NCBI GenBank assembly: GCA_017650325.1
Contig: JAGCFC010000212.1
Location: 1-35,613, forward strand
Length of the DNA stretch: 35,613 nucleotides
Reading direction: 5' to 3'
From: Salinivirgaceae bacterium
GTDB lineage: Bacteria; Bacteroidota; Bacteroidia; Bacteroidales; SZUA-534
The notes under the pieces are model-generated. The model saw only the letters and a program-made list of their open reading frames with translations. It did no database searches and was not told the DNA's origin. Below, one piece after another: positions 1-35,613 of the stretch. The stretch's first letter is position 1, and every line of letters begins with the position of its first letter. The translations under genes were made by a program, and so were the position numbers.

Positions 1-140
1 CGCCAGCATATCAATTCAATTTGAACCCCGACGGGGTGAAATAACACAGCCGTGGGTGTAAACCCACGGAAACGGTGCAATCCGCGGCGCAAACCCGGAA
101 CGGGTGACACAAAAATTGGGATGTGTCACACCTTCGGCGT
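1..140 (+). repeat. Long direct repeat, copy 1 (contains two-hairpin unit U1)
   Basis: This stretch recurs almost unchanged at about 5812-5955, and its part from about position 22 onward recurs at about 6419-6537. It starts with an AT-rich lead (CAGCATATCAATTCAATTTG), then the two-hairpin unit at 26-69, then a CCCGGAACGGG hairpin followed by TGACAC, and it ends facing an inverted GTGTCA plus CCTTCGGCG. Short open frames in it carry stop codons and match nothing recognisable, so it is read as non-coding. It lies just downstream of the first giant secreted-protein gene. Confidence 0.85.
26..69 (+). repeat. Two-hairpin palindromic unit U1
   Basis: Hairpin 1 is CCCC-GAC-GGGG (26-36). A 13-nt linker TGAAATAACACAG follows. 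Hairpin 2 (50-69) has arms CCGTGGG/CCCACGG around a TGTAAA loop. The same order of elements is seen in U2 to U8, with different but still complementary stems. Confidence 0.85.
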
Positions 141-193
141 TTTTTATTGGGCGCCCCATATGGTGAAAGTGTTTAGAAAATATTATAATCCAA

Positions 194-237
194 TTTTTTA
201 TAAATTTTTAATTCAAATTTCCCGCGTCAGCGATACA
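194..237. repeat. AT-rich shared flank ending in GTCAGCGATA
   Basis: A block of the form TTTTTTATAAATTT, then CAAATTTC, then GTCAGCGATA. Related copies lie at about 5751-5802 and 6656-6731. Two of the three copies lie directly between a giant gene's terminator and its hairpin repeats, so this block belongs to the duplicated downstream flank. Confidence 0.7.
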
Positions 238-241
238 AAAC

Positions 242-270
242 AAAAAAGGCCGCCCCATGGGGCGACCTTT
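242..270 (-). terminator. Intrinsic terminator of the first giant gene
   Basis: Read on the minus strand, arms GGTCGCCCC/GGGGCGGCC form a GC-rich stem (248-267) followed by TTTTTT, about 30 nt past the stop codon at 297-299. A near-identical terminator follows the paralogue at 6739-6768. Confidence 0.85.
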
Positions 271-296
271 TTATTATCATCTAAGCTGTGTGGCCG

Positions 297-3200
297 TTAC
301 GGCAGCACAACCTTTGTTGTCTCCTGCTCGAAGTTCACCATGTAAACTCCGGCTGTAGTCATCGGGATAACGGTGCGGGTGCTGGTTGCGTTTGCCTTGG
401 CTACCACGCGGCCGTTGATGTCGATAACGCTGATCTCGCAGCCGTCGGCTTCGGCAACCTCAACCACAATGGCTCCGTCCTGTGCGTAAACCAGTGCGCC
501 AGCTGACTCCTCGGCAATGGCGTTGCCGCCGTTTCCTGTTGCAGGAATAACGCCCTCGGTACGGCCCAGCTCAACTCCGCAGACGGTGCAGACTACAACT
601 GTGTCGCACTTGCCGTCGGTGGTCTCTGTTGCGGCCACCTTAACCTCTACTGTAGGCTCGCCCGGCTTGTGGCCTGCGGCTGCAACTACATCGGTCTTCT
701 CCTCGTGCTTGCAGAGGCTGCAGGTCATGAGTGTGTAGCCCTCCTCGGTGCAGGTCGGTGCAACAACAGCTGTTGTGTAGCTGTGGATTGCGGGTATCTC
801 CTGCTCTGCGCTGAGCTTCTTGGTGTTGCCTGCAAGGTCTTTCACTGTGGCGCTGACGCCGACTGTGATATCAACGCACGGATCAAGAGTTACCGAAGCG
901 GTGAAGGTGACATTGTCTTTAGTCTTAAGCGAGTTGAGTGTGGCTCCTGTGAGCTTGATACCGCTCTGGTCGAAGCCTGTAACCTGCTCGCTGAACTTGA
1001 TTGTAAGATCAACATTCATGCCGTCCTGGCTCAAATCGAAGCCTGCAATCTGCGGTGCCTTGTTGTCGATTGTTACAGGGAAGTTGCGCGACAATGTGCC
1101 AACTGCCGGCAATGCTATCGTATCAACAACATTAGAACCGTCGAGAACAACAATGTGATCGTTCATATAAACGCTGTCCTCAGTATAATCGAACAGGGCA
1201 ACATTGTCGGCACTCTGCACGGCATAGAGGAAGGTGAGCGTGTAGAGGTCGTCGCGGCTGTCGTCGAGAGCGGTGCTGTCGAGAACAGCGAAGCTGCCGG
1301 TGTTCATCTTCAACTGCGGCATTGCCTCCAAATCTTCGTTCTCATCTACAACCACGGTGCCGTCGAAGGTTACATTGATGGCGATGGTATCGTTGGCAAC
1401 AGCGTAGCGGCTATTTGGTGTGCTCACTGCAATCACCTGAGTGTTGTTGGCAACACCTACAACCGGAATGGTGTCCGGTTTCCGTGAGCCGTGCTCGATA
1501 TAAAGTGTATCAAGGAATTTGCCCGGCTCATCGCTATAGAATTTGAAGCGGAATGTGATTGAATCGTCGGGATAAGCGACACTGTTTGTTACATAGGTAT
1601 ATGTGAATTTGTCACCCTCTTTAAACCAGATATCAGAAAATCCGACATTTGTTGTACCATAGTTGCGCAGCGTGATTGTCGAGTAGGCTGCGTTGCCAGT
1701 GTGAACAGGTGCAAACGCAATTTCATCTTTGTTGAAATCGTACTTAAACTGCTCTTCGATGTCAATAGCCACTTCGAACTCTATATACGGATTCTCGGCA
1801 TCGTTTGTGTTATAAGAGAAGTATTCATATTCTGTGCTTCCAGTATAAGTCCAGCCCTTAATTGGAATTTCAAACTTAATGTCGGTTGAAGCACCGGCTG
1901 CCACAACAATGGTATCGGTGTTGTTCATCAACTTAAGTGCGGTTGATGTGCCGGCGTTTGTGACAGTGGCGGTGGCGGTGGCTATTTTCTTGTCGTAATC
2001 GATTGTCGCAACAAGTTCATCTTCGAATACAGCTGTTGGCGACACCACTGCGGTTCCCTTCAGTGTTATCTCAAAGGTGTCTTTCTTTGTTTCAGACCCT
2101 ACTGTGTAGTAGTAAGTGGCCACCTTGAGGGTGTTGGTGAATGGGCCGGCCTCGGTTGGCACAAATCCAACTTCACTCCAATCGTTAGTAAGCGGATTCT
2201 CGTCATCGACAACCCAGAAGTTTTCGAAGCTGAAACTACCGCAGCCTTCATTCTCGTATGTTACATATTGCCATGCTTCGGTGCCTACTGAAACCTCGCC
2301 AAAGTCGATAACCTCGGGGAGCACAAGTTTGGGTGCGTTTATAACTCTAACCTTGCCATTCATTGTAATGTCTTCATTGTACGGGTCATTGGTGGTGAAA
2401 TGGTAGTCGAAACTTTTTTCACCAATGCCATCGGGATAGACGGTCATCTCTATTTCGAGAGTATCGCCGGCGTTGGCGGTTTGTGTCTCAGTGGCAGCGA
2501 ATTCAAAACTTTGACCATTATTTGTTTCAGCCAGATTTATGGTTTGCAAAACTTTAGTGCCATTGCTAATGATTAATTTTCCGTTAGCACCATAAGGCCA
2601 AACTGTTATATGGCCTTCGGTTGTTGGACTATAAATGCTGAAGTTACCATAGAATGGAGCACCATAAACATTGTTGCCTTCGGCATCGTAAATATTAAAA
2701 CCACCATTACCTATATTGGTTCCTTCCTGATACTCAAATTTGATTGGCTCGGTAATAACAAGTGGGGCAGTGCCTGAGTTGGTAACGCGGCCTTTGAGTG
2801 TTACTCTGCCCTCGTCGCAACCAACAGTGTCAGGTTTGAATCCTAAATTATTATCAGCATCATAGTTGTAAGAGTATTCGGCTATCGGCAAACCAGTACC
2901 AGTACCTGTAAGCTGTACGGTAGTGGTTGCATTGTCGGCTGTGGTGATGGTGAGGGTGGCGGTGCGGGTGCCAATCTCGCTTGGCATAAAGAAGACAGGG
3001 ATTTCAACTGTCTGGCGAGGGGCAATTGTACCATCAGAAAGTGTTTTTGTGAACTCTCCTGGATTCTCGGGGTCAGGGAATATAAAATCACCTTCGCCAA
3101 TGGCTAACGAGCTGATGCTTAGCGGGCCACAGCCGGTGTTTGCAATGGTAAGCACCGATGAACCATATAAGTATGAATTCTCGGGGTCGATTGCCTGACT

Positions 3201-5279
3201 GCCAAAGTCAATGTTCTCGGCAACAGTCATTTCCGGTTCACCTGGGGTGAGAGCCACATAGATGTAATCGACAGCCCCGGCCACATTTACAGAATTCACG
3301 GGGATAGCGGTGGGCTCACTAAAGGAATGAGAATTTAACATGAAAGTCAGTTGGTTTATGGTTGCACCATTGGCAACAGTAAGGGGTTCAATGCCGCTCA
3401 TTACAAATGATGCAGTATTATGAGTGCCACCATCGATGGTCGCCTTATCAAGCAAGGTTTCTCCATTAAATATCACAGTAACATATCCCCCGTTCCAGCC
3501 GTCACCATAGGAGTCATACATGTCGAGAGTATATTTCCCGAAAGGCAGATCAATTTCCGCGCTGTAGTTAGTATAACTTGAATATGTGCCACCTAGAACA
3601 CTATAAACAGATTTTCCTTCAGAATTGAGAATATTATAATACATCTCACCTCCATAATTGCCAGAGTATATTTGTAATATAATTTTTGGCTCAGTACCAA
3701 TTGTCATTATAGCTCCACTGTTGTTTGTAAATGTGAAAGAAGCTGTGGCGGTATTGGCTTCGCAATCCACCGTGGCGGTAACAACATCGTCAGGAATAGT
3801 GTAGTTGAGTTCCGAAACATTGGCAACAAAAGGAATTTTTATTGTTCCGGCATTTTCGGTAACAACGGTCAGAGTGTCTTTATACTCACCGGTGTTTTCG
3901 GTATAGAAACCAATAATCGCGCCAACAGAATCGCCGGCAGCCAAGTACCCCTCAAAATAATTAGGAACAAAGTTGACAATGCCGTAATTATCAGTGCCAA
4001 GCGAAGGAATCTCGTCGAACCAAATGGGCTGGCAACCGGTGTTTTTAATCCATGCTGTCTGCCTTTTGGCTTCGTATCCGGCAAAGGCCGAGAACTGTAA
4101 GCCGCTGGTTGCCTCATATTCCGGTTCAACATCAACATTGATTTCCAAGGTTGTAAATGTGTTGCCGTTATTCATAATTTTAACGGTGCGAGAGCCAAGC
4201 TCTGCTGTTGCCGTAATGTTGATGGTTACCTGCTCGCCTGCTCCAAGGTCGAAATAAGTCTGCGACATTTCAATGCCTTTGGGTGTTGCGCTGATTTTTT
4301 CTGTTTTATACAAGATGTCATTGTCCCAAGACGTAATATATGGATTGCCATCGGCATCGAAGCCGGCAACCACACCATAATAATAGAACGCACCTTTTAT
4401 TGACATTTTACCATTTTCGAAGCTGAAGATAGAAGTGTTATAATAATCGTCTGATGTCCAGAACAGTCCTGTTACAGGGTTGTAGTTAACAGAATAATAA
4501 AAATAGTAGTTAACGGTACCATAGTCGGCTTTCAGGTTGCCGTTGGTGTCGAAAGATTTTACACGCGATGATGTGTAACTACCTCTTTCGAATGTAAGCA
4601 GTTCGGTTCCGTTCCACACAACTAATACCGAGTAGTCTAACTCAATTTTTTTGCCAGTGGGGTCCAAATTTGCATCGAGGGCATAGATGTTGCCATCGTA
4701 GTCAGCCGCCCAGAAGGTTTTGCCGTCGTAGGCAAGGCTGCGATAGTCGTTTCCATTCGGTGTATATTTGCGAATTGTGGCACCCGTGGCCAGGTCTGTT
4801 CTTACAACAGCCTCGTAATCATAATTGTAAGTGTAGGCGTAGCCGTTTACCTCGAAATAGTTAAGAATATCGCGGTTTTCCCAGCTAAGGCTGTATTCAC
4901 CATAAACAGAATCCCCCAGCTCAATGTCGGGATATAAGGTGTTGTTGTTTGCGTCTCGGAATTGGAAAATGCCAGTAATCCGCTCGTCGCTGTTGTTTTT
5001 AATAACCAGCGGGCGGCTCTTAGTCTCACCGCAGTTGGTAATGGTAAACTGCATGGTGCCGTTTGGGGTAAGGGTCAACCTGTCATCACCGCCATCTTTG
5101 GCAGCGTCGCTTTTTGCTTTTCCAAAGAACGTGTATTCGCCCGGGGCTTCTTTCCGTTCTTTCTTCTCTCTGAGCTCTTTCTTGTGCTCATCTTTGAGTT
5201 TGTCTTTAGGCCCTTGCGCCTGCGCGGATGTACCGCCAAAGGCTATCAAAGCCGCAAGAATCAGTAAAGATTTCTTCAT
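297..5279 (-). CDS. Giant secreted T9SS-sorted multidomain surface protein (paralogue 1)
   Basis: 1660 aa. The start is supported by a clear signal peptide (MKKSLLILAALIAFGG, cleavage near AQAQG, about residue 22). It is followed by a highly charged Lys/Glu linker (about 24-45). Residues about 130-335 contain repeated FWxA and YDG-like strands typical of a beta-propeller. The middle holds several Ig-like domains of the ASPM/SPD-2/Hydin (choice-of-anchor D) type, marked by DFG, NTGCG and LTGTG motifs near residues 700-830 and 1030-1150. A DSYGDGWNGG module lies near 590. Residues about 1500-1575 carry two CxxC knuckles (TCSLCKH, CTVCG). The last 75 or so residues match a type A T9SS sorting domain (VIDINGRVV, GVYMVNF, KVVLP end). 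Role inferred: surface-attached or released protein, possibly adhesive; no enzymatic motif seen. It is close to the protein encoded at 6795-12203. Confidence 0.85.
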   Translation of the reverse strand: MKKSLLILAALIAFGGTSAQAQGPKDKLKDEHKKELREKKERKEAPGEYTFFGKAKSDAAKDGGDDRLTLTPNGTMQFTITNCGETKSRPLVIKNNSDERITGIFQFRDANNNTLYPDIELGDSVYGEYSLSWENRDILNYFEVNGYAYTYNYDYEAVVRTDLATGATIRKYTPNGNDYRSLAYDGKTFWAADYDGNIYALDANLDPTGKKIELDYSVLVVWNGTELLTFERGSYTSSRVKSFDTNGNLKADYGTVNYYFYYSVNYNPVTGLFWTSDDYYNTSIFSFENGKMSIKGAFYYYGVVAGFDADGNPYITSWDNDILYKTEKISATPKGIEMSQTYFDLGAGEQVTINITATAELGSRTVKIMNNGNTFTTLEINVDVEPEYEATSGLQFSAFAGYEAKRQTAWIKNTGCQPIWFDEIPSLGTDNYGIVNFVPNYFEGYLAAGDSVGAIIGFYTENTGEYKDTLTVVTENAGTIKIPFVANVSELNYTIPDDVVTATVDCEANTATASFTFTNNSGAIMTIGTEPKIILQIYSGNYGGEMYYNILNSEGKSVYSVLGGTYSSYTNYSAEIDLPFGKYTLDMYDSYGDGWNGGYVTVIFNGETLLDKATIDGGTHNTASFVMSGIEPLTVANGATINQLTFMLNSHSFSEPTAIPVNSVNVAGAVDYIYVALTPGEPEMTVAENIDFGSQAIDPENSYLYGSSVLTIANTGCGPLSISSLAIGEGDFIFPDPENPGEFTKTLSDGTIAPRQTVEIPVFFMPSEIGTRTATLTITTADNATTTVQLTGTGTGLPIAEYSYNYDADNNLGFKPDTVGCDEGRVTLKGRVTNSGTAPLVITEPIKFEYQEGTNIGNGGFNIYDAEGNNVYGAPFYGNFSIYSPTTEGHITVWPYGANGKLIISNGTKVLQTINLAETNNGQSFEFAATETQTANAGDTLEIEMTVYPDGIGEKSFDYHFTTNDPYNEDITMNGKVRVINAPKLVLPEVIDFGEVSVGTEAWQYVTYENEGCGSFSFENFWVVDDENPLTNDWSEVGFVPTEAGPFTNTLKVATYYYTVGSETKKDTFEITLKGTAVVSPTAVFEDELVATIDYDKKIATATATVTNAGTSTALKLMNNTDTIVVAAGASTDIKFEIPIKGWTYTGSTEYEYFSYNTNDAENPYIEFEVAIDIEEQFKYDFNKDEIAFAPVHTGNAAYSTITLRNYGTTNVGFSDIWFKEGDKFTYTYVTNSVAYPDDSITFRFKFYSDEPGKFLDTLYIEHGSRKPDTIPVVGVANNTQVIAVSTPNSRYAVANDTIAINVTFDGTVVVDENEDLEAMPQLKMNTGSFAVLDSTALDDSRDDLYTLTFLYAVQSADNVALFDYTEDSVYMNDHIVVLDGSNVVDTIALPAVGTLSRNFPVTIDNKAPQIAGFDLSQDGMNVDLTIKFSEQVTGFDQSGIKLTGATLNSLKTKDNVTFTASVTLDPCVDITVGVSATVKDLAGNTKKLSAEQEIPAIHSYTTAVVAPTCTEEGYTLMTCSLCKHEEKTDVVAAAGHKPGEPTVEVKVAATETTDGKCDTVVVCTVCGVELGRTEGVIPATGNGGNAIAEESAGALVYAQDGAIVVEVAEADGCEISVIDINGRVVAKANATSTRTVIPMTTAGVYMVNFEQETTKVVLP

Positions 5280-5312
5280 TTTAAAATAAATTAAGTTAAT
5301 AATAAAGATACA

Positions 5313-5350
5313 AAAACGCCATGCGCCAGCAGATGCTAATCAGGCATTTT
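5313..5350 (-). promoter_or_regulatory. 5'-terminal stem-loop in the leader of paralogue 1
   Basis: On the minus strand, arms AAAATGCC/GGCGTTTT enclose a loop of about 22 nt, starting about where transcription should begin given the -7 box at 5357-5364. Paralogue 2 has a similar stem at the same place (12241-12274) with altered bases. It could stabilise the mRNA or act as an attenuator; this is inferred. Confidence 0.5.
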
Positions 5351-5356
5351 AAGTTA

Positions 5357-5364
5357 CAAATATA
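5357..5364 (-). promoter_or_regulatory. Bacteroidota -7 promoter element of paralogue 1
   Basis: TATATTTG on the minus strand fits the TAnnTTTG consensus, about 78 nt before the start codon. No clear -33 TTTG is present. Paralogue 2 has TAACTTTG at the equivalent place. Confidence 0.55.
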
Positions 5365-5394
5365 GTAATTTTTTTTATCGATTATAGGGGGAGG

Positions 5395-5716
5395 TATTAG
5401 GTATTAGGTATTGGGTGTTGGGGATAAGGCATAAGTGATTAGTGATTAGTGATTAGTGATTAATGATTAGCGATAAGGCACATGGCATAAGGCAGAAGGC
5501 ACATGGCATAAGGCATAAGTGGTAAATGATTAATGATAAATGATAAGGCATAAGGCACATGGCATAAGTGATAAGGGATAAGTGATACGTGATAAGTGAT
5601 TAATGATTAATGATAAGGCATAAGTGGTAAGTGATTAATGATTAATGATAAGGCAGAAGGCACATGGCATAAGGCATAAGTGGTAAGTGATAAGTGGCAA
5701 GGTAAAAGGGATAAGG
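5395..5716 (+). repeat. Phase-locked heptanucleotide tandem array (46 units)
   Basis: From TATTAGG at 5395 to GATAAGG at 5710-5716 the sequence divides into 46 consecutive 7-mers with no phase shift. Common units are GATAAGG, CATAAGG, CATAAGT, GATTAAT, GATAAGT, GATTAGT, CACATGG and GGTAAGT. Higher-order blocks recur, for example GATAAGG-CAGAAGG or CACATGG followed by CATAAGG. TAA or TTA occurs in most units, and 7 is not a multiple of 3, so the plus strand is closed in all frames. It lies upstream of paralogue 1, beyond its promoter. Confidence 0.9.
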
Positions 5717-5811
5717 GTATGGATGATTAAGGGTAAATTATTACAATTCAACTTTTTATAAATTTTATTTCTGATTTTGTTCAAATTTCTCGTGTCAGCG
5801 ATAACATTTTT

Positions 5812-5955
5812 AGCGCCAGCATATCAATTCAATTTGAACCCCGACGGGGTGAAATAACACAGCCGTGGGTGTAAACCCACGGAAACAGTGCAATCCGCGG
5901 CGCAAACCCGGAACGGATGACACAAAAATTGGAATATGTCACGCCTTCGGCGTTT
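5812..5955 (+). repeat. Long direct repeat, copy 2
   Basis: Matches 1-140 with only a few substitutions, including the AT-rich lead, the CCCCGACGGGG hairpin and the CCCACGG hairpin, and it again ends in ACGCCTTCGGCG. It is followed by different hairpin units rather than by a giant gene. Confidence 0.85.
5839..5882 (+). repeat. Two-hairpin unit U2
   Basis: Hairpin 1 CCCC-GAC-GGGG (5839-5849), linker TGAAATAACACAG, hairpin 2 arms CCGTGGG/CCCACGG with TGTAAA loop (5863-5882). Identical to U1. Confidence 0.85.
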
Positions 5956-5971
5956 TTGGTGTAAAGAATAA

Positions 5972-6025
5972 TTGCCTGAAAGACAATATTTTCATAACCG
6001 CGGATAAGCGAAGCGCAATCCGTGG
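5972..6025 (+). repeat. Two-hairpin unit U3
   Basis: Hairpin 1 TTGCCT-GAA-AGACAA (5972-5986) has one mismatch. The linker TATTTTCATAA follows. Hairpin 2 has arms CCGCGGAT/ATCCGTGG around loop AAGCGAAGCGCA (5998-6025). Its stems share no sequence with U1, but the layout and the GAA triloop are the same. Confidence 0.75.
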
Positions 6026-6048
6026 TATTGACACACTCAAGAATACAG

Positions 6049-6089
6049 TCTGGAAGACTGCACTTTGCAAGGTTCGCTCTTCCAGAGCG
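6049..6089. repeat. Nested inverted repeat in the palindrome cluster
   Basis: TCTGGAAGA (6049-6057) is complementary to TCTTCCAGA (6078-6086). The second arm also takes part in a local palindrome CGCTCT-TCC-AGAGCG (6075-6089). It belongs to the same hairpin-rich cluster but does not show the full two-hairpin layout. Confidence 0.6.
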
Positions 6090-6110
6090 TTGCTCTATAT
6101 GGTATGCGGG

Positions 6111-6164
6111 CCGGCGGCTGCGCTCCGCTTGCGGCCGGTTATGCGGATTAAGTCCTTCGGACTT
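6111..6164 (-). repeat. Two-hairpin unit U4 (inverted)
   Basis: On the minus strand: hairpin 1 AAGTCC-GAA-GGACTT (6150-6164), a short linker containing CATAA, and hairpin 2 with imperfect arms starting CCGGCCGC and ending GCCGCCGG around AAGCGGAGCGCA (6111-6138). The loop matches that of U3. Confidence 0.75.
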
Positions 6165-6192
6165 TTTGGAGACCTTGCGGGCGGAAAAATGC

Positions 6193-6255
6193 GGGCTGAA
6201 AGCCCCAATCATTTATAACCCAACGCAAAGTGAGCGCAGCGAACGACACGTTGGG
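6193..6255 (+). repeat. Two-hairpin unit U5
   Basis: Hairpin 1 GGGCT-GAA-AGCCC (6193-6205), linker CAATCATTTATAA, hairpin 2 arms CCCAACG/CGTTGGG (6219-6225 and 6249-6255). The longer loop contains AGTGAGCGCAGCG, again the AGCGCA loop type. Confidence 0.8.
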
Positions 6256-6320
6256 TAACACGCCGTCCATCACCATGGCACGCTGTAAGCGCAACTCATG
6301 CTATCGCTTTTTTATGTATT

Positions 6321-6352
6321 GCCCCTGTAGGGCGCCATCGTTGCTCCGCAAC
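6321..6352 (-). repeat. Degenerate or partial hairpin units
   Basis: GCCCCTGTAGGGC (6321-6333) is a hairpin-1-like palindrome with a changed loop, next to GTTGC-TCC-GCAAC (6340-6352). A matching hairpin 2 on the minus-strand side is only weakly visible (arms GCATG/CGTGC near 6280-6310). Read as decayed copies. Confidence 0.5.
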
Positions 6353-6356
6353 TTTA

Positions 6357-6410
6357 CCCAAGGCGACGCTGCGCTTGCCTTGGGCTATGAATAAATTGCC
6401 CCTTCAGGGC
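6357..6410 (-). repeat. Two-hairpin unit U6 (inverted)
   Basis: On the minus strand: hairpin 1 GCCCT-GAA-GGGGC (6398-6410), linker AATTTATTCATAG, hairpin 2 arms CCCAAGGC/GCCTTGGG around AAGCGCAGCGTC (6357-6384). U6 and U7 lie back to back, 12 nt apart. Confidence 0.85.
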
Positions 6411-6418
6411 GAAATTAT

Positions 6419-6537
6419 TGAACCCCGACGGGGTGAAATAACACAGCCGTGGGTGTAAACCCACGGAAACAGTGCAATCCGCAGCGCGAACCCGGAACGG
6501 GTGACACAAAATTGGGATGTGTCACACCTTCGGCGTT
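6419..6537 (+). repeat. Long direct repeat, copy 3, downstream flank of paralogue 2
   Basis: Matches about 22-140 with a few substitutions. Together with 6605-6794 it reproduces the whole downstream flank of paralogue 1 up to its terminator and stop codon, except for a 67-bp extra segment at 6538-6604. Confidence 0.85.
6423..6466 (+). repeat. Two-hairpin unit U7
   Basis: Hairpin 1 CCCC-GAC-GGGG (6423-6433), linker TGAAATAACACAG, hairpin 2 arms CCGTGGG/CCCACGG with TGTAAA loop (6447-6466). Same sequence as U1 and U2. Confidence 0.85.
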
Positions 6538-6604
6538 CCATTCGGGTTTCATCAAATTACCGGGGTTTACACCCCGGCCTGTTATATGTCACGCCTTCGG
6601 CGTT
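6538..6604 (-). mobile_element. Extra 67-bp segment carrying two-hairpin unit U8
   Basis: Absent from the otherwise matching flank of paralogue 1, where CACCTTCGGCGTT runs directly into TTTTATTGGGCGCCC. Here the run is interrupted by a full minus-strand unit: hairpin 1 CGCC-GAA-GGCG (6592-6602), linker TGACATATAACAGG, hairpin 2 CCGGGG-TGTAAA-CCCCGG (6560-6577). The segment is bounded by near-identical 15-nt repeats, CACACCTTCGGCGTT (6523-6537) and CACGCCTTCGGCGTT (6590-6604). It could be a mobile-unit insertion, or loss of a unit from the other copy by recombination between the repeats. Confidence 0.65.
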
Positions 6605-6738
6605 TTTTATTGGGCGCCCTATCGAGTAGAAGTGTTTAGAAAATATTATAAACCAATTTTTTATAAATTTTTAATCCAAATTTTATTCAAATTTCTCGCG
6701 AAGCGATAACATACCCTCCCGCGTCAGCGATACCCAAC

Positions 6739-6768
6739 AAAAAAGGTCGCCCCATGGGGGCGACCTTT
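6739..6768 (-). terminator. Intrinsic terminator of paralogue 2
   Basis: On the minus strand, arms GGTCGCCCC/GGGGCGACC close around a tiny loop (6745-6765) and are followed by TTTTTT. It is equivalent to 242-270, and the duplicated flank therefore includes the terminator. Confidence 0.85.
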
Positions 6769-6794
6769 CTCGTATCATCTAAGCTGTGTGGCCG

Positions 6795-9700
6795 TTACGG
6801 CAGCACAACCTTTGTTGTCTCCTGCTCGAAGTTCACCATGTAAACTCCGGCTGTAGTCATCGGGATTACGGTGCGGGTGCTGGTTGCGTTTGCCTTGGCT
6901 ACCACGCGGCCGTTGATATCGATAACGCTGATTTCGCAACCATCAGCTTCGGCAACCTCAACCACAATGGCTCCGTCCTGTGCGTAAACCAGTGCGCCAG
7001 CTGACTCCTCGGCAATGGCGTTGCCGCCGTTTCCTGTTGCCGGAATAACGCCCTCGGTGCGGCTCAACTCAGTTCCGCAGACGGTGCAGACTACAACTGT
7101 GTCGCACTTGCCGTCGGTGGTCTCTGTTGCGGCTACCTTAACCTCGATTGTAGGCTCGCCCGGCTTGTGGCCTGCGGCTGCAACCACATCGGTCTTCTCC
7201 TCGTGCTTGCAGAGGCTGCAGGTCATGAGTGTGTAGCCCTCCTCGGTGCAGGTCGGTGCAACAGCTGTTGTTGTGTAGCTGTGGATTGCGGGTATCGTCT
7301 GCTCTGCGGTGAGCTTCTTGGTGTTACCTGCAAGGTCTTTCACTGTGGCGTTGATGCCTACTGTGATATCAACGCACGGCTCAAGAGTTACCGAAGCGGT
7401 GAAGGTGATGTTGTCCTTCGTCTTAAGCGAATTGAGTGTGGCTCCTGTGAGCTTGATACCGCTCTGGTCGAAGCCTGTAACCTGCTCGCTGAACTTGATT
7501 GTAAGATCAACATTCATGCCGTCCTGGCTCAAATCGAAGCCTGCAATCTGCGGTGCCCTGTTGTCGATTGTTACAGGGAAACTGCGTGTCAATGTGCCAA
7601 CTGCCGGCAGTTTCACTTCGTCTAACTCAAAATCCGCAATGTCAACCACAATATGGCCGTTCAAATAAATTGAGTCTTCCTTGTAATCGAATAGAGCCAC
7701 GTTGTCGGCAGCCACTACCGGATAATGGAATGTGAATGTGTAAAGGTCGTCGCGGTTGTTTCTGAAGGCAATGCTGTCGAGTTCTGCAAAGCTGTTGGTG
7801 TTCATCAGCAGTTTAGGCATCGAAGCCAAATCCTCGTCTTCAACAGCAATTACAGGTGCATCGAACGACACGTTGATATCGATAGTGTCGCCGGCAACAG
7901 CGTAGCGACCGTTAGGTGTGCTCACTGCAATAACCTGAGTGTTATTGGCAACAGCTACGATTGGAATAGTGTCGATTACATACTCATCTTCAATAGGATT
8001 GTAGATTTCAAAATACAATGTGTCGCGGAATGTGCCAGCCTCATTGCTATGGAAGTTGAGCGAAACTTTGAGCGAATCGCCAACGGCCACATTATTATTA
8101 TTATTGTCGAAATGATAATCAAATTTCGAACCATATTTTATAGTACAACCTTCGATTCCCAATTCTACAGTACCAAGGTTGCGCAATGCTACCGAAGAGT
8201 AAGCCGGAACACCCGTGTGAACCGGTGTAAACTCAACCTCAGCTTTGTTGTTCTCGTAACCGAAATACTCCTCGATGATAACCTCTACAGGAATCATAAC
8301 CTGCGGGGCATTAACATCGTTGGTCGCAAATGCGCGGACAAAAATGTGACTGCCCACTGCAAGACCTTTTACAGGAATGTCGAACACGATATCGGCGGTG
8401 CCATTGGCGGTTGCGGTTGCTGGGGCAACTGTAACATCGGTGTTGCGCTCGGCTACGCTGAAATATGCATAATAACCGCTATTACTAGTTGTATTTCTTG
8501 TCTTGCCAAGCAGCTCAATGCCGTCGGAGGCTACTATCGAAACAGAGCCGCCGTTCCAATAGCCACTAGAGTAACTATTGTACATATACAGACGATAATC
8601 GCCGGCTGGCAGCGATATTGTTTCTGTCTTTTGTTCGTTCGATTGGGTAAAATATCTGGTCGATTTATAAATTAAATCGTACCATCCTTCATCTTCAGAG
8701 AATCGTTGCACTGACCACGAAGAATATCCAGGATAAGAACCTGAGCCGCTGTTCAGGATAATGGTGGCCATTTTTGTATCGACGAGCTTCAGAGCGGTGG
8801 TTGTGCTGCTGTTGCCTACAGTTACTGTGGCTGTTACCATTGTGGCACCCTCTTCAGCGGTTACAGAGGTCATCAGTTCAGGCAATACAATCGATGGCGA
8901 AGAAACGCCAACACCCTTCAAGGTTACATTGAAGGTGTCTTTCACCTGTTTTGTACCATCGTAATAGTATTGGATTATCACGCTAAGTTCATCCTCGAAT
9001 GTGCCGGCTGTGGTTGGTGCGAAGTACAAAAATTCTTCACAGCCGAACGGGCTGTTGGTGTTTGGTTCTCCATTATCGAGCAGAACACCCTTGTAAATAA
9101 CATCATAATTACCGCAGCCAGTGTCTTCCCAATCGAGTTCTGCCATAGCACCCTGCCCAACTGTTGCCTCGCCAAAGTCAATTACTTCAGGGAACACAAG
9201 ATTCGGCTTTTGGGTAACTACAAATTTAGCTGGCATTTCAACATAATCTGCTTCAACATCGTTGCTTGCCAACGGATAATTGATTGTCGTTGAACCCGAG
9301 TTTAACCCATTGAAGAAACTCGGGTTCACGGTCACTTCAACATCGAGAGTGTCGCCCGGCTCAACAGTGTGTTTTGCAAGATCGGCGTCGGTGATTGTGA
9401 AGTTGTAGTCGGGTTCGCAATTGATGTCGGCGTCAGCCACGTTGACAGTGAGCAGAGTCTTGCTGCCACTCTTAACAATGATTTTGCCATCGCAAGCCGC
9501 GTAGTTATAAACCATAAGTTTATAATCGCCCACGCCTAAAATCTCATATATATCATAGTCGCCGTCCTTATAGCTCGCCCAACCTAAATAGCCTTCGCCT
9601 TCGGTATTGGCATCGGCATCAAAAATGTTAAAATAGCCATTGTTGACAGTTCCTGCCTGATAAGTTACGGTAATAGGCTCGGTTATAATAAGGTCGGCCT

Positions 9701-12203
9701 CACCATCGTTGGCAATGCGGCCTTTGAGTGTGGCACTGGTCTGGCTGCAGCCAAAGGTGTCAACAACAAAGCCTAAACCTTCGCCTTCGTAAACAAACAC
9801 CGGATAATCGGGTTCAACAAGCTCATCAACTCCTGTGCCCGTGAGCTGGATTGTTGCCGGTGTTCCTTCGGCTGGAGTGATTGTGATAGTGCCTGTACGG
9901 GCGCCTGTTTCGCTTGGGGTAAAGATAACCCACAACTTAAGTGTGTCTTTCGCCTCGACCTCGATTTCAGAAATGGACTTGACAAAGTTGTCGTTGCCAT
10001 ATAAGAATATGAAATCACTGTCATCGTCGATTGACACAGAGCTAAGGCTGAGCGTACCGCAACCACCGCTGGCGGCAATTGCAAACAATTGCGATGTCGA
10101 ATGGTCAACTACAACTTCACCACAGTCGATGTCGTCGCCAACAACTAATTCGCCCTGTCCTGCGGGCGTTTCAACACTGAAGCCATCGAAAAAGTCATTT
10201 ATTCCTTCGAAACTTACAAAGAATTCGGTTGTGCCACCAAGTTCGAATGCGCTGAGCGGCAAGGTCAATTGGTTAGCAGTTTGTCCGGCGGCAATAGTGG
10301 CGACAGGTAGCCCAACATTGGGCACACTGAAATTTGCATTGGCGTCACTGCCACTACTAAATGTTGCTTGATCCAGCACAACTATGCCGTTGATGGTTAT
10401 GGTAACATAACCGGTATTCCAGCCATCGCCATAGCTGTCATGCATTTTCAGTGTAAGATTGCCGACAGGCAGTGTTGTTTTTTCTTTGTGGAATTTACTA
10501 CTTTGGTAGGAGGTATTATTTGAATAAATGACGTTGTTTTCGGCATCGACTATTGTCCAAGACATTTCTCCACCATAATATCCACCGTAAATTTCGAATT
10601 CGGCAACTTGGGCATTCACAACCGGGTTAATATGCATTGCTACGGTTGTATTATTGGCAATAGTGTTGCTGAATGTGGCGGTATTAGCACCGCAATTGAC
10701 TGTTGCGGCAACAACATCGTCCGAAACACTATATGTAAGCTCAGCAACAGTGGCCGAGAGCGAAATCTCAATCGGCTCAGTGTTCTCTGTTGTAATTATC
10801 AGTTTGTCGGTATAGTTGCCTACATCGTCGGAATAGAAACCGATAACAGCGCCAATAGAGTCACCAGCAAGTAATTCGCCTTCAAAATTTTGTGGTGTAA
10901 TCAGGTTGCCCATGCTGAAATAATCGCCGCCATCGAGTGCTGGCATTTCATCAAACACAATTGGTGCGCAACCGGTGTTTTTAATCCATACAGTTTGTGG
11001 TTGGACGTTGTATCCGGCAAAGGCCGAGAACTGTGCATCGGTAGTCACAAATTCTGGCTCGATGTTGTAAGCGAACTCAATCGGACGCACGAAATACTGC
11101 ATCGGATCATATACATTTTCAAGACTCATGCAAGTCAATATTTCCTCTTGCGAGCCATGCTCAACTGAGGCTGTAACGTTTACTGTAACAGTCTCGCCCG
11201 GCTTCAGGCTGATGGCCGACTGCGACAGGCTGATGCCTTTGGGGTATGTGCTGAATTTTGTAGCCTTGCGCAAAATACCGCTGTTGCTGTAATCCATCAT
11301 GAAAGGAAGTCCGTCGGTGTCGAATCCAACTACTGCACAACCGTAATAAAGAACAGCTTCGAGGGTTGCCTTGCCATCGGCCAAGCTGAAGGCAAAACAC
11401 CCTTCCGTGGCCGCCCAAAACAAGCCGGTGTTTGGGTCGTATGTAAGAGCCCCACCACCAATGAAGAAGGTTCCGTAATCGGCAACAAGGTTGCCATCGG
11501 TGTCGAAAGCCTTGATGCGGGCAGGCCTCTCATAAGATTGTTCAAGGGTAATCAGGTTTGTGCCGTCGAAAGCCACACATGCATTATATCCCACGTTGAT
11601 TTGCCTGCCGGTGGGGTTCAGGTTGGCGTCGAGAGCAATAAGGTAGTTGCCGCTTGCGGTCCAGAACAAGTTGCCGTCGTATGCAAGGCCCATATAACCA
11701 TTGTCGCACCATTTTGTGATTTGGCTGCCTGTGGCAAGATTGGTTTTAATCAAATAAGGGTCGTCACCACTTGCCGCATAGCCGAAACCGTTAACTTCGA
11801 AGTAGTTAATAATGTAGCGGTTGTTCCAATCGTTATATTCTTCGAAAATGGTGTCGCCCAACTCAACATCAGAATTGCTTTGGAACATCAAAAATGCGTC
11901 GATGGTCTCGTCGGTGGGGTTTTTGATAACCAACGGGCGCGATTTAACATCATCGCATTTGTCGAAAGTGAACTGCAGCGGCATTGCCGGCGTAACGCTG
12001 AGAATGTTGTCGTCCGAAAGCAACGGTCTCGGGTCGTCCTTAGCCGCATTTTCTTTAACCAGGAATGGATTTTTGGGCAAATTGGCCTCCCACTCCTTCT
12101 CCTTCTTTAGCTCTTTTTTGAGCTTGTCTTTAGGCCCTTGCGCCTGCGCGGATATTCCGCCAAAGGCTATAAAAGCCGCAAGAATCAGTAAAGATCTCTT
12201 CAT
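6795..12203 (-). CDS. Giant secreted T9SS-sorted multidomain surface protein (paralogue 2)
   Basis: 1802 aa, paralogue of the protein at 297-5279. It has the same signal peptide (MKRSLLILAAFIAFGG, AQAQG) and Lys-rich linker, a propeller-like region (about 130-350), Ig-like domains with NTGCA/TGCG/GGCG motifs, and a DSYGDGWNTG module near 590. It also has an extra module near 1140-1260 (YWNGG) that paralogue 1 lacks. The last 290 or so residues, including the CxxC module (TCSLCKH, CTVCG) and the T9SS sorting domain ending KVVLP, are nearly identical to paralogue 1, whereas the middle has diverged. Start chosen at the signal-peptide Met. Cell-surface or released cargo of T9SS is inferred from the C-terminal domain; the ligand is unknown. 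Confidence 0.85.
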   Translation of the reverse strand: MKRSLLILAAFIAFGGISAQAQGPKDKLKKELKKEKEWEANLPKNPFLVKENAAKDDPRPLLSDDNILSVTPAMPLQFTFDKCDDVKSRPLVIKNPTDETIDAFLMFQSNSDVELGDTIFEEYNDWNNRYIINYFEVNGFGYAASGDDPYLIKTNLATGSQITKWCDNGYMGLAYDGNLFWTASGNYLIALDANLNPTGRQINVGYNACVAFDGTNLITLEQSYERPARIKAFDTDGNLVADYGTFFIGGGALTYDPNTGLFWAATEGCFAFSLADGKATLEAVLYYGCAVVGFDTDGLPFMMDYSNSGILRKATKFSTYPKGISLSQSAISLKPGETVTVNVTASVEHGSQEEILTCMSLENVYDPMQYFVRPIEFAYNIEPEFVTTDAQFSAFAGYNVQPQTVWIKNTGCAPIVFDEMPALDGGDYFSMGNLITPQNFEGELLAGDSIGAVIGFYSDDVGNYTDKLIITTENTEPIEISLSATVAELTYSVSDDVVAATVNCGANTATFSNTIANNTTVAMHINPVVNAQVAEFEIYGGYYGGEMSWTIVDAENNVIYSNNTSYQSSKFHKEKTTLPVGNLTLKMHDSYGDGWNTGYVTITINGIVVLDQATFSSGSDANANFSVPNVGLPVATIAAGQTANQLTLPLSAFELGGTTEFFVSFEGINDFFDGFSVETPAGQGELVVGDDIDCGEVVVDHSTSQLFAIAASGGCGTLSLSSVSIDDDSDFIFLYGNDNFVKSISEIEVEAKDTLKLWVIFTPSETGARTGTITITPAEGTPATIQLTGTGVDELVEPDYPVFVYEGEGLGFVVDTFGCSQTSATLKGRIANDGEADLIITEPITVTYQAGTVNNGYFNIFDADANTEGEGYLGWASYKDGDYDIYEILGVGDYKLMVYNYAACDGKIIVKSGSKTLLTVNVADADINCEPDYNFTITDADLAKHTVEPGDTLDVEVTVNPSFFNGLNSGSTTINYPLASNDVEADYVEMPAKFVVTQKPNLVFPEVIDFGEATVGQGAMAELDWEDTGCGNYDVIYKGVLLDNGEPNTNSPFGCEEFLYFAPTTAGTFEDELSVIIQYYYDGTKQVKDTFNVTLKGVGVSSPSIVLPELMTSVTAEEGATMVTATVTVGNSSTTTALKLVDTKMATIILNSGSGSYPGYSSWSVQRFSEDEGWYDLIYKSTRYFTQSNEQKTETISLPAGDYRLYMYNSYSSGYWNGGSVSIVASDGIELLGKTRNTTSNSGYYAYFSVAERNTDVTVAPATATANGTADIVFDIPVKGLAVGSHIFVRAFATNDVNAPQVMIPVEVIIEEYFGYENNKAEVEFTPVHTGVPAYSSVALRNLGTVELGIEGCTIKYGSKFDYHFDNNNNNVAVGDSLKVSLNFHSNEAGTFRDTLYFEIYNPIEDEYVIDTIPIVAVANNTQVIAVSTPNGRYAVAGDTIDINVSFDAPVIAVEDEDLASMPKLLMNTNSFAELDSIAFRNNRDDLYTFTFHYPVVAADNVALFDYKEDSIYLNGHIVVDIADFELDEVKLPAVGTLTRSFPVTIDNRAPQIAGFDLSQDGMNVDLTIKFSEQVTGFDQSGIKLTGATLNSLKTKDNITFTASVTLEPCVDITVGINATVKDLAGNTKKLTAEQTIPAIHSYTTTAVAPTCTEEGYTLMTCSLCKHEEKTDVVAAAGHKPGEPTIEVKVAATETTDGKCDTVVVCTVCGTELSRTEGVIPATGNGGNAIAEESAGALVYAQDGAIVVEVAEADGCEISVIDINGRVVAKANATSTRTVIPMTTAGVYMVNFEQETTKVVLP

Positions 12204-12240
12204 TTTTAATTGATTAAATTAATAAAAAAAATAATACCGG

Positions 12241-12274
12241 AAATGCCCTTGCCATTGTAGTGGGGTGGGCATTT
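12241..12274 (-). promoter_or_regulatory. 5'-terminal stem-loop in the leader of paralogue 2
   Basis: On the minus strand, arms AAATGCCC/GGGCATTT enclose about 18 nt and begin just after the expected transcription start. Position and stem layout match 5313-5350, but several stem bases differ while pairing is kept. Confidence 0.5.
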
Positions 12275-12282
12275 TCAATCCG

Positions 12283-12290
12283 CAAAGTTA
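12283..12290 (-). promoter_or_regulatory. -7 promoter element of paralogue 2
   Basis: TAACTTTG on the minus strand fits TAnnTTTG, about 80 nt before the start codon, preceded by a T-rich run as in paralogue 1. No convincing -33 element is visible. Confidence 0.55.
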
Positions 12291-12360
12291 GTAAAAAAAA
12301 TTATATCGATATCGGTCGATGGGGACTATTAGATTGACTTAACTGGAAGGCACTATATGG

Positions 12361-12395
12361 GGTTGGGTGTTGGGGTTAGATGTTGGGGGTTGGGG
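12361..12395 (+). repeat. Short heptanucleotide tract upstream of paralogue 2
   Basis: Reads as GGTTGGG-TGTTGGG-GTTAGAT-GTTGGGG-GTTGGGG, five 7-mers in phase. The unit TGTTGGG also occurs at the start of the long array upstream of paralogue 1 (5416-5422). It may be a decayed or seed form of the same kind of array. Confidence 0.5.
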
Positions 12396-12397
12396 GG

Positions 12398-12443
12398 CCT
12401 TTCTTGATTTTGGTTGTTGTCTGTCCTTTCCTGATTTTGGTTG
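12398..12443 (+). repeat. Direct repeat of 19 bp
   Basis: CCTTTCTTGATTTTGGTTG (12398-12416) recurs with one change as CCTTTCCTGATTTTGGTTG (12425-12443). It lies in the gene-free stretch between paralogue 2 and the tRNA-Ala terminator. No function visible. Confidence 0.7.
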
Positions 12444-12502
12444 ACTCTGATTAATAATTATCACTGTGTCCTTTATATGCAGGAAGAGTTCAGTAATACG
12501 AC

Positions 12503-12539
12503 AAAAAAAGCCTTGTAAATAATTTGTTTACAAGGCTTT
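12503..12539 (-). terminator. Intrinsic terminator downstream of tRNA-Ala
   Basis: On the minus strand, arms AAAGCCTTGTAAA/TTTACAAGGCTTT form a 13-bp stem with a 7-nt loop, followed by TTTT. Confidence 0.85.
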
Positions 12540-12553
12540 AATCTTTTGATTTG

Positions 12554-12627
<74 letters not shown>

Positions 12628-12637
12628 GATGCGAGTG

Positions 12638-12668
12638 CAAAAGTATAAAATCATTCCAAACGAGCAAA
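12638..12668 (-). promoter_or_regulatory. Promoter of tRNA-Ala (TTTG-N19-TACTTTTG)
   Basis: On the minus strand TTTG (12665-12668), a 19-nt spacer and TACTTTTG (12638-12645) match the Bacteroidota -33/-7 consensus. Transcription would start a few bases before the tRNA. The -33 box lies inside the 3' end of the deacetylase gene. Confidence 0.75.
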
Positions 12669-13271
12669 CTCAAATCCCAAATCTGTGAAATATTGTAAAA
12701 CGCGTGGCAATGCGAAATAGAGATTCATGCGGGCTTTCATTGAGTCGTGGAAGGTGATGATGGATCCGCCCGTAGTGAACTTGAGCACACAGTTGCAACA
12801 TTCGTGCGGCTTAACACGCGGGTTGTAGTCCTCAGGCATAACGTCCCACAGAATCATCTGGTAACCCTGCTGGCGAAGCGGAACAATCTGTTTTTTTGTG
12901 AACCGTCCATAGGGCGGGCGCATCAGTGTTGAGTCGATGTACTGCGAGGCCAGCTCCACATCGTCGATATATTCCTTGGCACTCACCTTCCAACCGTTAA
13001 GATGGCTGTAGGTGTGATTCCCTACTCCATGCCCCTCGCTGACAATGCGCTGATATATTTCAGGATAATGGTCAACGTTGCGGCCCAGGCAGAAGAATGT
13101 CGCCTTTGCGTTGTATTCAGCCAGATTGTCGAGCACCCATTCAGTGACACCGGGCGTAGGACCGTCATCGAAAGTAAGGAATAGCTTCTTAGGCGCGTCC
13201 TCAACCTTCCATTTGAACTTTGGGAAAAAGTGCCTTACAATCTCCGGTGGATGATTTATTACTCGAATCAC
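12651..13271 (-). CDS. Polysaccharide deacetylase (NodB homology domain)
   Basis: 206 aa, almost entirely one NodB/CE4 domain. The CE4 motifs appear in order: TFDDGP (about residues 32-37, catalytic base and metal Asp), HTYSH (about 92-96, metal His pair), RPPYGR (about 118-123), DVMPEDY (about 144-150) and ITFHDS near the C-terminus (catalytic His). The family removes acetyl groups from N-acetylated sugars in peptidoglycan, chitin-like polymers or surface polysaccharide. No signal peptide or membrane anchor is evident, which is unusual for an extracellular CE4 enzyme but common in this short type, so the substrate is uncertain. A -7-like TATTTTTG (13291-13298) precedes it. Confidence 0.88.
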   Translation of the reverse strand: MIRVINHPPEIVRHFFPKFKWKVEDAPKKLFLTFDDGPTPGVTEWVLDNLAEYNAKATFFCLGRNVDHYPEIYQRIVSEGHGVGNHTYSHLNGWKVSAKEYIDDVELASQYIDSTLMRPPYGRFTKKQIVPLRQQGYQMILWDVMPEDYNPRVKPHECCNCVLKFTTGGSIITFHDSMKARMNLYFALPRVLQYFTDLGFEFARLE

Positions 13272-13290
13272 TTTTATTAATATTTCGCTG

Positions 13291-13298
13291 CAAAAATA
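13291..13298 (-). promoter_or_regulatory. -7 element before the deacetylase gene
   Basis: TATTTTTG on the minus strand fits TAnnTTTG, about 20 nt before the start codon and just after the terminator of the upstream gene. No clear -33 element. Confidence 0.45.
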
Positions 13299-13331
13299 TC
13301 AATTAAAACCGACAATGACTGACCAATAAAT

Positions 13332-13359
13332 AAAAAAGGCGAACCGAAGTCCGCCTTTC
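13332..13359 (-). terminator. Intrinsic terminator with a UUCG tetraloop
   Basis: On the minus strand, stem AAAGGCGGAC and GTTCGCCTTT around TTCG, followed by TTTATTT. C(UUCG)G is an exceptionally stable tetraloop. It ends the TMEM43-family gene and separates it from the deacetylase gene. Confidence 0.9.
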
Positions 13360-13385
13360 TATTCAACATATTAATAATGTTCAAA

Positions 13386-14612
13386 TTAAGCCTGTGCAGG
13401 AGTTTCTGCAGGTTGCTCAGCTGGTGCTTTTGCCTCTTTCGAACGTTTCGACAAGAATATGAACAGTGCAACAACAACCGCAATCAGAGCAATGGCCAAT
13501 ATCGGGCGATAGAACAGCCAAGCTATTGCAATGATTACCAGCGACCATGCAAAGCCAACCACACCGCAAACAATGCTGACTGCCACATTGGCAATGTTGG
13601 CAAGGAACGGCAGCACCTTCAGAATAGCGATAAGGAGACCGAAGAGGCCCTTGAATCCGAAGAATACAAGCAGGAAGCCCACAATACGGAGCAGCCAAGT
13701 CATGAAATTGTTGTTGCTCTCAGCTTGTTCTTGGAGGCTATCAAGCGAACAGGTGCCCATATAAAGACCGCCAACACCTTTGCCGTGTTTTGCGTCAACA
13801 TAGTGTTCAAATGTATTGTTAACCACTCTTGCCCAAATAGTTACATTGGCAGGCATCACCTTGGTGAAGGTGATTTTTACATCACCAATAGCCGGTGAAT
13901 TAGGATTGACACCCAAATAAACCTGATTTTGCGAAACAGTCACAAACTGAAGGCTGTCGCCTTTCTGAAGTGCCTGCGCAACTGTCTTATTAAGGTCGGC
14001 AATCTTTTCAGCAGCCAGGTTGACTGCAATAGGCTCGCTACCCGAAATGCTCGAAATCATGCTCTCTGGCAGGATATATGCGCCAACAGTCACGTTCTTT
14101 GCCTGGAAATCGGCGCTTTCAAGGTTGCTCATCACTACAAAGTTCTTGCCCTGATACTCAGGATCTTTGAATTCACCCGAATTGATGGGGCTGGAAGCCC
14201 AACCTTGGCTGTAGGTGTAAGTTGTTGTGGTTTCCTGTTTTCCACCAACCTTATCCTCGGTTTTTGTCTGCGAGTGCTCAATCCATTGGTAGAACTCAAC
14301 TTTGCGCTCAACTCTGATAGCGGTTTCGCCAATGCCGAAGTACGGGTCCGATACAAAATCGTTGGTTGTTGCAAAACCCGAAGCGCAAATCATCTGGCCG
14401 TTAAGTGCCTGATTGTAGGTTGCCAAGTCGGCAACGGGAGTTGTCTGCTCAACAGCGTTTTTGATTGATTTAGCTGTTTTTACTGCGCGACCCTCGTTCC
14501 ACCAAAGCAGAATTGTGCCGGCAATAACCAAAAGAAAGCCTGTTAAAATGCCTTTCAATGAACTGGTTATACGGCTTCCATAACCAGTTGTTGTTGTTTC
14601 TGTGTATGCCAT
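13386..14612 (-). CDS. TMEM43-family membrane protein
   Basis: 408 aa. One transmembrane segment near the N-terminus (about 20-37, ILTGFLLVIAGTILLWWNEGRA) is followed by a long soluble region (about 40-305), then four or five hydrophobic segments (about 305-390) and a charged, Ala/Pro-rich tail (KEAKAPAEQPAE). The WWNEGRAV motif, the YQWIE region and the overall layout fit the TMEM43 family (PF07787). In animals that family sits in the nuclear envelope and endoplasmic reticulum; its role in bacteria is not established. Here it is an integral inner-membrane protein with most of its mass outside the bilayer. It appears monocistronic, with its own strong terminator. Confidence 0.85.
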   Translation of the reverse strand: MAYTETTTTGYGSRITSSLKGILTGFLLVIAGTILLWWNEGRAVKTAKSIKNAVEQTTPVADLATYNQALNGQMICASGFATTNDFVSDPYFGIGETAIRVERKVEFYQWIEHSQTKTEDKVGGKQETTTTYTYSQGWASSPINSGEFKDPEYQGKNFVVMSNLESADFQAKNVTVGAYILPESMISSISGSEPIAVNLAAEKIADLNKTVAQALQKGDSLQFVTVSQNQVYLGVNPNSPAIGDVKITFTKVMPANVTIWARVVNNTFEHYVDAKHGKGVGGLYMGTCSLDSLQEQAESNNNFMTWLLRIVGFLLVFFGFKGLFGLLIAILKVLPFLANIANVAVSIVCGVVGFAWSLVIIAIAWLFYRPILAIALIAVVVALFIFLSKRSKEAKAPAEQPAETPAQA

Positions 14613-14774
14613 TGTTTAAGATAAAATAAGTTAATAGTAAATAGTTAACTGGCACGAAAATATATAGTTTTTGCTAATGTTGTATTACTCAAATTGAGAA
14701 GAAACACACTTTTATATACACACCCGAGCCTATTATGTTAATATTCACTGGTTTGTACATTACAATTTTGTTTG

Positions 14775-16622
14775 TCAACGCCACTGCTCCTTTTTCTTTT
14801 CGTACCACTCTTTCATAATGTAAAAAGCTTTTTTCTTTTCGCCGTTATCGGAGAAAAGACCTTTCCTGTTGTAATAGTCCTGTGTGCCGACAAGCACACG
14901 GCGGGGCGAGCGGAAATCCTTCAAAATCCAAGGTGTTGTGCCTGCCAGACCGTCTATCTTGTCAAGCATTGCGACGTTTTCTCTGTAAAGATTTTCCTGA
15001 AACTCCTCGGTCCAACGCTGATTCTTCTCGCCATGAAGGCCATATCTTGCCCCTCCTCCAAACTCACTGACTATCACCGGTTTGTCATACGGAATCTCCC
15101 AAGTCATTTTGGGTGCGTCATCAACATCGCGGTACCAGCCGATATATTGGTTGAAGCTGATAACATCAACATACTTGTTCATGTTATCCTGCAGTTTGTT
15201 GTGATAATTTGCCGCTGAGGTAACCTCCATTGCCATGCTTATCAAGCGTGTCGAATCGAGGCTTCGGGCATATTCCGACAGCTGCGAGAGAAATTTCTCA
15301 CGAGCCTCGCCATGCGGTGTTTCGTTGGCGATTGACCAAATAATAACATTGGCGCGGTTCTGGTCGCGGGCAATCATGTCTTTCAATTGATTTTTGGCGT
15401 TGGTTAGCGTTGCAGGATTTTCCCATGCAATTGTCCAGTAAACCGGTATCTCCGACCATACAAGAATGCCTTCACGCTCCGCCTCCCGCACCATATATTC
15501 GTTGTGCGGATAATGCGCCAGACGCACATAATTGCAACCGAGCTCCTTAGCCCACGACAGCAATTGCTTGGCATCCTCAACCGAATTGGCACGACCTCCT
15601 CCGTTCGGTTTTTCCTCATGAATACTTATTCCGCGCAAAAAGATCGGCTTGCCGTTCAGAAGAATTTTCTTGCCCTGCGTCTCGATGGTGCGGAACCCAA
15701 TTTCGTCGGCCAATGTCGGGCGATATTCCCCCTGAATTCTTGGCGCACCACCGATTATTAATTTCACAGCATAAAGTTTCGGATTCTCAGGCGACCAAAG
15801 TTCAACGTTTTTCACTTTTATAACCCCCGACACTTTACCCTCGTTGTCAGTCATAAACGACTGATAAACTTTTAATTCGGGAATCGAAACAGCAATGCAT
15901 TTGTTTTCAAGCTTTTGGTTGAGATTTGCCGAAAAACTGATTTCGCGGAATTTCTGCTTCGGGTCGCTGAGTTTTTTCAAGGAAAAATTGTAATTTTCAA
16001 TGTAAACCTCATCAGTTTCAACAAGATAGACATCGCGCGTAATGCCGCCGTAGTTCCACCAATCGAAAATCTGTGTGGGCACATTCTCCTTTCGGCGCTT
16101 GTTGTCAACTTTCACAATCACAAAGTTTTCGCCTTCCTTAATGATATCGGTAACATCATAATTAAAAGGTGTGAATCCGCCTTCGTGCCGTCCGAGTTTT
16201 TTGCCGTTGAGATAGACGATTGCCTCATAGTTGACCGCCCCGAAATACAAAATGGCGCGTTTACCTTGTTTGCGTGTATAGTTGAACGACTTTTTGAACC
16301 AGACCGTCCCCTCGTAAAAGAATAGTTTCTCGTCTTTGGTGTTCCAGTCCGACGGAATCGACATTGTGGGCGCCTTGTCGAAATCGTATTCAACCAAATC
16401 TTCAGGTTTTTGCGGTTTGGCATTCAAGAAGAAACCCCATGGCGTTGGGTTCATTCGGTAATCGTAATAGCCCTCTTCTTGAACATCAACAATATAATTC
16501 CAATCGCCGTTCAACGATATTTTTTCGCGATTGAGCACATTGCCCAACTGCGGAACCTCCTGCGCCTGTAAACTTGCGCTCAAAGTTGTGGCGATAGCAA
16601 AAGCAGCCAATAATTTATTCAT
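14775..16622 (-). CDS. Glycoside hydrolase family 2, beta-glucuronidase-like, secreted
   Basis: 615 aa from the chosen Met at 16622, which opens a clean signal peptide (MNKLLAAFAIATTLSASLQAQ). A Met at 16655 would put coding sequence over the pgk terminator hairpin. GH2 domains in order: sugar-binding jelly roll (about 25-185, NYEAIVYLNGKKLGRHEGGFTPF), Ig-like (about 190-290) and TIM barrel (about 295-600). Acid/base Glu lies in WSIANE and the nucleophile Glu in VSEFGG. Near the C-terminus YNRKGLFS keeps the N-x-K motif that binds the glucuronate carboxylate in beta-glucuronidases (GusA has NKKGIF). Exported, so probably releases glucuronic acid from glycans or conjugates. Beta-galactosidase is the alternative. 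No SusC/SusD or other polysaccharide-utilisation genes lie beside it. Confidence 0.82.
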   Translation of the reverse strand: MNKLLAAFAIATTLSASLQAQEVPQLGNVLNREKISLNGDWNYIVDVQEEGYYDYRMNPTPWGFFLNAKPQKPEDLVEYDFDKAPTMSIPSDWNTKDEKLFFYEGTVWFKKSFNYTRKQGKRAILYFGAVNYEAIVYLNGKKLGRHEGGFTPFNYDVTDIIKEGENFVIVKVDNKRRKENVPTQIFDWWNYGGITRDVYLVETDEVYIENYNFSLKKLSDPKQKFREISFSANLNQKLENKCIAVSIPELKVYQSFMTDNEGKVSGVIKVKNVELWSPENPKLYAVKLIIGGAPRIQGEYRPTLADEIGFRTIETQGKKILLNGKPIFLRGISIHEEKPNGGGRANSVEDAKQLLSWAKELGCNYVRLAHYPHNEYMVREAEREGILVWSEIPVYWTIAWENPATLTNAKNQLKDMIARDQNRANVIIWSIANETPHGEAREKFLSQLSEYARSLDSTRLISMAMEVTSAANYHNKLQDNMNKYVDVISFNQYIGWYRDVDDAPKMTWEIPYDKPVIVSEFGGGARYGLHGEKNQRWTEEFQENLYRENVAMLDKIDGLAGTTPWILKDFRSPRRVLVGTQDYYNRKGLFSDNGEKKKAFYIMKEWYEKKKEQWR

Positions 16623-16638
16623 AATCAATTTTATATGC

Positions 16639-16674
16639 AAAAAGCCGTCACACAATGCTGCATGACGGCTTTTC
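16639..16674 (-). terminator. Intrinsic terminator of pgk
   Basis: On the minus strand, arms AAAAGCCGTCA/TGACGGCTTTT with a 12-nt loop, then T. It lies between pgk and the GH2 gene, so the GH2 gene would depend on read-through or on its own promoter in the 20 nt that remain. Confidence 0.88.
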
Positions 16675-16696
16675 CTTATTTATAACAACTTAAACC

Positions 16697-17968
16697 TTAT
16701 CCAAGGATAGCTTTCACGCCCGGAAGAACCTTACCCTCGATAGCTTCGAGCAATGCGCCGCCGCCAGTTGAGATGTAAGAAACTTTGTCGGCCAGACCGA
16801 ACTTGTTGATGCAGGCAACTGAGTCACCGCCACCGATAAGCGAGAATGCGCCTTCTTTAGTGGCATCAGCAATGGCGTTGGCAATGGCTTTTGAACCGGC
16901 AGTGAAATCGTCGCACTCAAATACGCCTGCAGGACCGTTCCAAAGGATGGTCTTTGCGCCCTTGATGGCTGCAGCGAATTTCTTCTGGCTCTCCGGACCA
17001 GCGTCCAAACCTTCGAAACCATTCTCGATAGCGTTCGACGGGCAAACCTTAACTTGTGCACCCGGTTTCAGCGACATTGAGTCGAAGTCGAAAGCGTTGG
17101 TAACAACCGAGTCAGTACCAAGTACCAGGTTCACACCTTTCTCTTTTGCTTTCTTCATAACGTCGAGAGCAAGGTCGAGTTTGTCTTCCTCGCAGATTGA
17201 GTTGCCCACGTTGCCGCCTTGTGCTTTGGCGAAGGTGTAGGTCATACCGCCGCAGAGAATCAGGTTGTCAACCTTGTCCATCAGGTTCTCGATGATACCG
17301 ATTTTGGTTGATACCTTGCTGCCACCCATAATTGCGGTGAACGGACGTTTGATGTTGCTCAGGATGTTATCGACAGCCTGAACCTCTTTCTCCATCAACA
17401 ATCCAAGCATCTTGCTGTTAGCGTCGAAGTAGTCAGCGATGACAGCAGTTGAAGCGTGTGAACGGTGAGCTGTTCCGAATGCGTCCATAACGTAAACGTC
17501 AGCGTATGAAGCCAGAGTTTTAGCGAACTCTTTCTGTTTAGCCTTCATCTCTTTCTTTGCTGCGTCGTAGTTCGGATCGTCTTTCTCGATGCCTACAGGT
17601 TTGCCTTCCTCCTCAGGATAGAAGCGAAGGTTCTCGAGCAACAGAACATCGCCCGGTTTCAAGGCTGCGGCTGCGTCGGCTGCCTTTGCGCAATCAGGTG
17701 CGAACTTAACTGCAGTGCCCAGAGCGGCAGCAACAGCGTCAGTAATTTGACCGAGTGACAGTTTTGCAGATACTTTGCCTTTCGGCTTGCCCATGTGCGA
17801 CATGATGATGAGTGAACCGCCGTCGGCCAGCACTTTCTTAAGTGTAGGCAGTGCGCCGCGGATGCGGGTGTCGTCGGTGATTTTTCCGTTCTCGTCCAAT
17901 GGAACATTGAAATCCACGCGGACGATTGCTTTCTTCCCTTTGAAGTTGAAATCGTTGATTTTAACCAT
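16697..17968 (-). CDS. pgk: Phosphoglycerate kinase
   Basis: 423 aa. Catalyses transfer between 1,3-bisphosphoglycerate and ADP in glycolysis, in the cytosol. N-terminal substrate motifs: [10 protein letters not shown] (about 17-26), [11 protein letters not shown] (about 54-64), [12 protein letters not shown] (about 162-173). Nucleotide side: [11 protein letters not shown] (about 214-224), [11 protein letters not shown] (about 341-351) and the C-terminal [14 protein letters not shown]. About 25 residues longer than many bacterial Pgk proteins, owing to a charged insert around 120-148 ([16 protein letters not shown]) next to the EEEGKPVG loop. The start codon is preceded by an AT-rich leader without a Shine-Dalgarno sequence. 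Confidence 0.98.
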
Positions 17969-18149
17969 TTTATTAAAATTTAAATGTTAGTGTTTCCACG
18001 AAAAAACAAAAACTGAACCATCCATTGGTTCGGCGTGCGAATATAATATTTTTGGTTTTCGGTTGCCGATTTTTGATTTGTAAATCAGTAAAACACCTTA
18101 TAATAATAAAAAAATGCTGCCGCCATGCCCGATGTTAAATTTGATTGGC

Positions 18150-18157
18150 TACTTTTG
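18150..18157 (+). promoter_or_regulatory. -7 promoter element of tRNA-Arg
   Basis: TACTTTTG fits TAnnTTTG and ends 10 nt before the tRNA 5' end, the expected distance for a start at or just before the mature tRNA. Confidence 0.6.
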
Positions 18158-18167
18158 CGCCCGTTCT

Positions 18168-18239
18168 GCCCCTGTAGTTCAACGGATAGAACGGAAGTTT
18201 CCTAAACTTTAAATTTGAGTTCGATTCTCAGCGGGGGTA
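18168..18239 (+). tRNA. tRNA-Arg (anticodon CCT)
   Basis: The acceptor stem GCCCCTG pairs with CGGGGGT, discriminator A. The anticodon stem GAAGT/ACTTT has loop TTCCTAA (anticodon CCT, reading AGG). The T arm is TTGAG-TTCGATT-CTCAG. CCA is not encoded. An intrinsic terminator follows. tRNA genes of this type are common integration sites, and the region just downstream looks foreign. Confidence 0.92.
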
Positions 18240-18245
18240 CAAAAT

Positions 18246-18296
18246 AAAGTCTATTAACACAATAATATTCAAAGTGTTAATAGACTTTTGATTTTT
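18246..18296 (+). terminator. Intrinsic terminator of tRNA-Arg
   Basis: Arms AAGTCTATTAACAC/GTGTTAATAGACTT with a 13-nt loop, followed by TTGATTTTT. AT-rich but long (14 bp). Confidence 0.8.
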
Positions 18297-18299
18297 GAC

Positions 18300-18321
18300 T
18301 ACTGAAACATTACTGAAACAT
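18300..18321 (+). repeat. Tandem 11-bp direct repeat beside tRNA-Arg
   Basis: TACTGAAACAT occurs twice back to back, immediately after the tRNA terminator. It could be a recombinase arm site left by an integrative element, or chance; no second tRNA 3'-end copy was found up to 20157. Confidence 0.55.
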
Positions 18322-18748
18322 TTTCACTCTTTTGTTAAGCCGTAATCTGCCTTTCTCATCAAATTGAAGTGATTATTTTCGCTGTAATTCCTGCTTTATG
18401 GCTATAGTCTGGCTTTTCTGTACCTTATCGTCTTCCCACTGAATAGTCTTTATATTAGTGCCGAAAGTGGTAATAATAATGAGGTTTGACACTATACTAT
18501 AATTTTGTCACGAATTATAGTCTACTGTATTTTAATAATATGACACGATAATGATAATCGATTGCTTATTTTAACGTGAGACTTAAGAAAAATAACACCC
18601 AATGCTTCCATCGATGATTTATCTCGGAGAAAAAGTAACTGGTAGGTTCAAATGTATTTGTATTATTTTTATGGCAATATTAATACGCAAAAGGATTCGT
18701 AACGTAAGCCTGGTTGTTTTTAACGGCATTGGATAAGAAATTGAACAT
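18322..18748. other. Gene-free AT-rich stretch upstream of the Fic gene
   Basis: About 430 bp with no convincing open frame. It contains a strong dyad at 18496-18521. No integrase remnant could be recognised by eye. Confidence 0.5.
18496..18521. promoter_or_regulatory. Inverted repeat, possible operator
   Basis: ACTATAATT (18496-18504) and AATTATAGT (18513-18521) form perfect 9-bp arms around an 8-nt centre TTGTCACG. The layout fits a dimeric repressor site about 240 bp before the Fic start codon. There is no T-run, so a terminator is less likely. Confidence 0.35.
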
Positions 18749-18749
18749 A

Positions 18750-18756
18750 AAGGAGG
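18750..18756 (+). promoter_or_regulatory. Strong Shine-Dalgarno sequence of the Fic gene
   Basis: AAGGAGG ends 7 nt before the ATG at 18764. Such a perfect site is unusual here; the other starts in this window have AT-rich leaders and no comparable sequence. It fixes the start codon and hints at a foreign origin. Confidence 0.75.
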
Positions 18757-18763
18757 AAGTGAG

Positions 18764-19840
18764 ATGAAGAAAGAAAACGAAACGGCGCTGTTGGAGCTGC
18801 TCCAAAGGCATAAGGAACTCGGCATATCGGAACAGATAGATTACGAGAAATTCTATTTGTACTCCATCATCACTCATTCCACAGCCATTGAAGGTTCAAC
18901 TGTTACGGAGGTGGAGGCTCAACTGCTGTTCGACGAAGGAATCACCAGCAGCAAGCGTACTATGCAGGAGCAGATGATGAATCTTGACCTTAAGGCGGCT
19001 TACGAATATGGAATACAATGGATTAAACTCCATAACCCCATCACTATTGACTGGCTTGTGACACTGGCAGCAAAAGTAATGGCACGCACAGGCAGCGAGT
19101 ACAACTCAATTGGCGGCAGTTTTTCTTCGGCAAAAGGCGAGTTGCGAAAGCTGAACGTTACCGCAGGTCTTGGCGGACCTTCATATCTCGCTTATCAGAA
19201 AGTTCCTTCACGTCTTGAGCAATTCTGCAATGATTTAAACAAACGGCGTAGTGCCATTGAACCTACCGATGTCGCAGCGGTTTACGATTTAAGTTTCTGG
19301 GCTCACTATGAGTTAGTGACCATTCATCCGTGGGCCAACGGCAACGGGCGCACATCAAGGCTATTGATGAACTTGCTGCAAATAGAGTTCGGCGTTTTAC
19401 CCACAAAAGTTCTCAAGGAAGACAAGAGCGAATACATACAAGCCCTTATCGATTCTCGTGAAGATGAAAATATCAATATATTTCTCGATTGTATGGCACA
19501 GTTGCATCTGCAACACCTCAAGACCGACATCGACAAATATATCAAATCAGCGGATGTGGAAATGGTCGATAAACAGGCATTGAAAAAGAAAATGGTCGAT
19601 AAATGGTCGATAAAGCCATCGCTGGCAGAGAAAATGGTCGATATTTTGGTCTTTATGGCCGATAAGAGAGAGACTACCACAGAGTCTGTTGTGCATCAAT
19701 TCGGCTTTACAATCACTACTGCAAAACGCTATATGCGGCAGCTGACTGAGTTCGGCTACATTGAAGCGCAAGGCGGAAACAAGAACCGCACCTACCGCAT
19801 ATCAACAACGAATAGTCTGGGCAAAATATATAATATATAA
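18764..19840 (+). CDS. Fic-domain protein with C-terminal winged helix
   Basis: 358 aa. Fic proteins usually transfer AMP or another nucleotide moiety to a hydroxyl on a target protein. The core motif is IHPWANGNGRTSRLLMN (about 187-203), with the catalytic His but Asn in place of the usual acidic metal-binding residue of HPFxD/EGNGR. Upstream, STAIEGS (about residues 39-45) fits the inhibitory motif [S/T]xxxE[G/N], so this is a self-inhibited (class II-like) Fic. The C-terminal part (about 265-345) contains repeated MVDK segments and a winged-helix-like region (TTESVVHQFGFTITTAKRYMRQLTEFGYIE), suggesting DNA binding or autoregulation. It stands alone between tRNA-Arg and rluA-like genes, with no antitoxin gene seen beside it. 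Target unknown. Confidence 0.88.
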   Translation: MKKENETALLELLQRHKELGISEQIDYEKFYLYSIITHSTAIEGSTVTEVEAQLLFDEGITSSKRTMQEQMMNLDLKAAYEYGIQWIKLHNPITIDWLVTLAAKVMARTGSEYNSIGGSFSSAKGELRKLNVTAGLGGPSYLAYQKVPSRLEQFCNDLNKRRSAIEPTDVAAVYDLSFWAHYELVTIHPWANGNGRTSRLLMNLLQIEFGVLPTKVLKEDKSEYIQALIDSREDENINIFLDCMAQLHLQHLKTDIDKYIKSADVEMVDKQALKKKMVDKWSIKPSLAEKMVDILVFMADKRETTTESVVHQFGFTITTAKRYMRQLTEFGYIEAQGGNKNRTYRISTTNSLGKIYNI

Positions 19841-20124
19841 TTCAGAATGTAATTTCCCGTCTTTCGTGACATTTCTTCAGCGGTATTGGCTCGTTTTTTA
19901 TCAACCATATCCAATATAATTAACTGACGTCCAGATTAGTCCTTTAGTGCGATTGGTTAAAAATCACATTAGTATGTACGCAGAAATTCTCCAGAGCAAG
20001 AATATATATTCTTATAGAAGGCAGGTAACACGTTTACTGTAAGATGTTTGCAAAAAATAACTCAGGCAACAATTTACCACTTCATTTAATTTAATAGTTC
20101 AATCGGATTTTAAACCAATCGGCC
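19841..20124. other. Gene-free stretch between the Fic gene and the pseudouridine synthase gene
   Basis: About 280 bp, AT-rich. No open frame, terminator with a T-run, or second copy of the tRNA-Arg 3' end was found. Confidence 0.45.
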
Positions 20125-20132
20125 TAACTTTG
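20125..20132 (+). promoter_or_regulatory. -7 promoter element of the pseudouridine synthase gene
   Basis: TAACTTTG, 25 nt before the start codon, fits TAnnTTTG. No clear -33 element. Confidence 0.55.
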
Positions 20133-20157
20133 TCCCGACACAAATATCACTTCGGCA

Positions 20158-21099
20158 ATGAGAATGAACGACAAACCACGGAAGCAGGAACCGAAAGGTA
20201 ACTCTTATCCCGTCAAGGCTGACCAGACGGTTGAAGAGTTCCTTGGGCGCATTATGCAGGGCAAGAGCCGCACGTCGATTAGGCAGCTGCTGCAGAAGGG
20301 TGCCATCACGGCCGATGGTGTCGTACTGCGCCAGCTCACCGACAGACTCAAAGCCGGACAGACGCTTTTCATCGGCAAAAAGCCCGACCCTGTATTCCCG
20401 ATGCCGAAGGGGCTGCGAATTGTTTGGGAAGACAAATGGCTGATTGTGGTGAAGAAAGAGACAGGTCTGCTCACGGTGGGCAACGACAGCGAACGATACC
20501 AGACGGCGCAGAACTATCTCGATGCCTATATGCGGTTCAAAGGCGAAGGCGAGTGCATTTTCATCGTCCACCGCATTGACCGCGACACATCGGGCATCTT
20601 GATTTTCGCCAAGAGCGAGGAAGTACAGTTCCGCCTGAGGACTACGTGGAACGAGTCGGTGCAGAGCCGCCGTTACATTGCCATTGTTGAAGGTTGCCCC
20701 GATGAGCCGGAAGGCACCATCGACACTTGGATTGACGAAAATAAATACACAATGGTGATGCACGTGACCAAAGAAGGAAAAGGTAAACGCGCCATCACCC
20801 ACTATAAAGTGCTGAAAAGCAACGGTCAATTCTCAATGCTTGCACTCGAGCTTGAGACGGGGCGCAAAAATCAGATTCGCATCCATATGAGCCACATCGG
20901 GCACCCCGTGGCCGGTGACGGCAAATACGGCGCCCACACCGATCCCTGCGGACGGTTGTGTCTTCACGCGCAGCAGATTGAGTTCATCCACCCGATGACT
21001 AAAGAAGTTATGGAATTCACATCGGAAGTTCCGCATGAGTTCAACGCTCTGTTTAAAAAGCAACGGCCGGCTGCAACATCGCACAACCGGCCGGCTTAA
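20158..21099 (+). CDS. RluA-family RNA pseudouridine synthase
   Basis: 313 aa. Converts uridine to pseudouridine in rRNA or tRNA. An N-terminal S4-like RNA-binding region (about 18-78: VEEFL, SRTSIRQLLQKGAITADG, RLKAGQTL) is followed by the catalytic domain with HRIDRDTSGILIFAKS (about 139-154; the Asp after HRI is the nucleophile) and the RluA-type ETGRKNQIRIHMSHIGHPVAGDGKYG stretch (split here by its conserved R-NQIR and GD-YG elements; about 235-260). Length and domain order fit the RluC/RluD group; the exact target site cannot be assigned. The start at 20158 follows a short leader; a second Met two codons later is also possible. It converges with the COG0523 gene, 17 nt away. Confidence 0.92.
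   Translation: MRMNDKPRKQEPKGNSYPVKADQTVEEFLGRIMQGKSRTSIRQLLQKGAITADGVVLRQLTDRLKAGQTLFIGKKPDPVFPMPKGLRIVWEDKWLIVVKKETGLLTVGNDSERYQTAQNYLDAYMRFKGEGECIFIVHRIDRDTSGILIFAKSEEVQFRLRTTWNESVQSRRYIAIVEGCPDEPEGTIDTWIDENKYTMVMHVTKEGKGKRAITHYKVLKSNGQFSMLALELETGRKNQIRIHMSHIGHPVAGDGKYGAHTDPCGRLCLHAQQIEFIHPMTKEVMEFTSEVPHEFNALFKKQRPAATSHNRPA
21065..21092. other. GC-rich stem-loop at a convergent gene end
   Basis: GGCCGG (21065-21070) pairs with CCGGCC (21087-21092) at the end of the pseudouridine synthase gene. It has no T-run, so any terminator role is uncertain. Confidence 0.35.
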
Positions 21100-21116
21100 A
21101 TCTGCTCTTATACTGC

Positions 21117-22232
21117 TTAAAGTTTGTCCAATTCAGCTTTGAGTCCTTCGCGGTCGAGTCCCTGACCGATAAAGACAATCTTCACCATCTTGTCGCCATA
21201 CTCTTCGTCCCAATCGTGGCGCAGCTCGGCGCTTTGGGCCAGCAGTTGCTTCTGCTCGGCTTCGGGTGCGGTGCAAATCCACTGTCCTGCCTTTACAAGT
21301 TTTTTCTGCGTTCCGGCCTGGTCGAACATATACGACATGTCGGGGTCGTCGCTGAAATAGCAGATGCCTTTGCTGCGGATGATGTTCGACGGCCAATTGT
21401 TGTTCACAAAAGTCTCGAACTTTGTGTAGTTGAAGGCTTTGCGCCGATAGTAAACATACGTTCCGATGCCGTACTCCTCGGTCTCGCCTTCCTCCTCCTC
21501 GTCATCTTTCTCAAGCTCGGCCACCCAACCGGCTGACATTGCAGCCTTATCGATATCAAACTGCTTGGCGTCCATAATCTTATGAAAATCGAAATCGCAG
21601 TAATTGGTCTCAATTATTTCAGCCGTCGGTTGCAATTTCTTGATGACGGCGCGGATAAGTTTCAACTCGTCGTCCGACACTTCGGCCACCTTGTTCAGAA
21701 TGATAACATTGCAGAACTCAATCTGCTGAATCAGAAGGTTTTCGATATCGTCATCGTCGATGTTGGTGCGGGTGAGTTGGTTGCCGCAGCCGAACTCGCG
21801 GGCCATACGCAAAGCATCGACAACGGTGGCAATGCTGTCGAGACGGCACGGCGCCGGCTGATTGTACTGACGAGCGTAATCGCCGATGGCCACAATGGTC
21901 TGCGCAATAGGCAGCGGTTCGCAAATGCCGCTGGCTTCAATCACAATATAATCGAACTTGCCGGTGCTTGTGATGCCGGTAATCTGGTCGATGAGATCGG
22001 TTTTGAGCGTGCAGCAGATGCAGCCGTTGCTGAGTGCCACAAGGCTATCGTCTTTGCTGTTGACAATGCCGCCTTTCTCAATGAGCGACGCATCGACATT
22101 TATCTCGCCGATGTCGTTCACAATCACAGCAATTTTCAATCCCTGATTATTTGCTAAAATCTTGTTCAGCAATGTCGTTTTGCCGCTTCCCAAATATCCG
22201 GTAAGCAGCGTTATAGGTACAATTTTGTTCAT
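21117..22232 (-). CDS. COG0523 (CobW/G3E family) GTPase, putative metal chaperone
   Basis: 371 aa. G3E GTPases of this group deliver metal ions, often zinc, to target proteins at the cost of GTP. Walker A is GYLGSGKTTLLN (about 12-23). The metal-binding CxCC motif is in SNGCICCTLKTDL (about 68-80). IEASGICEP follows near 98-106 (switch II region) and NKVAE near 183 is the guanine-specificity motif. A CobW C-terminal domain spans about 265-365. Between them, about 243-258, is a very acidic insert (EKDDEEEEGETEEYG) where other members often have a His-rich metal-binding loop. It stands alone, divergent from the mltF-like gene; no Zur-type site was recognised. Confidence 0.88.
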   Translation of the reverse strand: MNKIVPITLLTGYLGSGKTTLLNKILANNQGLKIAVIVNDIGEINVDASLIEKGGIVNSKDDSLVALSNGCICCTLKTDLIDQITGITSTGKFDYIVIEASGICEPLPIAQTIVAIGDYARQYNQPAPCRLDSIATVVDALRMAREFGCGNQLTRTNIDDDDIENLLIQQIEFCNVIILNKVAEVSDDELKLIRAVIKKLQPTAEIIETNYCDFDFHKIMDAKQFDIDKAAMSAGWVAELEKDDEEEEGETEEYGIGTYVYYRRKAFNYTKFETFVNNNWPSNIIRSKGICYFSDDPDMSYMFDQAGTQKKLVKAGQWICTAPEAEQKQLLAQSAELRHDWDEEYGDKMVKIVFIGQGLDREGLKAELDKL

Positions 22233-22379
22233 CTCTCAAATGATTTATTTGTGCCGCAGAATTACAAAAAATATGGCAAATGGCCGATATATTTTTTTGA
22301 ACGGATTGCTGGTTAGTGCAACCATTACTTGCCTTTTTTCGTTTATTTTTTGTATCTTTAACTCGATTTGTGTTGAGCA

Positions 22380-23795
22380 ATGAAAGAGTGGCTGAAAATA
22401 TCGACCATTATTGTCTTGGGCGCTCTGCTCGGGGCCTGCCATCGGCAGTCGAATGCCGATGACGCGAACATCAGCCATGACCTTGACGCTATTGAGCTGC
22501 GCGGTACACTTCTGGCATTAACCGACTACAACTCAATCAGTTATTTCACATATCGCGGCACACCGATGGGCTATCAGTACGAACTGCTGCAAAACCTTGC
22601 AAACAAGTTGGGTTTGAAACTTGAACTTGAGGTATCGAACAATCTTGAGAAAGATTTCGACGACCTTGCCAACCACAAAGTCGATTTGCTGGCCATCAAC
22701 CTAACCGTGACTGCCGAACGACAGAAACTGATGAATTTTACATCGCCGATAATGGAAACGCGGCAAGTGCTTGTTCAGTTGTCGGAAAGGCAGAGGCGGC
22801 GCAATAATCCCGACTACGACGGCTCGATGAAGATTGAATCGCCACTCGATATGGCCGGCAAGACCATCCATGTGGTCAAGAATTCGGCTTTTGCCGAAAG
22901 GCTTCGCAACATTGAGTCGGAAATCGGTGACTCAATCAATATTGTTGAAGTTGAAAATATTGATTCGGAACAACTTATTGAGCAGGTGGCGCACGGCGAA
23001 ATCGACTATTGCGTTACCGACGAGCCTGTGGCAATGATTAACCAAACTTACTACCCGACGCTCGACATCAGCGTTGCAGTATCGTTCCCGCAGAATATGG
23101 CGTGGGCAGTGAGCAAGGACAATCCGCAACTTCTGGAAGCCATAAACGACTGGATTGCAGAGACAAGGGGCTCGACATTCCATATGGTGCTCTACAAAAA
23201 ATACTTCAAAGACCCGAAAACGCTCACACGCGCTCAAAGTCCCTACCTTTCGTTCAAAGGTGGCAGCATATCGTCGTACGACAACGCCATAAAAAAATAC
23301 AGCAAAATCATCGACTGGGACTGGCGGCTGCTGGCGGCGCTCATCTATCAGGAATCGCGGTTCAAGACCGATGCGCGTTCTTGGTGCGGTGCCTTCGGAC
23401 TGATGCAATTGATGCCCGAAACGGCCGCCACATATGGTATCGATTCCACATCGTCGGCTGAAGCTAACATCAAAGCGGGTGTGAAATATCTGAAATGGAT
23501 TGACAAACAACTGGTTGACTCCGTGGCCGACAAAAACGAACGCACAAAATTTGTGCTGGCGGCGTACAACATCGGGTTGGGGCACATTCTCGACGCACGG
23601 CGTGTGGCGAAGGCTAACGGCGGTAATCCTGATGTTTGGGACGACGGCGTCGATTTCTATCTGTTGCACAAATCGGAAGCCACATACTACAACCCCGAAC
23701 TTGTGAAATCGGGCTACTGCCGCGGCGATGAGACCTACAATTTTGTCCGTGAGATTATGGAACGCTACCGAATCTACACAACACTCATAAAATAG
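22380..23795 (+). CDS. MltF-like membrane-bound lytic transglycosylase (lipoprotein)
   Basis: 471 aa. Lytic transglycosylases cleave the MurNAc-GlcNAc bond of peptidoglycan to form 1,6-anhydroMurNAc. The N-terminus is a lipoprotein signal (IIVLGALLGAC, Cys about residue 20). Residues about 40-265 form a type 3 periplasmic solute-binding domain (YRGTPMGYQYELLQNLANKLG, DLLAINLTVTAERQ), as in E. coli MltF. Residues about 295-460 are the SLT domain, with the catalytic Glu in LIYQESRF (about 322) and GAFGLMQLMPETAATYGI after it, then AAYNIGLGHI. The order regulatory domain then SLT is diagnostic of MltF. The downstream GT2 gene follows within 14 nt, suggesting an operon. Confidence 0.93.
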   Translation: MKEWLKISTIIVLGALLGACHRQSNADDANISHDLDAIELRGTLLALTDYNSISYFTYRGTPMGYQYELLQNLANKLGLKLELEVSNNLEKDFDDLANHKVDLLAINLTVTAERQKLMNFTSPIMETRQVLVQLSERQRRRNNPDYDGSMKIESPLDMAGKTIHVVKNSAFAERLRNIESEIGDSINIVEVENIDSEQLIEQVAHGEIDYCVTDEPVAMINQTYYPTLDISVAVSFPQNMAWAVSKDNPQLLEAINDWIAETRGSTFHMVLYKKYFKDPKTLTRAQSPYLSFKGGSISSYDNAIKKYSKIIDWDWRLLAALIYQESRFKTDARSWCGAFGLMQLMPETAATYGIDSTSSAEANIKAGVKYLKWIDKQLVDSVADKNERTKFVLAAYNIGLGHILDARRVAKANGGNPDVWDDGVDFYLLHKSEATYYNPELVKSGYCRGDETYNFVREIMERYRIYTTLIK

Positions 23796-23809
23796 TGTGT
23801 ATTAGCCAA

Positions 23810-24952
23810 ATGGTCGATACAATTGTTACTATGGTTTTTCTTGCGATGTCGCTCGTTTATGCGGTGCTGATTATTCGCTTTTTTTTCGGATTCAAGAAGA
23901 TTGGCCGACAACCACATCACAGCGGTGCAAGGCTGGCGGTGAGCGTTATAGTTCCGTTCCGAAACGAAGAAAGCACAATCGGGCGGACACTTGAATCGCT
24001 ACTTGAACAGCAGACCAACACTGACTTTGAGATTGTAGCTGCCGACGATCACAGCACCGACGACTCGGCACGTGTGGTGACTGACATTGCCGCTCGGAAC
24101 CCGCATTTGCGATTGGTTGAATCAACGGGACAAGGCAAAAAAGCCGCACTTGCAACCGGCATTGACTCTGCCCATCACAACGCAATAATTACCGCCGACG
24201 CCGACTGCACCTACAACAGCCATTGGCTCGATGCGATGTCGGCCACATTTGAGCAGCAGGGTTGCCGATTGTTGGCCGCACCGGTGGTGATTGGCGGCAG
24301 GCTGAATTGGTTCGGGAAGTTCCAATTTGTCGATTTTGCAAGCCTTGTCGGTAGCGGAATCGGCGCAGCAGGGTGCGGCCACCCCATAATGTGCAATGGT
24401 GCGAATCTAATGTTCAGTCGACAGACATACAATGAGTTAACCGATCCGCTCAACTCAAAATTCGCTTCGGGCGACGATGTGTTTCTTCTGCATAGCATCA
24501 AGCAAAACTTCGGTGCAGACAGCATTTGTTTCGCCGCACAACCCGAAACAATTGCCGAAACCCGTCCGGCACCGACCGTGGGCGCATTTCTGCGACAACG
24601 CACGCGCTGGGGCGGCAAAGCCACGGGCTACACCGATGCCGACAGTCTGATTGTAGCTGCAATTGTTGCCGCCAAATCGTTTTTGCTCTGCATTGGAATT
24701 GCCGCACTGCCGCTGCTCTGGAAGCCAGCACTTGTCTTATATCTGACAAAGTTGGTGGCCGATACTCTGCTGTTGTCGGCTGTATGCAAGCGGTTTGGCA
24801 ACCGCCGATTCTTGTGGTGGATGCCTGTGTATGAGTTTATTGTGGCGGTTTATATATTATGGGTATTTGTTTCGGCTATTTTCTCTTCGGGCAAACCCAC
24901 TTGGAAATCTTCGCGGAAAGAGGAATATCGTCACACCAAACATAAAATTTGA
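23810..24952 (+). CDS. Glycosyltransferase family 2, membrane-associated
   Basis: 380 aa from ATG 23810; a GTG at 23795 overlapping the previous stop would add five residues. N-terminal membrane segment (about 5-25), then a GT-A catalytic domain: VIVPFRNEESTIGRTLESLL (about 46-65), ADDHSTDDS, the metal-binding DADC (about 130), FASGDDVFL and the QRTRWGGKA box (about 263-271). Two or three membrane helices follow (about 283-360). This layout resembles processive or polyprenol-using GT2 enzymes that build surface glycans. The donor sugar is not predictable. Probably co-transcribed with the mltF-like gene. Confidence 0.88.
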   Translation: MVDTIVTMVFLAMSLVYAVLIIRFFFGFKKIGRQPHHSGARLAVSVIVPFRNEESTIGRTLESLLEQQTNTDFEIVAADDHSTDDSARVVTDIAARNPHLRLVESTGQGKKAALATGIDSAHHNAIITADADCTYNSHWLDAMSATFEQQGCRLLAAPVVIGGRLNWFGKFQFVDFASLVGSGIGAAGCGHPIMCNGANLMFSRQTYNELTDPLNSKFASGDDVFLLHSIKQNFGADSICFAAQPETIAETRPAPTVGAFLRQRTRWGGKATGYTDADSLIVAAIVAAKSFLLCIGIAALPLLWKPALVLYLTKLVADTLLLSAVCKRFGNRRFLWWMPVYEFIVAVYILWVFVSAIFSSGKPTWKSSRKEEYRHTKHKI

Positions 24953-24960
24953 TACCTTTG
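24953..24960 (+). promoter_or_regulatory. -7 promoter element of the mannose-6-phosphate isomerase gene
   Basis: TACCTTTG fits TAnnTTTG, right after the GT2 stop codon. It places transcription start near 24967, which argues for translation start at the ATG pair 24983/24986 rather than a TTG at 24968. Confidence 0.55.
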
Positions 24961-24982
24961 CGGACTTTTGTTAACGAAAAGT

Positions 24983-25972
24983 ATGATGAACACACTATAT
25001 CCGCTGAAATTCACACCGATTCTCAAAGAGAAGATTTGGGGCGGCAACAAACTGTCGAGCGTGCTAAACAAACAGCAAGACTCGATGCAGAAAATCGGCG
25101 AAAGTTGGGAACTGTCGGGGCTCGAAAGCGACTTGTCAGTTGTGGCCAACGGCTTTCTGGCGGGCAATACCATCGACGAACTCATTGAGGTTTATATGGG
25201 CGACCTTGTTGGCGACGCCGTATTCTCGAAATTCGGCACCAGTTTCCCTCTGCTGTTCAAATTCATCGAAGCAAGCGACAATCTTTCTATTCAGGTGCAC
25301 CCCAACGACGAGTTGGCAATGAGCCGCCACAACTCTTGGGGCAAAACCGAAATGTGGTATATCATTGAGTCGGAACCCGATGCAAAACTTATTGCCGGAT
25401 TCAACCGCCCGATGGACAAGCAGAAATATCTTGAACACTTCAAAAACGGCACCCTGCGCGACGTATTGAATTGGGAAAACGCAAAGCCGGGCGATGTGTT
25501 CTTTATTCCTGCCGGACGTGTTCACTCAATCGGTCCGAACATTCTGCTGGCCGAAGTGCAGCAAGCATCCGACATCACATATCGAATCTACGACTGGGAC
25601 CGCGTTGATGCCAACGGCAAAGCCCGCGAAATGCATACCGACTGGGCTGTTGACGCCATCGACTACACATACCTCAACGAGTACCGCACACCGTACACGG
25701 TCAACAAAAACAACAGCGCGAAAATTGCTCAATGCCAGTATTTCACTGTCAACATTCTTGATTTCTCGAAGAAAATTGATATCGACTACGGCCGGATTGA
25801 CTCGTTTGTGGTGTATATGGCCGTCGAAGGCAAAACACTCATCAGCGCACCTGGGCTTGCGGAACCTGTTGAGATAACGAAAGGCGAAACCGTGCTCATC
25901 CCCGCCGAAATGAAAGAGATTGAACTGACTCCACTCTCAGGCGAATCAAAATTGCTCGAAATCTATATTTAG
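24983..25972 (+). CDS. manA: Mannose-6-phosphate isomerase, class I
   Basis: 329 aa. Interconverts mannose 6-phosphate and fructose 6-phosphate in the cytosol, feeding GDP-mannose and related nucleotide sugars. Cupin fold with the zinc ligands of class I enzymes: SIQVHPNDELA (about residues 95-105, Gln and His), GKTEMWYII (Glu, about 114-122) and PAGRVHSIG (His, about 173-181). It has the short bacterial length rather than the long eukaryotic form. The start is chosen by the promoter position; the adjacent ATG three bases later is equally possible. Its product is relevant to the glycosyltransferase and surface-polysaccharide genes in the window. Confidence 0.92.
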   Translation: MMNTLYPLKFTPILKEKIWGGNKLSSVLNKQQDSMQKIGESWELSGLESDLSVVANGFLAGNTIDELIEVYMGDLVGDAVFSKFGTSFPLLFKFIEASDNLSIQVHPNDELAMSRHNSWGKTEMWYIIESEPDAKLIAGFNRPMDKQKYLEHFKNGTLRDVLNWENAKPGDVFFIPAGRVHSIGPNILLAEVQQASDITYRIYDWDRVDANGKAREMHTDWAVDAIDYTYLNEYRTPYTVNKNNSAKIAQCQYFTVNILDFSKKIDIDYGRIDSFVVYMAVEGKTLISAPGLAEPVEITKGETVLIPAEMKEIELTPLSGESKLLEIYI

Positions 25973-26064
25973 ACTTCAGTCCACAGACTTCAGTCACAAT
26001 TTAATAAGAGCCTAACGCCTTATAATTTGGCTTAAACTCCTAAATTCCAACTCCTAACATCCTG
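25972..26064. repeat. Heptad-phased repeats between convergent genes
   Basis: GACTTCA-GTCCACA-GACTTCA-GTCACAA (25972-25999) is a 14-bp direct repeat made of 7-mers. Further on, CTCCTAA-ATTCCAA-CTCCTAA-CATCCTG (26037-26064) shows the same 7-bp period and runs over the recO stop codon. The units differ from those in the long array at 5395-5716. Confidence 0.5.
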
Positions 26065-26776
26065 AAAACACCTCGTGCAGAATCTCGTACGAGTTCACTT
26101 CCTTCATTGTTGGGATGCGGAACTGATACCATTGAATCACTGTTTCAAGCATAAAATCACGTTCCTGACGCGACATCTGCACATCGCACAAGTTGTTGTA
26201 TTGGCAATCAGCGAAATACGCAATCCGTCCGAACACTTCGGATGAAACATAATGGCGGTGAACTGGCCGCACCGCAGTGCTGTGCCCCTGTTCCAAATCG
26301 AAAAACTGATGACCGCTGTCGATACTCGGGAAAAATCCCAAAATGCGGCTCAACTTGACCATAAACGCCAGATGGAAAAACTGCAACCCCGCCTGCATCT
26401 GTTCCAGAATCTGCACCGACGTATCGATGAACTCGAACTGCGCATCGTCTTCGGCTTCCTCGCGGATGCTTTTGCTCACCACCTCGGCCATAAACATCAA
26501 CAATGTGCTTTTGCGAATATCGGAGGTGCAGTTGACAAGGTTTGGGGCTGGCTTGTACTCGGTAAGTTTCTGTACGTCACGCTCTGACTTATAAGAATAT
26601 ACCACATCGAGCAGCGACATTGGATGGAACGCACCCATTTTTGAACGGCTTTTACCACCAAAACCATACACCATCAGAGATATACGGCCGTGCTGTCGCG
26701 AAAGCGCCTGAACAATTATCGACGAATCGCTGAAACGCGTGTGGCTCAAAACAACTATGCGGTCGGTGCAAAGCAT
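26054..26776 (-). CDS. recO: DNA repair protein RecO
   Basis: 240 aa. RecO anneals single strands and, with RecR, loads RecA onto SSB-coated DNA in gap repair. The N-terminal OB-fold (about 1-80) has the family signature IVVLSHTRFSDSSIIVQALSRQHG followed by GRISLMVYGFGG, split between residues 7 and 43. The C-terminal part is helical (LLMFMAEVVSKSIREE, QFFHLAFMVKLSRILGFFP). The zinc-finger cysteines of some RecO proteins are absent. It begins 9 nt after the stop of porZ and is almost certainly co-transcribed with it, a pairing worth noting because the two functions are unrelated. Confidence 0.93.
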   Translation of the reverse strand: MLCTDRIVVLSHTRFSDSSIIVQALSRQHGRISLMVYGFGGKSRSKMGAFHPMSLLDVVYSYKSERDVQKLTEYKPAPNLVNCTSDIRKSTLLMFMAEVVSKSIREEAEDDAQFEFIDTSVQILEQMQAGLQFFHLAFMVKLSRILGFFPSIDSGHQFFDLEQGHSTAVRPVHRHYVSSEVFGRIAYFADCQYNNLCDVQMSRQERDFMLETVIQWYQFRIPTMKEVNSYEILHEVFSGC

Positions 26777-26785
26777 CGGGGATGG

Positions 26786-29044
26786 CTATTTGACTACGTG
26801 GATTTTGCCGACATTGCGAGTTACTCCGTCGGTTGTAGTGCACTGTATCAGATAAATACCTGTCTCGACTCGGCGGCCGTCGCGGTTGCAGAGGTTCCAA
26901 AGGGCGCTACCGCCATTGCTCATTGTCTCGTGAACCAGATTCCCGCGCAAGTCGGTGATTCTGACCACAGTTTGCTCAGCAAGACCGCGGATGGTCACAT
27001 CGTCGTAATAATCGGGCGGCACGGGGTTGGGCGCAGCAAAAACGCTGCTCATTCCAGCATCGGGCTTTGTCGATGAAATGACAGCCGACTGCAAACCCCG
27101 GTCGGTTACAATATAAATAATACCCTTATCGTCATCAATGGCAAGCGACATTACATTGTTCGAGAACAACGGGGAGTTGTCCTTGTTGTAGGCCGCATAC
27201 TGCTCCGTACCGTCGGGCGAGATTACAAAAAGTCCGCCACTCTCGGTGCCAATCCATTTGCGGTTGCCGCCATCGACAGCGATGGTGTTCACCACCTCGG
27301 TAATCAGCAGCGACTGGTAATAACCCTCCTCTATCATTTGCGGATAGCGGGCGAAAAAGTTTTTTCCTTGAAGAATATATTCGGGATGGTCGTACACATA
27401 GACACCTTCGTCCGAAGCTATCCAAACTGCACCATTGCGGTCCTGAACAATATCGTTAATGTTCGAGTTAAGTTCGCCACCACTCTCATTGCAAGGCAAA
27501 AAACAGAGATAGTTGTCATCGGATGCGGTCTCGGGTGTGCCATTGGCATTCCAAACCAATATTTTGCCGCCACGTGGCTGTACGAGCCATAAATCATCAT
27601 TACGAGTGCAAATAAGTTTTCCAGTGTGCTGGCCAATCATATTACCACCATAGTTGCAACTATACCAATCACCACCAGCCGTACGGACCGAAATTGGAAT
27701 TTGTGAGAACGCATTAGCTGTCCACAAATTGCCACGACTGTCAAAAGCACACCCACTCACAGCATCTCCATAAACCTCATCTTTGTTTACCGTAATATGC
27801 TGCCCCACACCATTATTATACTCCCATATGCCATAACGCCAGGCAATGGCTATATAATGATTTGGATTGCCGTGAGTGGCAAAACCTATGACATCGCGCA
27901 TTTCTTCCATTTCAAGGAAAACATTTCTATCAATGTGTTCCCATCTACTACCGTCGTATGAAAAAACATCAGCAGGGATATACATGTTTCCACTTGGCTG
28001 ACTGATTCCTCCCGGCGCCACCAATAGTTTCCCTGCATTGTAGCACACACTATAGAATCTGTTACTCCATGGGCCTTCGGGCACAATCGCCATAAAATCG
28101 CCATCGGAGTAACGGCCTAATGAGTAATACGAGTCGGAATACCATATCAAATCACCATCGGCAAACCCCATTGTTACATATTCTGTCTCCAAAGTCGCGT
28201 GTTGGTGAAGATTGGCTTCGTAAGACGTCATACCAACGCTGGTACACACTACAAGAAGACCATCGCGACTTGTGAGCGACTTTACGGATGGTAAACTATC
28301 CCAAACCACGGTCCAATTTTGACCATCGTAAGCCATCACGCAACTACTATTGTCATCATAATCTTCGCTAACATAAAGCTTTCCGTTGAACTCACAGCCC
28401 GTGTTCACCCACATCCGCTCAGTGTCGATGCTTACATACTCCCAATTTCGAAAATCAGAAAGGAACAGATTATCGAGCCGCCCACGTATCAACCCGTATT
28501 CAGAAAATGCGTACAGATACTCCCCGAATACCTGCGAGCCTTTAATCTTAATCTGCCGGCCATCATTCGTCAACACATAGGTGTCGACAAACTTCCGTAA
28601 CTTTAAATCGACGACTGTCAGGCCGAAATCACATGACAGATAAGCCTTGTCGCCATCAAAGTTTATGTGATTGACTCTTTTCGACACAGACATGTTCTTG
28701 TCCTTCAGTCCCGGCATATTGAAAATTCTTTCGTCATCGTCGATTAAATCGATATTACCATTGGTGTAGCCAACAACAAGTATATTCAACCTCTCGTTGT
28801 AGGCAATACTGCCCACACCCATATCGGACAAGCCCTCGATTGTGGTCAGATGGCGAATACGTCCATCCTCCTTGTCATAACAAAACAGTCCCACACCGGC
28901 CGCACAATATACCTCCGTGCCTGTTACAGCCACCGATTGCCCATTTGTGTAATTCAGATGGTCGCGCCACGAGTTATCGACAATTTGCGCCTGAACCTGA
29001 AGCACAAACAATAATAAGACAGCAACAGCCGATAGTCTTGTCAT
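26786..29044 (-). CDS. porZ: PorZ-like T9SS component (beta-propeller protein with sorting domain)
   Basis: 752 aa from Met 29044, which opens a signal peptide ([20 protein letters not shown]); an upstream Met at 29098 would precede the promoter. Two seven-bladed-type propeller regions (about 25-330 and 335-660) are built from [27 protein letters not shown] and similar two-component-regulator propeller repeats. Then comes a C-terminal domain with [29 protein letters not shown] and GIYLIQ typical of T9SS-type sorting domains. In Porphyromonas gingivalis, PorZ is a surface member of the T9SS attachment complex that binds anionic LPS and retains its C-terminal domain. Same family inferred from layout and the N-terminal [10 protein letters not shown] motif. 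Operon with recO. Confidence 0.85.
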
Positions 29045-29061
29045 AAATGTTTTGTTTTTTG

Positions 29062-29085
29062 CAAAGATAATAAAGACCAAAGATA
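29062..29085 (-). promoter_or_regulatory. Two candidate -7 elements of porZ-recO
   Basis: On the minus strand TATCTTTG occurs twice, at 29078-29085 and 29062-29069, both fitting TAnnTTTG exactly. Either would give a leader of about 10-30 nt before the Met at 29044. Confidence 0.55.
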
Positions 29086-29140
29086 TTGCACGACACAATA
29101 TATATATCGATTTTTGCGACCAACAATAAATTTTGTGAAA

Positions 29141-29407
29141 ATGCGACGGTTGCTAAGCATGCTGTTCATATTGCCCATACGCCTTTATCAGATTCTGATA
29201 TCGCCGCTGCTGCCCAACAGTTGCCGCTTCACCCCCACCTGCTCAGCTTACGCCATAGAGGCTCTAAAAGTCCATGGTCCGGTTATCGGCCTATGGCTAA
29301 CTTTCAGACGCATAATCAGATGCAACCCATGGGGAGGCAGCGGATACGACCCTGTTCCACCACGCCATTGGTACAAAAACAAAGACTCAAAACCTGCTGA
29401 ATATTAA
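29141..29407 (+). CDS. yidD: Membrane protein insertion efficiency factor YidD
   Basis: 88 aa from ATG 29141; a TTG at 29114 would add nine residues. Small peripheral inner-membrane protein that assists YidC-dependent insertion. Family signature present: [18 protein letters not shown] at about 13-30, followed by [14 protein letters not shown] (three conserved Cys with the later RCNPWGG), then HGPVIGLWL and GYDPVPP. Outside its usual rnpA/yidC setting; here it is divergent from porZ. Confidence 0.95.
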
Positions 29408-29440
29408 CATTGCAGCGTTGATAACAAACATTTTCAGGCA

Positions 29441-29471
29441 CTTGCAACGCCCCCATTTCGACTTAGATTTG
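29441..29471 (+). promoter_or_regulatory. Promoter (CTTG-N19-TAGATTTG)
   Basis: TAGATTTG (29464-29471) fits the -7 consensus and CTTG (29441-29444) lies 19 nt upstream as a near-consensus -33. It would drive the oxidoreductase-like gene at 29491 and perhaps the acyltransferase genes behind it. Confidence 0.6.
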
Positions 29472-29490
29472 CATAAATCATATTTCGAAT

Positions 29491-30390
29491 ATGCTGAATA
29501 TTGGAATTGTAGGACTGAAAAATGCGACACCGTTCATCGACGCCATGAACGAATTGCCCGAATTCAGTTTCAAAGGCATCTACGATCCCTGTCTGCTTTT
29601 GGACAGGAATCGCCAGACAGCATTCACCGCATTCATGTCGTTCGGTGACTTGTGCTGCGAGTGCGATGCCGTCATCTTCAGCATCGACGACAATATCTAC
29701 CAACCGCTTGTGTGTGAGGCTATCCGCCATTCTCTCAATGTCTTTGTGTCGGGCGTGCAGAACTATGAACTGAAAGAGCTCAACGAACTGCTCACCCTGC
29801 GCGACGAGGCTTGTTCAACTGTACATATCGGACATCCGCTGATATGTTCCAACCTGTTCCAACAAACAAGGCTTCTGTGCAAACATCCACTCGACATACA
29901 GTGTAACATTGTGCGTGACAGTAACCCAAACCTGGTGTCACTAGCCCGTAACGAGATCAGCATGTTGCTCACACTGGCTCGTTCAAGCGTACACCGCACC
30001 GCAGTTAACGTCTACTCCAGTTTCAGCAGCGTGCCCGACTCCCTGCGTGTCAGGCTCGACTTTGACAACGGCACCATAGGTAACATCAGCATCGACCGCT
30101 ACGGACTGAAGCCAGCGCACAGCATAAAAGCCGTCAACTATAACAGCATTGTGGAAACCGACATTGCCAACTGCAGAATAGCGACTCTCAACAGCGACTC
30201 GCCTAATACACCTTCAACTCAAAGCATTGGAGGCGACGGACTTTCTCCGTTAGCCATGCAGTTGAAAACATTTCTTATATGCGTAATGGGTGGAAACGAA
30301 TTGCACAACAGCCTTGAAAACGAAATCAGCACAAACATGGCTTGCCAACGCATTCACGAAAAAATGCGCATCAATTTCAACGTATTCTGA
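29491..30390 (+). CDS. Divergent Gfo/Idh/MocA-type protein, probably not a standard dehydrogenase
   Basis: 299 aa. The N-terminus looks like the Rossmann fold of Gfo/Idh/MocA oxidoreductases (MLNIGIVGLKNATPFIDAM, then FKGIYDP and CDAVIFSIDDN). The C-terminal half resembles the family's second domain (VRLDFDNGTIGNISIDRYG, a strand pattern used at the substrate side). Two hallmarks are missing: the glycine-rich GxGxxG loop is reduced to GLKNAT, and the EKP motif expected after NVFV is SGVQ. It may therefore bind a sugar nucleotide or regulate rather than catalyse NAD-linked oxidation. Its own promoter lies upstream, and the MBOAT gene follows 63 nt later, which suggests a role in surface-glycan metabolism. 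Confidence 0.65.
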   Translation: MLNIGIVGLKNATPFIDAMNELPEFSFKGIYDPCLLLDRNRQTAFTAFMSFGDLCCECDAVIFSIDDNIYQPLVCEAIRHSLNVFVSGVQNYELKELNELLTLRDEACSTVHIGHPLICSNLFQQTRLLCKHPLDIQCNIVRDSNPNLVSLARNEISMLLTLARSSVHRTAVNVYSSFSSVPDSLRVRLDFDNGTIGNISIDRYGLKPAHSIKAVNYNSIVETDIANCRIATLNSDSPNTPSTQSIGGDGLSPLAMQLKTFLICVMGGNELHNSLENEISTNMACQRIHEKMRINFNVF

Positions 30391-30453
30391 CATTGCGGCT
30401 TAGGCGCTATACAATGAAAGAGACTACAAAATGGCGTAAAACGACATAAAACC

Positions 30454-31869
30454 ATGCTTTTCAGTTCATTAACATTCATCGGTTTTTTCCTGCCAATTGT
30501 TCTTTTTCTCTATTTCATTATTCCACAACGCACATACCGAAATGCTATTTTGCTTATAGCAAGCCTATTGTTTTACATGTGGGGCGAGCCGAAATTCGTT
30601 TTTCTGATTATGGCCTCAGTCCTATTCAATTACGCAATGGGCATATTAATAGCCCGCAAACCGCTGAAAACATTGCTTTTACTTGCAGTATCAGTCGACA
30701 TTGGTGTTTTATTCATTTTCAAATATCTCGGATTCTCGTGCATGATTGTAAATCACCTGATTACATTTTTGCATCTCAATCTGGTTGCAGTTGTCGATTT
30801 AGCGCTGCCAATAGGAATATCGTTCTACACTTTCCAGCAAATCACCTATCTGGTCGATGTCTATCGGAATCCGCAACTTGTGCAGCGTAACATTCTGAAT
30901 CTCGGACTCTATATTGTTTTCTTTCCGCAGCTGATAGCAGGCCCCATTGTTCGCTATCACGACATTAGGCTGCAAATAGCCGAAAGACGAGAGTCGCTTG
31001 ACGGTGTTTGTCTGGGATTTCAGCGATTCATTATCGGACTGGCAAAGAAAGTTCTGATAGCAAACAACATGGCATTAGTATGCGATACCATTTATGCCGC
31101 CGACTTTTTCTCCTACGGCCCTGCCGCCGCATGGATAGCCGCCATTGCCTATACTCTTCAGATTTTCTACGATTTTTCAGGATATTCCGACATGGCAATC
31201 GGTCTCGCTAAAATATTCGGATTCAATCTATTGGAGAATTTCAATTATCCTTATGCGGCTCATTCGGTGACCGATTTCTGGAGACGCTGGCACATATCGC
31301 TCACCAATTTCTTCCGCGACTATGTTTATATCCCTCTCGGGGGAAACCGTTGCGGAGAACGGCGAACAGCCGCCAACCGCGGCATTGTCTTCTTCCTGAC
31401 CGGTTTGTGGCACGGAGCGGCATTCAATTTCATACTTTGGGGCTTGCTGCATGGTGCCGCCATGACTGTCGAGCGAGCCTTGAAACTTGACGATATTAAA
31501 AATAAGATTGGCCGCCAACTGTACCGCATTGCCACACTTTTGGCAATAATTATGCTTTGGGTACTGTTCCGCAACGGCACCATGAGCGGACTACACTTAT
31601 GGCAGAAAATGCTGGGATTCAATAGTCTGCATCACGGAGTCGCCACCAACTTGTGGCTGTTTTTTGTCGATTGTAAATTCTACATTATTCTCGCGGTGGC
31701 GGTCCTCTTCGCTTTTCCTTGGTGGCGCGGCATCAAAATAAACACGGAGGCTGCATTGTCGTCGATTTTATCGGTTTTGAAAGGTGCAGCGCTGATATTC
31801 CTGCTTCTGCTTTGCATGGCCAATCTTGCCAACGGAACATATAACCCATTCATTTATTTCAGGTTCTGA
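30454..31869 (+). CDS. MBOAT-family O-acyltransferase (AlgI-like)
   Basis: 471 aa, polytopic inner-membrane protein with about ten hydrophobic segments. AlgI-type MBOAT proteins move acyl (usually acetyl) groups across the membrane for O-acetylation of exported polysaccharide. Diagnostic region: PIGISFYTFQQITYLVDVYR (about 111-130), FPQLIAGPIVRYHD, FYDFSGYSDMAIGLAKIFGF (about 230-249), DFWRRWHISLTNFFRDYVYIPLGGNR (split around 271-296) and LTGLWHGAAFNFILWG, with the catalytic His in WHGA (about 317). One base separates its stop from the downstream DHHW-type gene, the usual AlgI/AlgX-like pairing. Confidence 0.93.
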   Translation: MLFSSLTFIGFFLPIVLFLYFIIPQRTYRNAILLIASLLFYMWGEPKFVFLIMASVLFNYAMGILIARKPLKTLLLLAVSVDIGVLFIFKYLGFSCMIVNHLITFLHLNLVAVVDLALPIGISFYTFQQITYLVDVYRNPQLVQRNILNLGLYIVFFPQLIAGPIVRYHDIRLQIAERRESLDGVCLGFQRFIIGLAKKVLIANNMALVCDTIYAADFFSYGPAAAWIAAIAYTLQIFYDFSGYSDMAIGLAKIFGFNLLENFNYPYAAHSVTDFWRRWHISLTNFFRDYVYIPLGGNRCGERRTAANRGIVFFLTGLWHGAAFNFILWGLLHGAAMTVERALKLDDIKNKIGRQLYRIATLLAIIMLWVLFRNGTMSGLHLWQKMLGFNSLHHGVATNLWLFFVDCKFYIILAVAVLFAFPWWRGIKINTEAALSSILSVLKGAALIFLLLLCMANLANGTYNPFIYFRF

Positions 31870-31870
31870 C

Positions 31871-32956
31871 ATGAAAAAGGCGATTCAAATAGTGTTTTTG
31901 GCGGTTGTATGTCTTATCCTGATTTTCCCGATAATCGGATTCAACAGAAAAGGCGAAGTCTCGGCTATCGAAAACCGCACGTTGGCCGAAAAACCAAAAT
32001 TCAGTTGGGAAAGTTTTGCACCTTACGATTCATATTTTCAGGACCGGTTTGGTGGGCGCGACAGTTTGGTGAGATTCGCCAACTGGTTCGATTACGATAT
32101 TCTCCACCGCAGTCTGCACAATAATCTGGCAGTTGGCGGACGCCACGGATGGCTGTATTACATCAGTGCCACCGACGGCGACAACCTTGCTGATTTCAAC
32201 AAAACAAATCTTCTCAATAAAGAGCAAATTGAGCGATTGAAAACCAACATTCAATCTGTTGTCGAGTGGTGCGACTCCGTAAATCTGAAATATCTGTTTG
32301 TCATATGTCCAAACAAGCATTCTGTCTATCCTGAGAACTACCCCTACAGCCGGCCTGACGGGGAAACCCGTTCTTCTCAAATCGACTCTGTTTTCCGCGG
32401 TCTTGGAGTTGCGTATGTCAACCCGCTCGACACGCTCATCTATATGAAAGACAAAGAAAAAGAGCCTCTCTATTATGAAACTGACACTCACTGGAATCCG
32501 ATTGGCGCCTACTATGCCGCACAACTAATTAAAAATGAGATTGAAAAACAATTTCCCGATATTGAGTTCCCCGCGTGGAACAAGATTGTTGAGGTGGGCT
32601 ACAGCGACACCGATGGTGATATTCTACCTCTGCTAAACATAAAGAAAGCAAGAAGCACCAGACCTGTCGTAAAAAACGGAACAACTTTATATACTGACTA
32701 TTACGAGCAAATTGAAAGCAATGTTCAAGGTCGTTTTCAAACCCGGACCAAGAACAACAAACTGCCAACGGCAATCATTTTCCGGGATTCATTCGGCAAG
32801 GCACTTGTACCCTATCTGTCAACTTTGTTTTCGCACGCCGACTATAACTGGAAACAGTTCCGCAATGCCGACAAGCAGTATGTTCTTCAAAACCAACCCG
32901 ACATTTTGATTTTTGAAGCGGTTGAAAGATATTCGGTTTCAATTGTTGGTGATTAG
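31871..32956 (+). CDS. DHHW/AlgX-AlgJ-like SGNH-type acyltransferase partner
   Basis: 361 aa from ATG 31871 (1 nt after the MBOAT stop). An N-terminal signal anchor (KKAIQIVFLAVVCLILIFPIIGF) places it in the periplasm. Family features: ENRTLAEKPKFSW (about 35-47), DRFGGRDSLVR (about 59-69), the metal- or catalysis-linked DTHWNPIGAYYAA (about 216-228; DxHW) and FRDSFGKALVP (about 305-315) with the serine nucleophile. AlgX and AlgJ are the periplasmic enzymes that accept acetyl groups from AlgI-type transporters and place them on polysaccharide. The two genes are therefore read as one acylation pair; the target polymer is unknown. Confidence 0.88.
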   Translation: MKKAIQIVFLAVVCLILIFPIIGFNRKGEVSAIENRTLAEKPKFSWESFAPYDSYFQDRFGGRDSLVRFANWFDYDILHRSLHNNLAVGGRHGWLYYISATDGDNLADFNKTNLLNKEQIERLKTNIQSVVEWCDSVNLKYLFVICPNKHSVYPENYPYSRPDGETRSSQIDSVFRGLGVAYVNPLDTLIYMKDKEKEPLYYETDTHWNPIGAYYAAQLIKNEIEKQFPDIEFPAWNKIVEVGYSDTDGDILPLLNIKKARSTRPVVKNGTTLYTDYYEQIESNVQGRFQTRTKNNKLPTAIIFRDSFGKALVPYLSTLFSHADYNWKQFRNADKQYVLQNQPDILIFEAVERYSVSIVGD

Positions 32957-33112
32957 TTTAGTTTTAAGCCCACAAATGACCTCAAACGGTAACCATAACG
33001 CAACACTGATGTAAAAATATCGTCGTTACGTGAAAATTTGGGCATTAATTGCAATATAAACACCATATTTGGCGTTTGAAATTGATAATCGCGCAAGGCA
33101 ACAATAATCGCA

Positions 33113-34540
33113 ATGAAGGAAAAACGACCACGCCTGCAAGTAGTCAAATATATGTCGTCAGACTATGTGGCAGCATTGTGCGCATGGGTATTGCTTTTCA
33201 TCTATCGCAAAAAGTTGGTTCTCACCGACATAACAAACTTCGATATTATTGCGTCGGGCGAACCCACTCTGATATTCGGCATCATTATCATCCCCATTTT
33301 TTGGATTCTGCTCTACTACATTGCAGGTGAATATGACAACATATACCACAAATCACGATTGAAAGAGTTCGGCAGCACTGCATTCGTAAGCCTTTTAGGC
33401 GTGGTCATTATCTTTTTTGTGCTGATTCTCGACGATGACATCGTCACCTACCGCAACTATTACCGGTCGTTTCTCTACCTGCTCGGCGTCCATTTCGGGC
33501 TAACCTACACCTTCAGACTACTGCACACCAACGCAACAGCCAAACAGATACAAAACCGCGAAATTGGTTTTTCGACACTCATCATCGGCTGTGGCGAACA
33601 GGCGCTGAAACTCTACAACGACATTACAAGCAAACCCAAATCGGCGGGCGAGCACTTTGTTGGCTACATCGACATCAACGGCGGCAGCCACAATCCAGAA
33701 CTAGCCAGCCGCATACCTTGCATGGGCACCATCGACAACCTAATCGAAGCCATAAACAGCAACAAGATCGAGGAGGTGATTATTGCCGTTGAGCCCGACG
33801 AGAAACCAAAATTGCAAGAGATCATAATAAAGGTGAAATCGACGCCGGTCGAAATCCGCGCCGTGCCCGACATTCTCGACATTATCTCGGGTAATGTTCG
33901 CATGTCATCAATTTTCGGGGTTCCGCTCATCGAATTGTCGCATGACACCATGCCCGCATGGCAGGCCAACGTTAAGCGATTTATGGATGTAACAGTCTCT
34001 GTAATAGCAATTTGTTTACTAATGCCGATTTACATTATTATTGGCGTTTGCGTCAAACTCTCGTCTAAAGGACCGATATTCTACCTTCAGGAGCGAATGG
34101 GGCGCTATGGCAAACCTTTTAATATCATTAAGTTCAGGACAATGATTATCGATGCCGAAAAGTACGGCCCCGCGCTCTCAAGCGATGGTGACCCGCGTAT
34201 CACACGGCTGGGGCGGTTCATGCGCAAAGTCCGACTCGACGAACTGCCACAATTCATCAATGTGCTGAAGGGCGATATGTCGCTTGTTGGGCCACGCCCC
34301 GAACGAGCCTTCTACATTGAGCAGATTGTGCAGAAAGCGCCGCACTACTACACTGTTTTCAAAGTCCGCCCGGGCATAACATCCTGGGGACAAGTGAAAT
34401 ACGGCTACGCCGAGAATGTTGACGAAATGGTTGACCGACTAAAATACGACATTATCTATCTTGAGAACATGTCGCTCTATCTTGACATTAAAATCTTGAT
34501 TTACACGATTAAAACCGTGCTCGAAGGCAGCGGGAAATAA
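33113..34540 (+). CDS. Polyprenyl-phosphate sugar-1-phosphate transferase (WbaP/WcaJ-like)
   Basis: 475 aa. Four N-terminal membrane helices (about 12-125), then a soluble NAD/CoA-binding-like domain (about 150-275, TLIIGCGEQALKLYNDI), one more helix (about 285-310) and the catalytic bacterial sugar transferase domain. Motifs: KRFMDVTVSVIAICLLMPIY, GPIFYLQERMGRYGKPFNIIKFR split by the conserved QER and KFR, DELPQFINVLKGDMSLVGPRPE (DEL-PQ-N and VGPRPE core), and VRPGITSWGQV. The family puts the first sugar phosphate on undecaprenyl phosphate, starting exopolysaccharide, capsule or O-antigen-like units. It may belong with the acylation genes upstream. In P. gingivalis a WbaP-like enzyme has been linked to the anionic LPS that holds T9SS cargo. 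Confidence 0.93.
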   Translation: MKEKRPRLQVVKYMSSDYVAALCAWVLLFIYRKKLVLTDITNFDIIASGEPTLIFGIIIIPIFWILLYYIAGEYDNIYHKSRLKEFGSTAFVSLLGVVIIFFVLILDDDIVTYRNYYRSFLYLLGVHFGLTYTFRLLHTNATAKQIQNREIGFSTLIIGCGEQALKLYNDITSKPKSAGEHFVGYIDINGGSHNPELASRIPCMGTIDNLIEAINSNKIEEVIIAVEPDEKPKLQEIIIKVKSTPVEIRAVPDILDIISGNVRMSSIFGVPLIELSHDTMPAWQANVKRFMDVTVSVIAICLLMPIYIIIGVCVKLSSKGPIFYLQERMGRYGKPFNIIKFRTMIIDAEKYGPALSSDGDPRITRLGRFMRKVRLDELPQFINVLKGDMSLVGPRPERAFYIEQIVQKAPHYYTVFKVRPGITSWGQVKYGYAENVDEMVDRLKYDIIYLENMSLYLDIKILIYTIKTVLEGSGK

Positions 34541-34596
34541 TTGATAACGCTGAAAGAAACTAATCGGAAAGTTTCGGAAACAAAAAGAAAAAGGCC

Positions 34597-34677
34597 GTCT
34601 AATTGTCAACAATTTAGACTCAAACACGCAAGGTTTGTTCCTTTGTCATTTGACACACATTCAAGACTATCTTGAAT
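34597..34677. other. Cluster of short hairpins between convergent genes
   Basis: Three stem-loops lie in the spacer: GTCTAA/TTTAGAC arms with TTG/CAA (34597-34619, one bulge), TGTCA-TT-TGACA (34643-34654) and ATTCAAGA-CTA-TCTTGAAT (34659-34677). None has a T-run on the side needed for an intrinsic terminator, though they may still stop convergent transcripts. Confidence 0.45.
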
Positions 34678-34690
34678 TCTAAAAATCCTT

Positions 34691-35215
34691 CTACTCGTCT
34701 GTACGGATTTTGTAAACTTTAACCTCGCGTTTGTTCTGCTTATTGATAGAGATGAAGTATTGTTTATCTTTGGTATAGAGCGATTTAACATCCATCTTCA
34801 TCTCGATGTGCGGACAGCCGCGCGGCGTAATATCGCAAGGAATAATGTCTTGTGTGTTCTGCTTGATGTCGAGACGGTGATATTGAGTCGATACGCGCGA
34901 AATTTTCACATAAAACTGCTGATTTGTAGTGTCGATGTAGGCGCTCGAAAAATCGACCCAATCGGTCAGGCGGAAAAGCGCAACCTGCTTCCAATCAGCC
35001 AATGAATAAGCCACAATGAAAGTCGGCTTGTTGCCGTAGTTGACAATTATGTGCTTGCCATCTGGCGAAAGGAAAAGCTCGTTGGCCAAAACCTTTCGCT
35101 GCATATCCGGCTTAAGAGTTACAAGAAATTGATAATCACCACTTTGCGCATTTATATTAATACAAAAGCACAAAGAGAAAAAAGCCATCAGGAGGCCTAT
35201 TTTGAAAAATCTCAT
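34691..35215 (-). CDS. Small secreted protein of unknown function
   Basis: 174 aa. Clear signal peptide (MRFFKIGLLMAFFSLCFCININAQ). The mature part begins GDYQFLVTLKPDMQRKV and contains LSPDGKHIIVNYG, FIVAYSLADWKQVALF and YFISINKQNKREVKVYKIRTDE, which look like two or three beta-propeller or WD-like strands, as in a single-domain fragment or a small beta-sandwich. No catalytic motif or sorting domain. Not recognised as a known family. It has one of the best promoters of the window (35239-35271) and lies divergent from the HdrC-like gene. Confidence 0.7.
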   Translation of the reverse strand: MRFFKIGLLMAFFSLCFCININAQSGDYQFLVTLKPDMQRKVLANELFLSPDGKHIIVNYGNKPTFIVAYSLADWKQVALFRLTDWVDFSSAYIDTTNQQFYVKISRVSTQYHRLDIKQNTQDIIPCDITPRGCPHIEMKMDVKSLYTKDKQYFISINKQNKREVKVYKIRTDE

Positions 35216-35238
35216 AGCAAATTCATTTCGATAACGTG

Positions 35239-35271
35239 CAAATATAAAAAAATTGAAATAAGGAAGTCAAA
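35239..35271 (-). promoter_or_regulatory. Promoter (TTTG-N21-TATATTTG) of the small secreted protein
   Basis: On the minus strand TTTG (35268-35271) and TATATTTG (35239-35246) match both halves of the Bacteroidota consensus with a 21-nt spacer, ending about 24 nt before the start codon. Confidence 0.7.
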
Positions 35272-35437
35272 TGAAAACTCAACTTTAATTCGAATCGGAC
35301 ATAAAAGATGAAATCGAACCGCCATACAAGAGAGAGAAAAAAAACGCTTGTCACAGCCTTTTTTATCCCGCCTTCACTAAGTATAAATACCACCTTTTTT
35401 GGGCATAAAATGGCTATCGCGTCTGCCTATTAACCCC

Positions 35438-35445
35438 TACTTTTG
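35438..35445 (+). promoter_or_regulatory. -7 promoter element before the iron-sulfur protein gene
   Basis: TACTTTTG, 18 nt before the ATG at 35464, fits TAnnTTTG. No clear -33 element. Confidence 0.45.
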
Positions 35446-35463
35446 CAGCGTTAATAGGTGGGT

Positions 35464-35613
35464 ATGGGCAAACTTTACGACCAATTGATGGAAGATGTGC
35501 GTTTTGTCGAGGGACTGAACGCCTGTATGAACTGCGGAATGTGTACGGGTGTGTGTCCCGCGGCGGAATTCTACGATTACGACCCGCGCCGCATTGTGGA
35601 CGAAGTTCAGAAG
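35464..35613 (+). CDS. HdrC-like 4Fe-4S protein, N-terminal fragment (runs off the window)
   Basis: The first 50 codons are visible (MGKLYDQLMEDVRFVEGLNA and on). One complete 4Fe-4S cluster motif, CMNCGMCTGVCP, lies at about residues 21-32, followed by AAEFYDYDPRRIVDEVQ. The spacing CxxCxxCxxxCP and the PRRIV context resemble the C subunit of heterodisulfide-reductase-like complexes (HdrC), which pass electrons between HdrA/HdrB-type partners. The rest and any partner genes are outside the window, so the assignment is provisional. Confidence 0.65.
   Translation, partial: MGKLYDQLMEDVRFVEGLNACMNCGMCTGVCPAAEFYDYDPRRIVDEVQK

Follow-up and report, generated by a model that had tools for sequence, protein, structure and literature searches.

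Two hairpin-mobilising Y1 transposase systems are known: IS200/IS605 insertion sequences such as IS608 and ISDra2, which have hairpin ends, and REP/BIME/REPIN repeats with their RAYT (TnpA-REP, class 2), in which mostly intergenic hairpin repeats form inverted pairs and clusters and flank a Y1 gene. A further group of Y1 enzymes, subclass 1.2 TnpA-Y1, is characterized in the passages on it in Quentin et al. 2018 (PMC6006769) as confined for the most part to Cyanobacteria and Bacteroidetes, as generally having no typical IS200 structures at its ends, and as not sharing IS properties. The same source, in its account of Acidobacteria, describes TnpA-Y1 class 3 repeats, atypical hairpins of high copy number beside a Y1 gene with a CnGA foot. 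CGTC-tagged palindromic repeats, found also in Bacteroidetes, have no association with transposase genes according to the pertinent section of their report (PMC3733652).

A structured repeat family, Acido-Lenti-1, is held in Rfam as RF01687 under the type Gene; sRNA. It reportedly lies near group II introns. Where Weinberg et al. 2010 (PMC2864571) treat the family, it is described as "probably" an RNA with no known role and listed in the source table as an RNA of Acidobacteria and Lentisphaerae.

The window analysed here, the whole 35,613-nt stretch of a Salinivirgaceae bacterium (GCA_017650325.1, contig JAGCFC010000212.1, forward strand, positions 1-35,613), contains eight two-hairpin units and two half-units; in one of the eight, a hairpin has decayed. 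The units have the same two hairpins and linker as RF01687, but they occur also in 37 of 149 genomes of the window's order, are tied to a DNA transposase although the family is filed as RNA, and include a long-loop class that falls under the RF01687 threshold. High copy number and atypical hairpins beside a Y1 gene are shared with the class 3 repeats, but the CnGA foot is found in 0 of 148 units (from 80 loci, few of them Acidobacteriota), and the subclass 1.2 signature is present in 29 of the 30 Y1 genes examined from Acidobacteriota. From the CGTC repeats, as the pertinent section describes them, the units are set apart by lying beside Y1 genes. Since the units sit like end-pieces around Y1 genes in many bacteria, they are most likely DNA handled and spread by the enzyme. 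We consider it likely that they are not primarily RNA and are the cognate end-hairpins of a subclass 1.2 Y1 HuH transposase.

Two-hairpin units in the window

The original prediction, made from the letters of the window, placed eight such units, and all are present to within about 2 bases. Seven of the eight form both hairpins when folded as single-stranded DNA (z −2.0 to −4.8); at 5972-6025 hairpin 1 has decayed and hairpin 2 alone folds. The half-units, at about 121-145 and 5929-5954, had been overlooked. Strands are given below in the Rfam sense, which reads hairpin A, linker, hairpin B.

Four of the eight units pass the RF01687 gathering score of 37 bits and form the short-loop class: 24-69 (minus, 48.1 bits), 5837-5882 (minus, 48.1 bits), 6421-6466 (minus, 48.1 bits) and 6559-6604 (plus, 43.1 bits). 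Our unit model R1, whose training included the first and last of these, scores them at 60.8 and 64.6 bits. The hairpin B half-unit at 121-145 (plus), read in the sequence and with no match of its own in the R1 search, makes a truncated inverted pair with 24-69. Positions 1-144 are a 97% copy of 5814-5957, in which the hairpin B half-unit at 5929-5954 (plus; R1 20.7 bits, with a partial RF01687 match of 14.9 bits at 5934-5953, under the cut-off) is the right partner of 5837-5882, again in a truncated pair.

The other four units belong to the long-loop class, for which RF01687 gives no match over cut-off at 5972-6410. They were found by R2, a covariance model trained partly on these same four units: about 5973-6025 (minus, hairpin B decayed; R2 54.4 bits and the fold), about 6111-6163 (plus; 56.5 bits), 6193-6255 (minus, with GTGAGCGCAGCGAACG in the loop; 78.3 bits and a pattern match) and 6357-6410 (plus; 53.4 bits, with R1 26.7 bits at 6357-6411). 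A strict pattern for the long loop gave no match in the window's genome, and the covariance model did better. The repeat already had a name, RF01687.

Once the half-unit at 5929-5954 is included, orientation switches from each unit to the next between 5837 and 6604, so that the units form pairs. The first inverted pair (5973-6163) is a REPIN-like miniature element, as read from the orientation of both units and from short inner hairpins in the sequence. The second (6193-6410) is defined by the orientation of its units. The third (6421-6604) is a complete 184-bp miniature element with the order B-linker-A, spacer, two inner B hairpins, spacer, A-linker-B, a layout that matches by eye a gene-bearing locus (L174) and five gene-less copies (L169-L173) of another genome, G105. 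The segment 5837-6604 is a cluster of gene-less inverted pairs.

The stems covary, as had been noted. Across 52 units taken from the window and from other genomes, both-side changes occur in 12 of 13 pairs and 86.5% of cells are paired, versus 67.0% in shuffles (0/500 shuffles as high); sliding the partner by 1-3 columns drops the covariation score from 0.473 to at most 0.238. Covariation extends beyond the copies first noticed: a further 148 units (135 distinct) show both-side changes in every one of the 13 pairs, and the 80 loci they come from have no 300-bp stretch at 85% and no identical unit in common with the training loci. Here 89.0% of cells are paired versus 66.3% in shuffles, in an alignment (A4) fitted to the structure and biased in its favour. 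Taken by itself, the long-loop class (7 units) shows both-side changes in 10 of 13 pairs. Decayed coding sequence is ruled out as a source of the units by the both-side changes in every pair of both stems in A4, and further argued against by 22 of 30 unit loci lying outside even mechanically called ORFs. The proposal of a REP/BIME-like repeat, multicopy, often in inverted pairs and under structural selection, is supported.

Linkage to Y1 transposase genes

The window's genome (92% complete) has one match to PF01797, the Y1 HuH transposase domain, in protein P0001, and four RF01687 units over the cut-off lie directly 3′ of its gene (C191:1503-1838). In a set of 20 Y1 loci, RF01687 is the sole Rfam family at E≤0.01 and is present in 11. 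We then scanned 80 loci chosen by protein similarity, none of which had been used to train R1 and among which two locus pairs have 471 and 542 bp in common. Within 250 bp of the gene there are 3.40 units per kb; at 7-10 kb the density has dropped to 0.003 per kb (1 match in 315,822 bp). A unit lies within 1 kb of the gene in 64 of the 80 loci, and units lie on both sides within 500 bp in 41. The nearest upstream unit is on the minus strand in 44/52 cases and the nearest downstream unit on the plus strand in 41/51, so that an inverted unit pair often brackets the gene. Left and right units of one locus are more alike than units across loci (hairpin A 0.680 vs 0.493; 0/301 shuffles). Close linkage by itself could also reflect regulation of the gene by the units.

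R1 gave no match within 1 kb of the gene in 16 of the 80 loci; R2 recovered four of these at E≤0.05, one of which (L099) had contributed to its training, and a further three weakly. Units at other R1-negative loci were recognised by eye alone. At L099 the long-loop class flanks the Y1 gene on both sides, in the positions taken elsewhere by the short-loop class; at L126 a short form of the long-loop class lies left of a Y1 gene, as a looser match; and R2 finds ordinary units beside Y1 genes too. The two loop classes are one family, and their treatment as separate families is ruled out by these observations.

On the protein tree, units are present at 18 of 26 loci, and all eight unit-free proteins fall within one clade of nine. 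The tree requires two changes in unit presence (0/500 shuffles as low); it and its alignment A1 exclude L033, L043 and L053, which have internal stop codons, and L054. The query alignment (A2) comprises 16 of the 26 A1 rows, all QSL-type, with an RF01687 match in 11, none in four and one locus (L056) unscanned; this clade was chosen after units had already been seen beside most members. R1 detects units in all 21 QSL-type loci, three of them weakly (17.9-20.0 bits; L041, L042, L043), in a scan that is not independent because R1 was trained on units from some of those loci. In the control clade, MANTYTQ-type, eight of nine Y1 loci are without R1 units. By eye, MANTYTQ-type genes have other short hairpins nearby, together with a linker that ends in GGTAG.

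The partner had been predicted to be of Y1/RAYT type. The units are indeed physically tied to a Y1 transposase gene, but it is not a RAYT. The signature Y---Q--HH, with HuH, occurs in 79 of the 80 genes, and in P0001 takes the form YIRNQEKHH; it recurs in 26/29 ORFs from 30 loci of the window's order and in 29/30 Acidobacteriota Y1 genes. The class 2 RAYT signature Y---NP is found in 0/80, 1/29 and 0/30 of the same sets. HuH and Tyr are conserved across the Y1 proteins, and the PF01797 domain is present in all 26 examined. The protein model matches the TnpA of ISDra2 and IS608, with a fold match to 2xma and 2vhg. P0001 misses the NCBIfam IS200 equivalog cut-off of 55 bits (41.7 bits; the best E-value among 26 members is 1.3e-20) and scores 19.3 bits against the cut-off of 80 for REP_Tyr_transpos. 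Assigned by signature motif, the enzymes share Y---Q--HH and an occurrence in Bacteroidetes with subclass 1.2 as the passages cited above delimit it (PMC6006769). That subclass is reported there as generally lacking IS200 ends, whereas 64 of the 80 members here have a hairpin unit no more than 1 kb away. Members also occur in records titled Thermoanaerobaculia, Planctomycetota, Ignavibacteria, Chlorobiota and Methylococcaceae, several of them metagenome bins in which misbinning is possible.

Dispersal across genomes and alternative readings

Protein and units co-occur across genomes, with overlaps counted by hand among the matches listed. The Y1 protein is present in 31/37 unit-bearing versus 47/112 other genomes of the window's order (p 6e-6) and in 28/37 versus 81/210 genomes of Acidobacteriota (p 2.7e-5), a phylum in which the Rfam family was described and in which the linkage recurs. 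Among the same matches, 47 of 78 protein-bearing genomes in the order and 81 of 109 in Acidobacteriota are without an RF01687 match at E≤1e-4, and 6/37 and 9/37 unit-bearing genomes are without such a protein. A Y1 ORF lies within 1.5 kb of 5/29 unit loci in the order and 5/30 in Acidobacteriota, as expected if most copies are dispersed.

Gene-less inverted pairs with the same ends and layout as the gene-bearing locus are scattered in genomes; in one (G189), five pair copies match one another over about 250-330 bp only. At one slot, Bacteroides xylanisolvens carries a 1.1-kb gene-bearing block that five of the six congeners examined lack there, with a junction that is not exact, and in the sixth (G180) the flanks of the slot are about 1.5 kb apart. 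For a gene-less pair of G189 (L272), no empty site was found among eight relatives; G180 matched the left flank and none matched both. The right flank of L272 is itself repeated elsewhere in G189.

Presence and absence at one slot, together with both ends and with IS608 and ISDra2 TnpA as the nearest solved relatives by sequence and fold, would suit an ordinary active IS200/IS605 insertion sequence, its gene-less derivatives being simple miniature elements that the host has not adopted for any REP-like role. We regard this as unlikely, though of some weight. The Y1 fold and hairpin ends are shared with IS200/IS605, but here a two-hairpin unit forms both ends, in inverted orientation. Genes are fewer than units: the window's genome has one Y1 gene against 19 short-loop units at E≤1e-4 (14 over the gathering score, the window's four included) plus the long-loop class, and elsewhere a matching genome has between 1 and 10 protein relatives. 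Single units also occur in tandem arrays beside the gene, relatives of the one member searched occur in 2 of 72,556 plasmid records (E≤1e-8), and subclass 1.2 is without IS properties in the passages cited (PMC6006769).

If the Rfam label were right, the units would be a structured ncRNA gene or cis element lying near the transposase by chance or as its regulator. The Rfam type, the grading as "probably" RNA in the 2010 description of the family (PMC2864571), UUCG-like loops in some units and a terminator-like T run after some (6559-6604) speak for this reading, which we nevertheless find improbable. Units lie on both sides of the gene in opposite orientations, and one genome has at least 148 copies, many of them identical in score and sequence. 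At 30 unit loci that lie apart from Y1 genes (9 from the window's genome and 21 from its order, a subset of the loci fetched), the arrangement of flanking genes is mixed, with 10 between convergent, 9 between co-directional and 3 between divergent genes and 8 overlapping a mechanical ORF. G-T pairs make up 22/1,526 standard pairs (1.4%) in the units versus 16/269 (5.9%) in a control of only 12 tRNAs, a comparison confined to the G-U share because aragorn brackets standard pairs only; this low share speaks mildly against RNA. On the supposed RNA strand, G-U pairs (22) are also rarer than their mirror A-C (87), a count probably inflated by alignment slips; the A-C cells would be wobble pairs if the other strand is read.

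The T runs after hairpin B in some copies, and the excess of convergent (10/30) over divergent (3/30) sites, might instead point to transcription terminators or mRNA 3′-end stabilisers as the main role of the units. The chances of this seem slighter still. For 14 of the 19 copies in G160, unrelated flank follows hairpin B directly, which leaves a T run outside the unit in that genome. Other palindromes with T runs, terminator-like as judged from sequence, lie nearby at 244-272 and 6740-6768, and bracketing of one gene family is left unexplained. Weakest of all is a classical system of class 2 RAYT and GTAG-tagged REPs, very improbable despite a REPtron-like arrangement (the both-sided and close linkage counted above) and multicopy, mostly intergenic inverted pairs, since each unit has two hairpins, the GT[AG]G foot is present in 5 of 148 units and absent from 143, and the sole PF01797 protein of the window's genome scores far under the REP_Tyr_transpos cut-off; a canonical RAYT as sole partner is ruled out by the protein and foot motifs.

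A proposed transposase reading of Acido-Lenti-1

The reading of the units as DNA ends is based on homology, covariation, bracketing, co-occurrence, gene-less derivatives, dispersal and the presence or absence of one gene-bearing block; that the Y1 enzyme would cut and mobilise them is what we infer from sequence. One observation against this reading is that the outer end varies: flanks diverge at the edge of hairpin B in 14 of 19 copies from G160, but TTGAT follows all 20 copies listed from G157. The mother locus has the order [hairpin B - linker - hairpin A] - inner B - transposase gene - inner B - [A - linker - B], which makes both ends inverted copies, and gene-less inverted pairs of about 180-250 bp with these ends lie dispersed between genes, as do tandem or alternating clusters of such pairs. 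When one strand is exposed, for example at a replication fork, the hairpins could fold and be bound by the enzyme, whose tyrosine (Y115 in the copy of the window's genome) would cut next to the outer hairpin; rejoining would then move or amplify the pair. The gene-bearing form may move as a unit, as an IS does, or may serve the repeats only, as in a REPtron.

With somewhat less confidence, we favour the view that this is a third hairpin-mobilising Y1 system beside IS200/IS605 and REP/RAYT. Acido-Lenti-1 would then be its DNA end-structure and not an RNA family, its inverted two-hairpin ends being handled by subclass 1.2 enzymes in Bacteroidota, Acidobacteriota, Planctomycetota and others, at 1 to at least 148 copies per genome.

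Genome papers list Acido-Lenti-1 as ncRNA, and a 2026 paper, in the part that discusses it, suggests from this annotation that the units may regulate nearby genes (PMC13298647). If the transposase reading is true, annotations of the units as ncRNA genes may mislead. The pairing of unit and enzyme is directly testable with short oligonucleotides and one 151-residue protein. Two orphans would be joined: an Rfam "RNA" that has had no known function since 2010 becomes probable transposase DNA, and subclass 1.2, reported generally to be without IS200-like ends, gains a likely substrate.

Two-hairpin units and their covariation

The original prediction described eight two-hairpin units in the window, and all eight are real, though in 5972-6025 hairpin 1 has decayed. 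Four pass the threshold of the Rfam family RF01687 (Acido-Lenti-1) and, on the Rfam strand, this short-loop layout runs from hairpin A (8 bp) through a linker starting CTA or CTG to hairpin B (5 bp, triloop) and a T. In the remaining four the loop of hairpin A is longer, and their scores lie below the Rfam threshold. A covariance model (R2) trained on seven long-loop units (four in the window, one elsewhere in the same genome and two at locus L099) yields 21 matches in this genome at E ≤ 0.1, some of the weaker ones overlapping short-loop units, and 12 at E ≤ 2.6e-6, five of which are training units. Unit orientation alternates across 5837-6604, a half-unit at 5929 included: this region holds complete inverted pairs at 5973-6163, 6193-6410 and 6421-6604 and a truncated pair with the half-unit, and a further truncated pair lies at 24-145.

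A degenerate tandem repeat of ~7-nt words (ATAAGTG, ATTAATG, ATAAGGC) at 5400-5720 adjoins the hairpin cluster. The window also contains two very large minus-strand ORFs, 297-5279 (1660 aa) and 6795-12203 (1802 aa); repeat clusters are found past the 3′ ends of both, and near-identical stretches (95%; 242-541 and 6740-7039) lie at and past these 3′ ends.

Covariation of the stems, as predicted, is far above chance in the 52 units used to build a second model (R1), and again in 148 units from non-training loci, in an alignment fitted to the structure. Two unpaired positions are the most conserved: a T two bases past hairpin A (99%) and the T that opens the triloop (98%).

Units often bracket Y1 transposase genes

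The genome (3.22 Mb, 244 contigs, 92% complete) has a single PF01797 match. Its Y1 HuH transposase, P0001, has 151 residues, HIH as the HuH motif and the signature YIRNQEKHH, and directly 3′ of its gene lie RF01687 units, one inverted and three tandem. The AlphaFold2 model (mean pLDDT 87.6) matches the structures of ISDra2 TnpA (E 3.3e-7) and IS608 TnpA (E 4.9e-7) best, with the REP-associated transposase 4er8 following at E 2.8e-4; IS608 TnpA is also a relative at the sequence level (E 1.5e-11).

We gathered P0001-related proteins from the order and fetched 30 loci. In the 20 scanned against all of Rfam, RF01687 was the sole family at E ≤ 0.01, present in 11. R1 found a unit at E ≤ 0.05 in 22 of the 30, three of them weakly; the eight loci lacking one all fall within one protein clade of nine, whose ninth member, L052, has units. 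In several loci of this sister clade (MANTYTQ start; L044, L045, L047, L055, L057-L059) another repeat type lies nearby, made up of a short triloop hairpin and then a linker that ends in GGTAG; it is possibly a second repeat family.

We then examined up to 10 kb either side of the gene for the best 80 of 583 confirmed relatives of A2, an alignment of proteins of the type already observed to have units next to the gene; because A2 was picked in this way, these loci probe the link across that clade rather than across all Y1 proteins. R1 gave 206 matches at E ≤ 0.05, with densities per kb of 3.400 at 0-250 bp from the gene, 0.885 at 250-500 bp, 0.188 at 0.5-1 kb, 0.070 at 1-2 kb, 0.015 at 2-4 kb, 0.022 at 4-7 kb and 0.003 at 7-10 kb. 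A unit lies within 1 kb in 64/80 loci (47/80 at ≥30 bits), and 41/80 have units both upstream and downstream no further than 500 bp from the gene. Up to that distance, the nearest unit on either side usually points outward with hairpin B outermost (upstream minus, 44/52; downstream plus, 41/51). A model-free count gives 1.89 and 2.08 short stem-loops per 200 bp beside the gene versus 0.12-0.21 at control positions. Among the 16 loci with no R1 match within 1 kb, four are recovered by R2 at E ≤ 0.05 (L102, L110, L135 and the training locus L099) and three weakly (L107, L120 and L154). In 41 loci, left and right units resemble each other more within a locus than between loci, both in hairpin A (0.680 vs 0.493) and in hairpin B (0.687 vs 0.578; 0/301 shuffles each). 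The translated match of a Y1 gene bracketed by long-loop units at L099:10001-10450 carries one stop codon, which may mark either the end of the gene or a break in it.

Copies away from the gene

R1 matches at E ≤ 0.01 occur in 19 of 20 titled genomes, from 1 to at least 148 per genome. The maximum, in a Planctomycetaceae MAG (G157; L161, L214-L233), includes many identical units and many at contig ends, with TTGAT directly past the unit in 20/20 copies inspected, and looks like a recent burst. In a Flavipsychrobacter genome (G160), unrelated flank begins directly past the T of hairpin B in 14/19 copies inspected; the remaining five (L234-L237, L247) have additional flank in common, and at L236 the unit is embedded in a larger element whose ends are the inverted repeats CATAAGTGTTCGAAAC, as though a different miniature element had carried it along. 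By eye, the gene-bearing locus of G105 and its gene-less ~206-bp pairs have common ends and inner hairpins. In G189, five pairs are alike over ~250-330 bp and show no likeness past that. Bacteroides pairs (L269-L273, L276; G189, G149) reach past hairpin B to terminal repeats that match imperfectly, AAATGATAATTTTGC / GCAAAATTCCCATTT.

A block of ~1.1 kb in B. xylanisolvens XB1A, with an inexact right junction, consists of a left array, the gene and a right unit. Of 50 genomes searched, six congeners were examined, and five of them lack the block at the corresponding slot, with distances of 4, 0, 52, 43 and 159 bp between the flanks; in G180, the sixth, this distance is ~1.5 kb. The difference may reflect either gain or loss of the block.

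Units and P0001 relatives co-occur in the order. Of 149 genomes, 37 have RF01687 (E ≤ 1e-4) and 78 a P0001 relative, which is found in 31/37 unit-bearing versus 47/112 other genomes (p 6e-6, kinship ignored); with R1 units the figures are 30/35 versus 48/114 (p 3e-6, kinship ignored). In 247 genomes of Acidobacteriota, the phylum of L105 going by its record title, RF01687 occurs in 37 and an A2 relative in 109, namely 28/37 unit-bearing versus 81/210 other genomes (p 2.7e-5, kinship ignored). The majority of protein-bearing genomes in both sets have no RF01687 match at this threshold. Taking one Y1 locus per Acidobacteriota genome, R1 matches at E ≤ 0.05 are present in 19 of the best 30; in three of the 19 they cover hairpin B only. 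An A2-like ORF is present in 5/29 (order) and 5/30 (Acidobacteriota) unit-centred loci versus 0/34 control stretches, so most unit copies lie away from the gene.

DNA or RNA, and the class of the enzyme

Acido-Lenti-1 has been classed as a probable RNA (PMC2864571). On the Rfam strand, 22 of 1,526 standard pairs are G-T (mirror A-C count, 87); in 12 tRNAs taken from the window and the 80 loci, the corresponding figure is 16 of 269. This low share speaks mildly against RNA on the Rfam strand and is silent on structure of the opposite strand. The case for DNA draws more strength from the way in which units bracket the gene symmetrically. The units possibly play a secondary role in transcripts. 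In Tannerella they have been suggested as possible regulators of protease genes (PMC13298647). Copies of Acido-Lenti-1 are reported in a Vibrio (PMC10059132) and CGTC repeats in Bacteroidetes (PMC3733652); the words Rfam and Acido-Lenti do not occur in the latter paper. A search of titles and abstract beginnings, mostly outside the subscription literature, found no paper linking Acido-Lenti-1 or RF01687 to a transposase.

Subclass 1.2 of the Y1 transposases is defined by Y---Q--HH in PMC6006769, which reports that its members generally lack the usual IS200 end structures and do not show the IS properties seen in subclass 1.1. Y---Q--HH occurs in 79/80 proteins (best 80 of 583 A2 relatives) and the RAYT motif Y---NP in 0/80. 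The likeness to REP/BIME elements first noted for the units stands; their partner carries the subclass 1.2 signature and is not a REP-associated transposase. We conclude that the units are most probably REP/BIME-like DNA that belongs to a Y1 enzyme of subclass 1.2; how units and enzyme work together would follow the IS200/IS605 and RAYT enzymes.
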